A model generated the notes under the pieces. It worked only from the letters and a program-made list of their open reading frames with translations. It was not told the origin of the DNA and did not search any database. The translations under genes were made by a program, and so were the position numbers. This document shows positions 1 to 64,000 of a stretch of DNA of 64,000 bases, in pieces. The DNA is from Vampirovibrionales bacterium (GTDB lineage Bacteria; Cyanobacteriota; Vampirovibrionia; Vampirovibrionales; Vampirovibrionaceae): positions 310,001 through 374,000 of the forward strand of contig JAJCZA010000002.1 in the NCBI GenBank assembly GCA_029262635.1. Reading direction: 5' to 3'. Positions within the stretch are counted from its first letter, which is position 1, and every line of letters begins with the position of its first letter.

Positions 1-636
1 AAATCCGCTTTGGACGCCAATCGAGGCATGAACGGGCTGATTATTGACGCCGTTCGCTCACTCGTGGAGCAAGCCTCCGAGCAAATCCAGAGCACGGCGC
101 AAGATTTCGCTAATATCAGTCAGCACATTCTGGAGCTGGAAGCGGAACACCCTGCCAATCTGGAAAGTGATCTGGAAGCCGAATCGGTGCCCGTTCAAAT
201 TCCCACCACCCGCCAAATGGTGGAAAAAATCGAAATCCTGCTTCAGGGCGCGGAAAATCTGGCGGAATCCCTCCGTATCCCGGAATTTTCCGTTTTGGCA
301 CGGGCGGATATCACCCAACGCTACACCCATCAACTGGTGAATCTGGTGTTGGCGCATCGAGACGAGCTGGACACGCTCATCGACCAACATAGCGAGGACT
401 GGAAGGTCAACCGGATGATTCAAATGGATCGGCTTATTTTGCACATCGCCCTGGCCGAAATAGTTTACGTAGACGAGGTGGACACCGCTACAGTCATTAA
501 CGAAGCCGTTGAGTTGGCCAAAAAATTCTCGTCGGATGAGAGTTTTCGTTTCATCAATGGTATTCTCGGTAAGATCGCTCTGAAATATCCGGACACGGAA
601 AAGAAGGACACCTCCTCGGAGGTTCCTTATGTTTAA
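1..636 (+). CDS. nusB: Transcription antitermination factor NusB (5' truncated)
   Basis: NusB binds boxA RNA with S10 (NusE) in antitermination and rRNA transcription. The C-terminal half carries the family signature, including MDRLILHIALAEI and NEAVELAKKFSSDESFRFINGILGK. The frame is open to base 1 and the usual first helix (R..AR..ALQ..) is missing, so the true start lies left of the window; the TTG at 10 is not credible. Residues roughly 10-80 form an extra helical stretch (LVEQASEQIQSTAQDF onward). That insertion matches the one I know from cyanobacterial NusB and is absent from E. coli NusB. The stop overlaps ftsY by 8 bases, implying translational coupling. Confidence 0.93.
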   Translation, partial: KSALDANRGMNGLIIDAVRSLVEQASEQIQSTAQDFANISQHILELEAEHPANLESDLEAESVPVQIPTTRQMVEKIEILLQGAENLAESLRIPEFSVLARADITQRYTHQLVNLVLAHRDELDTLIDQHSEDWKVNRMIQMDRLILHIALAEIVYVDEVDTATVINEAVELAKKFSSDESFRFINGILGKIALKYPDTEKKDTSSEVPYV

Positions 637-1660
637 GTGGCTCACCGGAAAACCTAAAAAAGAATCTTCTTCTGTCATTGGCACGGCTGGAACAACACCG
701 CTAAAACACCCGGAACCGTCCCAATCCAAATCAACGTCTGAAAAAAAAGGCGGCTTGTCTTCGCTTAAATCCGCCTTGTCCTTGACCGGAAAATCGCTGG
801 TGGGAAGTTTACGGGGTGTTTTTGGCGATTCCGGTACGGCGCTCAGCGATGAAAAAATTGACGAAATCGAGGAGACCTTGCTCCGGGCGGATGTTGGCTT
901 AGATACCGCCGTTCAAATTACTGACACCCTACGCAAAAATAAAAACAGGATTCAGTCGCCTGAAGCCCTGATGGACTTTATGCAAGAGGAATTTAGCCAG
1001 ATTCTTCGCCCCTACGAATCCGCCAACACCCTAAAGTACGATCCGCAAGCTCTGAACATTTATATTGTAGTGGGTGTTAACGGCGCCGGAAAAACCACGT
1101 TCATTGGTAAGTTGGCTCACCGGTTTATTCAGGAAGGCAAAAAAGTGGTTGTTGGCGCGGGCGATACCTTCCGGGCCGCCGCTGAGGATCAACTGGCAAT
1201 TTGGGCCGAGCGGGCCGGTGCTGAGCTGATTCGAAAGGACGGCGCGGATCCATCCTCCGTGATTTTTGAGGCCATCGAGTCCGGTAAAAACAGTCAGGCC
1301 AATGTGGTGATTCTTGATACCGCTGGACGGCTTCAGAACAAATACAACCTGATGGAAGAACTCCAAAAGATTCGTCACGTTATTGATAAAGCGAAGCCTG
1401 AACACGCTAACGTGGAATCCTTACTGGTTCTTGATGCCACCACCGGCCAAAATGCCCTTAAACAGGCCGAGGTGTTTAAAGAGATCATGGCGCTGTCGGG
1501 TGTGATTCTCACCAAGTTGGACGGGTCGGCCAAAGGCGGCATGATTCTCAGCATCGCACGGGAATATCAGCTTCCCGTTAAAATGGTAGGTGTTGGCGAG
1601 GGTATTGGAGATTTAAGGGATTTTAATCCCAATGAATTTATTGACGCGTTATTTAAATAG
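629..1660 (+). CDS. ftsY: Signal recognition particle receptor FtsY
   Basis: SRP receptor GTPase that docks Ffh-ribosome complexes at the membrane. A basic, low-complexity N-terminal stretch (about residues 1-50) is followed by the N domain and the G domain. G-domain motifs are the P-loop GVNGAGKTT near residue 148, DTAGRLQN near 229 and TKLDGSAKGG near 295. The 343-residue length is normal for an FtsY without the long acidic A domain of enterics. A GGAGG ribosome site at 618-622 sits 6 bases before the ATG, inside the end of nusB. ffh follows after 11 bases, so the two SRP-pathway GTPases are co-transcribed. Confidence 0.97.
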   Translation: MFKWLTGKPKKESSSVIGTAGTTPLKHPEPSQSKSTSEKKGGLSSLKSALSLTGKSLVGSLRGVFGDSGTALSDEKIDEIEETLLRADVGLDTAVQITDTLRKNKNRIQSPEALMDFMQEEFSQILRPYESANTLKYDPQALNIYIVVGVNGAGKTTFIGKLAHRFIQEGKKVVVGAGDTFRAAAEDQLAIWAERAGAELIRKDGADPSSVIFEAIESGKNSQANVVILDTAGRLQNKYNLMEELQKIRHVIDKAKPEHANVESLLVLDATTGQNALKQAEVFKEIMALSGVILTKLDGSAKGGMILSIAREYQLPVKMVGVGEGIGDLRDFNPNEFIDALFK

Positions 1661-1671
1661 GATAAAACCCC

Positions 1672-3138
1672 ATGTTTGACCAACTTTCCGAAAGACTTCA
1701 GGGCGCCTTCGCTAAAATAGGCGGTAAAACTCTGACGGCTGAAAACATGGACGAAGCCCTGCGGGAAGTTCGCCGGGCTTTGCTGGAAGCCGACGTGAAC
1801 CTTCGGGCCATCAAAGCGTTTATTTCCCGCATCAAAGATCGAGCCGACGGCGAAGCGGTTTTAAAAAATGTGGATCCGGGGCAACAACTGGTCAAGCTGG
1901 TTCACGATGAACTGGTGGTTTTGCTGGGCAAGGAAAACAGTCCGCTTAATCTGGATGGAAACCCCAATATTCTGATGCTTTTTGGCTTGCAGGGTTCCGG
2001 TAAAACGACGTCAGCGGGAAAACTGGCGTTAAAGCTTAAAAAAGAAGGCAGAACTCCCTTACTGGTCGCTGCCGATGTTTATCGTCCCGCCGCCATAAAT
2101 CAGTTGATTGCGCTGGGACAGCAGATTAGTATCCCGGTCCACACGCTGGATGGCTCAACCGATGTTCAGGCGATTGTTCAGGGAGGCTTTGAAAAGGCCA
2201 AAGCCGAAGGCTACAACACTCTCATCATTGATACCGCCGGGCGGCTTCAGGTGGATACGGACATGATGGCCGAACTGTTGGTATTGGAGCGTATTTACAA
2301 GCCCCATGAAAAACTGTTGGTCATCGATGCCATGACCGGTCAGGAAGCGGTCAATGTGGCCGAGACGTTTAACACCCAACTGGAAATTACCGGTGTCATC
2401 ATGACCAAAACCGATGGCGATGCCCGAGGGGGGGCGGCGTTATCCGTCAGCGAAATCACCGGCAAGCCCATTAAGTTTTTGGGTACCAGCGAGAAAATGG
2501 ATGGGCTGGAAACCTTTCACCCGGAGCGGATGGCCACTCGGATTCTGGGTATGGGCGACATTGTTTCGTTGGTAGAAAAAGCACAACAGGTTATCGATAC
2601 GGATGAAGCGAAAAAGCTGGAGGAAAAAATCCGAAAGCAGGACTTCAGCTTTGAGGATTTTCTCCGCATGCAGAAGCAAATGAAAATGCTGGGCGGCATG
2701 AGTCAGATTCTAGGCATGTTGCCGATTCCCGGTCTCGACAAAAACACTCGGGAGATGCTGGCCCATGGTGGCGAATCCCAGATGAAGCGCATTGAAGCCA
2801 TGATCCAGAGCATGACGCCCGGTGAACGTCAGGACAGCGAATTGTTGAAAAAATCGGGCCGTATTCCTCGTGTGGCTAAAGGTTGCGGCATCCCGGAATC
2901 GGACATTCGTCAATTTGTTCAGCAATTTGAACAGATGAAAATGATGATGAAACAGATGACCAAAATGGGCGATAAAGCACAGAAAGAGCAAGGTAAGCAA
3001 AAAGGTTTTGGGTTACATATGCCCCGGAACACCCGTAAGCGTAAGAAAAAAGATAAAAACATGGGCAGTGGGTTTCCCAGTGGCGGATTCCCCGGCATGC
3101 CCCCTGGCGGGGGATTCCCTAAGTTCCCCGGATTTTAG
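1672..3138 (+). CDS. ffh: Signal recognition particle protein Ffh
   Basis: SRP54-type GTPase that binds signal sequences and SRP RNA. NG-domain motifs are GLQGSGKTTSAGKLA near residue 105, DTAGRLQ near 187 and TKTDGDARGG near 245. The Met-rich M domain runs from about residue 300 to 435 (DFLRMQKQMKMLGGM, SGRIPRVAKGCG). The C-terminus ends in a Lys-rich then Gly/Pro/Phe-rich tail (GFPSGGFPGMPPGGGF), common in bacterial Ffh. It is the third gene of nusB-ftsY-ffh. No SRP RNA gene was seen in this window. The ribosome site is weak (AGG at 1659-1661). Confidence 0.97.
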   Translation: MFDQLSERLQGAFAKIGGKTLTAENMDEALREVRRALLEADVNLRAIKAFISRIKDRADGEAVLKNVDPGQQLVKLVHDELVVLLGKENSPLNLDGNPNILMLFGLQGSGKTTSAGKLALKLKKEGRTPLLVAADVYRPAAINQLIALGQQISIPVHTLDGSTDVQAIVQGGFEKAKAEGYNTLIIDTAGRLQVDTDMMAELLVLERIYKPHEKLLVIDAMTGQEAVNVAETFNTQLEITGVIMTKTDGDARGGAALSVSEITGKPIKFLGTSEKMDGLETFHPERMATRILGMGDIVSLVEKAQQVIDTDEAKKLEEKIRKQDFSFEDFLRMQKQMKMLGGMSQILGMLPIPGLDKNTREMLAHGGESQMKRIEAMIQSMTPGERQDSELLKKSGRIPRVAKGCGIPESDIRQFVQQFEQMKMMMKQMTKMGDKAQKEQGKQKGFGLHMPRNTRKRKKKDKNMGSGFPSGGFPGMPPGGGFPKFPGF

Positions 3139-3349
3139 CTTTTAGCCTATTGGTTAGCGACTTCCTTGACTTATTTTTGTACGGACCATTGGTATGGTTT
3201 TTAAAGTTGGCTGTACTATAAATAGATAGTCTTAAAAAGATAGCTTTGAATTATATTTAATAGAAAGTATAATTTATAAAAACAAATAATGCTGGCTTTT
3301 TCAGAAAAAATCATTATAATAAGAAATGAACATCCCCCCTCTTAATGTA

Positions 3350-3394
3350 TTGCCGCTTTTTTATTTTCTAATAATGAAGGCGGCGTTTTTTTTT
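3350..3394 (+). terminator. Rho-independent terminator
   Basis: GCCGC (3352-3356) pairs with GCGGC (3380-3384) across an AT-rich loop, with extra TT/AA pairs past one bulged G. A run of nine T follows. It would end either read-through from ffh or the short RNA suggested by the -10 box at 3315-3320. Confidence 0.6.
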
Positions 3395-3426
3395 GAACGC
3401 GATTTTTCGAAAAATTGATATGGCTC

Positions 3427-3456
3427 TTGTCTCTTTTTCCTCTCTTATGTTATAAC
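3427..3456 (+). promoter_or_regulatory. Candidate sigma-70 promoter of tRNA-Asp
   Basis: TTGTCT at 3427-3432 and TATAAC at 3451-3456 are separated by 18 bases. Predicted transcription would start about 23 bases before the mature tRNA 5' end. Confidence 0.5.
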
Positions 3457-3485
3457 CTATCTACCGCAAATTGACGGTCACTTGT

Positions 3486-3561
3486 GGAGAATTCGTCTAG
3501 CGGTCTAGGACACTGCCCTGTCACGGCAGTAACACGGGTTCGAGTCCCGTATTCTCCGCCA
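3486..3561 (+). tRNA. tRNA-Asp (anticodon GTC)
   Basis: A 76-base cloverleaf with encoded CCA. The acceptor stem GGAGAAT pairs perfectly with ATTCTCC and the discriminator is G73. The anticodon stem CTGCC/GGCAG encloses loop CTGTCAC, so the anticodon is GUC. G10, G34-U35-C36, C38 and G73 match known aspartate identity elements. The D arm (GTCTAGCGGTCTAGGAC) looks like that of tRNA-Glu or tRNA-Gln, but the anticodon and identity bases favour Asp. Confidence 0.95.
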
Positions 3562-3596
3562 AAATCCCGCTTGTTTTTAATAGGCGGGATTTTTTC
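3562..3596 (+). terminator. Terminator of tRNA-Asp
   Basis: AATCCCGC (3563-3570) pairs with GCGGGATT (3584-3591) and is followed by a T run, right after the CCA end. A second short hairpin (GCCGGC-ATA-GCCGGC) lies just downstream at about 3600-3614. Confidence 0.85.
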
Positions 3597-3774
3597 AGGC
3601 CGGCATAGCCGGCTTTATTTAGGGCTGGACTCGTAAATACCTGTCATTTTCGCGAAGGATTTTGTACTCTGGCTTTTAGAAGGTGACAACCTGTTCCAAA
3701 ACGGAATGGGGTTTTGTTTGTGTTACGTTAGGCATAGGTAAGGTTGATTTATTTAATGAGGAGGGCGACTAAAA

Positions 3775-4086
3775 ATGCCATTAAACTTTGGGGCGAAACT
3801 GTTTAAAAATCCGGTTATTGATACGAGTGTGAATCCACCGACTGATGAAGCGTTTCAATGGCTTGCAAATAATCCGGCTAACGATACGCAGCATTGGGTT
3901 AAAGTAAATCTGACGGGAGAAGACACGTTTGAGGTTACGGGCGATATGGAGGACATGGTCGGGGCTTCCAAAGTGCTTCTTCAGGGGCAGGAGGAACTGA
4001 ACAACTTTTTAGAACATTCTAGAAGTAGCCGGGAAGACGCTATTCAATATATCCGAGTTCGTCTTGGATTAAGCCCAACAAATTAA
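3775..4086 (+). CDS. Hypothetical protein, N-terminal NFGAK motif
   Basis: A 103-residue acidic soluble protein that I do not recognise. It has no signal peptide or membrane segment. It begins MPLNFGAKLF, one of a set of short F-G motifs near the N-termini of unrelated proteins in this window. The rest is probably alpha/beta, ending in a helix with DAIQYIRVRLGL. A strong ribosome site GAGGAGG (3757-3763) precedes the ATG, and a dedicated terminator follows, so it is a single-gene unit. Confidence 0.75.
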   Translation: MPLNFGAKLFKNPVIDTSVNPPTDEAFQWLANNPANDTQHWVKVNLTGEDTFEVTGDMEDMVGASKVLLQGQEELNNFLEHSRSSREDAIQYIRVRLGLSPTN

Positions 4087-4109
4087 TTTGTCCTAAAAGC
4101 AATGAAATC

Positions 4110-4147
4110 GGGGTGAAGGGGTAGAAAAACTTGTTCACCCCAGTTTT
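4110..4147 (+). terminator. Rho-independent terminator
   Basis: GGGGTGAA (4110-4117) pairs perfectly with TTCACCCC (4134-4141), followed by AGTTTT. It ends the 3775 gene and insulates the next promoter. Confidence 0.8.
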
Positions 4148-4169
4148 AATGGTGGTTATAAGGGAAGGG

Positions 4170-4197
4170 TTGACAATCGATTGAGGAACGCTATAAT
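4170..4197 (+). promoter_or_regulatory. Near-consensus promoter of the TetR-family gene
   Basis: TTGACA at 4170-4175 and TATAAT at 4192-4197 are separated by 16 bases. The predicted start near 4204 falls inside the palindrome directly downstream, so occupancy of that palindrome should block transcription. Confidence 0.85.
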
Positions 4198-4231
4198 TAG
4201 AACAAGTTAGTTCTAGTACTGACTTGTTCTA
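4198..4231 (+). promoter_or_regulatory. Palindromic operator, probable autoregulatory site
   Basis: An imperfect inverted repeat: TAGAACAAGTTAGTTCT on the left and the complement of TAGAACAAGTCAGTACT on the right, centred at about 4214/4215. Only two positions per 17-base arm are mismatched. It begins at the first base after the -10 box, the classic place for a TetR-type autorepressor. Binding by the adjacent gene product is inferred. Confidence 0.75.
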
Positions 4232-4284
4232 GTTTTTATTAACAAAACACAGAAAGGAAATCGGGAATACACCGAAATCACGCT

Positions 4285-4896
4285 ATGGCCACTTCGACAA
4301 TGATGGATATGACGGAACCCTTAGGCAGTCGGGAAAAATTAATTCTCGCCACGATCGAGTTGATTGCCTCAAAAGGGTACGATTCGACGGGGATTAACGA
4401 AATACTGGCTCAATCGGGCGTGACCAAGAGTAATTTTTACTATCACTTTGACTCCAAGGAAGTCCTGTGTTTAGAAGCCTTGGATTCGTTGATTGACTGT
4501 GCAACCCGCGAGATCCTTCATGGGGTGTTTTCAAGTCAGGCCAATTCGCCGAAGCAACGTTTTCAATCGTTTTTAGATTACCTGCACCAGAAGTTCAGTG
4601 AATCATGTTGTGCGCAAGGGTGCCCCATGGTGAATCTAGCAACAGAAACCAGCGATTTTTACCCGCCTTTCAGGGAAAAGCTGGATCAGTTTTTTGGGGA
4701 CTATGCCCGAAGCATTGAATCCTGGTATCAGGAAGGCGTCGAAAAAGGCGAGTTTCGGGACGATCTCTCCCCGAGCAAGGTGGCTCAACTGGTGCTGTCT
4801 ACAATTAATGGCACCATGGTGATGACAAAAACCTTGAAAACACCGGATATTATTAAAAATAATGGGGAGGTACTACTGATGTTTCTTTCTAAATAG
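4285..4896 (+). CDS. TetR/AcrR-family transcriptional regulator
   Basis: A 203-residue regulator with an N-terminal TetR helix-turn-helix at about residues 15-62 (LIASKGYDSTGINEILAQSGVTKSNFYYHF). Its C-terminal ligand domain contains CCAQGCPMVNLATE near residues 108-121, a segment typical of the AcrR/YxaF-like group. Three cysteines (108, 109, 113) sit close together and could sense thiols or metals, though GC in that motif is common in the family. The start is uncertain: ATG codons at 4285, 4300 and 4303 all lack a close ribosome site. Its promoter overlaps a long palindrome, suggesting autorepression. A likely regulated neighbour is the Cys-rich gene at 5061. Confidence 0.9.
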   Translation: MATSTMMDMTEPLGSREKLILATIELIASKGYDSTGINEILAQSGVTKSNFYYHFDSKEVLCLEALDSLIDCATREILHGVFSSQANSPKQRFQSFLDYLHQKFSESCCAQGCPMVNLATETSDFYPPFREKLDQFFGDYARSIESWYQEGVEKGEFRDDLSPSKVAQLVLSTINGTMVMTKTLKTPDIIKNNGEVLLMFLSK

Positions 4897-5060
4897 CCTG
4901 ATCAATCGTTTTACTATTTTTTTGTTAAAAATAGAACAGACTGGTTTTACCTAATCAGCATGCAATCCACAAGATGATTTTATTTTTTTTGCTGTAATTA
5001 GGACTTACTGGTCGGACTCAATTTAATGTTCATTATGTTAATTCAATAAGGAAAACTATT

Positions 5061-5372
5061 ATGTCAAACCATCAACAACAATGTGATACTCAAGGGCAAT
5101 GCGACACAACGGCCGGATCCGCTCCGGCAGACGAATGTTGCGATATGCCCGAACGCCTGCTCGGACTGGCGGACGAAGCGTTTGACGAGCTGTTGAAAGA
5201 TAAGCTCAAGGAACGTATTTTAGCCAAAAAAGAAGCCACGCTGGATAAACTGGCTGACCTGGTGGCGGAAGCCAATTGTGCCAAATGGTCCCATAAAATT
5301 CAGGCGAAAAAAGGCTGCAATGACTACAAGCAGGGTTTGATGGCTATCATGACCGCTTGTGGCACCGAGTAA
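5061..5372 (+). CDS. Small cysteine-rich protein of unknown function
   Basis: A 103-residue soluble protein with seven cysteines (8, 14, 26, 27, 73, 86, 100). The Cys-rich N-terminus (QQQCDTQGQCD, ADECCDMPE) leads into a charged helical region at about residues 33-72 (LADEAFDELLKDKLKER). I do not recognise the family. The cysteine spacing would allow metal binding or redox chemistry, which is inference only. The ribosome site is AAGGAAA at 5049-5055. It lies 164 bases after the TetR gene in the same direction and has its own strong terminator. Confidence 0.75.
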   Translation: MSNHQQQCDTQGQCDTTAGSAPADECCDMPERLLGLADEAFDELLKDKLKERILAKKEATLDKLADLVAEANCAKWSHKIQAKKGCNDYKQGLMAIMTACGTE

Positions 5373-5412
5373 GCGATTTACTTCTGAAAATCGAACCCTC
5401 TTTATCCAAACA

Positions 5413-5462
5413 CGGGGAGGACTTGCCCGACATAACAGGCTCGCTCCTCCCCGTTTTCTTTT
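5413..5462 (+). terminator. Rho-independent terminator
   Basis: CGGGGAGGA (5413-5421) pairs perfectly with TCCTCCCCG (5445-5453), followed by TTTTCTTTT. It ends the Cys-rich gene unit. Confidence 0.9.
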
Positions 5463-5550
5463 ATGGAGAAGGGGGTCAGGTTTTTGGGAAGGATTGTGGT
5501 AGGATACCGGGACAAACACTGCGAAGTACGATAGCCGAGGTTTTTTCTTG

Positions 5551-6258
5551 ATGCGTTCCCGATGGTTTCACGAACTGATTAAAACATGCCTTTCTCCCAT
5601 TATGTTGCCTATTAAAGAAGGGCCTTTAAAGGGTAAACGGTGGATTTTATCTTCGGGGACCAGCTTTTATCGAGGGCATTATGAGCCGGAAAAAACACGG
5701 GCCATTGGTACAGTGGTTCAGCCTGACGACGTGGTGTTTGATATTGGTGCCCATGTCGGGTATTTTACGGTGCTGATGTCGAATATCGTGGGCAAAGGTG
5801 GAAAAATAATCGCCTTTGAACCACGGGGCATTAATAAACGATTTTTAAAACGGCATTTAAAAGCCAACCACTGTGATAACGTGAAAGTTATCGAAGCCTG
5901 TGTGGGAGATCGTGGAGGGAAGGCCCGACTGGAAACTCGGGTGGGTACCGGAACCGGCTTTGTCTCGGAGACGGGGAATGTAGAAGTGGATATGGTGGTC
6001 ATTGACGACTTGGTGGCCAGCGGCCAATTGCCCAAGCCGGATTTTATTAAAATGGACGTGGAAGGTGGCGAAATGCGGGTGCTTAAAGGAGCCCGGCAGG
6101 TGATTGAAACCCACAAGCCCCGGATGATTCTGGCCACCCACGGTGATGTCATTGATGCCGAGTGTCAGGCGTTTTTGAAAGAGCGAGGCTACGAGTTAGA
6201 GGATATCCTCCAACCCAAAGGCGACAAAGAAATGATAGCCCGGCCAATCCGCCAGTAA
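5551..6258 (+). CDS. FkbM-family SAM-dependent methyltransferase
   Basis: About 235 residues with a class I methyltransferase fold. Motif I is VVFDIGAHVGYFTVLMSN near residue 64, followed by IIAFEPRGINKRFLKRHLKAN and the FkbM C-terminal signature PDFIKMDVEGGEMRVLKGA. FkbM enzymes O-methylate sugars or small molecules; the substrate here is unknown. I place the start at ATG 5551 rather than the TTG three bases upstream, with GAGG at 5537-5540 as ribosome site. It is isolated from the polysaccharide locus. A weak hairpin, AGCCGGT-TTT-ACCGGCT, lies 60 bases past the stop. Confidence 0.9.
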   Translation: MRSRWFHELIKTCLSPIMLPIKEGPLKGKRWILSSGTSFYRGHYEPEKTRAIGTVVQPDDVVFDIGAHVGYFTVLMSNIVGKGGKIIAFEPRGINKRFLKRHLKANHCDNVKVIEACVGDRGGKARLETRVGTGTGFVSETGNVEVDMVVIDDLVASGQLPKPDFIKMDVEGGEMRVLKGARQVIETHKPRMILATHGDVIDAECQAFLKERGYELEDILQPKGDKEMIARPIRQ

Positions 6259-6319
6259 AACCGACTTAATTAAGTTGGGTGATTAAGAACAGGTTGCTTA
6301 CGAGTCTAGCCCTAAGTAA

Positions 6320-6418
6320 AGCCGGTTTTACCGGCTGGGAACTTTTAATCTCACAGACGTCCTAGATTGAGTCAGGGTAATTTAGCAAAGCCTGTTATGC
6401 AGGCGGGAGTCTGTTTTT
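6320..6418 (+). promoter_or_regulatory. Structured leader upstream of the 6419 gene
   Basis: It contains a 7-bp hairpin at 6320-6336 (AGCCGGT/ACCGGCT). An ACAGAC (6353-6358) to GTCTGT (6409-6414) stem closes just before the ATG and encloses a GCCTG/CAGGC hairpin at 6390-6404. The likely ribosome site (GGCGGGAG, 6402-6409) lies inside this fold. It could be a translational control element. I could not match it to a known riboswitch. Confidence 0.35.
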
Positions 6419-6994
6419 ATGAGCCAAGAGTCAATTCAGGAATCCTTTCTCGATCACATTTCCATCGCGACTCCGTGCGATGCCAATTGGGATGAAATGG
6501 CTGGTGGTGAGCGAGTGCGTCATTGCCAATTATGCCAGTTGAATGTTTATAACCTTTCTGCGATGTCAAAAATTGAGGCAGAAAAGCTAATTGAGGAAAA
6601 AGAAGGTCGCCTCTGTGTCCGGTATTATCGACGAGCTGATGGCACGGTCTTGACTCAAGATTGTCCGGTGGGGTTAACGGTTTTGCACCAAAAGCGCTTT
6701 TTTCGACGGGTAAAAACAACTGGCATCGTGGCGGCTGTCGCATTCGTAACGGTGGCGGGTGTGTTTGCCATGACCTCAGCGGAACCCTTGGAAAAATGCC
6801 CGATTTTTGACGGAAAAACCGGCGAGGGAACTGTTAAAACACAAGAACCAAAGCCTAAAAGAGAACTCATGGGTGAAGTGGAAGTGCTCATGGGAGATGT
6901 CATGGTACCGCCACCTCAACCCCAGCCGAAAGAAGTGAAAGGGCGGATGGGTAAAATAATGGTTCCTCCGTCCCAGCCTCCGGTAAAGGATTAG
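6419..6994 (+). CDS. Membrane-anchored protein with N-terminal zinc-ribbon-like domain
   Basis: A 191-residue protein in three parts. Residues 1-88 form a cytoplasmic Cys domain (C20, C36, C39, C66, C82) with the pattern PC...W..M.GGERVRHCQLC, VYNLSAMS..EAE, GRLCVRYYRRADGTVLTQDCP. I recognise this pattern from uncharacterised proteins of several phyla, often fused to TonB-like or other tails. One membrane helix follows at about residues 101-119. A Pro-rich periplasmic tail carries two imperfect copies of MG..MVPP.QP. The Cys cluster probably binds zinc or iron; its function is unknown. It converges on the minus-strand gene ending at 7005. Confidence 0.8.
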   Translation: MSQESIQESFLDHISIATPCDANWDEMAGGERVRHCQLCQLNVYNLSAMSKIEAEKLIEEKEGRLCVRYYRRADGTVLTQDCPVGLTVLHQKRFFRRVKTTGIVAAVAFVTVAGVFAMTSAEPLEKCPIFDGKTGEGTVKTQEPKPKRELMGEVEVLMGDVMVPPPQPQPKEVKGRMGKIMVPPSQPPVKD

Positions 6995-7004
6995 GCGAGG
7001 CTTT

Positions 7005-8516
7005 TTACGGATAGTGAACGGACAGAAAATCCTGTCGCTCTCCGTCGTTTAGTCGGCCAGGGAACTGATCTTTGCCGGTTAGGGTGTAGGTAATTTGTTG
7101 CTTGGCTTTGGGAATAATCCAGCCGAGGAAAGCGGTACAGATGGCGATGGTCAATCCAAAGGCGCCCAGCTTACCGACCAGAGATTGTTTAATCAGGGTT
7201 CGCAGGCCAGAGCCATGAGCTTGAGCCTGTCCTTTACCTTCAGCCAGGGTGACGAGGCGTTTTAAGTTTTGTCCGAGCCGGTACATGGTATCGGTCTGGA
7301 TTTTCTGGGTGATGTCCAGCCGGATTTTACCATCGGGTGTTTTTTTGGTGGGGATCAAATCACAGTGTTGGGCTAAATCAAACAGCAGGTGATCGGTCAG
7401 GCCATTATGGATATAATCTCGTGCTTTGGGCACTACTTGTTTTTCAAATGCCGCCAGAATCTCTTTGGTTTTGGATGATTTGAGGCCCTGAAATGACTGA
7501 AAGGTTCCAAACTCTTGTTCAATGGCCTGAAGGTGTTTGAGTAGGGTTTGTCCCTGAGGGCTATAGGTGTCATAGATCTTTTTCAGTCCCTGAAATTCCA
7601 GTTGGGTATGGATGCCAAAAATCCGATCAATGCTTTTCTGGATGGTGCTTTGAATGGGGGTGGCGGCAAAAAAGAGAAAGTAAATGACCATAGCCTCAGA
7701 GAACAAGATTTCGAGTCGCTCGTAGATGTTTCGGGCTTTGTAGGTTCGTCCGCCACTGATGGTTCCATCAATCAGCAAGGTGTTGGCTCGTTCGTTTTGA
7801 AGCAGGTGGTACATGCCATTTAATGGATTCATCCCGGAAAACCTTGGGGACGAAGCGGTTTGCTGACTTTCTGGAGAAATCTGGAGTCTTTGGCTGAAGG
7901 GCTGGAAATTTTTTGGGGCTCTAATTCGTTGTGGGTAAAGTGATCCAAATGACGGAGGGACAGACTGGGGCAGGGCTTTTTTCTCTTCTTGTAACTTGTT
8001 TCGGGTCATCCATTGTTTCAGCGTCGGGATGCCAAAGGCGATGAGAAGAACCGGCAAAAACGTGGCCACGCCAAATTTAAGGACGTTAGCGGATTGATAA
8101 GCCGGAATGAGTCCTTTTTTGTTCTGAATGAGATCCGTCAGGTGCGTTCGCAAGGGAGAATCTGCGGGTGTGTATTTCTGGATCACCGCTTCAGTCAGTT
8201 GTTGAGGCCCTTTATCCAGCAGAGCCATGTTCAGCTCCGGTAAATGGATGTTGCCCATGCCTTTGTTCGCTAACTGTTTGCTCGTTGAATCAAACAGCTT
8301 TTTCAGGTACCGGATGCCAAACCCCCAGATGAGAGTCGTTACGTTTTGCTCAATGGCTTCTTCCTTGCCTTCATGCGGGTCTCGTTGATAAGCCTGAGTC
8401 ATTCGTCCAGCGTTATCAATTAAATCACGCATTACAATGGATGACATTGAGGCCGTGTTATCGAGATCGGCGATAATGCGGTTAGTTGTTGGGTTTAGTA
8501 GGTGTTTAGCAAGCAT
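7005..8516 (-). CDS. Large membrane protein of unknown function with internal FSG motif
   Basis: 503 residues that I do not recognise. Hydrophobic segments lie at about residues 147-166 (FGVATFLPVLLIAFGIP), 275-292 (VIYFLFFAATPIQ) and 450-468 (LGAFGLTIAICTAFLGWIIP). Between the first two is a Pro/Ser/Gln-rich linker containing PPSFGSLYP and SPRFSGMNPLNG, internal versions of the F-[SG]-G motif seen elsewhere in the window. The remainder is helical. Its size and loop-linked helices resemble the 248-residue membrane protein at 47717. No clear ribosome site precedes the ATG. Confidence 0.75.
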   Translation of the reverse strand: MLAKHLLNPTTNRIIADLDNTASMSSIVMRDLIDNAGRMTQAYQRDPHEGKEEAIEQNVTTLIWGFGIRYLKKLFDSTSKQLANKGMGNIHLPELNMALLDKGPQQLTEAVIQKYTPADSPLRTHLTDLIQNKKGLIPAYQSANVLKFGVATFLPVLLIAFGIPTLKQWMTRNKLQEEKKALPQSVPPSFGSLYPQRIRAPKNFQPFSQRLQISPESQQTASSPRFSGMNPLNGMYHLLQNERANTLLIDGTISGGRTYKARNIYERLEILFSEAMVIYFLFFAATPIQSTIQKSIDRIFGIHTQLEFQGLKKIYDTYSPQGQTLLKHLQAIEQEFGTFQSFQGLKSSKTKEILAAFEKQVVPKARDYIHNGLTDHLLFDLAQHCDLIPTKKTPDGKIRLDITQKIQTDTMYRLGQNLKRLVTLAEGKGQAQAHGSGLRTLIKQSLVGKLGAFGLTIAICTAFLGWIIPKAKQQITYTLTGKDQFPGRLNDGERQDFLSVHYP

Positions 8517-8564
8517 GATGGTTGGGTGATGAGTCCTGTTAAGGATTTGTAGTGAAAAGAAGAC

Positions 8565-8604
8565 GTAAAAAACCCCGGTACCTGTGTGGGGAGGTTACCG
8601 GGGT
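8565..8604 (-). terminator. Minus-strand Rho-independent terminator
   Basis: Read on the minus strand, ACCCCGGTA and TACCGGGGT form a perfect 9-bp stem, extended by GG/CC past a bulge. TTTTTTACG follows. It lies 31 bases past the stop of the 30-codon frame at 8635-8727 and is oriented to end that unit. Confidence 0.8.
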
Positions 8605-8634
8605 AAAAGCTGTGGGGTGTTTATTACGGAATCA

Positions 8635-8727
8635 TTATGATTTCATACGCAAGCCCAGCCGACCGATAACCCGGAAACGACGAGGGCGACGGCGGTTGTT
8701 TTGGCTAGTTGCGTTGAAGCTGATCAT
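8635..8727 (-). CDS. Candidate 30-residue Arg-rich micro-protein
   Basis: The frame encodes MISFNATSQNNRRRPRRF, then 12 further residues ending LGLRMKS; about a third of residues are Arg or Lys. It sits inside a complete minus-strand transcription unit: a near-consensus promoter (8779-8807), about 45 nt of leader, this frame and an intrinsic terminator. An AGGA lies 15 bases upstream of the ATG, farther than optimal. The composition suggests nucleic-acid or ribosome binding; it is not a recognisable L34, L36 or THX. Alternatively the unit is a non-coding RNA of about 205 nt and the frame is incidental. Confidence 0.45.
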   Translation of the reverse strand: MISFNATSQNNRRRPRRFRVIGRLGLRMKS

Positions 8728-8778
8728 GTTGAAAATCAAAATTCCTAAGGAAATTTATAAATAAACTTGTAGCGACTT

Positions 8779-8807
8779 ATTATAGTAAACCCAGTAAGAT
8801 TTGTCGA
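8779..8807 (-). promoter_or_regulatory. Minus-strand promoter of the micro-gene
   Basis: On the minus strand, TCGACA (8807-8802) and TATAAT (8784-8779) are separated by exactly 17 bases. The predicted start is near 8772, facing away from the 8949 gene. Confidence 0.75.
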
Positions 8808-8948
8808 TTGCTCTTTTAAGACAAGATAGAAACTGTGCCTGTAGTATTTTAGGGCCTAAAATCTCTTTCTCGCCTTGTTTATGGTTTAATAAAGGGCATC
8901 ATATTTTTATAGAAATATGAGCGTCAAAAAGAAAAGAAGTGTCTCTAA

Positions 8949-9953
8949 ATGCTTTCGATCCCACCGCAAAACGTTTCTCACCCACTCAATACGGTTGGCT
9001 CATCCCGCCTCACCAGTTTTTTGGATACTCCAAAAGAGACGCTCTACTTCTCCGGAACCAGTGATAACAAAAATGTGCTTTCTTACAAGGGGGGATCGGT
9101 CCTTTATAAAGAGCATACCGGGGATATTAAAATTAAAGGAGACCTTGGGGTTATTGCTAAAGTGGCTGGTGATGTTGAAAGCACCGAGGGCTCAATTAGT
9201 TTTATTAGACCAAAATGGAAATGGGAATGGCTTCAAAAAATATTAGGGCAGGATGTTTTAGCTCACAATGCCACCGCTAAAGAGAACGTGGCTATTGAGA
9301 GCGGGAGACTCACAGGACATGTTACGAGTCAACATCTTTTGGGTTGGGTTCTGATTGCTAAAGGCGCTCAGGCCAGAAGTGCTCAGGCAGAAAAAGGTTG
9401 TATTTATCTTTCGGGCACGTTGCTCGAAGGTGCGACGGGCCAAGAAATAATAATCTACAAAACAGGGCAAACTAAAACAGCCGAGGCAAAATATAGGCTT
9501 GCTGTTTACGGAACAGTACTGGAAAGTGCTGTTAGCAAAGGAGGGAATGTTGATATCGAGGAAGGTGGTCAGGTTCAAGATGCTATAACCGAAGGACATT
9601 TCTCGAATATCGATGTCCGTGGAACGGTTAAAGGAAAGGCCATCAACAAGAAAGGCTCGGTCGAGATTCTGAAAAGTGGAATCGTGAATGAGGTGATCGC
9701 TGGAGACAGTGTTTATCTTGCGGGCGAGCTTAAAGGCAATGTTTCTTTAATAACGAAAGATGCTTATGACGGTGGTGCCCCCATTTTAGAGATTAAGAGG
9801 ACAGCGATTATGAGCCCTCAAAGTCGAATTATTTTTGCCAACGAAGATAACGAAATCAAGCCGGGCATTATTGCTATTCCGGCTGATGGATCGATCAAAA
9901 TTAATCCGCAATCCATTGAGGGAAACTATGAAGTTATCCTTCGGCAAAAGTAG
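8949..9953 (+). CDS. Putative beta-helix (bactofilin/polymer-like) protein with FSG motif
   Basis: 334 residues. After an N-terminal segment with LYFSGTSDNK (F34), the protein is a series of short hydrophobic strands and Gly turns (GNVDIEEGGQVQDAI, IDVRGTVKGKAI, VEILKSGIVNEVIAGD, VYLAGELKGNV). That is the pattern of right-handed beta-helix proteins such as bactofilins. There is no signal peptide. It may assemble as a cytoskeletal or surface scaffold; this is inferred from repeat character alone. The ribosome site is weak (AGAAG). It diverges from the minus-strand micro-gene. Confidence 0.7.
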   Translation: MLSIPPQNVSHPLNTVGSSRLTSFLDTPKETLYFSGTSDNKNVLSYKGGSVLYKEHTGDIKIKGDLGVIAKVAGDVESTEGSISFIRPKWKWEWLQKILGQDVLAHNATAKENVAIESGRLTGHVTSQHLLGWVLIAKGAQARSAQAEKGCIYLSGTLLEGATGQEIIIYKTGQTKTAEAKYRLAVYGTVLESAVSKGGNVDIEEGGQVQDAITEGHFSNIDVRGTVKGKAINKKGSVEILKSGIVNEVIAGDSVYLAGELKGNVSLITKDAYDGGAPILEIKRTAIMSPQSRIIFANEDNEIKPGIIAIPADGSIKINPQSIEGNYEVILRQK

Positions 9954-9958
9954 TAGGC

Positions 9959-9987
9959 TTGGTCGATTGCCCTTTTTTCGATAGAAT
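9959..9987 (+). promoter_or_regulatory. Candidate promoter of the 10013 gene
   Basis: TTGGTC at 9959-9964 and TAGAAT at 9982-9987 have a 17-base spacer, 26 bases before the chosen ATG. Confidence 0.55.
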
Positions 9988-10012
9988 AAAAATAAAAGGG
10001 AGATACTTCGCT

Positions 10013-10549
10013 ATGATGAATAACCGTTTCCACTGCTTTCAACCCTGTACGCCTTTGGGTGTTCCTTCTTTTCAGGTTATTTCTCGATCCATGCTTTTGC
10101 TTCTCATTGTTCTGGCGGTCATAGCGACGCTATGGGCGCCTTTAGCGGAATCAGCAACGTTTGCGACGGGTCGGCCCAAACGTCTGAATCGGACGGACAT
10201 TGGGGTTGAGGGACAGCAGGTTTGGGTTCGGTTTAGTTCGTTTAATGTTGAGCGGCTTCGTCAGGTCTTTTTTGATGGCCGATACCGAAAGGTATTGCCC
10301 AATGCAACCCGAGACAAGCTCCAGGTGCACCGCCGAGAGATGATTGGCCAGACGTATTATTTAAATGCCAAAGAGCCCCTGCCGCTTGCCGTGTTAAGGC
10401 AAAGCGTGCTGATTCCGCCGTCGGCTTATGGTTTTTTGGGTGTGGCCGGACTCCCTCACATTCAATTACGAATTTTGGGTCGGGATATTGTTATGGTGGA
10501 TACGCGCACCCGGAAAGTCCATGATATTCTTTCTGGGTTTTTACGCTAG
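10013..10549 (+). CDS. Hypothetical exported or membrane-anchored protein
   Basis: 178 residues from ATG 10013, chosen because AAGGGAG at 9996-10002 precedes it and a promoter lies just upstream. A frame extension to 9959 would run through that promoter. A hydrophobic segment at about residues 28-50 (LLLLIVLAVIATLWAPLAESA) is a signal peptide or anchor. The exported part is basic and may be beta-rich (GVEGQQVWVRFSSFNVERLR, LGRDIVMVDTRTRKVHDIL). I do not recognise the family. A second in-frame ATG follows immediately. Confidence 0.65.
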   Translation: MMNNRFHCFQPCTPLGVPSFQVISRSMLLLLIVLAVIATLWAPLAESATFATGRPKRLNRTDIGVEGQQVWVRFSSFNVERLRQVFFDGRYRKVLPNATRDKLQVHRREMIGQTYYLNAKEPLPLAVLRQSVLIPPSAYGFLGVAGLPHIQLRILGRDIVMVDTRTRKVHDILSGFLR

Positions 10550-10723
10550 CTACCTATTTTTTACACGAAGAAGTAAAAAAAGAGATGTCGGCAATAAGGA
10601 CTTTCTGTCAAGGTTAGACGGTGAGACGATTGTGTTGTTAGGACACCTTACGGTAAAGTTTTGTAAAAACAGAGGGCGATCCTTTGATTCTTACTTGCAA
10701 CTCGATCTTGAAAGGGTACTCTA

Positions 10724-10858
10724 CTATCAACTTCTTAAATTAAATTGTCTTAAATTATTTTAGATCAAATTAAAAAAGATAATTCAATTTAAGATTTCCC
10801 CCTCACTCCCAACCTAAAAATTGGATCCGCCTCTTCGGCAACGAAGAGGCCTTTTTTT
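10724..10858 (+). ncRNA. Candidate small RNA, copy 1
   Basis: A possible promoter is TTGCAA (10696-10701), 16 bases, TACTCT (10718-10723). The 3' part (10795-10858) carries CCCCTCACTCCCAAC, a TAAAAATTGGATCC segment, then a perfect GCCTCTTCG/CGAAGAGGC terminator stem and seven T. The same 3' module recurs 174 bases downstream. The C-rich segment is unpaired in my reading and complementary to GGGAG-type ribosome sites. No protein frame fits. Exact 5' end unknown. Confidence 0.55.
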
Positions 10859-11030
10859 GCCCAAAACGTAACAAAATATTAACCTTTTGAAAGAAACGGT
10901 TGTTTCTTTTCTTCGACTCGCTATACTACTATCCAAGGTTAGTAATACCTTACACGATAAAAAACTTATTTTCCCCTCACTCCCAACTTAAAAATTGGAT
11001 CCGCCTCTTCGATACCGAAGGGGCCTTTTT
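10795..11030 (+). repeat. Tandem direct repeat of an RNA 3' module (two copies)
   Basis: Copies at 10795-10858 and 10969-11030. The shared core runs from CCCCTCACTCCCAAC through TTGGATCCGCCTCTTCG to GGCCTTTTT, with only a handful of differences over about 60 bases. I saw no third copy in the window. Confidence 0.85.
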
Positions 11031-11033
11031 ATT
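10934..11033 (+). ncRNA. Candidate small RNA, copy 2
   Basis: Candidate promoter TTGTTT (10900-10905), 16 bases, TATACT (10922-10927). Transcript of about 100 nt. The 3' module at 10969-11030 repeats copy 1 nearly base for base. Differences fall in the terminator loop (ATAC for GCAA) and at one stem position that keeps pairing as G-U. Both copies also share CTACTATC after the -10 box, so the whole unit appears duplicated. Confidence 0.6.
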
Positions 11034-11114
11034 TTAATCTTACTAAAGAAAGCGCACGTTTTTTCTTGAGCGGGTTTTATGCTTTGAGAGTCTGGTTACT
11101 TTAGGAGTCACCCT

Positions 11115-11414
11115 ATGCTAGGAATCCCCCCTTCTCTAAATGGTTTCCCTCAGTTTAAAGGCGTCCTTATACGCGATTCTGGGACGGGTGTGCTGGAAAA
11201 TAATGACAATAATGAGAACCGTTGGAATCCGGGAGATACTGAGATGGGCACGCCCGATCAAAAGTCGGAGATTAATCCGGAGGAGGACGGTGGGAATATG
11301 ACCCAATTGCAGATTATCCCTGTGAGCCAAGACGATTCAAAGCCTGACCAAGCACGGCTGCCTGTTAACCCCAATATCGTGGACAAGAATCCGTTTGAAA
11401 TAAAAAGAACCTGA
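11115..11414 (+). CDS. Hypothetical acidic protein
   Basis: 99 residues, very rich in Asn, Asp, Glu and Pro, probably disordered (VLENNDNNENRWNPGD, INPEEDGGN). It begins MLGIPPSLNGFPQFKGVLI, a variant of the N-terminal F-x-G motif of this window. AGGAG at 11103-11107 sits 7 bases before the ATG. The family is unknown. It precedes yggS by 36 bases, but yggS may have its own start signal. Confidence 0.65.
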   Translation: MLGIPPSLNGFPQFKGVLIRDSGTGVLENNDNNENRWNPGDTEMGTPDQKSEINPEEDGGNMTQLQIIPVSQDDSKPDQARLPVNPNIVDKNPFEIKRT

Positions 11415-11450
11415 CCGTTTGATAAAGCGGTTTTGGGTTAAAATACCGGA

Positions 11451-12104
11451 ATGAGTGTTCAAGCCCAATTGGAACGTATAAACCAGCATATTGGTAGTCG
11501 TTCGGTCACACTGGTGGCTGTAACCAAATACACCACGCTGGAAAAAATGGAGGAGGCTTACGCGGCTGGGATACGGCATTTTGGTGAGGCGCGGGTGCTG
11601 GATGCCCTGAAAAAGAAACAGGAACTACCTGAAGGGTTGGTGAGCGATATACAATGGCATTTAATCGGCCATTTGCAGACGAATAAGGTGAATAAAACGG
11701 TTGGCGAGTTTGCTTTGATCCATTCGGTGGATTCGTTGCGGCTGGCTCAAAAAATTTCGGAAGCCAATGAAGAGATGGGTCAGGTTCAATCGGTTTTGCT
11801 TCAGGTCAACGTGGCTGGCGAGGCGCAGAAATATGGTTTTTCGCCCCAGGAGCTTGAGACGGCTTTCCAGGCACTGGTAGGACTCAAGGGGATCGAGATT
11901 CGAGGGTTGATGGCCATGGCACCTCACACCGAAGATACCCTGTTGATTCAAAGCGTTTTTGGAAATTTAAAAAAGCTGAGAGAACGACTGAGAGGATCAT
12001 ACGGACTTCAACTACCTGAACTTTCGATGGGAATGACACATGATTACTTACACGCATTGGAATTGGGTGCTACAATGATTAGAATCGGAAGTTTTTTATT
12101 TTAG
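11451..12104 (+). CDS. YggS/PLPBP-family pyridoxal-phosphate homeostasis protein
   Basis: A 217-residue TIM-barrel PLP-binding protein of the YggS/YlmE family, which buffers cellular PLP and amino-acid balance. The PLP lysine lies in LVAVTKYTTLEKMEEAY near residue 26. Other signatures are IQWHLIGHLQTNKVNK, IRGLMAMAP and the C-terminal SMGMTHDYLHALELGATMIRIGSFLF pattern. No Shine-Dalgarno is visible. A TTAAAATA element about 10 bases upstream of the ATG could mean a very short leader. sepF follows, a gene order known from Cyanobacteria and Firmicutes. Confidence 0.92.
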   Translation: MSVQAQLERINQHIGSRSVTLVAVTKYTTLEKMEEAYAAGIRHFGEARVLDALKKKQELPEGLVSDIQWHLIGHLQTNKVNKTVGEFALIHSVDSLRLAQKISEANEEMGQVQSVLLQVNVAGEAQKYGFSPQELETAFQALVGLKGIEIRGLMAMAPHTEDTLLIQSVFGNLKKLRERLRGSYGLQLPELSMGMTHDYLHALELGATMIRIGSFLF

Positions 12105-12163
12105 TTAGAGTTCACTTATCAAAATATGACAAAGGATAGAGTCAGGAGGTTGACGCGAGAGTC

Positions 12164-12703
12164 ATGAGTAACGGATTTATGCATAAAATCAAAAACTGGG
12201 TGTCTGGTGATCCCTTTGAAGATGAAATTTTCAACTACGAAGAGGAATTTGAGCCAGAGTCCCGAGCCTACCGTCCCGTTCGGGATGAATACGAAGCGGC
12301 TCAGGAACCCAAAAAACCAAAGAAAAATCTAAAAGTGTTGGGGCACCCTAGTAGCCAAACTCAACAGGTGGTGGTTATTGAGCCTCGGGCGTTTGAAGAG
12401 GCGCTGGAAATTATTGAGCATCTTCGAGAGAAAAAATCGGTTCTGCTCAATCTCCACTTGCTGGATACTTCGCAATCTCAGCGGGTGGTGGATTTCCTTT
12501 CGGGTGCGACCCATGCGATTGAAGGCAATCAGCAGCGCATTGGGGATGGCGTCTTTATGTTTACCCCCAGCAATGTGGTGATTACCTCAGAGCATCACCG
12601 AGAGGTGGCCACGGCCCCTTCCGGCGGAGTCGCTCAAGGGCATCCCATGAGTCAGCAGCAAGCGGGCATTAACCTTACGGATGCCTTTTGGAACCAGGGT
12701 TAG
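12164..12703 (+). CDS. sepF: Cell division protein SepF
   Basis: SepF anchors and aligns FtsZ filaments at the septum. It has an N-terminal amphipathic membrane-binding segment (MHKIKNWVSG), an acidic linker, then the conserved domain at about residues 62-150 (VVVIEPRAFEEALEIIEHLREKKSVLLNL, QRVVDFLSGATHAIEGNQQRIGDGVFMFTP). 179 residues is normal. AGGAGGT at 12144-12150 is 13 bases before the ATG, slightly long. Encoded directly after yggS. Confidence 0.95.
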   Translation: MSNGFMHKIKNWVSGDPFEDEIFNYEEEFEPESRAYRPVRDEYEAAQEPKKPKKNLKVLGHPSSQTQQVVVIEPRAFEEALEIIEHLREKKSVLLNLHLLDTSQSQRVVDFLSGATHAIEGNQQRIGDGVFMFTPSNVVITSEHHREVATAPSGGVAQGHPMSQQQAGINLTDAFWNQG

Positions 12704-12730
12704 TCGGTTAATCTAAATCCTTCAAAGCTA

Positions 12731-12771
12731 AACCGCCCCGTTGTTTAAAATGAACAGCAGGGCGGTTTTTG
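12731..12771 (+). terminator. Rho-independent terminator after sepF
   Basis: AACCGCCC (12731-12738) pairs with GGGCGGTT (12760-12767), followed by TTTTG. Confidence 0.85.
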
Positions 12772-12789
12772 TATGCGGGTTCATCCAGC

Positions 12790-13142
12790 TTAATTTTTAG
12801 GGAGCTTTAGATGCAAGGTTACCGAGTCACCGACTTTTTCACACTGGACGCTGTCTGGAAGCACAATATTATGGGCCTCGGCGATTTTCTCACATTCTTC
12901 TTGCTGGGCAAGTTTTATGTCCTTGCCTTGTATAGTTAGTTTTATTACAAATATTATAAGAAGCATGGACGCTATGGTAAGGGGGTGAGGGACTAGAGGC
13001 GAAGGGGGGGTGTCCGGTTCGGGTTTGAGTCCGAATTAATGATATCCTGGGCTTGAGAGGGCACGGTTCGGGGTTGCTGTGAGGCTTCAGAGGGTAAAGG
13101 CATTGAGCGAACCTGAATAGGGAGAGTCGATGGATTGAGCAT
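12790..13142 (-). pseudogene. Apparently frameshifted small membrane protein gene
   Basis: An ATG at 13142 with AGAGGA 10 bases upstream opens a 49-codon frame (MLNPSTLPIQVRS, Pro/Ser/Gln-rich) that stops at 12993. A second frame continues downstream to a stop at 12790. Its sequence looks genuinely coding: a hydrophobic segment TIASMLLIIFVIKLTI, then QGKDIKLAQQEECEKIAEAH and GDSVTLHLKLPKN. The frames join cleanly if one C is added at the C7 run (13004-13010). The joined product would be about 117 residues, with a disordered N-terminus, one membrane helix and a small C-terminal domain. Either a sequencing error, slippage or recent decay. Family unknown. Confidence 0.55.
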
Positions 13143-13207
13143 GGGGTTAGCGTCCTCTTTCGGTATTGATTTGTAATTTGCCTTCGGGCACGACGGCCTT
13201 TAAAAGG

Positions 13208-13543
13208 TTAGCAACCGGGGCAGGCTTGTTTGTTGTGTGGATCGTTATCCTGACTTAGTCGCTCAAATCTTTCGGCTCTCTCGAGCTTCTCGACTTGTGT
13301 GGTCAGAGCTTCGTTTTCGTTCTTTAAAGTAGAGAGGTGATTAAGCCCCGCTATTAGAGGAATGCTCAGTAGGATTCCATAAATAATCCCTCTGAATGAT
13401 AACCCTGGAGCCGGGGTTTTGTTATCGGACTGACCAAATTGAAGGGGCTGGGTTTGGTTGGGAACAGTCTGGAGTGATTTCGCGGTAGAAATAGGTTTAA
13501 AGCGAGCAACCGGCATCGAGGTAGGCGTGATTAAATTATTCAT
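13208..13543 (-). CDS. Hypothetical single-pass protein with LQFGQS motif
   Basis: 111 residues. The N-terminus contains LQFGQSDNK (F36). A membrane helix lies at about residues 52-70 (IIYGILLSIPLIAGL), then a coiled-coil-like stretch (LSTLKNENEALTTQVEKLERAERFERL). The frame ends ACPGC. A +1 shift near the CCCC at 13218-13221 would instead add VANLLKAVVPEGKLQINTERGR. That would stop at 13147, four bases before the next ATG at 13142. The extension reads as coding and gives a normal operon junction, so the real C-terminus may be longer. Family unknown. Confidence 0.65.
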   Translation of the reverse strand: MNNLITPTSMPVARFKPISTAKSLQTVPNQTQPLQFGQSDNKTPAPGLSFRGIIYGILLSIPLIAGLNHLSTLKNENEALTTQVEKLERAERFERLSQDNDPHNKQACPGC

Positions 13544-13640
13544 AAGGGCACCGCATCTAATTAGCTACAATAGTAACAATTATTATTGCTAAAACCCTTT
13601 GATCCTGTCAACCATTTGTAATCCCCAAGCTAAATCGAGG

Positions 13641-14114
13641 CTAAATTGGGCCTCGACCATTGCGGTAGCCATAATAAGCCCGGCTACGCTCAAACCAGTC
13701 TAAAATGTCATAGATGCCTTCAAATTTTTCTTCCGTCAACTCGTGTTCGTCGTCCTCGTCGCCTCTCATTTGCTTTTTTATATATTCGTAAAGGGCACCG
13801 AGTTCTCGTAGTTTCTCCACCGGTGCGGTCGCGTCGCCTTTTAAAATACGTTTGATGAGATCCAGGGCGGAAGCTAATTTGGCTTGATCTGAAGGTTGTC
13901 CGATCTGCACATTATTGGGGTTTAACGTGAAAAAGGAAGCCATTTGACCGAACTGCTGTGATTGCACATTAGAAGAATTGGCAATGCCACCACCTTGCGC
14001 ATGCATCAGGGGGCTATTGCCCGCTTGTTGCTGGCGCGCCGTTTGCAAAGCTTGCTTAGCGGTTTGTTGGGCCTGCAGTTGGAAGCTATTCGGTTGTATG
14101 TTATTTTGTTTCAC
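13641..14114 (-). CDS. Hypothetical Gln-rich protein
   Basis: 157 residues from a GTG start, with GGAAGAG about 9 bases upstream. The N-terminal 60 residues are Gln/Asn/Ala-rich and probably disordered, with QQFGQMASFF (F55) at their end. The C-terminal part is helical and charged (LASALDLIKRILKGD, ALYEYIKKQMRGDEDDEHELTEEKFEGIYDILDWFE). There is no signal peptide. The family is unknown; it is one of several lineage-specific proteins on this strand. Confidence 0.65.
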   Translation of the reverse strand: MKQNNIQPNSFQLQAQQTAKQALQTARQQQAGNSPLMHAQGGGIANSSNVQSQQFGQMASFFTLNPNNVQIGQPSDQAKLASALDLIKRILKGDATAPVEKLRELGALYEYIKKQMRGDEDDEHELTEEKFEGIYDILDWFERSRAYYGYRNGRGPI

Positions 14115-14324
14115 GAAAAACGCTCTTCCGAATTGGGAAATTTGAAGGATATTATACTAGGGGTTATAAAAAATATAAACTGTATATAAATAAAAACATT
14201 TATTAAGACAAAGTTGCGTCTTTTGATGAATCAAGGGCAAGAATTGCCTTAAAAACCCCTTTTAGCCGTAGTTTTAGGCCTTTTTCTTAATATATCTAAA
14301 TATTTCTATTGATTAGACCCAACC

Positions 14325-16487
14325 TCAGGCTGCCCGTGCGTTTAGCTTTTCTAGCAGATGGTCAGCTTGGTCGCTTAGGGACGTGTGCTTTGAAGGTAGA
14401 GGGAGGAGATGGGCCGATGAAATCTGGCCCAGAGATTGGGCGAGGACCTCTTGTTGAGGAGGGCTGAAGGAACCTTCTTTAATGGCGAGTTCCATGAGGT
14501 GAAGCAAATCTTCGAGCAAGGCAGTGGCCTCAAACGAAGCTGAATTATCAAAGGGCAAATTGAGTTGAGCGTTTTTTAGCAATTGACTCAAATAATCGGG
14601 GTGGGTTCTGGTAAAGCTGACCAGGGCATCTAAGGCTTCGGGTAATGGCTTTTCAATAATCTCGCGAGCTGTAATCCTTCGTCGGGCAATAAGAGACTGA
14701 CGGCGAAAAGGTTCAAAATTATTGAGCTCCAGCAAGCGCATCTGCTTTTTGGGATTTTTAATTAACTGAGTGCCTAAATCCCCATGCACTTTAGCTGGGT
14801 GATTTAGCAAGGAGCGGTGTTGTTCCAGTCCACCAAAGGAGCCTTTGTAGGTATTGTAGAGAAAGTTGTGAACCCACTGAGGCAAGTGTCTTAGTATCAT
14901 GACGAGTAGCCCATCGGGTCTTAGATGGAAGCGTCGGATTTCGGTTTCGATCACATCAGTGGGACCAAGATAAGAGATCCCGACTTTGGGCGGGTTCAAG
15001 GCGATGTTAAAAACATTGGAAAACGAGGTGCCGGTTTCGTTGGTAAGGAGGGTTGCCGAGGGTTCTACAAAGGTATCGTTTTTATCGTGGGCTGAGATAA
15101 CCGTGACCTCATTCTGGTTAATGGCGTTGACTTGTTGCTGGAATTTTCGCATGAGTAGGCTGGAGTCCCGCATTTCAGGTATGGCTGGCTTTTTGTAGGC
15201 GAACACTGCCCATATCAGCTTTTTGAAAAGTTTTTTGGTCAGTGTTTCATCTGTTGAACCCCAAGAGCCGAAGAGTTTTTTCTCCAGCTTTTCCAGAGGG
15301 GCATAAAGTGGGCGTGCCCAGAGAGGGTCATCCGGAATACCATGAAGTGGCGAACTAAATAGCGCGGCTAAACCAATATAGCGGGCACCAATTAGTTTGG
15401 CTTCGGGTGAATTGAGGTTAAATGCTTCTTCAGGCGATAAAGGCGGGGCAGAGAAGTATTTAAGCAGGGCGGATATTAATACGGTGCCCCCCTGACTATG
15501 CCCAAACACCATGCCACGAGGAGCAATGGCTTCCATTAGTTTTTGGGCTATTTTTTTAGAGTGTTCTTTTAATTCTTTCTCAGAAAGAGGCAGTTCTTTC
15601 TTCCGGTAGGCCTTTTCAACGTCTTCGGTCAGCGCCTGCTCTAAAAACATCAGATAGGCGTTTAAAAAGGTCACATCGTTTAAATTAAGCGGGCGAAAAT
15701 TAATCACGTTGGGGTCGTGATAAATTTTAGACATATTCAGGTTCAGGGTTTTGCTTTGGCCTAAAGCCCGGTTGTAAAGCAGGTGGGTGTCCATAATTCC
15801 CTGCTTGTCATTTGGGTGGCTTATTTCAAGTTTATCAAATTCCCGGTGAACCCGGCCAACGGCCTGCTCCACAATAGAAGCTAACGATTCGCTGGTATTG
15901 ATTTTGGGTGAGACATCAAAAACACTGGTCTTTAGAAAGTTCTGAATCACCGGAACCAATAAGGCGCGTTCTTTAGGAATAATATGGAAAAACTCGCCCA
16001 ATGCCTTGTTTTTTCTCCAAGGAGGCTGGTTTAGAATGCCCTGAATCAGGGTAAGATTCTTTTGGATGAACTGAAATTGGAAGTCGCCCATATCTCGGGT
16101 GGCCAATTGGTAGGCGGGGAAAACGTCTGTTTGGTCATCGACGGACTCAATGCCGGTTCCTTCTCTAACCTCCGGGATATAGGACATGTAGCTGGGATGG
16201 TTTGTTCTGATCGTGGCAATGAAATCAATAACGGGTTTCATCGCCGTTGTGGTTGCCCAGGTGCCATGGAGATAAAACACAGGAACCCCATCGGGAAGTA
16301 GAATGTTCTGGTGTTTTTTGGGTGGGTTTTCGGAGTAGGTTTCAACAAGAGGTTCGGGTGGTTTTTTTCTAAGGGTGAAACGTTCCCACCAATCTCTGAA
16401 TTGTTCTCCTCGGCTTTTAGGTGCTTTGGAAGGGGCTCCTGAAAAAGGGATGGGATGTGGATGAAGGACTTCAGGCAGGCGAGGCAT
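14325..16487 (-). CDS. Large alpha/beta-hydrolase-like protein with N-terminal FSG motif
   Basis: 720 residues. The N-terminus contains PIPFSGAPSKAPK (F15). The oxyanion strand VPVFYLHGTWATT (H74-G75) and the nucleophile elbow GMVFGHSQGGT (S331) identify an alpha/beta-hydrolase, probably a lipase or esterase. A long helical insertion separates the two. The acid may lie in ISAHDKNDTFVEP; I could not assign the His with certainty. About 240 C-terminal residues are extra and helical (EIIEKPLPEALDALVSFTR). No signal peptide is visible, so it is intracellular unless the N-terminal motif directs export. Substrate unknown. Confidence 0.8.
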   Translation of the reverse strand: MPRLPEVLHPHPIPFSGAPSKAPKSRGEQFRDWWERFTLRKKPPEPLVETYSENPPKKHQNILLPDGVPVFYLHGTWATTTAMKPVIDFIATIRTNHPSYMSYIPEVREGTGIESVDDQTDVFPAYQLATRDMGDFQFQFIQKNLTLIQGILNQPPWRKNKALGEFFHIIPKERALLVPVIQNFLKTSVFDVSPKINTSESLASIVEQAVGRVHREFDKLEISHPNDKQGIMDTHLLYNRALGQSKTLNLNMSKIYHDPNVINFRPLNLNDVTFLNAYLMFLEQALTEDVEKAYRKKELPLSEKELKEHSKKIAQKLMEAIAPRGMVFGHSQGGTVLISALLKYFSAPPLSPEEAFNLNSPEAKLIGARYIGLAALFSSPLHGIPDDPLWARPLYAPLEKLEKKLFGSWGSTDETLTKKLFKKLIWAVFAYKKPAIPEMRDSSLLMRKFQQQVNAINQNEVTVISAHDKNDTFVEPSATLLTNETGTSFSNVFNIALNPPKVGISYLGPTDVIETEIRRFHLRPDGLLVMILRHLPQWVHNFLYNTYKGSFGGLEQHRSLLNHPAKVHGDLGTQLIKNPKKQMRLLELNNFEPFRRQSLIARRRITAREIIEKPLPEALDALVSFTRTHPDYLSQLLKNAQLNLPFDNSASFEATALLEDLLHLMELAIKEGSFSPPQQEVLAQSLGQISSAHLLPLPSKHTSLSDQADHLLEKLNARAA

Positions 16488-16775
16488 GGCTAACCTGCCT
16501 GCGTCTGGAAATGACGAAGAGTGCCCCTTTATTGGGTGAGTTGTCGCGGCTCTAAAGCCACCAGTAACTTGAATAGGAAATATCCCCTTTGATTTTAAGC
16601 TCGTCCTAAAGTCTTGAAAGAAGAGGTGGTTCTGTCCATTAATGATGAAATAAAATGGTGTTTATCCCTTTTACTTATACCATTTCCATGGTCTTTAGAT
16701 CAAACTGGGCACCGGCGGTTATTTGTTTGAAAGGCAAGACGAAAGTCAAAAAATGATGGGGGTGCTGACCCCGTG
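16488..16775. other. Gene-free spacer
   Basis: I see no frame, RNA or clear hairpin here. It separates two minus-strand genes. Confidence 0.4.
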
Positions 16776-17231
16776 TTATGGGCTTGCAATCCCTTTCTGA
16801 ATCTCCAGTAATTGTTTAGAGACTTGAATCCATTCACTTTTGACTTCGTCGGCCTTTTCCTCACCCACTTGTAAGGCTTGAGATTCCAGTAATCTTCGAA
16901 GAACGGCGAGTGTGTCCTGGTACACCACGTTGACCGGTGAGCCAAAAAAGCGTTCAATTTTACGAAGGGTGGAGCGCAATAGGGCAATGCCTTCATGGCT
17001 CCTCCCTCGAATGTCGGCCCCTTTGGCCAACTCAATGGTCTGACCTACGTTGACTAGGAAGACCTCCCCCTCACCGCGTTTTTCTTTCGGCAATGCGTCT
17101 AGCCAAAGAACGTGATTAAGATGGTGTTTTTGCCCATTACGCAGACGGTGGGCATCCATATTTAATCGTTCGCTTTTTAGTTGCTCTTCCGTTGGCAGGG
17201 CTTCTAAAGGCGTTTCCTGAGCTAGACTCAT
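16776..17231 (-). CDS. Hypothetical protein
   Basis: 151 residues, charged and mostly helical, with no signal or membrane segment. A central stretch GEVFLVNVGQTIELAKGADIRGR may form strands; IALLRSTLRKIERFFGSPVNVVYQDTLAVLRRLLE is amphipathic. Not recognised. GAGGAG lies 9 bases before the ATG and a promoter at 17274-17302 precedes it. Confidence 0.65.
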   Translation of the reverse strand: MSLAQETPLEALPTEEQLKSERLNMDAHRLRNGQKHHLNHVLWLDALPKEKRGEGEVFLVNVGQTIELAKGADIRGRSHEGIALLRSTLRKIERFFGSPVNVVYQDTLAVLRRLLESQALQVGEEKADEVKSEWIQVSKQLLEIQKGIASP

Positions 17232-17273
17232 GACCGATACTCCTCAAGTTTCTCATATCTGTATCCGGTTGCA

Positions 17274-17302
17274 TTTCTAGGGTAGAATCATTAGATTGGC
17301 AA
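17274..17302 (-). promoter_or_regulatory. Candidate promoter of the 16776-17231 gene
   Basis: On the minus strand, TTGCCA (17302-17297), 17 bases, TAGAAA (17279-17274). The predicted start is about 35 bases before the ATG. Confidence 0.5.
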
Positions 17303-17450
17303 TGAGCTTTTATATTCCTTAAGTTTCAATCCTATTAAACCGGATCCAGCTAAAGAATCAAGGCCAAAATGATAGGGTACGAGGTACACCATTGGAACTT
17401 TGGGAATTTTAGGACGATTTAAACATTGAACATGAAACATATTTCTTAAC

Positions 17451-18386
17451 ATGACTATTTTAAACAAACATTTTAAGCCTTATGTCTATCTTGCGGTACC
17501 GCTGGCTTTGATGGCGATTTTCTTTTTTTATCCCCTGTTTCTCACGTTTAAAATGAGTTTGTTTGATTACAGCCATGAATTGTATACGCCGGAATTTACA
17601 GGGGTTGGCAATTACATGCGTTTGTTTGCTTCGGCACCGTTTTGGCAGGCGGCAGGCAATACCCTGGTTTTTATGTTAGGGGTCGTACCAGCGATGATGG
17701 TTCTGCCCATTGTGCTGGCGGTTCTGGTGAACGGCAAGCTGAAGGGTATGGCGTTTTTTCGTACCCTGATTTATTTACCCGTGGTGGTTTCCATGGTGGT
17801 GGTTGGCTTGGCGTGGAAGTGGATGTACGCCAAGGACGGAATTATCAATTACGGCCTAAGCCTGCTCCATATCCCGCCGGTGGACTGGCTGGTTAATCCC
17901 GACGTGGCTCTTTATGCTGTGATGATAGTGGTGGTTTGGAAAGGGTTGGCCTATTACATGATGATGTATCTGGCCCAACTGCAAAGTGTGCCCAAGGCAT
18001 TGTATGATGCGGCGAAAATCGATGGCGCCAGCACCCTGGCCACCCACTGGCATGTGACTCTGCCGCACTTGCGCCCGACCCTGCTACTGGTGGCTATTAT
18101 CAGTACGATCGGAAGCTTGAAGGTGTTTACGGAAATCTATGTGATGACCGGCGGAGGCCCCATTGGTTCCACCCGAACCCTGGTCTATTATATCTACGAA
18201 CAGGCGTTTGAGAATCTGGATTTGGGTTTGGCAAGTGCCGCTGGACTGTTGTTGATGGGGGTTTTGCTGGTGCTGTCCCTGATTCAAATTCGATATTTTC
18301 AGCAGTTGGATGATACGCCCAAGCCGTCACGCCATCAAAAAGCGGGCACGCTGGAGACGGAAGCCGGGGAGAGTCATCATGCTTAA
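17451..18386 (+). CDS. Sugar ABC transporter permease, MalF type
   Basis: A 311-residue inner-membrane permease with about six helices, the first near residues 14-32 (LAVPLALMAIFFFYPLFL). The cytoplasmic EAA loop, which contacts the ATPase, is LYDAAKIDGASTLATHWHVTLPHLRP. Homologues import sugars or glycerol-phosphate compounds; the substrate cannot be read here. No good ribosome site precedes ATG 17451. It overlaps the next permease by 8 bases. No binding protein or ATPase gene is nearby, so a shared ATPase or distant partners are likely. Confidence 0.92.
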   Translation: MTILNKHFKPYVYLAVPLALMAIFFFYPLFLTFKMSLFDYSHELYTPEFTGVGNYMRLFASAPFWQAAGNTLVFMLGVVPAMMVLPIVLAVLVNGKLKGMAFFRTLIYLPVVVSMVVVGLAWKWMYAKDGIINYGLSLLHIPPVDWLVNPDVALYAVMIVVVWKGLAYYMMMYLAQLQSVPKALYDAAKIDGASTLATHWHVTLPHLRPTLLLVAIISTIGSLKVFTEIYVMTGGGPIGSTRTLVYYIYEQAFENLDLGLASAAGLLLMGVLLVLSLIQIRYFQQLDDTPKPSRHQKAGTLETEAGESHHA

Positions 18387-19227
18387 GAAAAGCTTGCATT
18401 ATGCCTTATTAACCGCTTTGGTGATTGCATCGGTCGGGCCGTTCCTTTGGCTGCTATTTACGGCGATTAAATCCGGAGACGAAAATATTTTTAACCCGGC
18501 CCAGTTTTTACCGCAAAAGCCAACGCTGGCGAATTTTTCCGAGACCTGGAACAAAGTGAGCATGGGCAGTTATATGCTGAATAGCGTGGTTGTGGCGATT
18601 TTAACCGTCGGGTTTAACTTGGTTTTCAGTACGTTGGCCGCTTACCCGTTGGCTCGTATGCAATTTACCGGGCAAAAAGGCGTGTTTCTGGTGATTCTCT
18701 CCACCATGATGATTCCGTTTCAGGTCATTATGATTCCTCTGTATTTGATTGTTCTGAAGGCTGGGTTAACGGATAACACGATGCTAGGGCCGGGCTGGCC
18801 ACCGATTCATGTTTGGGCTGGTCTGATTATTCCCTTTGCCATTAGCGGATTCGGAATTTTCTTTGTTCGGCAAGCACTGGTGGGTTTGCCGAAAGAGCTG
18901 GAGGAGTCGGCTGTACTTGACGGGTGTAACAGTGTTCAGGTGTTGTTAAAGGTTTTACTTCCGTTGATTAAACCCACGTTGGCGACGTTGGCTGTGTTTA
19001 CGTTTATGGCTAGTTGGGGAGAATTCCTCTGGCCCAGTATTCTATTGTCCGAGGAAAAGCATTTTACCTTACCTGTGGGTCTGGTGTACTTACAGGGGAC
19101 GTTTAGTTCTAACTGGCGGATAATTGCCGCCGGGACGGTGCTGTCCATGTTACCCATTATCAGCTTTTTCCTCATCCTGCAACGCTATTTTGTCTCCGGT
19201 ACGTTATCCGGCTCCGTGAAAGGCTAA
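18379..19227 (+). CDS. Sugar ABC transporter permease, MalG type
   Basis: 282 residues from ATG 18379, chosen because GGGGAGAG lies 5 bases upstream. A longer frame reaching 18310 would be buried in the previous gene. About six membrane helices; the EAA motif is LPKELEESAVLDGCNSVQVLLKVLLPLIKP, in the MalG position before the last helix. It pairs with the MalF-type subunit to form the translocation channel. Confidence 0.92.
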   Translation: MLKKSLHYALLTALVIASVGPFLWLLFTAIKSGDENIFNPAQFLPQKPTLANFSETWNKVSMGSYMLNSVVVAILTVGFNLVFSTLAAYPLARMQFTGQKGVFLVILSTMMIPFQVIMIPLYLIVLKAGLTDNTMLGPGWPPIHVWAGLIIPFAISGFGIFFVRQALVGLPKELEESAVLDGCNSVQVLLKVLLPLIKPTLATLAVFTFMASWGEFLWPSILLSEEKHFTLPVGLVYLQGTFSSNWRIIAAGTVLSMLPIISFFLILQRYFVSGTLSGSVKG

Positions 19228-19318
19228 CGCTGTTTAATGGCTCGCTTGAAAATTGAGTGTGTTTCGGGCATTCTATTACTTGGTTATAGCGTTATATTAG
19301 CGAGAGGGAGCAAAGGCA

Positions 19319-20125
19319 ATGGAGCGAGAGCAGGTAGGTGTGGTGGAAAAAGAAGGTGATTTATCACGCCGGGGGTTTCTTAAAAAAGCGGTGATCGGTG
19401 GGAGTGGTTTGTTGGCGTTGTCTCAATTGGGCGGTATTGCCGAGGCGTGTCAGCGTGGTCAGCAAAAAACAGACGATGTGAAAGTCGGTTGCAAGAAAAG
19501 TGCTTCTGGAGCAAATGTTTTTCCGCTGGCGGCACTAACCGCCAAAGATTTTAGTCATTTGCCGGGCCAGTTAAAGGGCCTTTCGGCTAGTCAGCTTCAA
19601 CAGCATATTGCTTTGTATGAAGGGTACGTTAAAAAATACAACAGGGTTCAACAAGACATTCAGGCGAGCCGGAAGGCCGGTGATTACAGCAAGGCACGCG
19701 GCTTTCAGTTGCGTCAAAGCTACGCTTTAAATGGGGTGGTTCTTCATGATTTGTATTTTAGCAACCTGACCCCTCAAAGTGCGCCACCGACAACAGGATC
19801 AATAGTCGAATCCTTGATTAATCGGGATTTTGGTAGCCTCGAAACCTATTTCGCTGACTTGCGCTCGGTGGGCAAAACCATGCGAGGTTGGGCCATTACC
19901 GGTTACAGTACGATGGACGGGAAAATTCATAACTACGGGCTGGATACCCATGATCAGGGCAGTCCGCTGGGCGTGTTTCCGTTGATGGTGTTGGATGTGT
20001 ATGAGCATGCTTATATGGTCGATTACGGGACGAATCGGGGCGCTTATTTGGACGCCTTTGTCGGGCTGATTGACTGGCCGGTGGTGGAACAGCGGTTGAA
20101 AAAAGCCATGGCGCTTCTAAACTAA
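19319..20125 (+). CDS. Tat-exported Fe/Mn superoxide dismutase
   Basis: 268 residues. The N-terminus has a twin-arginine signal, SRRGFLKKAVIGGSGLLAL (about residues 16-34), so folded export is expected. The mature part has the Fe/Mn-SOD fold. Likely metal ligands are H96 (LQQHIALYEGYVKKYN), H143 (GVVLHDLYFSNL), D226 and H230 (LDVYEHAYMVDYGTNRGAYL). It converts superoxide to peroxide and oxygen outside the cytoplasm. The metal cannot be assigned by eye. GAGGGAG precedes the start. It is about 90 bases after the permease genes, with no obvious functional link. Confidence 0.9.
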   Translation: MEREQVGVVEKEGDLSRRGFLKKAVIGGSGLLALSQLGGIAEACQRGQQKTDDVKVGCKKSASGANVFPLAALTAKDFSHLPGQLKGLSASQLQQHIALYEGYVKKYNRVQQDIQASRKAGDYSKARGFQLRQSYALNGVVLHDLYFSNLTPQSAPPTTGSIVESLINRDFGSLETYFADLRSVGKTMRGWAITGYSTMDGKIHNYGLDTHDQGSPLGVFPLMVLDVYEHAYMVDYGTNRGAYLDAFVGLIDWPVVEQRLKKAMALLN

Positions 20126-20139
20126 AGAAGAAAGAAAAA

Positions 20140-20163
20140 GGCAGGTCAATCCATTGACCTGCC
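20140..20163 (-). terminator. Strong inverted repeat, terminator-like on the minus strand
   Basis: GGCAGGTCAAT and ATTGACCTGCC form an 11-bp perfect stem with a 2-base loop. No T run follows on the plus strand. On the minus strand it is followed by TTTTTCTTTCTTC, so it would terminate minus-strand transcription entering from the right. No minus-strand gene with a good start lies there. Confidence 0.55.
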
Positions 20164-20308
20164 AGCGTTAGGCGTAGATGAGGGAATAAACGAGAGAGTG
20201 ATTTTGGCTACCCACCCGCTTGATTGACGCTTCTTTTCCTCTGACTTCCGAATGCCTTTGGCCGATTCGTAATCCAAATCAACTCGTCGGTAAGGACGAA
20301 GGGGACGG

Positions 20309-20337
20309 TTGATAAAATGGAACGGCTATGCTACTAT
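20309..20337 (+). promoter_or_regulatory. Promoter of the 20386 gene
   Basis: TTGATA at 20309-20314, 17 bases, TACTAT at 20332-20337; start predicted near 20344, 42 bases before the ATG. Confidence 0.7.
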
Positions 20338-20385
20338 GTTGGTCACAATAAAGGAGTCATTAAAAATCGATAAGGAATCCTCACT

Positions 20386-20730
20386 ATGCAAATAAGCCGC
20401 TTTCAGCCCATCGCCCCTCGTCCAGCATTTTCGGGCAAAAGTTTTGTTGCAGGTCGTCATGATTTAGCGTCACTTGTAGGTAAGATTAGCCGTGAGGAGA
20501 TGAAACTTAGAGACCAGGAGCAGAATTTTGTTGTTAATGGCGTAATGGATGTGGAGAATGAAACTTTGGGGACAAGTCAGACTTGCTCTTATTTGGCAAC
20601 GGGTGATGACGCCGTATTCCTTAGAGCGTTCACCAATCTTCGTGATTCACCGGAGACGACTCCTCAGGAAAAACGCTGGCTGGGGGAACTGATTTACAAC
20701 TATTTTCTCCCAAGTCAGACTAAAGAGTGA
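20386..20730 (+). CDS. Hypothetical protein with N-terminal FSGK motif
   Basis: 114 soluble residues beginning MQISRFQPIAPRPAFSGKS (F15), a clear example of the window's F-[SG]-G signature. The rest is charged and mixed alpha/beta (EEMKLRDQEQNFVVNGVMDVEN, EKRWLGELIYNYFL). No signal peptide or membrane helix. It has its own promoter and an AAGGA ribosome site, and stands alone between oppositely organised neighbours. Family unknown. Confidence 0.7.
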   Translation: MQISRFQPIAPRPAFSGKSFVAGRHDLASLVGKISREEMKLRDQEQNFVVNGVMDVENETLGTSQTCSYLATGDDAVFLRAFTNLRDSPETTPQEKRWLGELIYNYFLPSQTKE

Positions 20731-20783
20731 TACCCTCTGTCTAGAGGTTTTTAGCCTCAATTTAATATCAGAATTCGAATGCG

Positions 20784-22340
20784 TTAAAGACGCTTAATTC
20801 GTACCGTGTAGGTGATCACTCGTTCGCCTTTGGTGGGGACACTCACGGGCATGTGGATGGTATGGGCGTCTTCCTGGGTGTAATCCACATTGTTGGTGAT
20901 CATTTTCCAGTCGCCAAACAGGTGATCCACCACGGTGATGGTGACTGGGGCGTTTTTCTTGTGGTTGCGTAATTTAACCTCGTAGGTCTCTTCGATAAAT
21001 TTTGCCTCTTTGCGATAGTTCAGGCGCTTTTTCTCGCCCACCAGATCAAAGGCATCGCCCACGTAGAGTTCAATTTTTTCGTCTTCTGGCGTGTGATCAA
21101 TCCAGTCTTCGCCCACAAATTGAAGCGAGCCGGACTGATCGGCTTTGTTTACCCGAACCCGTCCCTTGGGTAAAGGAATGCCCAAGCGGTTGTTTTTTGT
21201 ATTTTTTACGGTGAGCAGGGTGTTAATCTTTTTCTGTTCGCTGGTGTCATAACCTTGGCCAGGGCGTCCGTAATAGTTTGGGGTGCCGTAGTAATTACCA
21301 CGCCAGCCGGAAAAACGCCAGCGGTGGTAGTTCGTGCGTCCCGGATCGTAAATATAGGTTTTTTTCAGGGGAATCTGATTGGCGCTAATCAGGGTCACCT
21401 GCTTGGTTTCATGGTTTTTAATATCGGTTCGATCACTTAGGGTATAAAGATGGTATTCAAAAAAGCTTTCTTCTTTAAATTGCCGAGCTTCTTTTTTGAG
21501 TGCGTCCATGGAGCGGAACGCAACGGCACCCATAGCCATATTACCGTTCTGGTTCTGGATTTTTCTTACGTCCCCCGCGACCAGTTTTAATTTAGCGTTG
21601 TCGTAGCTCATGCCGGATTGATTGTCCAGGGTCACCCAGCCGGTGAGATCAATGCGGGTGTCGTCCTTGTTAATCACGGCCACGTAGTCGCTGTGCCAGT
21701 TCAGTCCGTCTGTCAGGTAAGAGACTTCCGACTGATGCGTGCCGCCTTTGGTGCTGTATAAATCCCACAACAGGGTTGGTCGGGGATATAGCCCTTCCGG
21801 GAGCTCCTCAATGATAATATCGCCCAAGGTGGTCAGCAGAATACCGTCATCGGTTTGAATGGCAAAATGACTGTTGTTGGTTTTATTGTAGTTGTGGCTA
21901 TAGCGGTTTCGACTATAGCCAGTTGGGCGGAAATAAGACGTAGCCGGATTCAACAGGGTGCCGGTCTGGGTCACACCGTTTTTTCGAAAGCGGATTTTCT
22001 GGCCCACCATGCGATCCAGAATGGTGTTTTTGTTGATCAGGTCATAACGAAAATTCTGCTCCAGCACCTGGACGGATTTCGGTGCTGTCAGGGATTTAAA
22101 ATGGACGCTGGTGGGATCAATCAGCCCGGCAACGTCGTCCAACTCAACTTGATTAACGCCTTTTTTCAGGGGTAGGGCTCGATAGTCTTTTACGAGCCCG
22201 AAGTTCTGGTTGTACACGGTAATCTCTGGATCTTGCGCGAATGCACCAAGACCGAAGGTAACGGCGAAAAAGCCAAAAGCCAGTAATCCGGCGGTGAACT
22301 TTTTTTTGCGAGGGGCGATGAAGGGGAATAAAGGGGTCAT
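20784..22340 (-). CDS. DUF4139-domain exported protein
   Basis: About 518 residues. A signal peptide lies at the N-terminus (AGLLAFGFFAVTFGLGAFAQ). The mature protein matches the DUF4139 family (ITVYNQNFGLVKDYRALPLKKG, IDPTSVHFKSL, SVQVLEQNFRYDLINKNTIL) and is beta-rich. Its function is unknown. I place the start at ATG 22340, preceded by AAGGAC, rather than the ATG at 22361 that lacks a ribosome site. It lies at the downstream end of the polysaccharide locus on the same strand but may be unrelated to it. Confidence 0.85.
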   Translation of the reverse strand: MTPLFPFIAPRKKKFTAGLLAFGFFAVTFGLGAFAQDPEITVYNQNFGLVKDYRALPLKKGVNQVELDDVAGLIDPTSVHFKSLTAPKSVQVLEQNFRYDLINKNTILDRMVGQKIRFRKNGVTQTGTLLNPATSYFRPTGYSRNRYSHNYNKTNNSHFAIQTDDGILLTTLGDIIIEELPEGLYPRPTLLWDLYSTKGGTHQSEVSYLTDGLNWHSDYVAVINKDDTRIDLTGWVTLDNQSGMSYDNAKLKLVAGDVRKIQNQNGNMAMGAVAFRSMDALKKEARQFKEESFFEYHLYTLSDRTDIKNHETKQVTLISANQIPLKKTYIYDPGRTNYHRWRFSGWRGNYYGTPNYYGRPGQGYDTSEQKKINTLLTVKNTKNNRLGIPLPKGRVRVNKADQSGSLQFVGEDWIDHTPEDEKIELYVGDAFDLVGEKKRLNYRKEAKFIEETYEVKLRNHKKNAPVTITVVDHLFGDWKMITNNVDYTQEDAHTIHMPVSVPTKGERVITYTVRIKRL

Positions 22341-22413
22341 GGTCAAATTGTCCTTTTTCATGATGTTAAGGGGTGTTTGGGATCATGCACGTCAACCTGA
22401 AAAAAAGTTCAAC

Positions 22414-23223
22414 TTAGTTTTGAGATGTTTCACGATCTAAACCCAGTTTGTGTTTGAGCCATTGTAACCCAATTAACCCCATGAAAGGAATGTTGGTGAT
22501 CAGGTAACGAATAAACAGGCGTCGAGGCTCTTTGACCACCCGGTAAAACCATTCCAGACAAATTTTCCGCATCCAGACCGGGGCTCGCTGGACGTGGCCG
22601 GTAAAAAATGGGAATGCGGCGCCCACACCCAGCATCACGGCTTGAACTTTACCCTGGTGTTTGGCCATCCAGTTTTCCTGTTTTGGGCATCCGAGGGCCA
22701 CCATCAGGATATGGGTACCACTGGCGTTAATTTCATCGACAATAGTGTTTTCCTCGGATTCGCTTAGAGGGCGAAAGGGCGGCGAAATCATACCGGCGAT
22801 CTTCAGGTTTGGGTATTGAAGGGTTAAACGTTTCTTTAATTCCTCAAGCACGTCATCGGTAGTGCCTAAAAAGAAAATAGAGAGTCCTTCTTCCTCCGCT
22901 CGCTGGAATGTTCGAATCATTAAATTTTCCCCAGCCACCTGAACCTGATCTGTGCCATAAACCCAGTTCATACACAGGGAAACAGGTTTGCCGTCGGGCG
23001 TGGCCATGACGGCGTTTTTATGAAGCGCCTGAAAATCTTTATCCCATTGAGCTTCCATGACCATATGAACACTGGTGACACAAACGTAACTGGACTCTCG
23101 GGCGCGGCCAAGGCGAATCACTTCGTCCACCATGGTTTCAAATGGGGCGTTGGTAATCCAGGTATTGAGGACCCGTCTTTTTTTCAGGGATGTTAAATTG
23201 CTTTTAGACTGGGTTTTAACCAT
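22414..23223 (-). CDS. WecG/TagA/CpsF-family glycosyltransferase
   Basis: A 269-residue GT26 enzyme. These add ManNAc, ManNAcA or a related sugar to a lipid-linked intermediate. Signatures are VMATPDGKPVSL, LGCPKQENWMAKH, GVGAAFPFFTGHVQRAP and WFYRVVKEPRRLFIRYL. The C-terminal basic and hydrophobic part provides membrane association. The start overlaps the preceding glycosyltransferase by 8 bases, so they are coupled. It probably acts early or mid-chain in the assembly of the polysaccharide encoded upstream. Confidence 0.93.
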   Translation of the reverse strand: MVKTQSKSNLTSLKKRRVLNTWITNAPFETMVDEVIRLGRARESSYVCVTSVHMVMEAQWDKDFQALHKNAVMATPDGKPVSLCMNWVYGTDQVQVAGENLMIRTFQRAEEEGLSIFFLGTTDDVLEELKKRLTLQYPNLKIAGMISPPFRPLSESEENTIVDEINASGTHILMVALGCPKQENWMAKHQGKVQAVMLGVGAAFPFFTGHVQRAPVWMRKICLEWFYRVVKEPRRLFIRYLITNIPFMGLIGLQWLKHKLGLDRETSQN

Positions 23224-24403
23224 GGCTTTTGACTTTCTCTAACTCGATGACACGGGTGTAAATCTCAATCAACTGTTGATAATTGGTGTCCGGCGTGTAG
23301 CGCTCCAGATAACGGGTTCGGGCGTTTTTCCCCAATGTTTTTTGCAAAGCGGGATCACTTAACAGGGTATTGACCTGCGTATGAATCCCCTGAGCATCGC
23401 CTGGCGGGCTATGAAGACCATTGTACCCGTTTTCCACAATTTCCGGTAGCCCTCCGATGGTGGAGACTATAGCGGGCGTTCCGGTGGATAAGGCTTCGGC
23501 CAGCGTCATGGGAAATCCTTCGTACCAGATAGAGGGAAAGACGAGCCCGGCGCTTTTTTTTAGCTCATTCAAGATAAAGGCTTTGTCCTGAAATCCCAGA
23601 TACTCGATGTTGGGATGCGACTCTGCCGCTTGTCTGACAACAGGTTCTTCCGGGCCGCCACCGATGATTTTCAGGCGATGCTCACTGGTTTTAAAGGCTT
23701 CTAAAAGAGGGGTAATTCCTTTTTCCGCTGAGAGGCGACCAATGAAGAGAACAAACGGTTCTCGTTCTGCTTGACCATCGCCGGAGTCAAATACAAAATT
23801 GGGCTTCACGCTTACTTGAGCTGGATTTAGATGGAGAGAGGAGTCTAAGAACCGGTTTTTGGCAAATTCGGTCAAGGCAATGTAACCGGCGACCTGATTG
23901 CGCCAGGTTCCTCGTTTTTTATGAACAGCGGTCATCCAGCCCAGGGCAGCGGTCTGTGATATAGAATCCCGGTAACAGCCCCGGAAAATACCGGTGAGGG
24001 GAAACGTATCATGGACACAATCCTCGCAAATATGCCCGTCTCGATACAGTAACGCTTTGGGGCAGATGAGTCGGTAATTGTGGAGGGTCATCACCACGGG
24101 AATACTAAATTCCTGGGCAACGCTTAATAGTGCTGGTGAACCCAAGGGGAAAAAATTATGGATGTGAATCACATTGGGTCGACGGGCGTTAATTTTTTCC
24201 TTGAGTTGTTGGGCGGAGTGGGTATTATGCACTAACGAGAGGCCCGTTTTAATCTTTTCCAGTGGTGTTGATATGGCGTCATTATGAAATGTGAGGGTGT
24301 CGACCGTATGACCGTGCTCCTTGAGTAAGGCGGACTCGGACTCAAACACCGCATCTTCGCCGCCCCGTTGTTGGTAATAGTTGTGGATCATCAGGATGTT
24401 CAT
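23216..24403 (-). CDS. Glycosyltransferase family 4
   Basis: A 395-residue GT-B enzyme. The N-terminal acceptor half has MNILMIHNYYQQRGGEDAVFE and a CxxC-containing segment (DGHICEDCVHDTF) often seen in this subgroup. The donor half has VLFIGRLSAEKGI, IKIIGGGPEE-like strands and the EX7E region FPSIWYEGFPMTLAEALSTGTP. It uses an activated nucleotide sugar, identity unknown. It overlaps both neighbours by a few bases, within the polysaccharide operon. Confidence 0.93.
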   Translation of the reverse strand: MNILMIHNYYQQRGGEDAVFESESALLKEHGHTVDTLTFHNDAISTPLEKIKTGLSLVHNTHSAQQLKEKINARRPNVIHIHNFFPLGSPALLSVAQEFSIPVVMTLHNYRLICPKALLYRDGHICEDCVHDTFPLTGIFRGCYRDSISQTAALGWMTAVHKKRGTWRNQVAGYIALTEFAKNRFLDSSLHLNPAQVSVKPNFVFDSGDGQAEREPFVLFIGRLSAEKGITPLLEAFKTSEHRLKIIGGGPEEPVVRQAAESHPNIEYLGFQDKAFILNELKKSAGLVFPSIWYEGFPMTLAEALSTGTPAIVSTIGGLPEIVENGYNGLHSPPGDAQGIHTQVNTLLSDPALQKTLGKNARTRYLERYTPDTNYQQLIEIYTRVIELEKVKSHG

Positions 24404-25383
24404 GACGGTTTTCGTCCGAGAAAGGTTTGTACAGGCATTGAGAGTTTATGGACACCATAGGCCACAGGAATACAGATGAGGGCAAAAATGAGGATGTTAA
24501 GCGGGAATGGAATGGCCTGTAAAAAAGGCAAGCTGTAAATATGGTGCTGAACCAGATAAATTTCCAGCGTGGCGGTTCCGAGAATCATCACGAAAACACC
24601 AGCCCAGCCATGTTTGCAAATAGAGGCCACCCAGGGATGCTGAGCGAGCTTAAGCGCGTAATACACAAACGGGAACATGAGCCATTGCACCAGGCCTTGA
24701 AATTCAGTGCCATAGCCAAACTCAATTAAAACTTTTATTACGCCATAGCCCATGAGTGTGAGCAAAAAGGCGAGTATGTCCCAACGAGAAGGGGGCTGGG
24801 CTTTTATCCGGGAATAACGCTTGGCGAGCCATGTGCCAAACAACATGATTTGAAAATAATAAATCCATTTAAAATATCCGCTATTTTCGACGGAAAATAT
24901 TGATAAATCCACCATGGTCAGATAAAAGAAGAGGTAGGGAATAAATAGAAAAAAGAACACGCTGACCAGAAAGGGCTTTTGCTGATTCTTCAATAAGGGG
25001 TACAAAAGAATGTAAAACACAACCAGTGCCGAAATAAACCAGTAGCTGGTCGGGTAGAAAAATTCATGGAGGTAGTCCATGCCCGCCCAATGTTGCCAAG
25101 CGCCTTCTAACCCCAGGGCGAGCAGTAGAACAACAATCCAGATCGAGGGATAAATTCGGGAAATTCGGCGGTGCATCCAGCTTCGAAAGGGTTGAAGCCC
25201 TTTTTTTGATGTGCCCAGTCCCAGCCCTAAGCCAGAGAGCATAAAGAATAAAGAGTTGCCCAAGGCACCTCCTGTACCTAAAAAACTGACAGACCCTGTG
25301 GCGTATAAGCTATCCAGATGGGAGTTCGTAATTAACAAAATGGCGACGGCCCTTAAAAACAGGGTATCAACCATGGACCGCAC
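24400..25383 (-). CDS. Acyltransferase 3-family membrane protein
   Basis: 327 residues with about ten membrane helices. The N-terminal catalytic region (FLRAVAILLITNSHLDSLY, with His in helix 1) and ISRIYPSIWIVV match the acyltransferase-3 fold, which O-acetylates surface glycans. The ATG at 25383 lies inside the preceding gene; ATG 25374 is an alternative. A role in decorating the exported polysaccharide follows from context. Confidence 0.88.
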   Translation of the reverse strand: MRSMVDTLFLRAVAILLITNSHLDSLYATGSVSFLGTGGALGNSLFFMLSGLGLGLGTSKKGLQPFRSWMHRRISRIYPSIWIVVLLLALGLEGAWQHWAGMDYLHEFFYPTSYWFISALVVFYILLYPLLKNQQKPFLVSVFFFLFIPYLFFYLTMVDLSIFSVENSGYFKWIYYFQIMLFGTWLAKRYSRIKAQPPSRWDILAFLLTLMGYGVIKVLIEFGYGTEFQGLVQWLMFPFVYYALKLAQHPWVASICKHGWAGVFVMILGTATLEIYLVQHHIYSLPFLQAIPFPLNILIFALICIPVAYGVHKLSMPVQTFLGRKPS

Positions 25384-26701
25384 TCCTTATCTGCCTTAGT
25401 GCCGCTCGTCGGTGGGAGGCTTTTTTCATGCCTGAAATTTTTCGCCGTAATTTATCCAACCGCATAATAATACCGGCACTAAAATAATAGGGAATCGTAA
25501 AAAATGACATAACAAAGGGGCTTTCACCTAAGGTCATGATAAGAGTATTGATCATTAAAAATAGAAGCGAGATGGTTAATCCGGAAAACACCTGGCTTTC
25601 TCGATAAAAGCAGGTGACTCGAAGCCCCAGATAGATGAGGTAAAACTGAATCATTAAAAAAGCAAGGGTCGCAAAAAGGCCCATTCGGGCTAAAATACCA
25701 ATGACGTCGTTGTGAGGCTCGCGTACGGAAACACCACCCTCAATGGAAAAGTCAATGAGCGGAAATCCAAACCCTTGGCCAAATAACATGGTGTGCCAGG
25801 TGCTAGCCCAACCTTCCAGAGTTTGCATCCACCAGTCAAATCGAATCGCGTTCCCACTACTGAAGGTCTCGGTCGAATTAAAGCCGAAAATCTCTAAAAA
25901 CAGGCTGGCATAGCCCGCCATTCCAAACCCTTCTCCAAAGCGTCCGTGGACACTAAGCCCGGAGGCGAAGAATCCGGCCATGAGAAGTAAGGGTAAGGCG
26001 CCAATCATCAGTACTTTTTTAAAGCGCTGGGGCCCCCCAGAAAATGAGAAATAAACCAATGTAAACCCAAGTTGAAGGTAGAGTGTTCGTGAGGGGAAAA
26101 GCAATAAGTCCGTGGTAATAAAGAGAATTGCAAAGAGAAGAAACCGTTTGTTTTCTTCGACGAAATAGCGTTGAATAAAATAGGCGGCCGCAATGACCAT
26201 GAGCATGGCGGTATTGGCATAGAGTATAAGCGGTGTTTCTCGTCCTGACATGTTAGGTACTGTTGGAATTAAAGGCTCTAAAATATTACGAAAGGGAAAA
26301 CTCAGGGAGTAAAGGAAAATAACCAGGTAAACATAGGGGATGACTTTATCAATTTTTTGCAGTGCGGGCTTACTACCCGCATACGCAAAACCAATATAGA
26401 GAAATAGGGATTCAATCACATGAGAGGCATCACGAATGGCCCAAAGGCCATAGCTATAGATGCCTAAAAGCATATGACCAAACCCAAGGGTCAGCCATAA
26501 GGCAAACGGAATCATCAGCGGGCTTTTAAGAAAACGGGGCAAAACAGTCTGGTGATTAATCATCAGCATGGCGAGGACCAGAACGATTTCCCCAATGGGA
26601 ATCCCACCCGGACGAACCAGCATAAACCCGTAATTTAGAAGCAAATAAGCTCCCATCAGGATGAGCAGTACATTGTTTCGGGTTCTTGATAAGTCAATCA
26701 T
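25367..26701 (-). CDS. O-antigen ligase/polymerase-like membrane protein
   Basis: 444 residues, 11-12 predicted helices. The large periplasmic loop carries MSGRETPLILYANTAM and GVSVREPHNDVIGILARMG, the conserved R...H region of Wzy/WaaL proteins. It probably polymerises lipid-linked repeat units delivered by the flippase encoded upstream; polymerase and ligase cannot be separated by eye. It overlaps the acyltransferase gene by 17 bases. Confidence 0.87.
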   Translation of the reverse strand: MIDLSRTRNNVLLILMGAYLLLNYGFMLVRPGGIPIGEIVLVLAMLMINHQTVLPRFLKSPLMIPFALWLTLGFGHMLLGIYSYGLWAIRDASHVIESLFLYIGFAYAGSKPALQKIDKVIPYVYLVIFLYSLSFPFRNILEPLIPTVPNMSGRETPLILYANTAMLMVIAAAYFIQRYFVEENKRFLLFAILFITTDLLLFPSRTLYLQLGFTLVYFSFSGGPQRFKKVLMIGALPLLLMAGFFASGLSVHGRFGEGFGMAGYASLFLEIFGFNSTETFSSGNAIRFDWWMQTLEGWASTWHTMLFGQGFGFPLIDFSIEGGVSVREPHNDVIGILARMGLFATLAFLMIQFYLIYLGLRVTCFYRESQVFSGLTISLLFLMINTLIMTLGESPFVMSFFTIPYYFSAGIIMRLDKLRRKISGMKKASHRRAALRQIRSAVHG

Positions 26702-26780
26702 GAATCGTCTCTGGAGCGTTCAGCGAGAATTTTTTTAAAAAACTCGACTCTCTAAAACTCTAACTCTAGTTTCCAAAACT

Positions 26781-28022
26781 TTACTTTCCATGCACTCGGC
26801 TAACGGTTTTTATCCAGCTAAAGGTATTGGCACGTTCACGGGCTCCTTTTTTCTTCTGAACCAGAAGCGCCGGATCGTTCCAAAGTGTTCTCAGTTCCTG
26901 ATATAGGTACTCCACAACCTCATCCTCATTACAACCGTTTGTTTCAATCGCTCGACCGCAGGTTTTATCGACCACAGAGCCTGGGCCGCCTAAATTCAAG
27001 CATACCACAGGTAACCCGTTGGCCATGGTTTCCAGAACCACAACTCCTCCAGAATCATGAAGGCTGGGGAATAAAAATACATCAAACTCTGTAAATTTTT
27101 GCCAGAGTTCCGGCTGATGGATATAGGGAATCCATTCCACGTTATGGGAGACACCCAGCGTGTCAGCCAGATCTTTTAGCCATTGCTCTTGTGCGCCGCT
27201 ACCAATAATAGTGTACTGGATCTGTTGGCGTTCTTCCGGTGGAATTTCGTTAAGTAAACGTTTTAGAGCTTTTAGTCCAAGGTGAATCCCTTTCCAGTAG
27301 AGTAACCTACCAGCAAACAGCATTTTAAACTGGGGGGATGCAGGTTCCGATGTCTTTTCAGAGGGCGATGCCTGAGAGATGGCCCGTTCAGGGTCTATCC
27401 CCATTTGAAGGGCGATTTCGGTTTTCTGCCGATAAGGGCTAGGAACCATAGCCCGGCTTTCGGCGGAGGTGACATAAATTTTCGTGGTGGATAAAAACGT
27501 TAAATGCATTAGGGGGTCGAGCCAGACAAGGGTGTTTAGCACATCTCGAATGAGGTCAATGGCTTTGCCGATGGGGGGGTATCCTTGACGAAGCGCAAAA
27601 GAGGCCCGTTCCCCGCCTCCGACGGGTCCGAAGAAAAAGGGGATGCCCAATAGCCCCATAAAACTGGGCTGGCGTAGGGTCGCAAATGTAATGTGCTGGA
27701 CCCGATCAAAGGGGGTTTCTTGATGCAGGGTTCTCGCCTTAAAAAAAGCCCCGATCTGCCATAGGGCGTAATAGAGGTAAATACCGAGAGGCCACTTTTT
27801 CCAGAAGCGGATCCAGACGGGCGTATCATAATATTCAAACCGAAGGTGCATTAACTCTGGAAAATTAGCCATCCCCGCTTTAATGGCTTCCCTGTTGTTT
27901 TCTCGTGTTAACACCGTTACTTCGTGACCAAGCTGGGCAAGGTAAAGCCCCCAGTGCCAACCGGCTCCCGGTTCCGATCCTTTGTCGGGCTCACAGGCGT
28001 AAGCGGAGAGCAAAATCTTCAT
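26781..28022 (-). CDS. Glycosyltransferase family 4
   Basis: 413 residues, GT-B fold. The N-terminus MKILLSAYACEPDKGSEPGAGWHW is typical of a GT4 subgroup that includes SEPGAGW. The donor domain shows FKMLFAGRLLYWKGIHLGLKAL and FLFPSLHDSGGVVVLETMANGLPVV (EX7E region). It overlaps the 28019 gene by 4 bases. Donor and acceptor are unknown. Confidence 0.92.
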   Translation of the reverse strand: MKILLSAYACEPDKGSEPGAGWHWGLYLAQLGHEVTVLTRENNREAIKAGMANFPELMHLRFEYYDTPVWIRFWKKWPLGIYLYYALWQIGAFFKARTLHQETPFDRVQHITFATLRQPSFMGLLGIPFFFGPVGGGERASFALRQGYPPIGKAIDLIRDVLNTLVWLDPLMHLTFLSTTKIYVTSAESRAMVPSPYRQKTEIALQMGIDPERAISQASPSEKTSEPASPQFKMLFAGRLLYWKGIHLGLKALKRLLNEIPPEERQQIQYTIIGSGAQEQWLKDLADTLGVSHNVEWIPYIHQPELWQKFTEFDVFLFPSLHDSGGVVVLETMANGLPVVCLNLGGPGSVVDKTCGRAIETNGCNEDEVVEYLYQELRTLWNDPALLVQKKKGARERANTFSWIKTVSRVHGK

Positions 28023-29236
28023 TTCAGGCCTCCCATGTGTTGGGTTAAATTTGATGCAAAGTGGTTATACACTTGCTGCGCATCCGACTGACTTCCTTCC
28101 TCAAGGCGACGGCACCAATATTCTAACAGAGAGTACCCGTATAATTTTTTACTTAGAGTTGTGTCAATGTCTAAATGTTGCAAATAGTTTTGAACGGCCG
28201 GATTTTGGAGAGCCATTTTAAAGGTAGTTCCCTTTTTCTCAAACAGGTAGTCTTGAATCCAGAAAAAGTGGAAAATATCCTGAAGGGGAAGTCCGGAGTC
28301 GCTTGCCGATTCCCAGTCGACGGCAATCAGTTGTCCGCTTTGAGAACATTTTAGATTCCAGGGGGCAAAATCACCATGGACATAACATTGGGGAAACGGT
28401 GTTGTGTCTGTTTTTAAGCTGGATAGCGCCTGGTGTGCCAAAGAAAAAGCAGGGTCTAAATCAGGTAAATTAGGGAGGGAGAGACGGATCGCTTGAAGGC
28501 GATGCTCAAGTTCTATGGACTTTTCTTTTAGGGAAGTTCGGCTAGCGGGTTGAATGAGCGCGATTAAAAAGTCCCGATGAAGCCGGGTGAATGTTCGGTT
28601 CATTAATGCCCCGGCTAAATGGGTTTGGGTGGTTCGACCCAGGGTATTATCCCGGCAAATAACAGAGGGAGCGATTGGAGTCGGGTATTGTTCTGCCAGT
28701 GTCTCTAAGATGTCGGCTTCATGTAAAATATTCTTTTTCGCCCCTTCCGCAAGCGGAATTTTAGCGACGCTGACGACTTGCTTTCGGTGGGGGTGGACGA
28801 GAAAAACAATGAGTTTTTGTGTCGCGCAGGGAGTGCCCACGTAGATAACCGACACGGGCGTACTGTCTTCATCCTTCCAGCCCAAAGTGCTCCAATCGGA
28901 TTGAGGGGGGAGTTTTATCTGGATTTGAGCCATGCCGGGTAAGTATCTGAGCAGGCCTGATGCATATAAGAGGTTAAAAACATGCCATTTTATTCCAGAT
29001 AAGAAGCCAAACGGGTGCCATTCGGCTAGCGCGATCTGTCCAAGCCGAGCCTCGTTTGGGACGAGCCAGCGGATGTCGCCGGATTTCCCAGAAATAACCC
29101 AGTACCATTGGGATAAATCATCTTCGGAGTTGGGAGTCGGTGGGTTCTGATGAACCGAAGTCCCCTCAGGGAAGATGCGCGTGAGAAGGTCCTGTGCACT
29201 TTCGGTGAGGGGTAAAGAATGAGGCGAATTACTCAA
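28019..29236 (-). CDS. APH-like phosphotransferase in the polysaccharide locus
   Basis: 405 residues. The C-terminal half has the aminoglycoside-phosphotransferase/choline-kinase catalytic loop CYVHGDFAPWNLKCS and the metal-binding IAVDWESASD. The N-terminal part is less conserved. In glycan loci such kinases are thought to phosphorylate a sugar or lipid intermediate; here that is inference. It overlaps the kinase-like gene at 29229 by 8 bases. Confidence 0.82.
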   Translation of the reverse strand: MSNSPHSLPLTESAQDLLTRIFPEGTSVHQNPPTPNSEDDLSQWYWVISGKSGDIRWLVPNEARLGQIALAEWHPFGFLSGIKWHVFNLLYASGLLRYLPGMAQIQIKLPPQSDWSTLGWKDEDSTPVSVIYVGTPCATQKLIVFLVHPHRKQVVSVAKIPLAEGAKKNILHEADILETLAEQYPTPIAPSVICRDNTLGRTTQTHLAGALMNRTFTRLHRDFLIALIQPASRTSLKEKSIELEHRLQAIRLSLPNLPDLDPAFSLAHQALSSLKTDTTPFPQCYVHGDFAPWNLKCSQSGQLIAVDWESASDSGLPLQDIFHFFWIQDYLFEKKGTTFKMALQNPAVQNYLQHLDIDTTLSKKLYGYSLLEYWCRRLEEGSQSDAQQVYNHFASNLTQHMGGLK

Positions 29237-29912
29237 GGCAAGACACCTCCGCCAGTGATTCTTTAACGGCCTGAACCACGGCTTCCAAAGGTTGAGAAGC
29301 GTCGATGATCACGCCGTTTGAGAACCCCTCGACCAGTGTCCGGTAAGCTTCCCGTTGACGAACGGTTTCTTCGAAGGGGACTTCCTGTTTTCGGGATTGA
29401 AGCACATCGGCGCTGGCATCGAGGAGAATAAATAGGGTGGGCTTGGGAACCCAATGTCCGATGAGTCGAGCCAAATCCATAGAACCGCCATAGCGATAGC
29501 GTTTGGTATCCACCAGCAGGTCGTGGAAATACCGGTCGAAAATAACTAAGGCGTTTTGGTTGGCCTGATGGGCGTTTTTAAAAACCGGATGAACCCTTAG
29601 TAAAAAGCCCAGTTGGTAGTCCAGCCAAAAGTAAATTAGTTTTAGGGTTGAAAACAGCCAGCCTCGTTTTGGGTTGGCATGAGGTTCGGGAACGGGTTGG
29701 TAAAGCCCTTTGGTCTGCTTATGGTCTAGCCTCGGGCGTACATGGAAACACTCAATAACGTCGTAGGTATCACCGGATGAGGCGATCAGTTGCTCAATTA
29801 CACTGCTTTTTCCGCTACCATCCGCACCAAGAAAGGCGATGACAGGCTGACGACTCTTGTTGTGGTCGTCCTCGACTAAAGGGTGCGGATGCTGTTTTTC
29901 AGGATGATTCAT
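29229..29912 (-). CDS. Thymidylate-kinase-like P-loop kinase
   Basis: 227 residues. Walker A is AFLGADGSGKSSVIEQL near residue 27. The DRYFHDLLVD motif near 125 and the LID-like segment KQEVPFEETVRQREAYRTL match dTMP-kinase-fold proteins. Unlike Tmk it sits in a glycan operon next to an APH-like kinase. That pairing recurs in polysaccharide loci, so I infer a sugar or lipid-intermediate kinase rather than nucleotide metabolism. Confidence 0.82.
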   Translation of the reverse strand: MNHPEKQHPHPLVEDDHNKSRQPVIAFLGADGSGKSSVIEQLIASSGDTYDVIECFHVRPRLDHKQTKGLYQPVPEPHANPKRGWLFSTLKLIYFWLDYQLGFLLRVHPVFKNAHQANQNALVIFDRYFHDLLVDTKRYRYGGSMDLARLIGHWVPKPTLFILLDASADVLQSRKQEVPFEETVRQREAYRTLVEGFSNGVIIDASQPLEAVVQAVKESLAEVSCLE

Positions 29913-29922
29913 CGTGTTTATT

Positions 29923-31236
29923 CTACGTTGTGTTTTCTATGTGGGGAACCGGGCTGTGTTCTTTTCGTTTGGCCTGATAGCCTGCAAGCAGGGTAACCAG
30001 ATTAATAATAACCAGCAGTAAAAGTCCTGCCATCACACCGGCGAGCTTAAAGGTTGAAAGAAGCGGGTAGGCGATTAACACGCTAATAAGCCCGGTAAAT
30101 AGATAGCCCAAAAAGACCGGGCGCGTTTCTTCCAGTGCCCTCAAAGCAAAGGTTAATTGCTGGTTGATAAAGAGAAACAGGTAAATAGCGCCATAGCTGA
30201 ATAGCACCCAGCCAAACCCTTGGTATTCACGGCTATAAATTAATTCTAAAAGGAATTCCGGGAAGAGGAATGCCGGGGCCAGAAGTACTAATGTGGCAAT
30301 ACTTCCCAAAAGACTTACCCGAAATAAATAGCGTTCCATTTTTATTAGTCCGTGGGCGGCATAAATTTTGCCTAATTGAATGGGGACAAAATTAGAGAGG
30401 GCGTTGAATAAAATATGGGAAACGCCAACAATGTTTTGCGCCGCTTTTAGTGCGCCAACAGCGGTAACACCTATCCACGCCCCGGCGGAAATAACCAGGT
30501 AATTACCAGAGAGCCATTGCATTAAGGTTGAGGCGACCAGCCATTTTGAAAAGAGCCAATGCCGCTGAATAACTTGTCGCAGTACTTTTTCTTCAATGGA
30601 AATGTCTCCCAACAGGCTCATTCCCACAGCGGCAGCTAGCCCGGAGGTAATGGCAATAACCCAGAGCACCATGGCCATGTTTAACCCGGTTGAAAAGAAT
30701 AAAATCACGAGCAGGGAGAGTTGCCCCAGGTAACTGATGACATCGTTGATAAAAGCAGCTTTTAAACGTTTAACGGTAAAAAAGTAACGCCTTAAAAATT
30801 CCTGTAGCTGAAAGGCCACAAGAACAAGGGTCAGCGGTAATGAAATGCTGTTCAGCCCCCACTCGGGAAACCAGCGATCCAGAAAAACGCACCCGGCTCC
30901 AAACAGGATAAATCCGGCGAGAATAAATACGAATTGCTGAACCATAACGGCGCCGTAATAGGAGGCTTCGTCCTCTTCTTTTTGCATGGGGCCAATGCTC
31001 ATCATGGGTGAAATAATCAGAGCGCTTTGGAAACTGTTAAAAAACAGAACGGCCATCCAGACCAGTGTAAATCGACCAAATTCTTCCAGTCCAAGGAACC
31101 GGGCGAGGAGAATTCCGGTAAGGAAATTAACACCACTGACCAACGCCTGATCCACGAGCGCCCAGTTGACGTGTTCGGATCGAACGAAAAACCGAATGAC
31201 TCGGTCGATTATTTTATTGGAGTGGTTGTCTCCCAT
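29923..31236 (-). CDS. Wzx-type polysaccharide flippase
   Basis: 437 residues with about 12-14 membrane helices (WALVDQALVSGVNFLTGILLARFLGLEEFG at the start, a hallmark of the polysaccharide-biosynthesis/MATE-like family). It flips undecaprenyl-linked repeat units across the inner membrane. It lies between manC and the kinase genes in the same transcription direction. Confidence 0.9.
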   Translation of the reverse strand: MGDNHSNKIIDRVIRFFVRSEHVNWALVDQALVSGVNFLTGILLARFLGLEEFGRFTLVWMAVLFFNSFQSALIISPMMSIGPMQKEEDEASYYGAVMVQQFVFILAGFILFGAGCVFLDRWFPEWGLNSISLPLTLVLVAFQLQEFLRRYFFTVKRLKAAFINDVISYLGQLSLLVILFFSTGLNMAMVLWVIAITSGLAAAVGMSLLGDISIEEKVLRQVIQRHWLFSKWLVASTLMQWLSGNYLVISAGAWIGVTAVGALKAAQNIVGVSHILFNALSNFVPIQLGKIYAAHGLIKMERYLFRVSLLGSIATLVLLAPAFLFPEFLLELIYSREYQGFGWVLFSYGAIYLFLFINQQLTFALRALEETRPVFLGYLFTGLISVLIAYPLLSTFKLAGVMAGLLLLVIINLVTLLAGYQAKRKEHSPVPHIENTT

Positions 31237-31281
31237 GACTTCCCTGATTGTGCTTGATGTGATTAAAAATAGAAATAAATT

Positions 31282-32409
31282 TTAGTTTAAGTGCAGTGAG
31301 CCTTTCTTTTTTTGATTGAGCTGACTGGATACGGCTTTGACTTTTTGTTCGGCGTTTCGATGACAAACCAGCATCGCATCATCCGTATGAACAAGAATGA
31401 GATCAGACACCCCGATAAGGACAAGGGGTTTTTCGTCTGAATGACCCTGATTGTAGACAAGGCATCCGTGGGTTGACTCAAGAAGGGCTTGGCCTTTTAC
31501 CACATTTTGCTGATGATCTTTTTTGCCGATATCCCAAAGGGACTGCCAGGAACCCACGTCATTCCAGTTCATATCGACGGGAACCACACCGGCGTTTTCC
31601 GTTTTTTCCATGACGGCATAGTCAATGGAATCGGATGGGGATTGAAGAAACGAGTTTGAGTCCAGGTGGGTATAGTCTTCGCCTTCATGACCTTGGGAAA
31701 ATGCTTGTTGGCATGCCAGAAGCATGGGTTCATTATAGGTTTTTAATTCCCGTAAAAATACATCGGCCCGAAAGAGAAAAATGCCGCTATTCCAGAAATA
31801 ATCGCCGGAGGCCAGATAGTCCTCGGCCTTTTCTCGGTCGGGTTTTTCCACAAACTGTTTAATTTGATACACGCCGTTTTCGCCGAGTGGCTGACCTTTT
31901 TGGATATAACCGTAACCTGTTCGGGGTGAATCGGGCACGATGCCGAAGGTCATTAAGTCACCGCTTTGAGCGGGAGATAAGGCTTTTTCAATTGCCTCAT
32001 AGAAGGCCGTCTGATTCTGGATCAGATGATCCGAGGGCATGATTAGAAGTAGGGCGTCTGGGTCTGTTTCCATCGCTTTTAAAGCGGCAATGGCTACGGC
32101 GGGTGCCGTGTTACGTCCGGCGGGTTCTAAAATAATGGATAAGGGTTTGTGGTGAATGGCTCGCATGTGTTCAGAGACGAGAAACCGGTGGGCTTCGTTA
32201 CAGACAACTAGAGGCTCGGACACTTTGATCCCCTCAATTTGGCGGGTTAAACGATCCAGTCGGCAGACGGTTTCTTGAATCAGACTTCGAGAAGCCTGGT
32301 CATCGGAACTTACGCCTAAATTAAGAAACTGTTTTGGTTCATGCGGAAGGGACAGGGGCCATAATCGGGTTCCTGTCCCTCCAGATAGAATAACGGGGAT
32401 TAAGTTCAT
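31282..32409 (-). CDS. manC: Mannose-1-phosphate guanylyltransferase
   Basis: About 375 residues; makes GDP-mannose from mannose-1-phosphate and GTP. Signatures: IPVILSGGTGTRLWPLSLPHEPKQFL, VEKPDREKAEDYL, FWNSGIFLF. It lacks the C-terminal phosphomannose-isomerase cupin of bifunctional ManC/AlgA. The start is ATG 32409; an upstream TTG at 32430 has no ribosome site. Its presence implies mannose or a mannose-derived sugar (for example fucose or rhamnose) in the polymer. Confidence 0.93.
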   Translation of the reverse strand: MNLIPVILSGGTGTRLWPLSLPHEPKQFLNLGVSSDDQASRSLIQETVCRLDRLTRQIEGIKVSEPLVVCNEAHRFLVSEHMRAIHHKPLSIILEPAGRNTAPAVAIAALKAMETDPDALLLIMPSDHLIQNQTAFYEAIEKALSPAQSGDLMTFGIVPDSPRTGYGYIQKGQPLGENGVYQIKQFVEKPDREKAEDYLASGDYFWNSGIFLFRADVFLRELKTYNEPMLLACQQAFSQGHEGEDYTHLDSNSFLQSPSDSIDYAVMEKTENAGVVPVDMNWNDVGSWQSLWDIGKKDHQQNVVKGQALLESTHGCLVYNQGHSDEKPLVLIGVSDLILVHTDDAMLVCHRNAEQKVKAVSSQLNQKKKGSLHLN

Positions 32410-32447
32410 GAGGTGATACGTTCCGAACAATATGACGTATTTAGGTA

Positions 32448-33713
32448 CTAATCAAACAGGCCATCGCTTTTGCTTTTGATGATATTTTTAAAGGAATCAC
32501 CGTCCACGTTGGTTCCTTCAGACACGGTTTCCGAGTAGCCGCCGAGAACATTTTGAAGGTTGTTCAGGGAACTACTAGAGAAGAATAGGGGCAGTGCGAT
32601 GCCGCTTAAGACTTTAAGCGAGTATTCCAGTTTCGACTTTTTCGAGTTGGCGACATAAACCACATCACCGGGTAACATGCTAAATTGTGCCTGAAGAGGA
32701 TGAACCGTGATTTGAGAATAGCCGCCATTGGTGGTGGGTCGCTGAACAACAACTGTTCCCTGTTTCCCTGAGCGAGTATAACCGCCAGCTTTACTGATGG
32801 CCGCGTTTAGGGTGTTATTATCAGGATCTAAGTCAATTTGACCTTGACTGCTAACGGCTCCGAGAACAACCACAGGGAGTTTTCCGTCAAAAAATGTGGA
32901 TTGACTGATCAGGGTAAAGGTATCTGGCGACATCGGGAAATCCATTTTCGGGATTTTAACGGAGTCTCCCGGAGAAAGCCAAACATCAGAATCATTGCCC
33001 TGGTTGAGCAAGTCCAGTAGATTAAACCTTTCTTCCATGCCCGTGGTCTTTCGTACCACTGTTACATTTTGTATATCGGCGAAAACGGTGACACCACCGG
33101 ATCGCTTCAGTACATTGCTTAGGGTGAGTTCTACCTTTTCCTGTTGTTCGCTTTTAATAGTGGAATTGTTTTGCCCTTGTCGAATATACTGGTAAACTCC
33201 GGGGCGTCGAACAGCACCCGAAACATAAATGAGCGCGGGTCGCATTTCTTTTAGGTTAGTGGTGATTTCGGGCTTGACTAAATAAAACTTAAATTTTTCT
33301 TCGAGCCATGTTTCTAACCCTTGTAAATCGGTGCCATCGATTTTATATTCGCCAAAGGGATGGATAGAAGCAAATCCGTCGGGACGAATGCTAAAGGATT
33401 GATCAAAATCAGCTAAATCTCTGATTTTTATGTCAATAACATCGCCAGGGCCCAAAATATAGCGTGCGGCCTGTGTTGAAACTCGTCCTTTAATCAGGCT
33501 GACCGGAAGCTCTTTGGCATCGGATTGATCTTGAGGGGTTAAATTAGCTGGAGACGCTTTAGAAGAAGATTCTTCAAGAGCGATTTTCTTCGGTAGTTCT
33601 TGGGTTGGACCACCCGTTGGCTCGTTACTAAAACCGATGGAAGGAATCATAAGTGATCCCATCATGGCAAGTAGCATAACAGAGCGGGTGAATATTTTCG
33701 TCTTCCTCAACAT
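32448..33713 (-). CDS. Outer-membrane polysaccharide export protein (Wza-like)
   Basis: 421 residues. Signal peptide at the N-terminus (SVMLLAMMGSLMIPSIGFS). A Poly_export domain at about residues 83-160 begins YILGPGDVIDIKIRD, followed by SLBB segments (YVSGAVRRPGVYQYI, VVVLGAVSSQGQIDLD). A C-terminal hydrophobic stretch near 370-385 may be the outer-membrane helix. No lipoprotein Cys is evident. Normally works with a Wzc-type co-polymerase, which I do not see in the window. Confidence 0.9.
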   Translation of the reverse strand: MLRKTKIFTRSVMLLAMMGSLMIPSIGFSNEPTGGPTQELPKKIALEESSSKASPANLTPQDQSDAKELPVSLIKGRVSTQAARYILGPGDVIDIKIRDLADFDQSFSIRPDGFASIHPFGEYKIDGTDLQGLETWLEEKFKFYLVKPEITTNLKEMRPALIYVSGAVRRPGVYQYIRQGQNNSTIKSEQQEKVELTLSNVLKRSGGVTVFADIQNVTVVRKTTGMEERFNLLDLLNQGNDSDVWLSPGDSVKIPKMDFPMSPDTFTLISQSTFFDGKLPVVVLGAVSSQGQIDLDPDNNTLNAAISKAGGYTRSGKQGTVVVQRPTTNGGYSQITVHPLQAQFSMLPGDVVYVANSKKSKLEYSLKVLSGIALPLFFSSSSLNNLQNVLGGYSETVSEGTNVDGDSFKNIIKSKSDGLFD

Positions 33714-33855
33714 AGTCTAAACCCCTTGATGTTTTTTATTTTCCAACTTAATTAAAATGACAATTCTGACTTATTATTACTTGTATTATCCGATTTTAGG
33801 GTGGGCTTCCGTATCCTCCTGATAAAGGAACCTTAAAAACTTAAGAAGGCCAAGG

Positions 33856-34998
33856 TTAAGATGCCCCTTTCTGCCCGATAACCACCGGGATGGTTCTTAA
33901 TAGAATGGCCATATCGTGGAGAACCGACCACTTTTCGATGTAGTTAATATCATCGTTTGCTACGGCGTCAAAATGGCGTTGGTTTTTAACGCGTCCGGTG
34001 ACTTGCCAGAGGCCCGTCATGCCGGGTAGCACTTCAAACTTTCTTCGGTGATGCTCGTTCATTTCTTTAAACTCGAGTGGCAATGGGGGGCGAGGTCCCA
34101 CCAGGCTCATTTCACCCCGAAAAACATTGATAAGCTGAGGGAGTTCATCCAGACTAAAGCTTCGAAGGAGTCGCCCTAAAAAGGTGACTCTAGGGTCATT
34201 CTCCAGTTTAAATAATGTTTTTTCAGTGTCTGATCCATTGCCTTTTCCTTTAGGGGCGTCTAGAATCATGGATCGAAATTTTAAGAGCGTAAATTCTTGA
34301 CCCTTCAAACCGATTCGGGTTTGTTTAAAAATGGCGGGTCCGCGATCCAGAATGAAAATTCCGGTGGTGATTAAGGCAAACAGAGGGGTACCGGTGATCA
34401 AAAATATTAGCGACAGGCCCCAGTCGATTCCTCGTTTGACTCGTCGTTCGATCTCATAATAGAGGCCAAAGTGGTGTGGAGCCAGTAAATGACGAGTTAG
34501 GCCGTGGTGAAAAATAGATAAAATAAAGTACACCCCTGTGATGAGTCCCAGTGAGCAGACGATTTCTGGAATAGAGGCGTTGAACAAGAACAGCATCAGG
34601 GTTTCAATAACAAGCGTTCCCAGTGTGATGAGGGTAAATTTACCGAGCATATACTGACTGTCTGAAAGCAAATAAATCCGGTTCAGTAGGGCCAAGCCGA
34701 AAAAAGTAACTAAATTGACAGCGCAGAAAATGCCGTAGTTTGCGTTGGAAACCCATTGGGTAATCACCATGGAAACCAGACCGACGGAGAGTAAGTCCAT
34801 CAAGACCATGAAAGCGAAAAGGCGTTCGTAATCGGGTAAGGAAAATTTTGGTGGGGCCGTTCCAGGGGAAAGATTGCGTTGGCTGACCTGCTCTTTTTCT
34901 CGCGGTTTTTTATTAACAATCCACGGCACGCTAATAGCGGTGCTTGCCGCTAGGTGCTGCCATTTCTCGGTTATCATGCTGCCTTTTTCTGAGTCCAT
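33856..34998 (-). CDS. Initiating sugar transferase (WcaJ/PglC-type), copy A
   Basis: 380 residues. Four N-terminal membrane helices precede the bacterial sugar-transferase domain (about residues 190-375): FKQTRIGLKGQEFTLLKFRSM, FLGRLLRSFSLDELPQLINVF, GEMSLVGPRPPLPLEF and GMTGLWQVTGRV. It transfers a sugar-phosphate to undecaprenyl phosphate to begin repeat-unit synthesis. A second start at 34977 has the better ribosome site (AAGG). It is a clear paralogue of the gene at 35284. Confidence 0.93.
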   Translation of the reverse strand: MDSEKGSMITEKWQHLAASTAISVPWIVNKKPREKEQVSQRNLSPGTAPPKFSLPDYERLFAFMVLMDLLSVGLVSMVITQWVSNANYGIFCAVNLVTFFGLALLNRIYLLSDSQYMLGKFTLITLGTLVIETLMLFLFNASIPEIVCSLGLITGVYFILSIFHHGLTRHLLAPHHFGLYYEIERRVKRGIDWGLSLIFLITGTPLFALITTGIFILDRGPAIFKQTRIGLKGQEFTLLKFRSMILDAPKGKGNGSDTEKTLFKLENDPRVTFLGRLLRSFSLDELPQLINVFRGEMSLVGPRPPLPLEFKEMNEHHRRKFEVLPGMTGLWQVTGRVKNQRHFDAVANDDINYIEKWSVLHDMAILLRTIPVVIGQKGAS

Positions 34999-35283
34999 AG
35001 GGCTTGACTAAACGGGCCTAACCGTTAGTTCGGTCAGGTTTTGTCGTCCTCTTTGATTCTTTCTTCTCATCTTGAGTGCACTAAATGACTGAAATAATCA
35101 CTTTATAGATAAAATGCACCCATTTTTGTGGATCCATGTGCTTATATACTGTAGGTTAATTTTTATTCAGGAAACCCACGTCCTCCGGTTAGAGGAATAA
35201 TGAATTTTTAAAGAATAGCTAATCTGAGACAAGCTTGCGAGGTGTGTCCTGGAAACAGTCGGGCGAAAGACGTTAATCGGAGA
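34999..35283. other. Spacer between the two sugar-transferase paralogues
   Basis: No frame supported. AT-rich on the minus strand with possible but unconvincing -10 boxes; a short CCTC-CGGTTA-GAGG hairpin lies near 35181-35194. Confidence 0.35.
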
Positions 35284-36426
35284 TTAGCAAGCGCCTTTTT
35301 GAAGAAGGACAACGGGAATGGTTCGAAAGAGGATGAGCAAATCGTAGAAGAGTGACCAGTTTTCGATATAAGCCACGTCGTATTCGGCGACCTGATCAAA
35401 TTCCCGTTCGTTATAGACGCGTCCGGTAATTTGCCATAGGCCGGTTAATCCGGGTAGGGCTTCGAACTTTCTTCGGTGGTGCGCGTTCATTTCCTCAAAT
35501 TCGCTTTCCAGCGGAGGGCGAGGGCCAACCAGACTCATTTCGCCACGAATAACATTGAGTAATTGAGGTAATTCATCAATGCTGAGTTTTCGGATAATTT
35601 TGCCGACGAAGGTAATTCGGGGGTCGTGTTCGGATTTAAACAGAACTTTTGGGTTGGGACGATTTTTGATTCGTTCTTTCGAACGTCTTTCGCCAACCCA
35701 CATGGAGCGGAATTTATACAGACGAAATCGTTTTTTATTCAGCCCAACACGAATTTGGCTGTAAAGCGGGTTGCCTTCCGATTCTAATCGAATGGCAAGG
35801 GCCGTGAAGAGAGTCAACGGCAAAATGGCGAGCAGGCCGAGCAGAGAAACTGAAATATCAAAACTTTGCTTGAGCATGATTTCGATGCGGTAAAACAGAT
35901 TTTTTCGATCCGACATGCTGTAGTTAAAACTATAATGGTGATGCGCACAGAGAGAAGGAATAGCGAGAATGCAAAAAGCTCCCAATATCAGTCCTTGGGT
36001 CATGCCGCTTAATCCGTACATGCTGAAAAACAGGACGTTGGCCATGATCATGACCAGACCAATGATTAAAAACTGACCGATAATATAGCGGGATTTATGC
36101 AATTCATACAGCCGGCACCAGAATCCTAGCCCGAAGAACAACAAGATGTTCATGGGAAAGATGAGATCCAGGTTATAGGTTGTAAACCGGGCGGCGTCTC
36201 CTGCGGCAAAATACATCATGCTGACGCTCATGATGATGGTGACCAAATCGATGGCAAATAGCCGGACCAGCGCCGAAGACAGGCGGCGTTCCGCTAGTTG
36301 GTAGGAGAGGTTGCCGGTTTTTTGGAATTTATCCTGAACGGCCTTGTTTTTAGGAACCACCGCAAGGGGAACTTTCCGAGGGCTGTTTTCGGGATAAGGG
36401 TTTATATTATTGGGTTGCTGACTCAT
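35284..36426 (-). CDS. Initiating sugar transferase (WcaJ/PglC-type), copy B
   Basis: 380 residues from ATG 36426, chosen because AGGAAGG lies 6 bases upstream. A longer frame to 36552 has no such site, and 380 residues matches its paralogue exactly. Four membrane helices then the catalytic domain with YSQIRVGLNKKRFRLYKFRSM, RKLSIDELPQLLNVIRGEM, SLVGPRPPLESEFEEMNAHHRRKF and GLTGLWQITGRV. Tandem duplication of the initiating enzyme suggests two different first sugars or a recent duplication. Confidence 0.93.
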   Translation of the reverse strand: MSQQPNNINPYPENSPRKVPLAVVPKNKAVQDKFQKTGNLSYQLAERRLSSALVRLFAIDLVTIIMSVSMMYFAAGDAARFTTYNLDLIFPMNILLFFGLGFWCRLYELHKSRYIIGQFLIIGLVMIMANVLFFSMYGLSGMTQGLILGAFCILAIPSLCAHHHYSFNYSMSDRKNLFYRIEIMLKQSFDISVSLLGLLAILPLTLFTALAIRLESEGNPLYSQIRVGLNKKRFRLYKFRSMWVGERRSKERIKNRPNPKVLFKSEHDPRITFVGKIIRKLSIDELPQLLNVIRGEMSLVGPRPPLESEFEEMNAHHRRKFEALPGLTGLWQITGRVYNEREFDQVAEYDVAYIENWSLFYDLLILFRTIPVVLLQKGAC

Positions 36427-36587
36427 GCCGCGCCTTCCTGGCAGATTTACCATATCTTTCTTGAACAGGGTGTGAAATTGAAAATCAATACTTTGATCAA
36501 CTACAATTAATGTATCGACCGGAGGGACTAAAACTTTACTTTTGTCGCCCATTCAGTCTATAGACGGGTTTTTCGTTTTCGCCCCCA

Positions 36588-36635
36588 ATAAAAAACGCCC
36601 TTTGCTAATGGAGTGTCTTTAGTTAGGGCGTTTTT
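36588..36635 (-). terminator. Terminator, bidirectional in form
   Basis: AAAAACGCCCT (36591-36601) pairs with AGGGCGTTTTT (36625-36635). T runs occur on both strands. It lies just past the stop of the minus-strand gene at 36663 and upstream of the polysaccharide operon. Confidence 0.8.
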
Positions 36636-36662
36636 ATTGAGTGACTTACAGTTATGAAACCA

Positions 36663-37280
36663 TTAGCTCTTTAAAGTCTCTGCGAGCCGTGTCAGCCGGT
36701 CTCTAAGCAGAGCATCTTTTTGAGCCTGATCTTTTTCGGCTTTAAAAGCGTCGATTTTATTTTGTTGTTCGCCAATGATTTTGGCCAGATTATTAGAGTG
36801 ACCTAAGAAAAAGTCTATGATTTCCTTGGGCTTTAAGTGAATAACCCATTGCTTTTCCGGATAGTTGCTGTTATCAAGATTGCTGTTGATCAAGGTTTTT
36901 GAAACCTTGGGGTGGAGTTGAGAGATCTGTGTACCTTCATGAGAGACAAAATGGTTGCTGGATAATCTTCTTTGGGATCCATTTTGGTTATAGGTAGCGC
37001 TTCCGATGATTCGAGCTTTACCGTTCGTAAAGGTTACTCTATCGCAGAGGTCCGTTTCTAGGTCGCTTTCAAGAACCTGATTGCCTTGGCTGTCAGGTTG
37101 GCCTCCATGGGGAATGATGGCTTTTATGGTCTTTTTCTCAAGCTCTAGTTGATTTGTTTTGAGATCGCTTTTTAAAAAATAAACATCCTCTCCGGGTTTA
37201 AATTGTTTAGCGAAATCGGATGACACTTGGGTTTTACCTGAAAAACGGGGTAAAGAGGTTTGGGTGATGGGGGTGAGCAT
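36663..37280 (-). CDS. Hypothetical protein with N-terminal FSGK motif
   Basis: 205 residues beginning MLTPITQTSLPRFSGKTQ (F13). No signal peptide or membrane helix. The middle is beta-rich (GKARIIGSATYNQNG, EKQWVIHLKPKEIIDFFLG) and the C-terminus is a helical, possibly coiled segment (IIGEQQNKIDAFKAEKDQAQKDALL). AAGGAG lies 8 bases before the ATG, and a terminator follows closely. Family unknown. Its motif places it with 20386 and 14325-16487. Confidence 0.7.
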   Translation of the reverse strand: MLTPITQTSLPRFSGKTQVSSDFAKQFKPGEDVYFLKSDLKTNQLELEKKTIKAIIPHGGQPDSQGNQVLESDLETDLCDRVTFTNGKARIIGSATYNQNGSQRRLSSNHFVSHEGTQISQLHPKVSKTLINSNLDNSNYPEKQWVIHLKPKEIIDFFLGHSNNLAKIIGEQQNKIDAFKAEKDQAQKDALLRDRLTRLAETLKS

Positions 37281-37476
37281 GTTGGGACTCCTTTTTCTTT
37301 CTTATTAAAGAACGTGAATACCTGAGGGTATAAACAATAAAGAAGCTGAATCATCGAATGTGCTTTAAACGGATAAATTCTTCTTACGACGTGTTAACTT
37401 TCTTTACAATCGGAGGTGTTATTCGGATGGGTGCTTTGCTTCGGATAAACTACGGATGAGATAAAAAGAGGCTTTT

Positions 37477-39036
37477 TTGAAAATGCCAAAACGTATTTTT
37501 CTGCTGATGGGGCCGCTGGTAGCAGGTCTGATGATTCTTTTTCTGGATGTGAGCCCGGCCCACCCGGAAATTATCCGTATGGCCGCCATTGTGGTTTGGA
37601 TGGCTCTGTGGTGGTTGACTGAAGCCGTCCCTTTGCCGGTGACGGCCTTGCTTCCGGTGGTGTTCTACCCGCTTTTTGGTATTATGTCCGCTCAGGACGT
37701 AGCGCCTCAATATTTTAACCATATTATTTTCCTGTTTATGGGCGGGTTTATGATTGCCATTGCTATGGAACGCTGGGAACTCCATCGCCGTATCGCTCTA
37801 TCGATTATCCATTGGGTGGGCTTGGGCCGTCGGCGACTTTTATTTGGGTTTATGCTGGCAACCGCTTTTCTTTCTATGTGGATTTCCAATACGGCAACGA
37901 CCATGATGATGGTCCCCATTGCGCTGGCTGTGGTTCAAAATATGGGTGAGCCAGATGATGAGGCTATCAATAGCGACTCAAACTCGACCTGTTTTTATGG
38001 CATTGGACTTTTTCTGGCCATTGCCTATGCCGCCAATATCGGCGGGTTCGCGACCTTGATTGGTACACCGCCGAATCTGGCGTTTATGGGTATTTTTCAG
38101 GAACAGTTCCCTAACGCCCCTGAAATTACTTTCAGTCAATGGCTTTTGTTTGCCCTACCCATTTCAGTTGCCTTACTGGTTTTAGTTTGGGGATACCTGA
38201 CTCTCCGTTTTGTAAGCACATCATCAATAGCGCCAACGCCAAAAGAGATGGAATCGTCTGAAGAGGCTAACCAAACCTTTTTTCAACGGCAGTATCAGGG
38301 GTTGGGTCCCATGAGCCGAGAAGAAAAAATAGTGGCTGGAATTTTTACGGTGACCGCCCTGCTCTGGATGACTCGTTCCGGTGGGCTGGGTCTAAGTGGC
38401 TGGGGAATTTACTTGCCTCAGGCCAATGACAGCACGGTGGCTATGGCTATGGCGCTATTGCTGTTTATTATTCCGGCCCGCTCTGGTTGTCGGCTTTTAT
38501 GCTGGGAGGATTTAAAAGACTTTCCGTGGGGCATTCTCATCCTGTTTGGCGGTGGGCTGGCTTTGGCGGAAGGCTTTAGTGAAAGTGGCCTGTCACTCTG
38601 GCTGGGGAATCACCTGTTGGCGCTGGGGAATTTCCCGCCGTTGGCATTGGTGTTTGCCTCAACTTCCGCCATGGCGTTTTTGACCGAGCTAACCTCCAAC
38701 ACGCCAAGCACCCAAATGTTTCTGCCGATTCTGGCTTCAATTTGCAGGAGTACCGGGATCCATCCACTACTTTTAATGGTGCCGACCACACTGGCGGCCT
38801 CGTGCGCATTTATGCTTCCGGTCGCCACGCCGCCCAATGCTATTGTGTTTGGTACCCGTCGGGTGCCGATTCGAGAAATGGCGAAAACGGGTCTGGTGGT
38901 TAATTTAATAGCTATCGTTGTCGTTACGTTAATGTCGTTTTTTCTGATTAAACCAATTTTTGGGCCGGTGTTTGGCGCTCAATTGGATACATTGCCAACA
39001 TGGGTTTCTGAGGCTTCCATTGAATCTCAAGGTTAG
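37477..39036 (+). CDS. SLC13/DASS-family sodium:anion symporter
   Basis: 519 residues with 11-12 helices. Family signatures are WISNTATTMMMVPIALA, GGFATLIGTPPNLAFMG, ELTSNTPSTQMFLPIL and LPVATPPNAIVFG. These carriers take up dicarboxylates, citrate or sulfate with sodium; the substrate is not readable. Start: TTG 37477 is 6 bases from GAGG, ATG 37483 is 12 bases away; either is possible. It ends 18 bases before era, on the same strand. Confidence 0.92.
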   Translation: MKMPKRIFLLMGPLVAGLMILFLDVSPAHPEIIRMAAIVVWMALWWLTEAVPLPVTALLPVVFYPLFGIMSAQDVAPQYFNHIIFLFMGGFMIAIAMERWELHRRIALSIIHWVGLGRRRLLFGFMLATAFLSMWISNTATTMMMVPIALAVVQNMGEPDDEAINSDSNSTCFYGIGLFLAIAYAANIGGFATLIGTPPNLAFMGIFQEQFPNAPEITFSQWLLFALPISVALLVLVWGYLTLRFVSTSSIAPTPKEMESSEEANQTFFQRQYQGLGPMSREEKIVAGIFTVTALLWMTRSGGLGLSGWGIYLPQANDSTVAMAMALLLFIIPARSGCRLLCWEDLKDFPWGILILFGGGLALAEGFSESGLSLWLGNHLLALGNFPPLALVFASTSAMAFLTELTSNTPSTQMFLPILASICRSTGIHPLLLMVPTTLAASCAFMLPVATPPNAIVFGTRRVPIREMAKTGLVVNLIAIVVVTLMSFFLIKPIFGPVFGAQLDTLPTWVSEASIESQG

Positions 39037-39054
39037 CTGTAGTAAAACAGAGGC

Positions 39055-39978
39055 ATGTTTCGTTCCGGCTTTGTTGCTATTTTAGGTCGCCCCAATATGG
39101 GGAAATCCACCCTGCTTAATCGTCTGGTTGGTCAGAAGATCGCTATCACCAGTGGTGTGGTGCAGACGACCCGCCATCGGATTAAGGGCGTGGTGCATGT
39201 AAAAGATAAAAATAGCAAGGCCAAGGGACAGATTATTTTTCTCGATACGCCTGGGTTTTCCAAAGCTATGGATAAGCTGGGTGAGTACCTGACCACCGAA
39301 AGTCAAACGGCGCTGACGGAAGCTGACTGTTTTATCATGGTGGTGGATATTACAGAGCCACCGGGCAAGGGAGATGCGTGGATTGCCGAACAGGTTCAGG
39401 CCACGGGCAAATTTGTCCTGTTGGTTCTTAACAAGGTGGATCGCCTGCCGAGCCCGGTTACCCGGCAAGAGCGTCGAGAGGCATATACGGCGTTGTTTCA
39501 GGATTACCCGGCCCTGTCGACCCTTAATATCTCGGCGCAAACTGGAAAGAATCTGGAAAAAATCCCGGAAACCCTCATCCGAAAATTACCGGAAGGCCCG
39601 TCGTATTACGACGAGGACTCTGTAACCGATCAGCGCATCCGGGAAATGACAGCCGAAATCATCCGAGAAAAGGTCCTGCGTAACACTCGGGAAGAAATTC
39701 CCCATAGCGTCGCCATTGGTATTGAAAAATTCATAGAAACGCCGGATAAAACCTTGATTGAGGCGTATTTATATGTGGATCAAAAGTCCCAAAAGGGAAT
39801 GCTTATTGGTAAAAACGGATCCATGATTAAGGCCATTGGTACGCAGGCCAGACAGGCGATTCAGCCGCTGGTGGATACGCCGGTGCATCTGGATTTGCAG
39901 GTTCGGGTGAAAGAAAATTGGCGTAAGGACATTCCGTTTTTAAAGTCACTCGGGCTGGCGCCCCCAAAAGGGAGTTAA
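39055..39978 (+). CDS. era: GTPase Era
   Basis: 307 residues. Era binds the 3' end of 16S rRNA and is needed for 30S assembly. G motifs are AILGRPNMGKSTLLNRL (residues 9-25), DTPGF and LNKVDRL. The C-terminal KH domain follows (QKGMLIGKNGSMIKAIGTQARQAI). It converges with the terminase-like gene, stops only 5 bases apart and no terminator between. Confidence 0.96.
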   Translation: MFRSGFVAILGRPNMGKSTLLNRLVGQKIAITSGVVQTTRHRIKGVVHVKDKNSKAKGQIIFLDTPGFSKAMDKLGEYLTTESQTALTEADCFIMVVDITEPPGKGDAWIAEQVQATGKFVLLVLNKVDRLPSPVTRQERREAYTALFQDYPALSTLNISAQTGKNLEKIPETLIRKLPEGPSYYDEDSVTDQRIREMTAEIIREKVLRNTREEIPHSVAIGIEKFIETPDKTLIEAYLYVDQKSQKGMLIGKNGSMIKAIGTQARQAIQPLVDTPVHLDLQVRVKENWRKDIPFLKSLGLAPPKGS

Positions 39979-39983
39979 AATCT

Positions 39984-41429
39984 TTAATAGCCTGTATAAG
40001 GGTCAATGGGCCGGTATTTTCGTGAAGGTTTGGTGTTGGGGGGCGAAATGCCGCATTTATAAACCACGGCGTATCGAAGGCAGTCCATAACATCTTCGTA
40101 CGGATGTTCCTGGTAGGGAAGCTCGTGGTCGGTGGATGCGTAGCGGTAGCCGCCTTCGAAGGCATCGATGAGATGGCGGCATCGGCGATGAATGAGTAGG
40201 GTGGGAAGTCCTTCGCTTTCTCCGGCCAGCTTCATTCGGATTCGCTCGATGCCGCTGACGATAAGACTTCGCTGGAAAAAGGGATAAACGCCCAAGGTGT
40301 TCAGAATATCGATGCTGGTTTTGTCGCTTTTGTCACTGCGCTGACTGCCCGCCGGGTCGCAAATATCCTCAAATTCAACACCTGGGAAAAGTGATTCGCT
40401 GATCTTCAGAACCCGTTCGCCAAAATGCTTGAGGAGTTCTTGGTAGCCAACCACTTCGTGAAGTATTCGGATACGATCAAAATCATCGAGCTGGGCGAAG
40501 ATGCAGGCAGGAAAGTGGTAGCCAAAATCCCAGCTTCGAAGAATCCGTCGTCCTTCAAGAGGCTCTAAATGATCCCGTTTGTGATTTTCTGAAAACTGGC
40601 TGAATACCCGGTTACTAAGGGATAGATTATAATTAATATCCAATTCACGGGCGATTTCATCCGGGCTCATTCGCCGTGTTTGGGCTTGATACCAGGCTTC
40701 GTCCTTTTCAGGGTGTTTTTTCCAGTGGAGGGTTTCTACCTGAATGGGGCTGTTGAAACGGAGCTGGGCGAATTTGTTGTTTTTACCGTAGGGCGTCCCC
40801 ACCAGAATTCGGGAGGGGCTGGACTGTCCCGAGGAAGCAAAAGCTTGCTCGTCGGAGTCCCAGAAAGGGAATTCGTCCATGAAAATGGCTTTATAGCGTC
40901 CGCCTCGGCCAAATTCTACTGTACTGCTTTCGCCAATAATGGCGTTGCCGTTATTGGGGTTGATGAGTTTCAGCAAGCTGTCGTGCCGGATGGGGGTGAA
41001 TCCCGGTGGACGCATCCATGGCGGGAGCCACCGTAGATTGTACCGGAGTTTTTCAAACAGGGTTGATAGATCGCCTTTTTTGTCGACCAGATCCAGTTTT
41101 CGGGATCCGACAAGAAACTGACTCCCAGAATGAAAGAGCCAGTAATACTGAAACGTCAACAGAATTAGCCAACTGACGCCCATGTCCCGACTTTTTTCAA
41201 TCAGCAGATCATGGCCTTGACCAATCGCTTGGCTAAGTTGACCGACCAACTTTTTTTGGAACGGGTACAGGTAAAACGGCTGATGGGGTTGGGCAAGTCG
41301 AGGGTCAAATGTCCAGCAGAAATGAGCAAACCAAAACAGAATGTCTCGCCGACATTGTTCCATCAGGAGTGCCTGTTTTTCGGGGGACACTTCTGTCTGG
41401 CGTAGCAATTGATAGCGTTGAGAAATCAC
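39984..41429 (-). CDS. Phage terminase large subunit (TerL)-like protein
   Basis: 481 residues. A variant Walker A, IEKSRDMGVSW (79-87), and Walker B with catalytic Glu, YKAIFMDEFPFW (D186, E187), form the ATPase. The coupling motif region is SRILVGTPYG. The C-terminal RNase-H-like nuclease begins RILRSWDFGYHFPAC and continues through EDICDPAGSQ. All key residues look intact, so it is not obviously decayed. TerL powers DNA packaging with portal and small subunit. No portal, capsid, tail or integrase gene is adjacent; four small genes on the same strand precede it. Confidence 0.88.
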   Translation of the reverse strand: MISQRYQLLRQTEVSPEKQALLMEQCRRDILFWFAHFCWTFDPRLAQPHQPFYLYPFQKKLVGQLSQAIGQGHDLLIEKSRDMGVSWLILLTFQYYWLFHSGSQFLVGSRKLDLVDKKGDLSTLFEKLRYNLRWLPPWMRPPGFTPIRHDSLLKLINPNNGNAIIGESSTVEFGRGGRYKAIFMDEFPFWDSDEQAFASSGQSSPSRILVGTPYGKNNKFAQLRFNSPIQVETLHWKKHPEKDEAWYQAQTRRMSPDEIARELDINYNLSLSNRVFSQFSENHKRDHLEPLEGRRILRSWDFGYHFPACIFAQLDDFDRIRILHEVVGYQELLKHFGERVLKISESLFPGVEFEDICDPAGSQRSDKSDKTSIDILNTLGVYPFFQRSLIVSGIERIRMKLAGESEGLPTLLIHRRCRHLIDAFEGGYRYASTDHELPYQEHPYEDVMDCLRYAVVYKCGISPPNTKPSRKYRPIDPYTGY

Positions 41430-41444
41430 AAGCAGAGATACGCG

Positions 41445-42167
41445 TTAGAACAGGGCGAATGCTGACAAAGCATTGCCAAACTGAGTCAACGAGTTTTGAC
41501 GGCGAATCGCCAGGTTGTCTTCCTGAGTGGCCGCTTTTTGGAGTAGGCTGGCACGGGCAATGGCAATGTCGGACGCTCGACGGTTCTCATTCTGAAGCAG
41601 AGATGAGCCGGTTTGAGCGAACCCTTGAGCTTGTGCGGTTAGATCATTCAGAAAACTTTGAAACACGCCAATGCGACGAATCTTGCTATCCTCATCAGAG
41701 AGCGCCAGTTGTTCTCCCAGTAAGTTAGAACGCCTGCGGGCATCGGTTAGTTGCCCTAAACGATTACCTTCTAGTCGAGCGAGTAAATCATTGCCAAACG
41801 TGCTGTTAATGGATCCGCCAAAACGTTTGGCTAAAGTCGAGCGGGCTTTTGAAAAGATCGTATCGGCTTCCTGGTTAATATTCTGGGCTTGAAGCTGGAA
41901 TTGATCATCGCTTCGTCTGCGAATGTCCGCCGCTCGTTGTGCATCTGGTCGTTTTAAGGCATCTGCCAGGTTAGAAATACCTTGCTGGCTTTGGGAAACA
42001 ACGTTTTGGCTGAAATCACCCAATTGGGATTCGTTGACTTGGGTGGTGCCTTCCTGTCGGGTTTTAAACACGTCCCCGGTGGGTGAGCGGAATTCAAACT
42101 GTTGAATGGCCGGGGGAGCGCTGATTTTTATTTTTGGGGTTTTGCTTTTTTTCTTGCCAAAGGACAT
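41445..42167 (-). CDS. Helical, Gln-rich phage-type protein (possible DNA-ejection protein)
   Basis: 240 residues beginning MSFGKKKSKTPK, followed by long Arg/Gln/Ala-rich helices (AQRAADIRRRSDDQFQLQAQNINQEAD, ARASLLQKAATQEDNLAIRRQNSL) and ending in a short hydrophobic LSAFALF. The composition and basic start resemble internal virion/ejection proteins of podoviruses (T7 gp14-like). I infer that from composition and from its place next to TerL. AGGAGG lies 10 bases upstream. It starts 74 bases inside the end of the acetyltransferase gene and ends 15 bases before TerL. Confidence 0.65.
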   Translation of the reverse strand: MSFGKKKSKTPKIKISAPPAIQQFEFRSPTGDVFKTRQEGTTQVNESQLGDFSQNVVSQSQQGISNLADALKRPDAQRAADIRRRSDDQFQLQAQNINQEADTIFSKARSTLAKRFGGSINSTFGNDLLARLEGNRLGQLTDARRRSNLLGEQLALSDEDSKIRRIGVFQSFLNDLTAQAQGFAQTGSSLLQNENRRASDIAIARASLLQKAATQEDNLAIRRQNSLTQFGNALSAFALF

Positions 42168-42693
42168 GGGTCATTTTCCTCCTGATGGTTTGCTGATAAT
42201 CGTGGGCGAACAAAGAATAAACAAGCGTATCTTGCGAGACACCGTTAAATTGGGTGTCGTTTTTAAAATGGGCTTCTTTTTTAAATCCGAATCGAAGGCA
42301 AAAACCTTTGGCACCCAGGTTATTACCCTGGAACTCCGCCTTGACCTTCAGGACATTCAACTCTTGGAAGGCTGTGTTTAAAGCGGAAAGCACAGTGAGA
42401 ATAAGAGCCGGGTGCCGCCGTATGTTTGGGTGGCTGACACCGTGCAGGTACGCATGGCGTCCCGGAATAACATCATCCAGTGAGGCACCGATCAGGCATT
42501 GACCTTGAAGCGTTCGAGCAACCCAAAGGTAGGGCAAAGTGGACTGAAGGTTTTGGACCATACTCTCTGGCGCTGTTTTCGGGGAAAAATCATCCATAAT
42601 GCTTGAGGCAAAGGGTGTAACCAATGCGACTAGCTTCTTTCTTACAGCATTAAATTGTGCTGGACTTTTAATGCGTTCAATGCTCAGAATCAT
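42094..42693 (-). CDS. GNAT-like acetyltransferase in the terminase module
   Basis: 199 residues from ATG 42693 (GGAAG 7 bases upstream); a longer frame to 42759 lies inside the previous gene. GNAT-type features are a central strand HAYLHGVSHPNIRR and, near the C-terminus, VKAEFQGNNLGAKGFCLRFGFKKEA, which resembles the acetyl-CoA-binding/last-strand region. GNAT-fold proteins occur in some phage virion modules, so it may be structural here instead of an enzyme. Translationally overlapped at both ends. Confidence 0.7.
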   Translation of the reverse strand: MILSIERIKSPAQFNAVRKKLVALVTPFASSIMDDFSPKTAPESMVQNLQSTLPYLWVARTLQGQCLIGASLDDVIPGRHAYLHGVSHPNIRRHPALILTVLSALNTAFQELNVLKVKAEFQGNNLGAKGFCLRFGFKKEAHFKNDTQFNGVSQDTLVYSLFAHDYQQTIRRKMTHVLWQEKKQNPKNKNQRSPGHSTV

Positions 42694-42976
42694 GGGTGTT
42701 CTTCCGGTTAGATTTTGGCGTAATAAGACTCTGTATTTCTTTGAGTAGCTCGTCATCACTAAATTGGCTTAGAGCTTTCGGGGTTGGGCGTTTCTTTGTA
42801 CCGGTTTCCGAATGGCTTTCCGGCTTAACTCGCTTGAGCATCTGCTCTACGGCCCAGATTCGATCCCGAAGCTGTTCTGAGTTTAAGGCGTCGTCAATGA
42901 CCTCTATAATTCGGTGGAATCGTTTATAGAAGGCTTCCATGAGCTTTTTTAGTGCATTTTTAGGGACGCTATCCAT
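42677..42976 (-). CDS. Small helical protein, candidate small terminase subunit
   Basis: 99 residues from ATG 42976, preceded by AAAAAGGGAG. All-helical and charged (ALKKLMEAFYKRFHRIIEVIDD, LRDRIWAVEQMLKRV), with a C-terminal LSQFSDDELLKEIQSLI. I recognise no family. Its position before TerL, with helical oligomer-like character, would fit a TerS, but no HTH is obvious. It overlaps the zinc-ribbon gene by 8 bases. Confidence 0.6.
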   Translation of the reverse strand: MDSVPKNALKKLMEAFYKRFHRIIEVIDDALNSEQLRDRIWAVEQMLKRVKPESHSETGTKKRPTPKALSQFSDDELLKEIQSLITPKSNRKNTHDSEH

Positions 42977-43328
42977 GGGTCGAACTCCCTTTTTCCAGAT
43001 TCGCAAGTCGACTTAAGTAAGGGATGGTTTTTTCTGCCTCCCGACTGATTTTTTTTGAATAGTCACTGGCGAACACATGCCCTCGTGTCGATAGCGTTGT
43101 GCTGGCTACTCGGGTTCCCTGAGCCCATAGATCGTAGGAAATAGCTTTTGTTATGTTTTCCGGGAGATCTTTCCGGTAAAAATATTTATACTTGCAACGC
43201 TTGCACCTTTTTTTCATCATAAACGTTATGGTGCTCGCTTCTGAGGAACTTGATGTGTTTGGAGTACTTAAAATACGGGTTTCCAGTGTTTTAAAAAAAC
43301 GGCTATCGCAGTTCAGGCAACGGCACAT
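42969..43328 (-). CDS. Zinc-ribbon regulator-like protein
   Basis: 119 residues. Two CxxC knuckles, C4-C7 (MCRCLNCDSRF) and C42-C45 (KKRCKRCKYKYF), separated by about 35 residues. They resemble the zinc ribbons of NrdR and of phage Ogr/Delta activators. The C-terminal half is basic and helical. It is the first gene of the five-gene terminase unit, so it could be its regulator. No ribosome site is obvious. Confidence 0.6.
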   Translation of the reverse strand: MCRCLNCDSRFFKTLETRILSTPNTSSSSEASTITFMMKKRCKRCKYKYFYRKDLPENITKAISYDLWAQGTRVASTTLSTRGHVFASDYSKKISREAEKTIPYLSRLANLEKGSSTHG

Positions 43329-43510
43329 AGGGCAGTGAACCTCATTATTAGTTAGGGCTTTGGTCTGGTCATGAGTCTGATAGAGTAGAGAGATGAGCTA
43401 TCAGAGCAGGAACAAGGATAAGGAAAAGATCAAGGAATTAACCTGAGTATTCCATAAATGTTTTAAAAGGCATAGAGATTAATATTTACGATGCTTTTAC
43501 AAGAGGAATC

Positions 43511-43539
43511 TTGCATCCCATCATTGAGGGTGCTATAGT
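43511..43539 (+). promoter_or_regulatory. Promoter of rpsO
   Basis: TTGCAT (43511-43516), 17 bases, TATAGT (43534-43539). Predicted start near 43546, giving a leader of about 55 nt, where S15 autoregulation could act as in other bacteria. Confidence 0.7.
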
Positions 43540-43600
43540 CTCATTTTGAATTATTTTGAACTTCGATAACAGAAACCGAAAGAGGCCTAAGAACAAGATT

Positions 43601-43873
43601 ATGGCGTTGAATCAACAAGAAAAGCAACAGATTGTTAAAACCCATGGACGGCATGAAAAAGACACGGGCAGTCCAGAGGTTCAGATTTCGACATTGACCA
43701 AGCGAATCGCTGATCTGACCGAACATCTGAAAACCAATAAAAAAGATTATTCTTGCCAACGTGGCTTGATGACCATGGTTAGTAAGCGCCGTCGATTGCA
43801 GAACTACTTTAAAGCCAATTGCACGCCGGAAGAATACCAAAAGTTGATTAAAAAGCTCAAGCTTCGAAAATAG
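43601..43873 (+). CDS. rpsO: 30S ribosomal protein S15
   Basis: 90 residues from ATG 43601; a longer frame to 43556 runs into the promoter leader. Signatures: HGRHEKDTGSPEVQI, LTKRIADLTEHLKTNKKDY and RRRLQNYFK. S15 binds 16S rRNA early in 30S assembly. It is followed by pnp, the widely conserved rpsO-pnp order. Confidence 0.97.
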   Translation: MALNQQEKQQIVKTHGRHEKDTGSPEVQISTLTKRIADLTEHLKTNKKDYSCQRGLMTMVSKRRRLQNYFKANCTPEEYQKLIKKLKLRK

Positions 43874-43893
43874 CATTAATAAGTCTAAATAAA

Positions 43894-43918
43894 GCGGGTT
43901 TTATACCCGTCTTTGTTT
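43894..43918 (+). terminator. Weak terminator or attenuator between rpsO and pnp
   Basis: GCGGGT (43894-43899) pairs with ACCCGT (43905-43910), then CTTTGTTTT. The short stem suggests partial termination, allowing read-through into pnp. Confidence 0.5.
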
Positions 43919-44016
43919 TAATAGACCATTGATGCAGATAGAAAAAGCCGTACACAGCGTGTATGAGCCGTGATGACAGTGACATTCAGATAAATAGATA
44001 GAAAGAAGATTAATTG

Positions 44017-46314
44017 ATGCCTACAACAGAACCCCAAGTTTCGACCAGCCCCATTGGGAAAGTGGAAACCATTTCATTCAAGGTCGGCGAAGCCGACGTT
44101 AGTTTCGAGTATGGGCGAGTGGCCCGATCCGCAAGCGCAGCGGTTGTTGTCAAGTGTGAGGACACCATGATTATGGTGACTGCCACCGGCAGTAGCAAGC
44201 CTCGTCCCGGCATCGATTTTTTCCCGCTTCTCTGTGACTTTGAGGAGAAAATGTATTCGGTGGGCAAGATTCCGGGTGGTTTCATTAAGCGAGAAGGCCG
44301 CCCTTCGGAGAAGGCTGTGTTGACCTGCCGATTGATGGATCGTCCTATTCGTCCCCTATGGCCTGAAGGCTATCGGAATGATGTTCAGGTGGTGGCCGCT
44401 CCATGGAGCGTAGATGGGGTGAATCAACCTGATGTTCTTTCTATTCTCGGTGCGTCTATGGCGTTAGAACTTTCAGGACTGCCATTTAACGGTCCTTTGG
44501 GTGCGGTTCGTGTTGGCTTGATTGAAGGCCAGTTTATCGCTAACCCCACGTTCCAAGAATCTGCAGAAAGTGTTTTGGATTTAGTTGTTGCCGGTACTGA
44601 AGATTCCATCATGATGGTGGAAGCAGGCGCTAATTTTGTTTCTGAGGCTGTTCTACTGGACGCTTTGGCCTTTGCCCACGAAGAGATTCGCAAGCAGATT
44701 GTTGTTATCAAACAGTTTAGTCAGCAATGCGGCATTCCGGCTAGAGAAGCGTTTGTAAACAAACTGGATTTAACGCCATTAACAACGTTTGTGACGAATC
44801 TGGTTGAGTCGGATGTGGTTGAGGCTTATCATAATTTCGATCGAGATCAGCGAAAAGAAAAGTTGGAAGGGGCGAAAGAAAAACTAACCGAAGCCTTTGC
44901 CGCTTTATCCGATGATCATGAGATTAAAGTCCTGTTGAAAGGCGAAGTGCTCGATCACGTCGGGGCGACCTTTAAGAGCGTGGAAAAACGTATCATGCGA
45001 ACCATGATTCTGGATGAAGGCGTGCGAGCTGATGGTCGTAAGACGGATGAGATTCGTCCTATCGCTTGTGAAGTAGGTGTGGTTCCCCGTGTACACGGTT
45101 CGGCGCTCTTTACTCGGGGTAATACACAGGTTCTTTCGATTGCGACACTGGGTGCGCCTGGCGATAAGCAAAAGCTGGATGGTGTGGACCCAGAGACTGA
45201 AAAACGCTTTATGCACCATTATGCTTTCCCCGGTTATTCAGTTGGAGAAGTGAAGCCGATGAGAGGCGCGGGTCGTCGAGAAATTGGCCACGGTGCGCTG
45301 GCGGGACGAGCCAATGAATGGGCATTGCCTGACAAAGAGGCTTTCCCGTACTCGCTTCGCGTGAATTCTGAAATTCTGGAGTCCAACGGCTCTACAAGTA
45401 TGGCGTCCACTTGCGGAACTTCCATGGCCTTGATGGATGCCGGTGTTCCGGTAACGACCCCCATTAGCGGAATCGCTATGGGCTTGATTAAAGAAGGTGA
45501 GAAATACTCGGTTCTGTCGGATATTCAGGGGCTGGAAGACTTCCTGGGCGACATGGACTTCAAGGTTACCGGAAACAGCGAAGGTGTGACCGCCCTACAG
45601 ATGGATATTAAGATTCAGGGTATTTCCATCGAAATTATGAAAGAAGCATTAGAGCAAGCCCGTTTGGGTCGGCTTCATATTCTGGGTAAGATGGCAGAGG
45701 CCATTCAAGAGCCTCGGGATCACATGTCGCCTTATGCGCCACGTATCTTGACCCATCGCATCGACAAAGAGCAGATTGGTACGGTTATTGGCCCTGGCGG
45801 TAAAACCATTCGGGGCATTATTGAGCAAACCGATGCCAGCATTGATATTGAGGATGACGGCCTGATCACCATTACCTCTCAAGGTGAAGGTGGCGAACGG
45901 GCGTTGGAAATCATCATTGAGATGACTCGAAAAATTGAGGCCGGTACCATGATGAAAGGCAAAGTGGTTCGGATTATCCCCATTGGCGCTTTTGTTGAAT
46001 TGGCACCGGGCAAGGATGGTATGGTTCATATCTCTCAAATCGCCAACGAACGGGTGAATAACATTGAGGACTTCCTCTCCGTGGGTGACGAAGTCTGTGT
46101 GAAAGTCCGTGAAGTGGACGATATGGGCCGAATTAACCTGACCATTAAAGGGGCCACGGACGAAGAACGTGCCGGGTTGGGCTTTGATCCCCTACCCGCT
46201 GCCCCCCCGAGAGCGGAAGGAGACCGAGGACAGGATCGTGAACGCTCTCGACCTGGCGGTGGCCGACCCCGTCACGGTGGTGGTGATCGAGATAGAGGAC
46301 CCCGTCGCGATTAA
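44017..46314 (+). CDS. pnp: Polyribonucleotide nucleotidyltransferase (PNPase)
   Basis: 765 residues; phosphorolytic 3'-5' exoribonuclease of the RNA degradosome. Two RNase-PH domains: the first includes FLPLL-type LCDFEEKMYSVGKIPGGF and RLMDRPIRPLWPEGY; the second has RADGRKTDEIRPI and ILESNGSTSMASTCG. Then KH (IGTVIGPGGKTIRGI) and S1 (GKVVRIIPIGAFVELAPGKDGMVHISQI) domains. The tail is Arg/Gly/Asp-rich (ERSRPGGGRPRHGGGDRD), which may bind RNA or partners. The start is ATG 44017 rather than the adjoining TTG. Confidence 0.97.
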   Translation: MPTTEPQVSTSPIGKVETISFKVGEADVSFEYGRVARSASAAVVVKCEDTMIMVTATGSSKPRPGIDFFPLLCDFEEKMYSVGKIPGGFIKREGRPSEKAVLTCRLMDRPIRPLWPEGYRNDVQVVAAPWSVDGVNQPDVLSILGASMALELSGLPFNGPLGAVRVGLIEGQFIANPTFQESAESVLDLVVAGTEDSIMMVEAGANFVSEAVLLDALAFAHEEIRKQIVVIKQFSQQCGIPAREAFVNKLDLTPLTTFVTNLVESDVVEAYHNFDRDQRKEKLEGAKEKLTEAFAALSDDHEIKVLLKGEVLDHVGATFKSVEKRIMRTMILDEGVRADGRKTDEIRPIACEVGVVPRVHGSALFTRGNTQVLSIATLGAPGDKQKLDGVDPETEKRFMHHYAFPGYSVGEVKPMRGAGRREIGHGALAGRANEWALPDKEAFPYSLRVNSEILESNGSTSMASTCGTSMALMDAGVPVTTPISGIAMGLIKEGEKYSVLSDIQGLEDFLGDMDFKVTGNSEGVTALQMDIKIQGISIEIMKEALEQARLGRLHILGKMAEAIQEPRDHMSPYAPRILTHRIDKEQIGTVIGPGGKTIRGIIEQTDASIDIEDDGLITITSQGEGGERALEIIIEMTRKIEAGTMMKGKVVRIIPIGAFVELAPGKDGMVHISQIANERVNNIEDFLSVGDEVCVKVREVDDMGRINLTIKGATDEERAGLGFDPLPAAPPRAEGDRGQDRERSRPGGGRPRHGGGDRDRGPRRD

Positions 46315-46327
46315 GGCAGGAGTTTCA

Positions 46328-47716
46328 ATAAAACCTTTTCCCATTGTTCAGGCGTTGATAGATTATCAGCGCCTGAACCGTTCCCGCTTCCATATTCCGG
46401 GACATGGCGGTCAAATGCTGTGTCCGGTTCCGGGGTTTTTTGATGAAACGTATGCCTACGACCTAACGGAAGTGGAGGGGTTAGATGTTTTGTCGGAGCC
46501 GAACGATTGTATTCGGGAATCTCAAGAGCGGGCGGCCCAATTGTTCGGGGTTCGGGAGAGTTTTTACTTGGTCAATGGTTCGTCGGTTGGTTTGCAGGCG
46601 GCTTTGTTGTCGGTGCTGCAGCCAGGGGATGAAGTGTTATTACCCCGAAATGTTCACCGTTCGGTCATTAGCGGTCTGATTTTAACCGGCGCAAAACCCA
46701 TTTGGATGCTTCCAGAATGGCTTGCTGACTGGGGGCTGTGGGCCGAGGTCTGTCCTGAAGCCGTTGGTTCGCTTTTGAAAGCCCATCCAAACATTAAGGC
46801 GCTGGTTGTAACGTCGCCCACGTATGAGGGAATAGCCAGTGATATTAAGGGCCTAGCTGATGTGTGTCATTCCCATGGGGTTCGGCTGTTAGTCGATGAG
46901 GCTCATGGGAGTCTATGGCCATTTTCAGAGGATTTACCCCGTTCGGCGTGCCATCAGTCGTGTGATTTTGTGGTGCATTCACTTCATAAGTCAGCGGGGA
47001 GCCTGACCCAATCCGCTATTGCCCATTTACCAAATGGCTCAAAAATCGACCCGGCTCTCTTTCAGCAAGCCTTAAACACGCTTCAGACCACGAGCCCGTC
47101 CTACCTTTTGTTGGCTAGTCTTGATGCGACCTGCGCTTTTTGGGAGGCTTCAGAGGCTTCTCAGCCTTATTTACAGGAGCTTTTGAAGCATGTTCACTGG
47201 TTTAGAAAAGAGGTGAGCTTTAGGTTAACAGCCTTCTCACTGTACGAACACCCCCAGCGGAACTTATGGGATCCTTCCCAGTTGTATTTTAGAAGCCGTT
47301 ATGAAGGGGGTGAAGCTTGGGCGTGTCGTCTTGAAAGTCAGTCTCAAATCGCTTTTGAGAAAACCGATGCCTTTGGTACCTTGTACAAAGCAGGTATTGG
47401 ATTGAAACGCCAAGATTACGAGTGCTTGTTGAGTGCTTTGCTACGGGAAAATGAGTATTATGATAAAAATTCAGGGAATGTACCCTGTGAATTTCCTTCC
47501 AGTCCAATCACTCTTTTCCCTCAGGTTGTCCTCTCGCCCCGAGAAGCCTTTTTTGCGCCGGGTGAAGCCATACCGCGAGAGCAAGGTGTTGGCCGAATCG
47601 CAAAAGAGACGCATGTGCATTGCCCACCTGGGATTCCAGTGCTGATTGCCGGAGAAATGATTCAGCGGGAACATGAGGCTTACTTACCGGAAAGCGTGCT
47701 GGTGGTAAGGGCCTGA
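46328..47716 (+). CDS. Orn/Lys/Arg decarboxylase-family PLP enzyme
   Basis: About 462 residues. Fold-type I PLP enzyme with NRSRFHIPGHGGQ, VNGSSVGLQAALLSVLQPGDEV, RLLVDEAHGSLWPF and the PLP lysine in VHSLHKSAGSLTQSA (about K221). The short length matches the SpeA/Cad-like type of Cyanobacteria and Firmicutes, so a polyamine-forming decarboxylase is likely; substrate unresolved. No ATG/GTG/TTG lies at the expected N-terminus. An in-frame ATA at 46328 follows AGGAG by 5 bases. The alternative is a GTG at 46277-46285, within the end of pnp and without ribosome site. Confidence 0.88.
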   Translation: MKPFPIVQALIDYQRLNRSRFHIPGHGGQMLCPVPGFFDETYAYDLTEVEGLDVLSEPNDCIRESQERAAQLFGVRESFYLVNGSSVGLQAALLSVLQPGDEVLLPRNVHRSVISGLILTGAKPIWMLPEWLADWGLWAEVCPEAVGSLLKAHPNIKALVVTSPTYEGIASDIKGLADVCHSHGVRLLVDEAHGSLWPFSEDLPRSACHQSCDFVVHSLHKSAGSLTQSAIAHLPNGSKIDPALFQQALNTLQTTSPSYLLLASLDATCAFWEASEASQPYLQELLKHVHWFRKEVSFRLTAFSLYEHPQRNLWDPSQLYFRSRYEGGEAWACRLESQSQIAFEKTDAFGTLYKAGIGLKRQDYECLLSALLRENEYYDKNSGNVPCEFPSSPITLFPQVVLSPREAFFAPGEAIPREQGVGRIAKETHVHCPPGIPVLIAGEMIQREHEAYLPESVLVVRA

Positions 47717-48463
47717 TTAAGAGACCGGCGGGTTGACGTATTTCTTGTCATAGGTTTTAAGGAAAGGCAGGGTGCGATAAATGCCCTGTATAACCCGGTC
47801 GCCCCATTGGTCAATCTTAGCGGCAAATCGGTCGATGCTTTTAACAGGCGCTGTGTTTTCTAATGTGTTAATGCCGTTTTTCAAGCTATTTAACAGCCCT
47901 TTAGCCGGGATTTTTGTTTGAATCCAGTTGAGGGTTTGTTTGATGTTAATGAGGGGGAAAAAGACAAACAGTGCTAGCGTTAAAGGTTTTAAGTAAACAT
48001 GGAAGATGTTGTAAACAAGCTCGTCAAAGGATTTTTTAAATGTCTCTTTGGCTTTAGTGGGTTCCCCTTCTTTAATTAGTTCATAGGAATCCATGATTCG
48101 AGGCAGGTGTTGGACGGACGCAACGACGGGGTAGATGGAAAGGGCCATGAGGGCACCGGCTTCGATAATTTTTCGGTGACTTCTAAAGGCGGTAAGCAAG
48201 AGCCCAAGTCCGGCTGAAAGAGCGATGACCGAACCGCCTATGACCGGCTGTTGCTTCATTTCTTCAAAATAGCGAACAAAGCCTTTCTCATAACTGGGGA
48301 GCGCATTATTTAGGATGTTCTGTGTGTAAAACTCCCGTTGGGTTGGTGTGGGCTGTGGGCCGAAACCGTAAACAAACGGACGAAACGCCCTTTGAGTCCG
48401 TCTTAAGGGCGATATAGGGGTAAAGTTTTCATATGGAGGCTGTGGAGAGAGTGGGGTCGCCAT
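47717..48463 (-). CDS. Membrane protein of unknown function
   Basis: 248 residues. A Pro-rich N-terminus with AFRPFVYGFGPQPTPTQREF is followed by hydrophobic segments near residues 75-92 (GGSVIALSAGLGLLLTAF), 100-116 (AGALMALSIYPVVASV) and 155-175 (LTLALFVFFPLINI). The C-terminal part is helical (IDRFAAKIDQWGDRVIQGI). Family unknown; general layout resembles the 503-residue protein at 7005. It converges with the decarboxylase, with stops adjoining. Confidence 0.7.
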   Translation of the reverse strand: MATPLSPQPPYENFTPISPLRRTQRAFRPFVYGFGPQPTPTQREFYTQNILNNALPSYEKGFVRYFEEMKQQPVIGGSVIALSAGLGLLLTAFRSHRKIIEAGALMALSIYPVVASVQHLPRIMDSYELIKEGEPTKAKETFKKSFDELVYNIFHVYLKPLTLALFVFFPLINIKQTLNWIQTKIPAKGLLNSLKNGINTLENTAPVKSIDRFAAKIDQWGDRVIQGIYRTLPFLKTYDKKYVNPPVS

Positions 48464-48706
48464 AAGCTTTCCAAATTGTTTAATTAGAGGGCGTTGTTTT
48501 GAGTCATTGTATATAAAAGAACCTGAAGCGACTTTATTGCGCGTTCATCCCTCCTGTTTTTTATCCTAATTATATTCTAACAAAAATATGGGTCAGGATT
48601 TAATTCCTTTAAATAAGGGAGGGCAGGCCGATTACAATTTTCTATTATAGTAGTAATCAGTGATGCGAGTAAATCCTTTAAAATAAAAAGAGGGAGTCTG
48701 GACGGT

Positions 48707-48931
48707 ATGAATAACGAGCGACAAGGTGAGTTAAGGGAAAAACAATATGGCCACCGTCATCCTCTGGAACGGTTAAAACGCTTGCAGAAAAAGCCAGACC
48801 CCAAGAATGAGGCACTGCAACACCAGCTTAAACAATCCCTTGCCATTGTGAATCAACTGATGCGAACGGCCGCTCAGGTGCATGTGGTGGATTCGGTTCG
48901 GGAGATCCTTCAAGGACGAGTTCGGCGCTAG
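48707..48931 (+). CDS. Small helical protein of unknown function
   Basis: 74 residues, basic, fully helical, with a possible coiled coil in its C-terminal half (NEALQHQLKQSLAIVNQLMRTAAQV). The N-terminus is polar (MNNERQGELREKQYGHRHPL). AGAGGGAG lies 9-15 bases before the ATG. Family unknown. It precedes the 6S RNA gene, which has its own promoter. Confidence 0.6.
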   Translation: MNNERQGELREKQYGHRHPLERLKRLQKKPDPKNEALQHQLKQSLAIVNQLMRTAAQVHVVDSVREILQGRVRR

Positions 48932-49004
48932 AGGCCTTAAAATGGGTGGAGTCGATGGAGAATCCTTTGAATGAAGGTTTTTTACGCTAATTTTATTAAA
49001 ATTC

Positions 49005-49033
49005 TTGTCGAAGGTCATTAAATTTGAGATAAT
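49005..49033 (+). promoter_or_regulatory. Promoter of the probable 6S RNA gene
   Basis: TTGTCG (49005-49010), 17 bases, GATAAT (49028-49033); start predicted near 49040, at the base of the RNA's closing stem. Confidence 0.65.
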
Positions 49034-49039
49034 ACAGTT

Positions 49040-49218
49040 ATCCCCGGGCGTGGCTGTTGAATTTATTCTCTACCCGCTTTAAATGGGAGCCCGGAACTCG
49101 CATGGCGACAAAGTAAACCAGCCCTGGTAGCTGGAAACGGCGTTCGTCACGGAGGGCACCCACCTGTTAACAAACAGGAGCAATAAATCCCAGCCACATT
49201 TTTTCTCCGGGGCTTTTT
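49040..49218 (+). ncRNA. ssrS: Probable 6S RNA
   Basis: A rod-like RNA of about 175 nt. The ends pair: CCCCGG (49042-49047) with CCGGGG (49207-49212), and GTGGCTG (49050-49056) with CAGCCAC (49191-49197). Inside are asymmetric bulged helices and the 3' element GGGCACCCACCTG with a CCTGTT/AACAGG hairpin, a pattern I associate with 6S RNAs. CCGGGGCTTTTTTATTT serves as terminator. 6S RNA binds housekeeping RNA polymerase in stationary phase. The assignment rests on overall shape, size, own promoter and that element; another structured RNA is possible. Confidence 0.65.
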
Positions 49219-49303
49219 TATTTCTTCATCAATTAGGCGTTGAAACTTTTTTGAGAGCTGAAACGTATTGGAACTAGAGACATAAAATAAGGAGACTGTT
49301 CTT

Positions 49304-49924
49304 ATGCTTTCAGGATTAATCAGAAAGGCGCAGGATGTGGCTATTGGCTTAGTGGCGTTGAGCTTCCTGTTCTCGCTTACCCCGTTAACCGGGTATGCCC
49401 AAAGGCTGGATGATACAGAAACGACGCAAAACAGACGAAACCAAAGGCAAGAGCGCCCTCGTTTTGGGAAGCAATCAGGAAAAAATGGTCAAGATCGGGA
49501 GGCGAAGCGCCAAAAAATGATGGAGCAATTTGGCTTAACGCCAGAGCAAATGGAAGAATTTAAATCCATTCGAGAAGCCTCCAAGACGGAAGCCAATGCG
49601 CTAAAGTCGGAAATTCGGCAAAAACGACAGGCAATGATGACCTACATGCAGTCGGCGGATGCCAACGAACGGCAAGCACTTTCGATGAACCGGGAAATGA
49701 GTGATTTGATGGCTCGTGTGGGTGCGTTACGTATTAAAACCCTGTTTCAGATGAAAGGCGTGATGACGCCGGAGCAGTACGAAAAATTTGTCGCTCAGCG
49801 GAAGCAGATGCACCAACGCATGAAAGGTCGGCAGGGTCAGCAGAGTCGTCGTGGTGGCTTTAAAGGCCAAAGTGGACAAGGTCAGGATGGCTTTCGTCGT
49901 AACCAAGGTGGTGGCAGATTTTAG
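49304..49924 (+). CDS. Spy/CpxP-like periplasmic protein
   Basis: 206 residues. Signal peptide at the N-terminus (VALSFLFSLTPLTGYAQ). The mature part is helical with two LTxxQ-type motifs, LTPEQMEEFKSI and MTPEQYEKFVAQR, the signature of Spy/CpxP chaperone or metal-sensing proteins. Both ends are low-complexity Arg/Gln/Gly (NRRNQRQERPRFGK; GRQGQQSRRGGFKG). It sits 45 bases before the ECF sigma gene, so it is probably an output or sensor of an envelope-stress response. Confidence 0.85.
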   Translation: MLSGLIRKAQDVAIGLVALSFLFSLTPLTGYAQRLDDTETTQNRRNQRQERPRFGKQSGKNGQDREAKRQKMMEQFGLTPEQMEEFKSIREASKTEANALKSEIRQKRQAMMTYMQSADANERQALSMNREMSDLMARVGALRIKTLFQMKGVMTPEQYEKFVAQRKQMHQRMKGRQGQQSRRGGFKGQSGQGQDGFRRNQGGGRF

Positions 49925-49968
49925 GATGATGCCTCTCAGGATTTAAATAAATAAGGCAGGATTGCTTG

Positions 49969-50547
49969 GTGACGGTAATATTGGAACACGATCAAACACT
50001 GGTTCAACAAACGTTAAAAGGCGAAAAAAATGCTTTTAAACGTTTGATTGAGCGTTACAGTAAGCTGATCTACAATCACATCTACCGGATGTCTGGCAGT
50101 TGGGAGATGGCTGATGAGCTGACCCAAGAGGTGTTTGTTAAGGTTTATCAGAAACTGGATACCTTTGATTCGACCAAACCTTTTAAGCCATGGCTAATGC
50201 GGATTGCTTCCAATACAACCCTGTCGGAGTTTCGTAAGCGATCCAAAGTGGTTTCGCTGGATGCGCTAAAAGAAAACGGCTATTGGAAAGAACCGAACTC
50301 AGCGCCGGATACAAGTGCTCTGGTGGAAACCCGGCTTTCCACTCAGGCGGTGCTAATGTTAATGCAATCGCTAGAGGCTAAATATCGAGAGGTTCTTCTG
50401 TTACGTTATAAAGAAGAATTGAGTTACGAAGAAATTGCGGATGCCATGAATACACCGGTCAATACGGTTCGAACCTGGCTGAAGCGAGGTCGGGACAGAC
50501 TTAAAAAAGAAATGGCAAAGCAAAATAAGAGGATCGTCAGCCCATGA
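49969..50547 (+). CDS. ECF-type RNA polymerase sigma factor
   Basis: About 192 residues. Sigma region 2 is IERYSKLIYNHIYRMSGSWEMADELTQEVFVKVYQKL and region 4 is LPxKYREVLLLRY-type with LSYEEIADAMNTPVNTVRTWLKRGRDRLKKEM. I use the GTG at 49969, with GGCAGGA about 8 bases upstream; a TTG lies one codon earlier. The ATGA overlap with the next gene is the usual sigma/anti-sigma arrangement. Confidence 0.93.
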   Translation: MTVILEHDQTLVQQTLKGEKNAFKRLIERYSKLIYNHIYRMSGSWEMADELTQEVFVKVYQKLDTFDSTKPFKPWLMRIASNTTLSEFRKRSKVVSLDALKENGYWKEPNSAPDTSALVETRLSTQAVLMLMQSLEAKYREVLLLRYKEELSYEEIADAMNTPVNTVRTWLKRGRDRLKKEMAKQNKRIVSP

Positions 50548-51065
50548 GCGATGATAAAAATAACTCCAACTCATTCGATATTTTTGAGCAGAAATTGGCT
50601 CAGTCCTTGGCTGAATTGCCAAACCTTGAGCCGCCTTCAGACCTGACGGATCGCATTATGGCACGAGTTCAGGAAGTGGAGAAGCCGCGGCCTAGAAAAT
50701 CGCTGGGCGTGTATTCAAGGGTTCGACCGTATATTCCTATGGCGGCGGCGAGCATACTGCTCGTAATGGCGATTCCGTTGATTTTAATGGGTGGGCCGCC
50801 GGATAATACCCAAGCTCCGATGAAAACGCCCATGGTGGTAACGCGTGCCGGGGATGTCAAAAACTATGTGAGCGACGAGAAATTAACCGAATTTTTTCAG
50901 ACGTGGGACAAGGAGCTGGCGGCAGAGCAAGCTAAAAGCCAGACAAGTGTTCAGGATAATGAACCCTTGTTGGCGTATGACAGTGCCTTGTCATCGGGTA
51001 TGGAGAATCTTGCCGAAACCAATGTTCTGTATGATGATCCCTTAAGTGCTCTGGTCGGGTTTTAA
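50544..51065 (+). CDS. Putative anti-sigma factor
   Basis: 173 residues. A cytoplasmic helical N-terminus (FDIFEQKLAQSLAELPNLEPPSDLTDRIMARV), one membrane helix at about residues 66-84 (YIPMAAASILLVMAIPLIL), then an acidic periplasmic part. The HxxxCxxC zinc motif of many anti-sigmas is absent. The role is inferred from the 4-base overlap with the sigma gene and the single-pass layout. Confidence 0.75.
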   Translation: MSDDKNNSNSFDIFEQKLAQSLAELPNLEPPSDLTDRIMARVQEVEKPRPRKSLGVYSRVRPYIPMAAASILLVMAIPLILMGGPPDNTQAPMKTPMVVTRAGDVKNYVSDEKLTEFFQTWDKELAAEQAKSQTSVQDNEPLLAYDSALSSGMENLAETNVLYDDPLSALVGF

Positions 51066-51074
51066 GGTGTTGAG

Positions 51075-51740
51075 CTACTTTTTGGTTATTTTTTCCAGTG
51101 TTTGCAATATATCTTCGCTGTAAAGACGTTTAAAATCGGGATCCGCATGGCTTAACTGGACGATGCCTTGTTTATCGATTACGAAAACCGAGGGCCAGGC
51201 AATGTTTCGCTTGATGTTGGGAACGCCAAATTGGTTGATAATTTTCAGGTGTTGATCAGGAACCACGGAAAACGACAGGCCGTGCTCGCCGAATGTTTTT
51301 TGGGCGTGGGGCATGTCATCCGAGCTGATGGCGATGATTGCCGTGTCGTGCCCTTCAAAATCCTTAAGATGGCTTTGCAGGTTATCTAACTGAGCGCCGC
51401 AGACCCGGCAAAAATCGCCTTGATAGAACACGAGAACAACGTTTTTTTTGTCTTGAAACTCTGAAAGCGTCAAGGTTTGTCCTGAAGCGTCCTTGACACT
51501 GAAGTCGGGCGCCTTTTTCCCGACGGGCACGGGGCTTAGAAAAATATGCGGGTTGTCCTGCTTCATGATGGTGTCGCCGGGCATGGGGGTTTTGGCAAGC
51601 TCGATTTTTGATTTGGAAAGAGCATGAGCCATACTCTGATGAGGTTGCGTCGACAAGTAACTGACTAATCCAATGGAGAGCAAGGAGGCTAGAGCAATAA
51701 AAGCAACTCTTTTCGGGCTAGAAAAGGACTTTTCAGACAT
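51075..51740 (-). CDS. Membrane-anchored peroxiredoxin/thioredoxin-like protein
   Basis: 221 residues. An N-terminal hydrophobic segment (residues 11-29) anchors or exports it. The AhpC/TSA-type domain begins GKKAPDFSVKDASGQTLTLSEF, with active-site VLVFYQGDFCRVCGAQL (C111, C114) and PSVFVIDKQG. It probably reduces peroxides or disulfides outside the cytoplasm. It converges on the putative anti-sigma gene. Confidence 0.87.
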   Translation of the reverse strand: MSEKSFSSPKRVAFIALASLLSIGLVSYLSTQPHQSMAHALSKSKIELAKTPMPGDTIMKQDNPHIFLSPVPVGKKAPDFSVKDASGQTLTLSEFQDKKNVVLVFYQGDFCRVCGAQLDNLQSHLKDFEGHDTAIIAISSDDMPHAQKTFGEHGLSFSVVPDQHLKIINQFGVPNIKRNIAWPSVFVIDKQGIVQLSHADPDFKRLYSEDILQTLEKITKK

Positions 51741-51809
51741 AAAAACATCTCTCTTTCTGTAAAATTAAGCGAAATTAGGAATCAAAGATACTAAAAAGCT
51801 ATTTTATTA

Positions 51810-51815
51810 TATAAT
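51810..51815 (+). promoter_or_regulatory. -10 box of the NTPase-HEAT gene
   Basis: TATAAT in a palindromic ATTATATAAT context that could serve both divergent genes. No convincing -35 is visible in either direction. Confidence 0.4.
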
Positions 51816-51854
51816 ACTAGACGCATCATTTAAATTGTACAATTTTCGGGTGGA

Positions 51855-54845
51855 TTGATTTTGAGTAGCACGATACAGACTTACGATTTAACTAAAGGGT
51901 ACAGCGACGTACATCAGGGGGCTAATGAAGCGACCCTTCTGGATGATTTGCCACTGGTGGATCGAAAAAAAGATATTCGTCAGCTGATTCGCCTGTTGAA
52001 CATGGCTAAGTCAGGTCAGGCCAAGTCGGTTCTGATTTGCGGTGATGAAGGCATTGGGAAAACGGCCTTGATGGATTCGTTTTGCGAGCTGATTCGAAAA
52101 AGCATGTATTGTCGGATTTTGGATTTGAGATCGGTGCGACTGGAATCGGCCGAAGGTTTTTATGTGTCCATGATCGAGGCATTTCAGGCAGAAGCTAGTG
52201 GGATTCTGGATGAGGCCCTTGAGGTGATCAACGAAATTAACGCTGAGTTGGGTATTCAGTGGGAGCGGCAAGATTTATTGCGGTCGATTGCGTTGGTAAA
52301 ACTTCAAGAATCGATTGGGGGGAAAGATGCTCTAAGTCAGGAGCGACTGGCCAAAGCCATTAAGAGTTCTATTCCCACTGTCAAAAAACTGAAGTTTTCC
52401 ACGGTTAACGATAATATTGAACGGATTGTGAATATCCTGGTTAATCCCTGGCTACTTGTAGCGGCCAATTTAACCAGCCCACTACTGCCTGAATTGGCTG
52501 AGGCGCTTAAGCTAGCCCGGCAACTGAAGAAAGAAAGTCAGGAACCAGGGTGGTCGCCTACTCAGGGTAAAAAGGTAGAGCTCGCTGCCAATGGTAATGG
52601 TTCGTCAGCGTCCCGGCCGGATCCAGATCATGGTTTAACCATTGATGTAACGCCGGAAGCGTCCCCAGAAAACCAAAAGGAGAAAAGCCAAAAAGGGCTA
52701 AGTGCTATCGACTTTGGGCTGGATATTTTATCAAAATCAGATCCGGCTTTGATAAACGATGTCGAAACCCTGAACGATCTGGAAGAAAAGGCTTCTGGTG
52801 AGGGGTTGATGTCAAACACTAATTTGGAGCGAGTGATCCCTCGGCGGTTTGATCAGCCGATGGATGGCATGATTTATTATTTGAATGCCGTGTTTAGCTT
52901 TGTGGATCAGGCGATTGGTTCGTTGGAGAGTGGGTTGTTTCTGGTGATTGACAACTGGGAACAGGTAGCCAGCCTGCCGGAAAGCCAAGCGATTGAGTTG
53001 AAAACCTTTATGGCTAATTTCTTAAAAGAAGTTGTGGATCGCAAAAACTCGCATTTAATGGTAGCACTGTCCTGCCGGAGTGCTAGCCAAAGTGAGGCTT
53101 TAGGTGGTCCACTTTATAGCCTTTTTCGAAACAAATTACTTCTCACGGGGATTAATGAGCGAGCACGGCAGAAGTTTTTTCTGACCTCCTTTCGAGAGGC
53201 GGGTATTCAGGTTGACGAATCAGTTCTGCATGCGGTATTTCAGTTGACTCGAGGTAATCCGTTCTGGTTGTTGAAAGCACAGCACTTCTTGATGGAACGG
53301 GTGGAATCCAATCAGATAACCAACCTGACTCTGGACTTTTATCAAAAGCTGGGGCTTGAAAATCTGAATGATCTACTGGAATCCAGCTTTACCCGCATTG
53401 AGTTGGCGTATCTTAATGAGGAAGAGTCGTTATATAAAGTGGTTGCCGCATTGTTAAAGTATTTTGGCCTTGACCCCTTTAATGTTCAGGAGGCTGTAAC
53501 CGAGTTAAGCGCATCTCAAAAAACGTCGGAACTCTTTATTGCCGAAGTGTTAAGGCGGCTTTATGTACACGACTTTTTAAAGGAAGTGGAAACAGAAGGA
53601 AAAGCGGAAGCTCCGGCGATTGGTCCTTTTTATCAAATTCAAAGTCGTCCGGTTGCCTGTTATTTAAAAGAAAAAACCCGAGCGATTCAGTCGGATATTT
53701 CAACCGAGGAGAAAATAGCTTACCTTCGTAAAATTATTCCCCTTTCAGTTCAATCCGGTGAGCTGGATCGGGAAAAGACACAGGAAGTCATTGCCCTGAG
53801 TACGGCGATTGGCAACGACACCATGATTCCGTTTCTTCAAGAAACGTTTCTGGACTATTTGAAAGATGAGAATCCGGCGGTTCGGGTGACGGCATTGAAT
53901 AATTTAGCCATGATTGACTCGGAAAAATCGGTAACCGCCATTTTAGATGCGATGCAGGATGATGATGTGACGGTGCGAGAGTATGCGGCGCGCAATTTAT
54001 CGGTGTTATCGAAGAAAAATAAAAGCACCCGTTTTCATGATGAAATTACGTCGGCTTTGATTCAGGCTATTGATGACGAGAGCGAGTCGGTGCGGGTTCA
54101 AGTTTACACGACGTTGGCCCGTTATAAGTGGAATCGGGATTTATCCGCCGTGTTTATTAAAGGGCTGGCTGACGCTTCAGAAGCTGTTCGTGAGACATCC
54201 ATTCAACATCTGGTGGAATTGGATGTTGATACCCCGCTGGTACGAGCCACCTACCTAGACGCCATGGATGATTCTTCCATCCGGGTGCGGCGATATGCGT
54301 GTTTGGGGATTCAGAAATATCAGGATGAGGAAACCATTGATATTTTAACGGAAACCCTGCGAAATGACCCGGAAACCAGTATTCGGGCATTGGCGGCCAA
54401 CGTGATTAGTTCGATGGATACAGATTTAGCCTTTGACGCCTTAGCCGAAGCGCTAAAACAAGATAGTGATGAAGACGTTTGTCTTACCATTGTTCGGGCG
54501 CTGGCCAAACGAAAAGGCTGGCAGACGGAAGTGTTGTTATTGGATATGATTGAATCAAACAAAGACATGGAAACCCGGTCACCGGCTTTGCTCTGGGCAT
54601 GTGTTCGAACCTTGGGCCAGGTCGCTGGAACCGAGCGTGCGGTTGAGCTGTTGGAACGGTTAAAAAAACAGATCACCCATGACATTATCGAACTGGCGGT
54701 TGATGTTTCACTTCGTAAAATAAAGGAACGATTAAACGAGTTGCGTCAGATGGAAAAGCAGTTGCGTTCCGCTACGCCCACCACATCGGTGGTTCGGGGG
54801 GATGAAGAGGATTTGCCCTTGCTTTTGGAAGATGAGACCTTGTAG
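51855..54845 (+). CDS. STAND-like P-loop NTPase with C-terminal HEAT repeats
   Basis: 996 residues from a TTG (51855, or 51861). Residues about 30-75 start an AAA/STAND module: PLVDRKKDIRQLIRLL then Walker A ICGDEGIGKTALMDS. Walker B is GLFLVIDNW near 361, after a long acidic linker. LTRGNPFWLLKAQHF (about residue 471) is typical of STAND NTPases. From about residue 660 to 950 come HEAT/PBS-lyase repeats (NPAVRVTALNNLAMID, DVTVREYAARNLSVL, SIRVRRYACLGIQ). No N-terminal effector domain, signal or membrane helix. A signalling or scaffold role is inferred; the trigger is unknown. Confidence 0.85.
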   Translation: MILSSTIQTYDLTKGYSDVHQGANEATLLDDLPLVDRKKDIRQLIRLLNMAKSGQAKSVLICGDEGIGKTALMDSFCELIRKSMYCRILDLRSVRLESAEGFYVSMIEAFQAEASGILDEALEVINEINAELGIQWERQDLLRSIALVKLQESIGGKDALSQERLAKAIKSSIPTVKKLKFSTVNDNIERIVNILVNPWLLVAANLTSPLLPELAEALKLARQLKKESQEPGWSPTQGKKVELAANGNGSSASRPDPDHGLTIDVTPEASPENQKEKSQKGLSAIDFGLDILSKSDPALINDVETLNDLEEKASGEGLMSNTNLERVIPRRFDQPMDGMIYYLNAVFSFVDQAIGSLESGLFLVIDNWEQVASLPESQAIELKTFMANFLKEVVDRKNSHLMVALSCRSASQSEALGGPLYSLFRNKLLLTGINERARQKFFLTSFREAGIQVDESVLHAVFQLTRGNPFWLLKAQHFLMERVESNQITNLTLDFYQKLGLENLNDLLESSFTRIELAYLNEEESLYKVVAALLKYFGLDPFNVQEAVTELSASQKTSELFIAEVLRRLYVHDFLKEVETEGKAEAPAIGPFYQIQSRPVACYLKEKTRAIQSDISTEEKIAYLRKIIPLSVQSGELDREKTQEVIALSTAIGNDTMIPFLQETFLDYLKDENPAVRVTALNNLAMIDSEKSVTAILDAMQDDDVTVREYAARNLSVLSKKNKSTRFHDEITSALIQAIDDESESVRVQVYTTLARYKWNRDLSAVFIKGLADASEAVRETSIQHLVELDVDTPLVRATYLDAMDDSSIRVRRYACLGIQKYQDEETIDILTETLRNDPETSIRALAANVISSMDTDLAFDALAEALKQDSDEDVCLTIVRALAKRKGWQTEVLLLDMIESNKDMETRSPALLWACVRTLGQVAGTERAVELLERLKKQITHDIIELAVDVSLRKIKERLNELRQMEKQLRSATPTTSVVRGDEEDLPLLLEDETL

Positions 54846-54939
54846 CCGTTCGTTTGGGTGAGGGGCTTCCTTCGCTCTTGAGAACCTCGTCGATTCAAGC
54901 CGTTGGCTTTCACCGCGGGGTTCTAAGTCGCTTCGTAAG

Positions 54940-54985
54940 GCTTGTGGCCTAAGCTTCGCCTTTAGAGCTCAGCAAGGCCACAAGC
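54940..54985. repeat. Long inverted repeat
   Basis: GCTTGTGGCCT (54940-54950) and AGGCCACAAGC (54975-54985) are perfect 11-base complements with a 24-base loop. No T run follows on either strand, so it is not a typical terminator. Confidence 0.6.
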
Positions 54986-55014
54986 ATAAAAAAGGCCTAT
55001 CTGGAAAGACAGGC
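54985..55014 (-). terminator. Minus-strand terminator of the 55088 gene
   Basis: On the minus strand, GCCTGTCT and AGATAGGC pair (one G-U) around TTCC, followed by CTTTTTTATG. It lies 74 bases past the stop of the FG-rich gene. Confidence 0.75.
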
Positions 55015-55087
55015 GCTAAGAGAAGAGAGAGCATTTAAGTTAAATCTTTAAGCGTTTAAATTCTAAAATTTTTGCAGTGGAGCACGT

Positions 55088-55654
55088 TTAAGCTTTAATT
55101 TCTATTTCTTCGATTTCAATGGTCTCAACGCCATCAGCGTGAGGTGCTTTTTCAGGAGTGACGACTTCAGGGTTTTGCTTTTGATCGCCGCGGTAATGAA
55201 GATCACCCTGGAATTGCTCGCCAATGAAACTGCCGTTTTGCATGAACATGCTCATCATCGTGGTAAATAGCTGCATAACAGGTGTGAGAACAGCTTGCAG
55301 GAGTGCGGCTGTGCTTTGCCCTTGAGGCGGCGAGTTAATGGGACCGGCTGTGTTAAACCCCGCCCCTGGCGTTGGAAAACTGATATTAAAGCTGGGTAGC
55401 GTTGGAGCGGCTGTCGGTTGACTTTGAAAAATCGGTTGACTAAACCCGCTAGAAGCAGGTGTTCCGGTGAACCTATTTGGCGGCTGAGGAGTAGATCCTG
55501 TCATGTTATTAGAGGTATTGGTCAAGCTAAACCCACCGGTGTGAGAGGCGTATTCCGTTGACATGCCAGGACCGTGCAAATAGGTAGTTGCCCCAAAGCC
55601 GGGTGAAGGTTGAAACTGGCTGCCTAAGCCTTGACCGAATCCATTAATCGACAT
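55088..55654 (-). CDS. FG/Pro/Ser-rich low-complexity protein
   Basis: 188 residues from ATG 55654, preceded by GGGGAGA 8 bases upstream; a longer frame to 55726 has no ribosome site. The first ~120 residues are Gly, Phe, Ser, Pro and Thr-rich, with scattered FG dipeptides (GFGQGLGSQF, PSPGFGATTY) resembling FG-repeat or adhesive proteins. Then a hydrophobic Met-rich helix (LLQAVLTPVMQLFTTMMSMF) and an acidic C-terminus (VETIEIEEIEIKA). No signal peptide. Family unknown; possibly phase-separating or membrane-associated. Confidence 0.65.
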   Translation of the reverse strand: MSINGFGQGLGSQFQPSPGFGATTYLHGPGMSTEYASHTGGFSLTNTSNNMTGSTPQPPNRFTGTPASSGFSQPIFQSQPTAAPTLPSFNISFPTPGAGFNTAGPINSPPQGQSTAALLQAVLTPVMQLFTTMMSMFMQNGSFIGEQFQGDLHYRGDQKQNPEVVTPEKAPHADGVETIEIEEIEIKA

Positions 55655-55886
55655 AATATAAATCTCCCCAAAATCTTTTCTAATGGTGTGGTGTTTTTTG
55701 ATGCGTTGATAAAACGTTCTAGGCACCCGCTCTATTCAGGACAGACACTTATATGAGTGAGAGAACGATGGTGTTTTAACTGTGATACCCGGTGACTTTA
55801 CAACAAAATAAAAACAATCATTCTTTGACAATTGCGCTTTTTCTCAAAATTTTATCCTGAATCATTCCCTTGGATAGCGAGGCGAT

Positions 55887-55952
55887 ATGGAAACGATATT
55901 TAAATGGGTAGAAAAGCTTCAGAAAGAGGAAGACGGAATGATTTTGGATTAA
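55887..55952 (+). CDS. Candidate 21-residue micro-protein
   Basis: [21 protein letters not shown], an amphipathic charged helix. GCGAGG lies about 5 bases before the ATG and a TTGACA occurs at 55825-55830, although no good -10 is spaced from it. The stop overlaps the end of the converging aminotransferase gene. Could be chance. Confidence 0.3.
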
Positions 55953-57106
55953 ACACTCACGGCTCCAGTTTTAAAAGTGGCGGCCAAGCTCTTTTCGATG
56001 GCTTGGACGGTCATGTTAATCTCTGTATCGCTTAGTTCAGGAAACATTGGCAGGGAAAGAACTTGATGGCGGAGCTGTTCACAGACGGGGTAATCACTGG
56101 CCGGGTAATTCAGGTTTTGGTACGTTTTTTGGTCATAAAGTGGAATGGGGTAGTAGAGCATGCTCATGACCCCTTCTTCTCGAAGCGCCTCCTGAAAAGC
56201 GTTTCGTTGAGTTGAATCGGTGGTGTTTAGTCGCAGGGTGTACTGATGGAACACGTGGGTTCGGTCTTCAGGAATGATAGGCGTTGTCAGGAGATCCGAA
56301 AAACGGGCCAGCTTTTCCGTATATTGACGGGCGATGTGCTGACGCGTTTTGTTAAATTCGTCTAAGTGGGGTAGTTTAATGCGAAGAATGGCTGCCTGTA
56401 TCTCGTCAAGACGGCTGTTCAGGCCAGATTCTTCATGGTAATACCGGGTATGGCTGCCGTGAACCCGTAACATACGAAGGCGGTCGGCTAAGGTGTCGTC
56501 ACTGGTGGTCAGTAAACCACCATCGCCGAAGGCCCCCAGATTTTTGGTAGGAAAAAAGCTAAAACAGCCAATATCACCGAAACTGCCAACTTTTTGACCT
56601 TTGTATTCCGCACCAATGGCTTGAGCGCAATCCTCAATGACAAACAAATTGTGCTTTTTCGAAAGAGCCCGGATTTCATCCATGTTAGCGGGTAGGCCAT
56701 ACAGGTGAACTGGCAAAATGGCTTTGGTCTTTGGGGTTATTCTTGCCTCAATGGCGCTGACATCCAGATTAAACGTATCTGGATCAACATCAACAAATAC
56801 GGGTGTGGCGTTGGCCTGAACAATGGCTTCTGAGGTAGCGATATAGGTGAAGGGGGTGGTGATGACCTCATCGCCAGCACTTATTTTTAGGGCTTTCATA
56901 GCCAACAAAAGGGCGTCGGTTCCGCTAGCACAGCCAATAGCATGTTTTACCCCTAAATACTGGGCGGCTTCTTTTTCAAAAGCGGTGACGTTGGGGCCGA
57001 GAATATAATAGCCGGATGCGGCAACGTCGGTCAGTGCCTTACTTATTTCACTTTCAAATCGGGTGTATTGCCGCGTCAGTTCAAAAATTGGAATCAATGT
57101 GCCCAA
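55949..57106 (-). CDS. DegT/DnrJ/EryC1-family sugar aminotransferase
   Basis: 385 residues. PLP enzyme that aminates keto-sugar nucleotides. Signatures: [64 protein letters not shown], and the PLP lysine K188 in [17 protein letters not shown]. Closest in feel to WbpE/WlbC enzymes for diacetamido sugars. The LbH acetyltransferase at 58714, on the same strand, would be the next step; the subtilase gene on the opposite strand lies between. Confidence 0.93.
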
Positions 57107-57343
57107 AGCCTCTCAAGTTAGATGAGTCGCCAACATGTTAGCGTAAAACGAGCAAATGCGCCATTAAAATGGGTATGATTTTATAAACCCTTCATATCTT
57201 GTTTCGTTTATGAACAAGCCACTTTTCAGCTCAATTCTAAATGAAATATTAGGATGCTCCGGTTTTCACGGTAAATTAAGCACAAATCATGGGTTTATTG
57301 TTTTTATGCCTTTATAAATTAAAATAACAATGGGGCAGGTGTC

Positions 57344-58705
57344 ATGGGGTTAAATGGTCCTTCTGAAATAGTTCAGGGGTTAAATGGGGTCGTTCGTCAG
57401 AAAACGGAACCGTCGGACAAGCCTTTCTCCGAACAAACGCCTGAAGAGCGGGTGGATATCCTAAAAACACGGCTTGAAAACGGAGAGCTTATAACGGCTG
57501 CTGTCTTCGATCACTTTCATCCTGAGGAGGATCCTCTTGGCGGAAAGCTGTTTATTGAGATGACTGACGCGGAGAAGAACTATTTTTACGAACGACAAGA
57601 ATTTAAAACGGATATTGAAGGAGATGGCATCCTTGATCAGGTGATGCACGGGGGGTTGGTGGCATCCCATTATAAAGAAACGGGTGTTAAGGTAATTCCG
57701 GTCAATCTTAACGCCACCCGTAATGGCTTGAACCCGTCACCGGAAACGCACCCTCTTTTAGAAGGGTTTCAAAAAATAGTGAGCGGGGAGACTGAAAAAC
57801 CCGATATTGTTCATTTTTCGCTAGGGGCTCAGGATCAGGGCAAGCTGCTTCCCTCTTTTGAAGAGTTGTCCGAATTGACTGGAATTAAAGGGATTACAGC
57901 GGACAATGTGGCTGAACAGCGTGAAGAAATTTTAGATGCGCTTGAAGGGGTGTTCGCACAAGAGATGAGTAAATTGAAAACAACGGAGAACCTATTGTTC
58001 AGCGAAAAACCGGACAACTTTTGGTTTCTATATAGAACGGTCATCATGCGCCGAATGGTTGATTATTTTAATGAGGAAGAGATTACCCCAGTCTTTTCGG
58101 GTGGAAACGATGGGGAAGACAGGCTCAACCTGTATACGCTAAATTCTGGCACTGTTGTTGTCGGCGCATTGGATCAAAATGGAAAAAAAGCGGAATTCTC
58201 TGCGGATAACGCGCTGGTGACCCATTGGCGGCAGGGAGTGTTTATGCCAACTGTAACGAAAGACGGGGTCGATGTGACCGAAGACGGAAAGCCGGATTTC
58301 CCATTGAGCGTGCTCGGGAACAGCCCTCAGGAGAATCTCTCGAAAAACCCTTTTATCGGGAGGAAGTTAAGCGATGTTAGAGGGAAGGTAACACCTGAAA
58401 TGAAAAAGACAGCCGAAAAACTGCGAAGCCAGAATGGAGGCAGTATATCAGGCCCTGATTGGAAAGGGTTTATTGAACAGTTTATGGAACCGGATAAGGT
58501 GTATTCGAGTCAGGACATCATAACGCTTATAGGTCGTTATGCTCCTCCTGATGCGGGTAAGCCACTAACTTATTTTGTACTAAAACAAAGGTCGGGTAAT
58601 AACTTTGATGAATTATATAAAAATAAACAAGGTGAATTAGCCCTTTACCGGAAGCCGATCTCTGGAACGTCTTTTGCGGCACCGTCTATTTTTCGGGATG
58701 AATGA
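57344..58705 (+). CDS. Subtilisin-like (S8) serine protease, no signal peptide
   Basis: 453 residues. The catalytic set is visible though widely spaced: Asp56 (LITAAVFDHFHPEED), His102 (QVMHGGLVASHY), oxyanion Asn255 (FSGGNDGED) and Ser443 (ISGTSFAAPSIF). The protein ends eight residues after that motif, where most subtilases continue for a final helix or more. An insertion-rich, acidic core is unusual, and neither a signal peptide nor a propeptide is obvious. Ribosome site GGGGCAGG. Probably an intracellular or divergent subtilase; could be 3'-shortened. Confidence 0.75.
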   Translation: MGLNGPSEIVQGLNGVVRQKTEPSDKPFSEQTPEERVDILKTRLENGELITAAVFDHFHPEEDPLGGKLFIEMTDAEKNYFYERQEFKTDIEGDGILDQVMHGGLVASHYKETGVKVIPVNLNATRNGLNPSPETHPLLEGFQKIVSGETEKPDIVHFSLGAQDQGKLLPSFEELSELTGIKGITADNVAEQREEILDALEGVFAQEMSKLKTTENLLFSEKPDNFWFLYRTVIMRRMVDYFNEEEITPVFSGGNDGEDRLNLYTLNSGTVVVGALDQNGKKAEFSADNALVTHWRQGVFMPTVTKDGVDVTEDGKPDFPLSVLGNSPQENLSKNPFIGRKLSDVRGKVTPEMKKTAEKLRSQNGGSISGPDWKGFIEQFMEPDKVYSSQDIITLIGRYAPPDAGKPLTYFVLKQRSGNNFDELYKNKQGELALYRKPISGTSFAAPSIFRDE

Positions 58706-58713
58706 TAACGTGT

Positions 58714-59352
58714 TTAGGCGATTTCTTCCTGAATTCGGATGATTTTTAGTCGGGATTTTTTGCCGTAGCTTTTAGCGCAGGTGCGACACTGGGCCATATC
58801 GTTTTTAAATGAGAGGGTTTCACCGCATTCGCATCGCCAGCCCTTTAAGCGGAAGGGATTGCCCATGATTAGGGCGTAATCCGGAATACTGGCGTCAATG
58901 ACGCTTCCGGCTTCGATAAAGGTATAGCGTCCAATGGTGATTCCGGCCGCAATGGACGAATTGGCACCAATGTTTGTTCCCGTTCGGATTAGGGTTGGCG
59001 CGATTTGAGAAAGCCCTTTGGGTTGGCTCCGAAGACGATTAATGGGGCTAAATACGGTGGAAGGCCCACAAAAGACCGAGTCTTCCATAATAACGCCACT
59101 GTTTAGGAGCGAATTGTTCATCACCCGTACGTTGTTGCCAATCATGACACCTGATGAAATGGTGACGTTATGACCGATATGACAATCGTCGCCAATGATA
59201 GAGTGGGGCATCACATGGGTAAAGTGCATAACGGCTGTGTTTTTGCCGATATGGCAGGGACTATCCACGTAAGCGGATTCGTGAATAAATGCCGTTTCGT
59301 CGTAATGTTCTTCAAAAGGCCAGTCTAGCCCGGTTTCAAAAGAGTCTCTCAT
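58714..59352 (-). CDS. Hexapeptide (left-handed beta-helix) acetyltransferase with zinc ribbon
   Basis: 212 residues. Hexapeptide repeats from about residue 20 to 160 (VDSPCHIGKNTAVMHFTHVM, IIGDDCHIGHNVTISSGVMIG, TNIGANSSIAAGITIGRYTFI) form the acetyl-CoA-using beta-helix. A C-terminal ribbon (CECGE...CRTC) is shared with WbpD/WlbB-like N-acetyltransferases. It likely acetylates an amino sugar nucleotide made by the DegT enzyme at 55949. Confidence 0.88.
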   Translation of the reverse strand: MRDSFETGLDWPFEEHYDETAFIHESAYVDSPCHIGKNTAVMHFTHVMPHSIIGDDCHIGHNVTISSGVMIGNNVRVMNNSLLNSGVIMEDSVFCGPSTVFSPINRLRSQPKGLSQIAPTLIRTGTNIGANSSIAAGITIGRYTFIEAGSVIDASIPDYALIMGNPFRLKGWRCECGETLSFKNDMAQCRTCAKSYGKKSRLKIIRIQEEIA

Positions 59353-59531
59353 AGCCGTCCTTTTATTAATTAACGGGGTTGGGTCACATTATTTTATTTA
59401 ATATAGTTATTATACCAAATGCTTTAAACGGGATAAATACAACGTTTGTACGGACCCGCCTATTAGGCGTATCGGCGGATGAAGGGAAAAATTGAGCGAC
59501 GAGGAAGAATGAAGGGTGTGTTTAATCAGAC

Positions 59532-59576
59532 AATACCCTGAGGGGACTCGCTAAAAAGCGGTCCTTTCAGGGTATT
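59532..59576. repeat. Long near-perfect hairpin
   Basis: AATACCCTGA at 59532-59541 pairs with TCAGGGTATT at 59567-59576, and the inner GGGGACTCGCT/AGCGGTCCTT continues the stem with G-U pairs to an AAAA loop, about 20 bp in all. No T run follows on either strand. It lies 34 bases past the stop of phaJ and may end or protect that operon's RNA. Confidence 0.7.
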
Positions 59577-59609
59577 TGGCTTTGTAACAAAGCTCAAAGG
59601 TCTGGAAAA

Positions 59610-60107
59610 CTAGCCGGTTTGTTGTTGTTCGGCCGTATTCTTTTTCAGGCCAGCGGCCAGCACGATAATGATGGCTTCACCGGTAATAACCCGAGTGTCA
59701 TCACCCAAAAAGCATTCGGTTTTTAGGATGTAGACCGATTTATCTTCTTTGTGCTTGGCCTCGATCACGGTAATTGTCGCTTTAACGGCTTCTCCAATGG
59801 GTACAGGTGCCTCAAACTCCAGAGTTTGCTTCCGGTAAATGGCACCAGGGCCAATCAGTTTGTTAACGATGACCGGGCCGAACAGACTACCCACTAGCAT
59901 GCCGTGGGCAATGTTGGAACCAAAGATGCTTTTTCGACCGGTTTCCTTATCCATATGAATCGGGTTTTCATCGCCAGTTAGGGCGCCATAGATTTTGACC
60001 ATGCGCTCGGTAATAATAACCGTATTTGAAGCCACGTCGCCTGTTTCTCGACGGACGGGTTTACCTCGCTTAAGGGGAATAACCTGTTGCTGATCCGCTT
60101 CGGACAT
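59610..60107 (-). CDS. phaJ: (R)-specific enoyl-CoA hydratase, MaoC/PhaJ type
   Basis: 165 residues, single hot-dog domain. The hydratase 2 motif GALTGDENPIHMDKE supplies D46 and H51, followed by SNIAHGMLVGSLFG. The enzyme hydrates enoyl-CoA from beta-oxidation to (R)-3-hydroxyacyl-CoA, the PHA monomer. The position directly downstream of phaC on the same strand supports PhaJ rather than a general MaoC. Confidence 0.87.
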   Translation of the reverse strand: MSEADQQQVIPLKRGKPVRRETGDVASNTVIITERMVKIYGALTGDENPIHMDKETGRKSIFGSNIAHGMLVGSLFGPVIVNKLIGPGAIYRKQTLEFEAPVPIGEAVKATITVIEAKHKEDKSVYILKTECFLGDDTRVITGEAIIIVLAAGLKKNTAEQQQTG

Positions 60108-60168
60108 AAACTCTCGATCCTTTGGTTGTTGCTACCTCAAGTTTGTTTAATGGGGCTTGTTGAATTCT

Positions 60169-61323
60169 TTATTGCGAGCGCTTTTCGAGCCACTGGGCAG
60201 ATTTCGGCCATAGCTCCTTCATTGCGCCTCGACTGACCGAGAGACCGATATGTCCGGTGGGAAACTGAATCACTTCGGTGTCCTGGCTTTGGGTGGCTTG
60301 ATTTAGGGCTGTACTGGATTCAGGCAGAACCAAATGGTCATGTTCGGCGATAATTGATAAGATGGGGCAGGTTATTTTTGATAGATCCACCATCTGAGTG
60401 CCGAGCCTGAGTTCATTTTGAATCAGCTTGTTTTCGTGGAAGCAGTCTTCAACAAACTGGGTGTAAACTGGTCCGGCGAGGGGGATATTATCATTGACCC
60501 AATATTCCATGGTCAGGAAGTCATCGACAAAGGCCTCGTTTTCCATTTTGTCGAAAAACCGGATGTATTTATCCAGCATATTGTGCAGAGGCTTCATGAT
60601 GGTGAAACACGATTGCAGATACCAGGCAGGGACGTTGCCACCCATGGCGCTGACGAGTTTATTCACGTCAAAATGCTCTTTATCGGCCCATAGATTAAGC
60701 AGGCAGTTTTCGGTGGAAAAATCAAAGGGGGAGGCCATCATAATTAGATTTCGGACTTTTTCGGGGTAGAGCGCGGCGTACATGCCGACCATGGTGCCGC
60801 CCATGCAGTACCCCATGATGTTAATTTGGTCTTCACCGGTTGCCTGACGAATGTGTTCGACCATCCGGTACATGTAGCGATTAATGTAATCGTCTAGAGT
60901 CAAAAACTGATCCGCCGGGCCGGTAACGCCCCAGTCAATCAGGTAAACATCAAATCCCGCTTGAACCATTTTTTCAACGACACTTTTTCCGGGTTTTAGA
61001 TCCAGAATATATGAGCGGTTAATCAGCGAAAAAACAATAAGCAAGGGTGTTTTATGGGTGGTCGGAGTTTGGGCTTTGTAATGAAGCAAGCGACATTTGC
61101 CTTCTTCGTAAACCACATGGTGAGGGGTTTGACCGACCTGGGCTTCCCACTCGGAGGCATGAGAGAGACCTTGCTTGAACTTCTGGAAACTTTTGAGCTG
61201 TTCTTCCATCATAACCCGCTGGAACTCGAAGGAGTCGCCATAGTCGACGTTTTCCGTCGGGTTTGGGTTATCATGAGGGCGTTTTTCACGACTTTTGGCG
61301 TGCTGATTTCCAGTTTTTACCAT
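60169..61323 (-). CDS. phaC: Class III polyhydroxyalkanoate synthase subunit PhaC
   Basis: 384 residues; polymerises (R)-3-hydroxyacyl-CoA. The lipase-like box contains Cys: NIMGYCMGGTMVGMY (C173). Acid D329 (SIIAEHDHLVLPES) and H358 (PTGHIGLSVS) complete the triad; the spacing agrees with the Allochromatium enzyme as I know it. The short length without a long N-terminal domain marks class III, requiring PhaE, which is encoded 29 bases upstream. Confidence 0.94.
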   Translation of the reverse strand: MVKTGNQHAKSREKRPHDNPNPTENVDYGDSFEFQRVMMEEQLKSFQKFKQGLSHASEWEAQVGQTPHHVVYEEGKCRLLHYKAQTPTTHKTPLLIVFSLINRSYILDLKPGKSVVEKMVQAGFDVYLIDWGVTGPADQFLTLDDYINRYMYRMVEHIRQATGEDQINIMGYCMGGTMVGMYAALYPEKVRNLIMMASPFDFSTENCLLNLWADKEHFDVNKLVSAMGGNVPAWYLQSCFTIMKPLHNMLDKYIRFFDKMENEAFVDDFLTMEYWVNDNIPLAGPVYTQFVEDCFHENKLIQNELRLGTQMVDLSKITCPILSIIAEHDHLVLPESSTALNQATQSQDTEVIQFPTGHIGLSVSRGAMKELWPKSAQWLEKRSQ

Positions 61324-61352
61324 GGGGAGTCCCTCTCACAAAAATATCAAAG

Positions 61353-61964
61353 TTATTTTTTGGGTTGTTTTTTTGCGGTGGCTTTAACCGTTTTTTTAGG
61401 AGATACCGGGTTTTTGGGCTGTTGGACTGCTTTTAAGAGCTGGCTTAGGGTCTCATTGATTTGATCCAGTTTCCGATCTTGAGCGTCTTGTTTTCGCTCT
61501 AAAATATAGAGTTTATGATAAATTTCCCGCATGTCTCGGGCGCTGGGCAAGTGCAGGTTATGCCAGTATTCTTCTAGCCATTCGCCCATTTGGGATTTTG
61601 CGTCTGAAAAGGCTTCTAGATTTTTACCGCTGTTTTCAACAAACTCGGGCGTCCTCATATAGGCATCAAATTGCCGACTCCAGTTCTCAAGCCAGAGGGT
61701 GTAGAGTTCTTTATAGGTACTGGGATCTTGAGCTTTCCCTTCAACCGATGCTTTTTCCATAAATTGCTGAAAGCTGTCGTTCCAGTGCCGGTACATCTCT
61801 TGGTGCGCTTCCGGGGTGGGCATCATTTCCTGAGCGGTTTCCACGCTTTTGCGAAAGAGCCCCATTCCTTCTTCGGTCATTTGTTGGTAGAGACTGGCCC
61901 AGTTTTTATAGGCTTCTTCGGTCTGGCGTGAGCCATTTTGCTTGTTCTCAGTCGTTGTTGTCAT
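61353..61964 (-). CDS. phaE: Class III PHA synthase subunit PhaE
   Basis: 203 residues from ATG 61964 (AAGGAT upstream); a longer frame to 62027 has no ribosome site. Helical, with the PhaE region near the C-terminus: WLEEYWHNLHLPSARDMREIYHKLYILERK. The tail (KKTVKATAKKQPKK) is basic and Lys/Ala/Pro-rich, histone-like, and could tether granules to DNA as suggested for some phasins. Forms the active synthase with PhaC. Confidence 0.87.
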   Translation of the reverse strand: MTTTTENKQNGSRQTEEAYKNWASLYQQMTEEGMGLFRKSVETAQEMMPTPEAHQEMYRHWNDSFQQFMEKASVEGKAQDPSTYKELYTLWLENWSRQFDAYMRTPEFVENSGKNLEAFSDAKSQMGEWLEEYWHNLHLPSARDMREIYHKLYILERKQDAQDRKLDQINETLSQLLKAVQQPKNPVSPKKTVKATAKKQPKK

Positions 61965-62036
61965 AATAATGGGGTATCCTTTATACAAACTACAGGGGGG
62001 ATAGGAAAGCTTTGTTCGCATATGCACAATGATAGT

Positions 62037-62621
62037 TTAATCCTTTTTAGGGGTTTTTTTCAAGAGGGCTTCCATTTCCTCAATCCGTTTTTTGAGCGCT
62101 TCGACTTCTTGATCCGGGGCGCTTTCATTGGTTTTACTGGCTTTGGAGGAGGGTGATTCGTCCGCATCTGAAGGTGAAGAATTGTAATGGCTGGGGTCCG
62201 TTCCCCACATTCCCATACCGGGGGTGAACATATTGCGAGAAAACGGGTTGGTGTTCCAGCCCAATTGTGCCCAGTTCATAAACTGGTTTTTGGTCTGGTG
62301 TTGCCAGTCCAGGTAGCCTTCTAGAATACTTGGTAGATAGCGCTGGAAGAAATCAAGGGTGGACTGGCTTCTGTACTGGATAAGTTGGTGTAGAAGCTCG
62401 TTGCTAAACAGGTTATAGCCGTCCTCTTTCTGGTTATCCAAAATGATTTGAATGAGAACCGACTGGGTAATATCATCGCCAGTGGCCGAGTCGACAATTT
62501 CGACTTCGTGGCCTTCCTGGATAAAACCGGTCAGATCGTCCAGCGTGATGTACTGCTTTGCGTTTAGGTCGTAAAGGCGTCGGTTTTTATATTTTTTGAT
62601 GGTTATTTTTTCTTTTCGCAT
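62037..62621 (-). CDS. phaR: PHA synthesis repressor PhaR
   Basis: About 194 residues. The N-terminal PhaR/PHB accumulation DNA-binding domain is KITIKKYKNRRLYDLNAKQYITLDDL, then the regulatory domain (VLIQIILDNQKEDGYNLFSNELLHQLIQY). The C-terminus is Ser/Asp-rich with a coiled coil (EVEALKKRIEEMEALLKK). The start at 62621 fits family N-termini, though no ribosome site is visible. An upstream in-frame ATG at 62699 lies close to the predicted transcription start. It usually represses phasin genes until granules titrate it away. Confidence 0.88.
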   Translation of the reverse strand: MRKEKITIKKYKNRRLYDLNAKQYITLDDLTGFIQEGHEVEIVDSATGDDITQSVLIQIILDNQKEDGYNLFSNELLHQLIQYRSQSTLDFFQRYLPSILEGYLDWQHQTKNQFMNWAQLGWNTNPFSRNMFTPGMGMWGTDPSHYNSSPSDADESPSSKASKTNESAPDQEVEALKKRIEEMEALLKKTPKKD

Positions 62622-62716
62622 GGTGCTTGCTTTTGTGCCGGTTAAGGCATCGTTCTTTCTTTTTACAGGGCTAATGGAGGGGAGGCAAATCAGGAGCATG
62701 TTGAGATGATTTTACT

Positions 62717-62745
62717 AGTATAGCAAAGAATTTTACCGGATTCAA
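62717..62745 (-). promoter_or_regulatory. Promoter of the phaR-phaE-phaC-phaJ unit
   Basis: On the minus strand, TTGAAT (62745-62740), 17 bases, TATACT (62722-62717). Start predicted near 62710. Confidence 0.75.
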
Positions 62746-62808
62746 ATTGGGCTAAACTGATCGATCTCCACTATTTATAGGGTATTTCGCTACTGCACAA
62801 TAAAACGG

Positions 62809-62837
62809 TTGACATGGAAATGAAGACCGGTTAAACT
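62809..62837 (+). promoter_or_regulatory. Promoter of the phasin-like gene
   Basis: TTGACA (62809-62814), 17 bases, TAAACT (62832-62837). Two ACTGC elements, one about 15 bases upstream of the -35 (near 62792) and one overlapping the -10 (near 62835), are candidate PhaR contacts since PhaR sites are TGC-rich. Confidence 0.7.
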
Positions 62838-62922
62838 GCCTAGTAAATCAATCAATTTTTAATACAGCCAACACAAGCATGAGCTAATGATTCGATGTCA
62901 ATCGACTGAGGAGTACCCACCC

Positions 62923-63276
62923 ATGGTAGAAACGAAAAATAAAGCCCCCGAGTTTATCAATGTTGAAGAGACATTAAGTACGATGGCGGAAAATAACCAA
63001 AAAACCATCGCTACCTCCATGGACTTTACCCGAAAAAGTATGGATGCTAGCTATAAAATTGTAAAAGATGTTCAGGAAGAGCAAGTCCGTTTCGCAGATG
63101 CGGTATTCGGTCAAATTGCCTCGTTCCAGAAAAGCTATTTAAAATCGGTTCAGGACTATACCGAAGAGTTCTATAAGTACACGGATCGAGCCTTGAAGGA
63201 TAACCAAACCATGGTAGAAGACGCGGTTGGTAAAACCGTGGACATGGTGAAGCCGATGGGCATACGCAAAAAATAA
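62923..63276 (+). CDS. Phasin-like granule-associated protein
   Basis: 117 residues from ATG 62923, with GAGGAG about 11 bases upstream; a frame extension to 62887 is unlikely. Entirely helical and amphipathic (IATSMDFTRKSMDASYKIVKDVQEEQVRF, SFQKSYLKSVQDYTEEFYKYTDRAL), like phasins that coat PHA granules. Family membership is inferred from character, size and the divergent position next to phaR. Own promoter and terminator. Confidence 0.72.
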   Translation: MVETKNKAPEFINVEETLSTMAENNQKTIATSMDFTRKSMDASYKIVKDVQEEQVRFADAVFGQIASFQKSYLKSVQDYTEEFYKYTDRALKDNQTMVEDAVGKTVDMVKPMGIRKK

Positions 63277-63317
63277 ACCGATTTTCTCTTAAAAGACATA
63301 ATTTTCTGTCCTAATAA

Positions 63318-63349
63318 AGGAAGTATGCAATATACTTCCTCTTTTTTTT
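63318..63349 (+). terminator. Terminator of the phasin-like gene
   Basis: AGGAAGTAT (63318-63326) pairs perfectly with ATACTTCCT (63332-63340), followed by CTTTTTTTT. Confidence 0.9.
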
Positions 63350-63440
63350 GAGAAAATTTGAAGGCATGACCAAAACTCGGTAAAATAATCTATAGTATTG
63401 ATTGTGTGCGAGATTTATTGGACAAAGGGAGAGAGCCAAC

Positions 63441-64000
63441 ATGATGAGTCATTTGAAAAAGCTATGTTTGGGAGTCGGTATGGTGAGTTTGGCTTATAGT
63501 CAGATGCTGATACCCACTCAAGCAGAAGATTTTAGTCTGCTTAAATCGGTTGAGCTTCCGTTGGATAGCTATCAGGAAGCAGAACAGCTACCAGAAGTCT
63601 TTAAAACGACGTCTGAAGTGACTCAAGCCTTGGACAAAACCCGTAGTATTGCATTTCATATGGAGGTAATCCGTCGAGCCTATCACCAACTCCCTTTGGA
63701 TGAGCATGAGAAATTTTTAACCGCCATTCATACGCGCCAGCGCAAGATTGAAGGGGACTTATACCGCTCGTTTGACGAAGGCTATGCTCAATGGATGTTT
63801 CGAGGTAACAAAACAGCGCTGTATTACCTGCGCAAGGTGAATGATAAGCTGAAAAACCAGTTTACAAACTTGGCCTATGCTATGGCTGAGGCCGAAGTGG
63901 ATATTAACGACGAGATGGCCAGCCCTATGGTGCTGACTCGCCGAAAGCAGGACGTGACGTATAAGTTGTTTGACGCTGTGGCACGAGATGCTCAAACTCA
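63441..64000 (+). CDS. Hypothetical secreted protein (3' truncated by window)
   Basis: The frame stays open from ATG 63441 to the window end (186 codons). GGGAGAGAG precedes it. A signal peptide is visible (LKKLCLGVGMVSLAYSQMLIPTQA), with cleavage plausible before EDFSLLK. The mature part is helical and charged (AFHMEVIRRAYHQLPLDEHEKFL, NKTALYYLRKVNDKLKNQF). Not recognised. A TATAGT at 63391-63396 may be its -10. Confidence 0.72.
   Translation, partial: MMSHLKKLCLGVGMVSLAYSQMLIPTQAEDFSLLKSVELPLDSYQEAEQLPEVFKTTSEVTQALDKTRSIAFHMEVIRRAYHQLPLDEHEKFLTAIHTRQRKIEGDLYRSFDEGYAQWMFRGNKTALYYLRKVNDKLKNQFTNLAYAMAEAEVDINDEMASPMVLTRRKQDVTYKLFDAVARDAQT

Follow-up and report, generated by a model that had tools for sequence, protein, structure and literature searches.

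A predicted family of Yfr1-like, C-rich sibling small RNAs behind RpaB-type promoter boxes in the Vampirovibrionales

The two complete predicted sRNA genes at positions 10650-11031 of the window (the whole 64,000-nucleotide stretch analysed, contig C2 310001-374000 of a 3.0 Mb genome) probably belong to a new sRNA family whose C-rich siblings act by base-pairing, are controlled by RpaB and have a Yfr1-like build. The family is found in the Vampirovibrionales, a non-photosynthetic and partly predatory order of cyanobacteria. Each gene has an activator-like box, a -35 and a -10 hexamer, a 5' stem-loop, the core UUUCCCCCUCACUCCCAACC and an intrinsic terminator. The observations behind this reading are the conservation of the genes, their structure, their distribution, the promoter box and the presence of RpaB, the transcripts and the binding being predictions. 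An earlier note on this DNA had described two tandem promoter-terminator units with a C-rich core; what is added here are the RpaB-type box, a 5' hairpin in unit 2, a long 5' stem in unit 1 and the spread across the order.

In the mechanism we propose, each sibling gene would be transcribed from its own sigma-70-type promoter, and this transcription would be activated by an OmpR-family regulator, most likely the RpaB of the genome, on binding to the HLR1-like repeat that precedes the start by about 60-70 bp. The RNA is predicted to fold so that the 5' stem-loop and the 3' terminator leave the C-rich, G-free core single-stranded. This near-invariant core could then pair with G-rich sequence in target mRNAs, or in a partner RNA, and would most likely lower translation, and the divergent 5' parts may let the siblings differ in stability or in partners.

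Anatomy of the two units and selection on the RNA

Both units lie on the plus strand and at the coordinates that the earlier note had given. Unit 1 has the promoter TTGCAA-16 bp-TACTCT (10695-10722; -35 at 10695-10700, -10 at 10717-10722), a layout that most relatives share as TTGCNN-N16-TANNNT. The predicted sRNA 1 (10729-10857) begins with a long 5' stem-loop (10733-10794, arms 10733-10751 and 10776-10794; fold z = -4.3 against dinucleotide shuffles), continues with the C-rich core TTTCCCCCTCACTCCCAACC (10795-10814) and ends in an intrinsic terminator (10829-10857; stem 10829-10850 of 9 bp, GCAA loop, T-run). The promoter of unit 2 is TTGTTT-16 bp-TATACT (10900-10927; -35 at 10900-10905, -10 at 10922-10927). 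Its predicted sRNA 2 (10934-11030) carries the 5' hairpin AAGGU-UAGUAAU-ACCUU (10935-10951), which taken by itself is weak (-3.7 kcal/mol, z -0.7), followed by the core (10969-10989) and a terminator (11003-11030; stem 11003-11024 of 9 bp, T-run). The spacing between -35 and -10 is thus 16 bases in both units, and the shared segment CTACTATC overlaps or follows the -10 in each, as had been noticed before. With starts inferred from the -10 hexamers, sRNA 1 is predicted to measure about 129 nt and sRNA 2 about 97 nt, much as in the earlier note (about 130 and 100 nt). A terminator scan picked up both terminators; a simple sigma-70 scan of the window listed neither promoter. To the left the pair is flanked by a hypothetical protein and to the right by a 99-aa hypothetical protein, a YggS-type protein (PF01168) and SepF (PF04472). 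By BLAST, the genome holds these two copies of the unit only.

The two units have in common a 3' module of about 60 bases, in which 55 of 62 bases are identical (BLAST E 8.5e-18). Within it, a U-A pair of the unit 1 terminator is replaced by U-G in unit 2, so that pairing is preserved, and the tetraloop differs (GCAA in unit 1, AUAC in unit 2). In the alignment over three taxonomic families the columns of the core, which is predicted to be single-stranded in the folds of the units, are near-invariant, whereas the terminator sequence and the 5' part vary. In one class of units (class B, e.g., unit 2) the 5' hairpin contains the segment GTTAGTAA, conserved family-wide, and its outer stem bases covary (GGUU/AACC, AGUU/AACU, UGUU/AACA); in the other (class A, e.g., unit 1) the 5' stems are longer and their sequences unrelated. 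The mean 5' stem is 5.21 bp, against 4.36 +/- 0.24 after arms were swapped among units (equalled in 6 of 5000 permutations), and fold z was below zero in all 15 of the 5' parts tested, with a mean of -2.1; as the units are related and hence not independent, both figures are indicative. A core that hardly changes, combined with a 5' stem and a terminator that change while pairing is kept, reveals that selection acts on the RNA, which the earlier note had already held.

HLR1-like boxes and the putative role of RpaB

RpaB is best known as a regulator of photosynthesis genes. Its binding site, HLR1, whose definition and activating position are described in PMC13421787, reads KTTACAWW-N2-KTTACAWW, and we scored the reverse complement WWTGTAAM-N2-WWTGTAAM over 16 positions. 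An HLR1-like repeat matching at least 13 of these 16 positions (three mismatches or fewer) lies above the -35 in 16 of 19 units; the three without a good box are two in G005 and one in G001. The boxes average 13.89/16 at a 10-bp period compared with 11.10 +/- 0.17 in shuffles, and this period alone is enriched, other periods scoring 12.3 at most. The 11-bp spacing of WalR/Pho-type boxes was also considered, and fits more poorly. The boxes occupy two sites that differ by one helical turn, lying either 26-28 or 36-38 bp above the -35 and thus at about -61 or -71 relative to the predicted start; they read in the minus direction and span about -53 to -80. Because the repeat was first spotted by eye, the position window was picked only after that, and the units are relatives of one another, binomial values exaggerate the certainty; what can be relied on is the fixed spacing.

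The boxes in the window are imperfect, with 14/16 for unit 1 (10650-10667; minus-strand reading TTTACAAAACTTTACCGT) and 13/16 for unit 2 (10865-10882), and a perfect 16/16 site stands before four units, all of them in relatives. In 927,286 positions of the window's own genome, 25 sites reach 14/16 or more (2.7e-5 per position) and none reaches 16/16. The genome encodes an RpaB equivalog (NF045944, 356.7 bits, cut-off 330). From the HLR1-like boxes and this equivalog, we strongly infer that RpaB controls these sRNA promoters. In model cyanobacteria HLR1 activates from -45 to -66 (PMC13421787), and the boxes of the family lie partly upstream of this zone, which counts against the proposed activation, as do the imperfect boxes of the window and the units with no good box.

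Melainabacteria retain RpaB and NblS without photosynthesis, and what the two do in non-photosynthetic relatives has been a standing question since 2013 (PMC3787301, PMC4040986). Near-perfect RpaB-type sites before conserved sRNA genes provide concrete targets for this question, and both the promoters and the sRNA genes are present in V. chlorellavorus, an algal predator that grows in co-culture. We found no publications on sRNAs in the Vampirovibrionales lineage in the open-access literature searched. Tentatively, one might suppose that an RpaB-controlled sRNA regulon predates photosynthesis, or persisted in its absence, and that the present sRNAs are functional counterparts of Yfr1. If this were the case, then the RpaB-to-sRNA wiring of light acclimation would go back to an earlier circuit for redox or envelope stress.

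Possible partners of the core and the relation to Yfr1

The shared C-rich segment had been read as complementary to GGGAG-type ribosome sites, with a target search proposed as a check. A bulk test lent this expectation no support: against the start regions of 389 genes of the genome (about 15% of it, which makes the target tests partial), 28 of 40 shuffled cores paired as well as the core or better, although individual mRNAs may still be targets. A start-site target conserved across three genera was not found either. The partner of the core may instead be a protein, or a G-rich sRNA that forms a sponge pair with it as in Yfr1-Yfr2 or RoxS-RosA (PMC6778093, PMC8216469), rather than mRNA ribosome sites; the bulk pairing result and the long invariant stretch in the core would fit these precedents. 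However, three genera yielded no conserved G-rich partner site with at most one mismatch over 12 bases, and we consider this explanation rather unlikely.

One apparent target, TTGG[TC]AGTGAGG, precedes a start codon in both G005 and G004; it was dropped because it is part of a longer reading frame and codes there for FGSEA. In the same two genomes (L133, L144) we observed a conserved Gly/Ala-rich protein with a frame of about 300-340 aa and the sequence FGSEA(M/I)NIPGTSYY, which occurs in 17 of the 18 genomes of the order. OprB/som porins are reported targets of Yfr1 in Prochlorococcus. The som/OprB porin start regions, considered as Yfr1-like targets, are not complementary to the core. One OprB/som-type porin mRNA start (L205, G000:C5, near 451618-452430) carries a doubled AGGAGTT (TAGGAGTTAATAGGAGTTGAG) that recurs in G001 and is possibly a double ribosome site or a regulatory motif.

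Yfr1 consists of a 5' stem-loop, an unpaired C-rich segment and a terminator (PMC2190773); its motif pairs near start codons and translation is repressed (PMC6974561), and in Nostoc and Prochlorococcus it represses multiple targets (PMC6974561, PMC6778093). Judged by predicted folds and covariation, our family resembles Yfr1 (RF01116) in its 5' stem-loop, its exposed C/U-rich core with CCUCAC and its terminator. The family core is CCCCCUCACUCCCAACC, whereas the Yfr1 undecanucleotide is ACUCCUCACAC, with which the window units agree at 8 of 11 bases and the G002 unit (CCCCUCACAC) at 9; the family RNAs occur as tandem paralogues with HLR1-like boxes in front; and Yfr1 measures 54-69 nt, the sRNAs predicted here being about 1.5-2.5 times longer. 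None of 58 relatives scored above the 38-bit cut-off of RF01116, for which the S. elongatus control was positive, and Yfr1 is absent even from the weak cmscan matches to these units. By motif, length and Rfam model the family is not Yfr1.

A diverged orthologue of Yfr1 (or Yfr10), similar by descent rather than by analogy, would explain the shared anatomy, the CCUCAC and the partial motif matches, the more so since the Vampirovibrionales are sister to photosynthetic cyanobacteria. The greater length of the RNAs and the negative searches with RF01116 speak against descent, which we regard as improbable. Under the preferred reading of a separate family, these sRNAs may work like Yfr1 by analogy. 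A separate observation concerns G012, a Vampirovibrionales bin without the present family, in which a perfect CUCCUCACAC follows a strong GC hairpin (L089 1501-1548; G012:C139:9285-9332); it has no clear terminator and is a weak Yfr1 match (22.1 bits, cut-off 38).

Distribution, genomic setting and known sRNA systems

The earlier note had proposed a covariance model from related genomes. A model of core plus terminator, searched in 18 Vampirovibrionales genomes, recovered the family in 15 of them (E 7e-16 to 4.1e-4, mostly below 1e-7), with one to four units per genome, often in tandem; Vampirovibrio chlorellavorus NCIMB 11383 is among the named carriers. Such recurrence greatly exceeds what chance would produce. 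The weakest matches (G003, G013 and the doubtful G017) have core-like CU-rich sequence ahead of the terminator. G012 would be the 16th carrier, but at E 0.036 is not credible. Of the tandem duplication claimed earlier, the paralogy of the two copies stands; a local duplication does not, given how widely the unit is spread in the order. In the rest of the class, no match is better than about E 2e-4 and those that occur owe their scores to terminators, and a phylum sample of 386 genomes added none at 1e-4. The exact 20-base core pattern matched 10 stretches among 84,980 species genomes, all ten belonging to Vampirovibrionales by name or to contigs placed in the same family or order, and matched nothing in viral contigs. 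A phage collection likewise gave no match to the element. At gathering score, Rfam 15 reports only a tRNA in the window and nothing at the units in related loci; at loose thresholds it offers no family for the units. These searches suggest an RNA family that is previously undescribed and, among the genomes searched, restricted to the Vampirovibrionales, with no convincing match elsewhere.

Among the genomes examined, seven from the window's family and one from family f3 have the units next to a divergent coaBC (PF02441 + PF04127), either singly or in arrays of two to four units. The units of family f2 sit at separate places, and in the window's own genome the pair has a different neighbourhood. 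The terminator at the end of every unit could permit read-through, as in a regulatory leader (attenuator) of a downstream gene. However, the downstream genes vary between genomes, which makes a leader of one gene unlikely, arrays reach four consecutive units, the recurrent neighbour coaBC is divergent, and no Rfam riboswitch or leader exceeds threshold; we rate a leader, as opposed to a trans-acting sRNA, as very improbable. That the units are mobile or integron-like repeat copies without selection as RNA, akin to the unexpressed mobile remnant the earlier note had named as a refutation, is scarcely tenable: the tandem copies and the departure from the coaBC position in the window's genome might be so explained, but the genome has just two copies, no virus matches, and promoter, box, stems, terminator and, in several genera, the coaBC neighbourhood are conserved, over three families in all. 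Additional units in G005 (L036 1640-1745) and G001 (L038 1660-1870) have diverged: they keep the promoter and the GTTAGTAATA segment, but their CU-rich core is degenerate (ACUCACACACUCACUC; ACUCACUCCCAAC), which suggests siblings that are still diverging.

Besides Yfr1, three systems invite comparison with the proposed family of RpaB-controlled siblings. In Bacillus subtilis, RoxS, FsrA and CsfG are several sRNAs of one genome whose unpaired C-rich segments pair with targets (PMC8216469). The present family likewise has several sRNAs per genome with C-rich segments predicted to be unpaired; unlike them it belongs to another lineage, there is no Rfam match between them, and the genes sampled gave no enrichment for ribosome sites. 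Yfr10 of Prochlorococcus is similarly a second sRNA with one conserved motif in common on a divergent scaffold, but its motif differs, and the siblings described here also share the 3' half and the promoter. PsrR1 of Synechocystis is repressed by RpaB under low light, whereas the box position in our family suggests activation. As trans-acting sRNAs in an RpaB regulon, the siblings would still resemble PsrR1 and its feed-forward loop (PMC13421787), although PsrR1 acts on photosystem mRNAs and the host of the family is non-photosynthetic.

Follow-up and report, generated by a model that had tools for sequence, protein, structure and literature searches.

Why does a large terminase (TerL) gene lie between era and rpsO-pnp, in a compact set of genes that includes neither capsid nor portal? 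The question arises in a Vampirovibrionales genome (G000; GCA_029262635.1), within a window of 64,000 nucleotides (positions 310,001 to 374,000 of contig JAJCZA010000002.1), whose first-pass annotation offered three answers: part of a dispersed gene-transfer-agent-like system, a satellite that borrows capsids, or a domesticated DNA-translocation unit. We consider it likely that the five genes, together with a structural cluster elsewhere on the contig, constitute a gene-transfer-agent-like system that derives from a podovirus, is dispersed over the chromosome and is inherited vertically.

The terminase locus

The open reading frame survey recovered the five minus-strand genes as annotated, densely packed at 39984-43328 and equal in GC content to the surrounding DNA, and Pfam confirmed that both flanks are housekeeping genes:

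39055..39978, plus strand: era, host flank (Pfam GTPase and KH_2)
39984..41429, minus strand: TerL, large terminase, 481 aa (PHROG profiles; ATPase and nuclease motifs intact)
41445..42167, minus strand: Q-rich basic protein, 240 aa, a probable internal-virion or DNA-ejection protein
42094..42759, minus strand: GNAT-fold protein, 221 aa, a virion-module gene in related phages
42677..43006, minus strand: small helical protein, 109 aa, a probable small terminase (TerS) without recognisable DNA-binding domain
42969..43328, minus strand: zinc-ribbon protein (CxxC...CxxC), 119 aa, possibly a regulator or packaging accessory
43556..43873, plus strand: rpsO, host flank (Pfam)
44014-46314: pnp, following rpsO (Pfam)

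The first four genes overlap (by 38, 83 and 74 nt), but TerL, which had been counted among the overlapping genes, starts 15 nt clear of the fourth. In a promoter and terminator scan, shuffled sequences gave 4.9 promoter-like and 4.7 terminator-like sites where the real sequence gave 3 and 7, respectively, and the result carried no weight.

TerL matches PHROG terminase profiles (5e-18 and 1e-17), and the profile of its family matches T4 gp17 (5e-4). The motifs EKSRDMG and DEF and the aspartates 301, 358, 446 and 449, which we take to be Walker A, Walker B and nuclease residues, respectively, are kept in all nine aligned homologues, in keeping with the earlier impression of an intact enzyme. Only 1/40 class genomes outside the order gave a weak TerL match; G000 itself also holds T7-type terminases that belong to other phages.

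The GNAT-like protein was correctly recognised, matching solved acetyltransferases in the PDB by profile (E 5e-11), and PHROG acetyltransferases are matched by 8 and 7 of the 9 members of its family. The Q-rich profile matches (probability 95.8%, E 7.5e-9) the product of the gene that follows GNAT on two IMG/VR contigs and in two prophage-like clusters, and the order tail-GNAT-Q-rich occurs in L036, L275, L161 and L215; because related clusters place both genes behind the tail gene, we regard both as virion genes, the Q-rich protein being probably an internal-virion or DNA-ejection protein. Its predicted structure is mostly helical at low confidence (pLDDT 62), yielded nothing below E 0.001 against viral structures, and was given no weight. 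A direct homology of GNAT and Q-rich to T7 gp13 and gp14 was considered and rejected: profile comparison shows no similarity, and the likeness is therefore one of gene position only.

TerS is the partner gene of TerL, with an oligomeric helical core and usually a DNA-binding domain. The 109-aa protein probably fills this place: it has stayed beside TerL even in G006, a genome in which GNAT and Q-rich lie elsewhere, and its model is helical, at low confidence (pLDDT 67). Family and PDB searches gave no match of note to known TerS; the open reading frames directly ahead of TerL in L030 and L033, tried as another route to its identity, bear no similarity to it; and scans of IMG/VR confirmed no relatives of either this protein or Q-rich. 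The zinc-ribbon gene is present in G000, G004, G006, G007, G008 and G009, and adjoins Q-rich in G014.

A structural cluster on the same contig

It is important to note that, while capsid and portal genes are indeed missing at the locus, the same contig carries both. The search for portal, major capsid protein (MCP) and tail genes that the annotation had proposed found all of them at one distant locus (G000:C2:488929-497480, ~136 kb from the terminase genes), which encodes an SU10-type portal, a scaffold candidate, a P22-type coat, an SU10 adaptor, tail, fibre and M15 endolysin (Pfam families PF23899, PF11651, PF24175 and PF08291), and in which no terminase was found. The same genes lie upstream of it in all five Vampirovibrio-group genomes, and lepA comes next after it in G001, G004, G007 and sequence MW495066 (see below); the fibre proteins differ between genera.

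Distribution, dispersal and descent

The TerL locus and the MCP cluster co-occur in the same 8 of the 10 family genomes, Vampirovibrio chlorellavorus NCIMB 11383 among them, and are separate in every one of these eight. Both lie on one contig in G000 and in G001 (~42 kb apart, with leuA, nusA, infB and rbfA, named by eye from their sequences, among the intervening genes), and on different contigs elsewhere. Synteny among relatives is evident: the order TerS candidate-GNAT-Q-rich-TerL is repeated in five genomes (G000, G001, G003, G004 and G007) and partial in three (G006, G008 and G009), and the arrangement is more than chance because this order recurs. GNAT and/or Q-rich have been relocated to further loci in two genomes, yet retained; Q-rich stands at separate loci in G006 and G008, and the gene set of G006 occupies four places on two contigs. 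G002 and G005 contain another, more distant cluster in place of the described set. The set looks incomplete in family f3: MCP went undetected in G011, which has TerL, portal and Q-rich, and G013 has Q-rich only.

Across the particle genes omega is 0.005-0.30, GNAT being the loosest (0.30), and for TerL in relatives it is 0.07-0.19; all these values omit pairs below 60% protein identity, and pairs with saturated dS give no omega. The particle genes are under purifying selection, and the stop codons or relaxed selection that might have marked a decaying relic do not appear in the relatives. Between G004 and G007, dS is 0.39-0.99 for particle genes versus 0.50-0.79 for flanking host genes. The grouping {G000,(G001,G003)} is common to the PNPase and TerL trees, and {G001,G003} and {G004,G007,G009} are common to the PNPase, TerL and portal+MCP+tail trees; no well-supported conflict was found among the three.

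A probable gene-transfer-agent-like system

Gene transfer agents (GTAs) are defined in PMC9662315 as encoded by tailed-phage-derived genes transmitted vertically in a cellular genome, and as packaging at best part of their own genes and mostly host DNA; particles are described there as produced in a small share of cells. The genes described here derive from tailed phage and include capsid, portal and terminase, while concordant trees, host-like dS, syntenic flanks and presence in 8/10 family genomes all speak for vertical transmission. Of the answers offered at the outset, the dispersed GTA-like system is the one favoured by a virion locus in the same genome, its pairing with the terminase locus in 8/10 genomes, and purifying selection. 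The amino-acid cost signature is not supportive: the bias of alphaproteobacterial GTAs toward cheap amino acids relative to viral homologues has no counterpart in portal or MCP, and the lower cost of TerL (p 0.011) becomes p 0.115 after GC matching.

We hypothesize that a short-tailed phage has been domesticated and its genes divided, the module supplying packaging and ejection and the cluster ~136 kb away the shell. Both loci would be expressed in a subset of cells, the coat would build a procapsid on the portal, and the TerS candidate with TerL would fill the head with any chromosomal DNA at hand until full. GNAT and Q-rich would enter the head as internal or ejection proteins, adaptor, tail and fibre would finish the short tail, and the M15 endolysin would lyse the producer cell, whereupon host DNA could reach recipients. 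Related IMG/VR contigs reach at most about 51 kb, and if these sizes reflect the head capacity of the particles, the ~42 kb spacing in G001, taken by itself, would be compatible with co-packaging of both loci. In sum, the family of Vampirovibrio relatives probably makes gene-transfer particles.

Alternative explanations

A domesticated capsid might do another job, carrying DNA or protein cargo for killing competitors or preying on algae and not for gene exchange among kin. Predation is how V. chlorellavorus is described as living (PMC13157829), and the fibre varies between genera, as a target-binding part should; against this, purifying selection on TerL, the TerS candidate and portal points to DNA loading, and no toxin-like gene was recognised in the terminase locus or the structural cluster, and we hold this reading to be improbable. 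A reading of the two loci as dispersed relics of old prophages, with no joint function, is quite unlikely to be correct. Some f3 genomes do hold only part of the set, and related prophages (L033 and L030) are present in G001 and G008, but intact genes free of internal stops at both loci in the same 8/10 genomes, omega well below 1, host-like dS and concordant trees are difficult to reconcile with debris.

The satellite reading was suggested by a terminase without local capsid genes, and T7-type prophage genes are present in the same genome. It fails, however, in the face of a matching SU10/P22-type capsid cluster in the genome itself, co-inherited with the terminase; moreover, relatives of TerL adjoin relatives of portal in L030, L033 and L036, and the terminase locus showed no recognisable integrase or replication gene, leaving a satellite very unlikely. 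Nor would the term autonomous prophage, which implies a single uninterrupted element equipped for integration or replication, describe a set that lies at two or more loci. One genome does hold both halves, as would be expected if misassembly or a recent rearrangement had divided a single ordinary prophage, but the halves are separate in 8/8 genomes, in two of them on one long contig, with housekeeping genes between them in G001; the displaced prophage that the first-pass annotation had guarded against therefore merits almost no credence. Capsid genes accompany the module and evolve together with it, which makes a purely DNA-translocating unit unlikely as well.

The 'jumbo cyanophage' PhiMa05 and wider significance

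PhiMa05/MaAM05 (MW495066.1) was presented as a 274-kb lytic phage and is said to bear ribosomal-protein genes (as described in PMC8093824 and PMC13157829). MW495066 has the same structural cluster, with MCP identity of 79% to G000, 95% to G004 and 99% to G007; no homologue of the TerL described here was found in it, and both its content and its spacing match those of a Vampirovibrio chromosome. It is almost certainly a piece of such a chromosome that holds the structural cluster. This undercuts the 2026 claim of a virus with six ribosomal-protein genes donated to Vampirovibrio: the best reading is that these genes belong to the host and that the 2026 'prophage' is chromosome surrounding a virion cluster. 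Such clusters can let bacterial contigs pass for jumbo phages. It is tempting to speculate, as a long shot, that the predatory Vampirovibrio group harbours an active, independent Cyanobacteriota GTA lineage, derived from a short-tailed phage split into two to four chromosomal loci, and that the DNase-treated 'PhiMa05' filtrate was at least partly particle-borne chromosomal DNA, so that packaged DNA would already have been sequenced unrecognised.

We found no GTA of Cyanobacteriota in the published literature, and the GTA-like system is apparently new to this phylum. If our reading is correct, it adds one more phage tamed into a gene-transfer particle, in the family of an algal predator, and with splitting still under way between genera the lineage would show how a phage is dismantled yet kept.

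Comparison with known systems

The closest published analogue is FpGTA of Faecalibacterium (PMC12946183), compared here by gene layout from its description. As described there, FpGTA likewise has podovirus-like genes in two distant operons, separated in one strain by about 125 kb; it includes an endolysin and a TerS candidate that lacks an obvious DNA-binding domain, and it occurs across a genus. FpGTA keeps TerL together with portal, scaffold and capsid, and the tail, fibre and lysis genes apart (PMC12946183), whereas here, in another phylum, TerL, the TerS candidate, GNAT and Q-rich lie apart from the whole virion cluster in 8/8 genomes. With RcGTA, other alphaproteobacterial GTAs and BhGTA of Brachyspira, as characterized in PMC9662315, the system shares tailed-phage origin, vertical transmission and a retained terminase; the same source describes RcGTA as dispersed and BhGTA as likely so. 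The system differs from these GTAs in that its virion gene families are of SU10/P22 short-tailed type and that the amino-acid cost bias was not seen in it. The SU10/P22-like phages and prophages L033, L030, L036 and L275 and the IMG/VR contigs L161, L215 and L312 have homologous TerL, portal, coat, adaptor and tail, several also with GNAT and Q-rich, and several, unlike the family system, with further large genes. In these relatives TerL stands beside portal wherever a contig has both, whereas in the family system the two are split.

A packaging module and a distant structural cluster

The interval 39984-43328 is filled by five minus-strand genes that overlap or almost touch one another, with era on one side and rpsO-pnp on the other, and with a GC content equal to that of the surroundings. 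They encode a zinc ribbon (none was found in the modules of two relatives, G001 and G003), a 109-aa protein, a 221-aa protein with a GNAT fold, a Q-rich protein and TerL. The first-pass annotation had described five minus-strand genes between era and rpsO with an intact-looking TerL, and this stands: profile matches make the identity of TerL clear, and its core motifs are retained. Its statement that capsid and portal are absent does not extend to the whole genome. The coat protein of a related prophage (L033), used as query, gave one match in the source genome (G000), at G000:C2:491393-492211, and a portal query gave one match just upstream of that coat gene. Since the window covers G000:C2:310001-374000, the TerL locus and this structural cluster lie ~136 kb apart on the same contig.

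Genes of the structural cluster, G000:C2:488929-497480, in order (portal and coat profile assignments were made on the G007 and G001 copies)
1st: portal, SU10 type
2nd: scaffold candidate, 195 aa
3rd: C2:491393-492211, coat (MCP), P22 type
4th: 83 aa
5th: SU10 adaptor
6th: tail protein, 514 aa
7th: fibre, 470 aa
8th and 9th: 118 aa, then 66 aa
10th: M15 endolysin
11th: 84 aa

No terminase ORF was recognised within C2:488929-497480. The cluster has the same genes as upstream neighbours in all five Vampirovibrio-group genomes, and lepA, a name taken from the annotation of MW495066, follows it in G001, G004 and G007.

Roles of the module proteins

Four related clusters, the prophage-like L275 and L036 and those on the IMG/VR contigs L161 and L215, have a GNAT gene behind the tail gene; a 533-aa and a 79-aa ORF intervene in L275, and a 136-aa ORF in L036. 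Next after GNAT comes a gene for a protein of 208 to 258 aa that is homologous to Q-rich (probability 95.8%, E 7.5e-9). On this gene order and homology, GNAT and Q-rich are virion genes, now located beside the terminase and probably encoding internal or ejection proteins. Within this bacterial family the acetyl-CoA loop of GNAT seems degraded, while RQGVG is retained at that loop in the L036 relative; a structural role is therefore plausible. Q-rich lies on a different contig in G008, as it does in G006, where GNAT is ~91 kb from TerL. Where GNAT or Q-rich have moved, TerL keeps its 109-aa and zinc-ribbon neighbours, and this is the main argument for the 109-aa protein as the probable small terminase (TerS).

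Among the related prophages and IMG/VR contigs, several (L033, L189/L309, L209, L221, L312) have TerL as two ORFs, one for the ATPase (about 240-250 aa) and one for the nuclease (about 267-281 aa), which touch, overlap or (L221) stand 420 nt apart; these are perhaps naturally split terminases.

Distribution, descent and selection

The TerL locus is present in 8 of the 10 family genomes (G000-G009), partial at a contig end in G009 and spread over two contig ends in G008, and the same eight also carry this coat protein. Across the whole order TerL was matched in 14/18 genomes and MCP in 10/18, counts that include prophages; outside the order, a weak TerL match occurred in 1 of 40 class genomes. 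In G002 and G005 this set is missing, and a cluster of more distant relationship is present instead (L275 and L036, respectively). The one at G005:C4:103979-126142 (L036, L305) has TerL, portal, coat, adaptor, tail, GNAT and Q-rich in a single run, together with two fibre genes and an ORF of 1651 aa; it may represent a prophage or else a cousin of the system that was never dispersed. In family f3 (G011 and G013; L268/L269, L277) Q-rich is found alone or apart, with 78-80% identity between the two genomes; G011 has a portal and no detectable coat gene, perhaps because the set is being lost or because its coat has diverged beyond recognition. G000 also holds terminases of a different type (phrog_38), two of them full-length (C5:338-2023 and C5 around 55184-56869) and one a fragment at C27:851-1378 (together L411-L413), with tail-fibre genes close to two of the three sites. 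These terminases are T7-like, and the sites are other, unrelated prophage elements.

The grouping {G000,(G001,G003)} is common to the PNPase (host) and TerL trees, and {G001,G003} and {G004,G007,G009} are common to PNPase, TerL and portal+MCP+tail; no well-supported conflict was seen among the three, in which several forks are open, some rows partial and the outgroups long. In close pairs, dN/dS, a check on TerL proposed in the first-pass annotation, is 0.07-0.19 for TerL versus 0.03-0.15 for host genes; MCP gives 0.005-0.05, portal 0.07-0.10, the TerS candidate 0.07-0.17, Q-rich 0.06 and GNAT 0.30. dS is similar between particle and host genes. Searches with TerL and MCP found no close described phage in the collection used: the best TerL match is 35.6% over 61%, and MCP matches MW495066 alone at 79%, the next being 39.8%.

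Rereading of MW495066

MW495066.1 (273,876 bp, titled 'Microcystis phage MaAM05') is the accession given for the 'jumbo cyanophage' PhiMa05 in PMC13157829. Its structural cluster is flanked by aspS, hppA, tRNA-Arg, pgcA and kimA on one side and lepA, proS, ftsH and glgX on the other, and its first 50 kb include rpsA, rplU, rpmA, secE-nusG-rplK-rplA and pgi. PMC13157829 takes these facts as an integrated jumbo prophage carrying ribosomal genes. We find that rplA is single-copy in each of 20 of the 22 genomes examined (the other two are incomplete, and it was not found there) and is also present in genomes without the structural cluster; the ribosomal-protein genes of MW495066 appear to belong to the bacterium itself. 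The rplA-MCP distance is about 172.4 kb in MW495066 and about 172.5 kb in G007, in equal relative orientation, and dS of MW495066 against G004 and G007 is alike for cluster genes (0.45-1.05) and host genes (0.45-0.90). The TerL profile that matched in 14/18 genomes of the order gave no match in MW495066; the PhiMa05 authors (PMC8093824) likewise report no terminase found. Given the host-gene content, the missing TerL match, the rplA-MCP spacing and the similar dS, MW495066 is best read as a 274-kb piece of Vampirovibrio chromosome with the structural cluster and without a homologue of the G000 TerL. PMC8093824 describes the source of the DNA as a lysate passed through a 0.45-um filter and treated with DNase, and the particle as myovirus-like, with a 108-nm head and a 127-nm tail. 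Chromosomal DNA in such a lysate could derive either from small predator cells or from particle-carried DNA; the myovirus-like particle is unexplained by the short-tail genes of the structural cluster in MW495066.

Comparison with known systems

The open literature searched, with subscription papers and preprints mostly outside its scope, held no relevant report of a gene transfer agent in Vampirovibrio, Melainabacteria or Vampirovibrionia, or in Cyanobacteriota with a capsid. Particle formation and DNA transfer by the G000-type two-locus system are putative. The nearest published design is FpGTA, described in PMC12946183 as podovirus-like, with two operons about 125 kb apart; compared with that published layout, the system described here divides its genes differently between the two loci.
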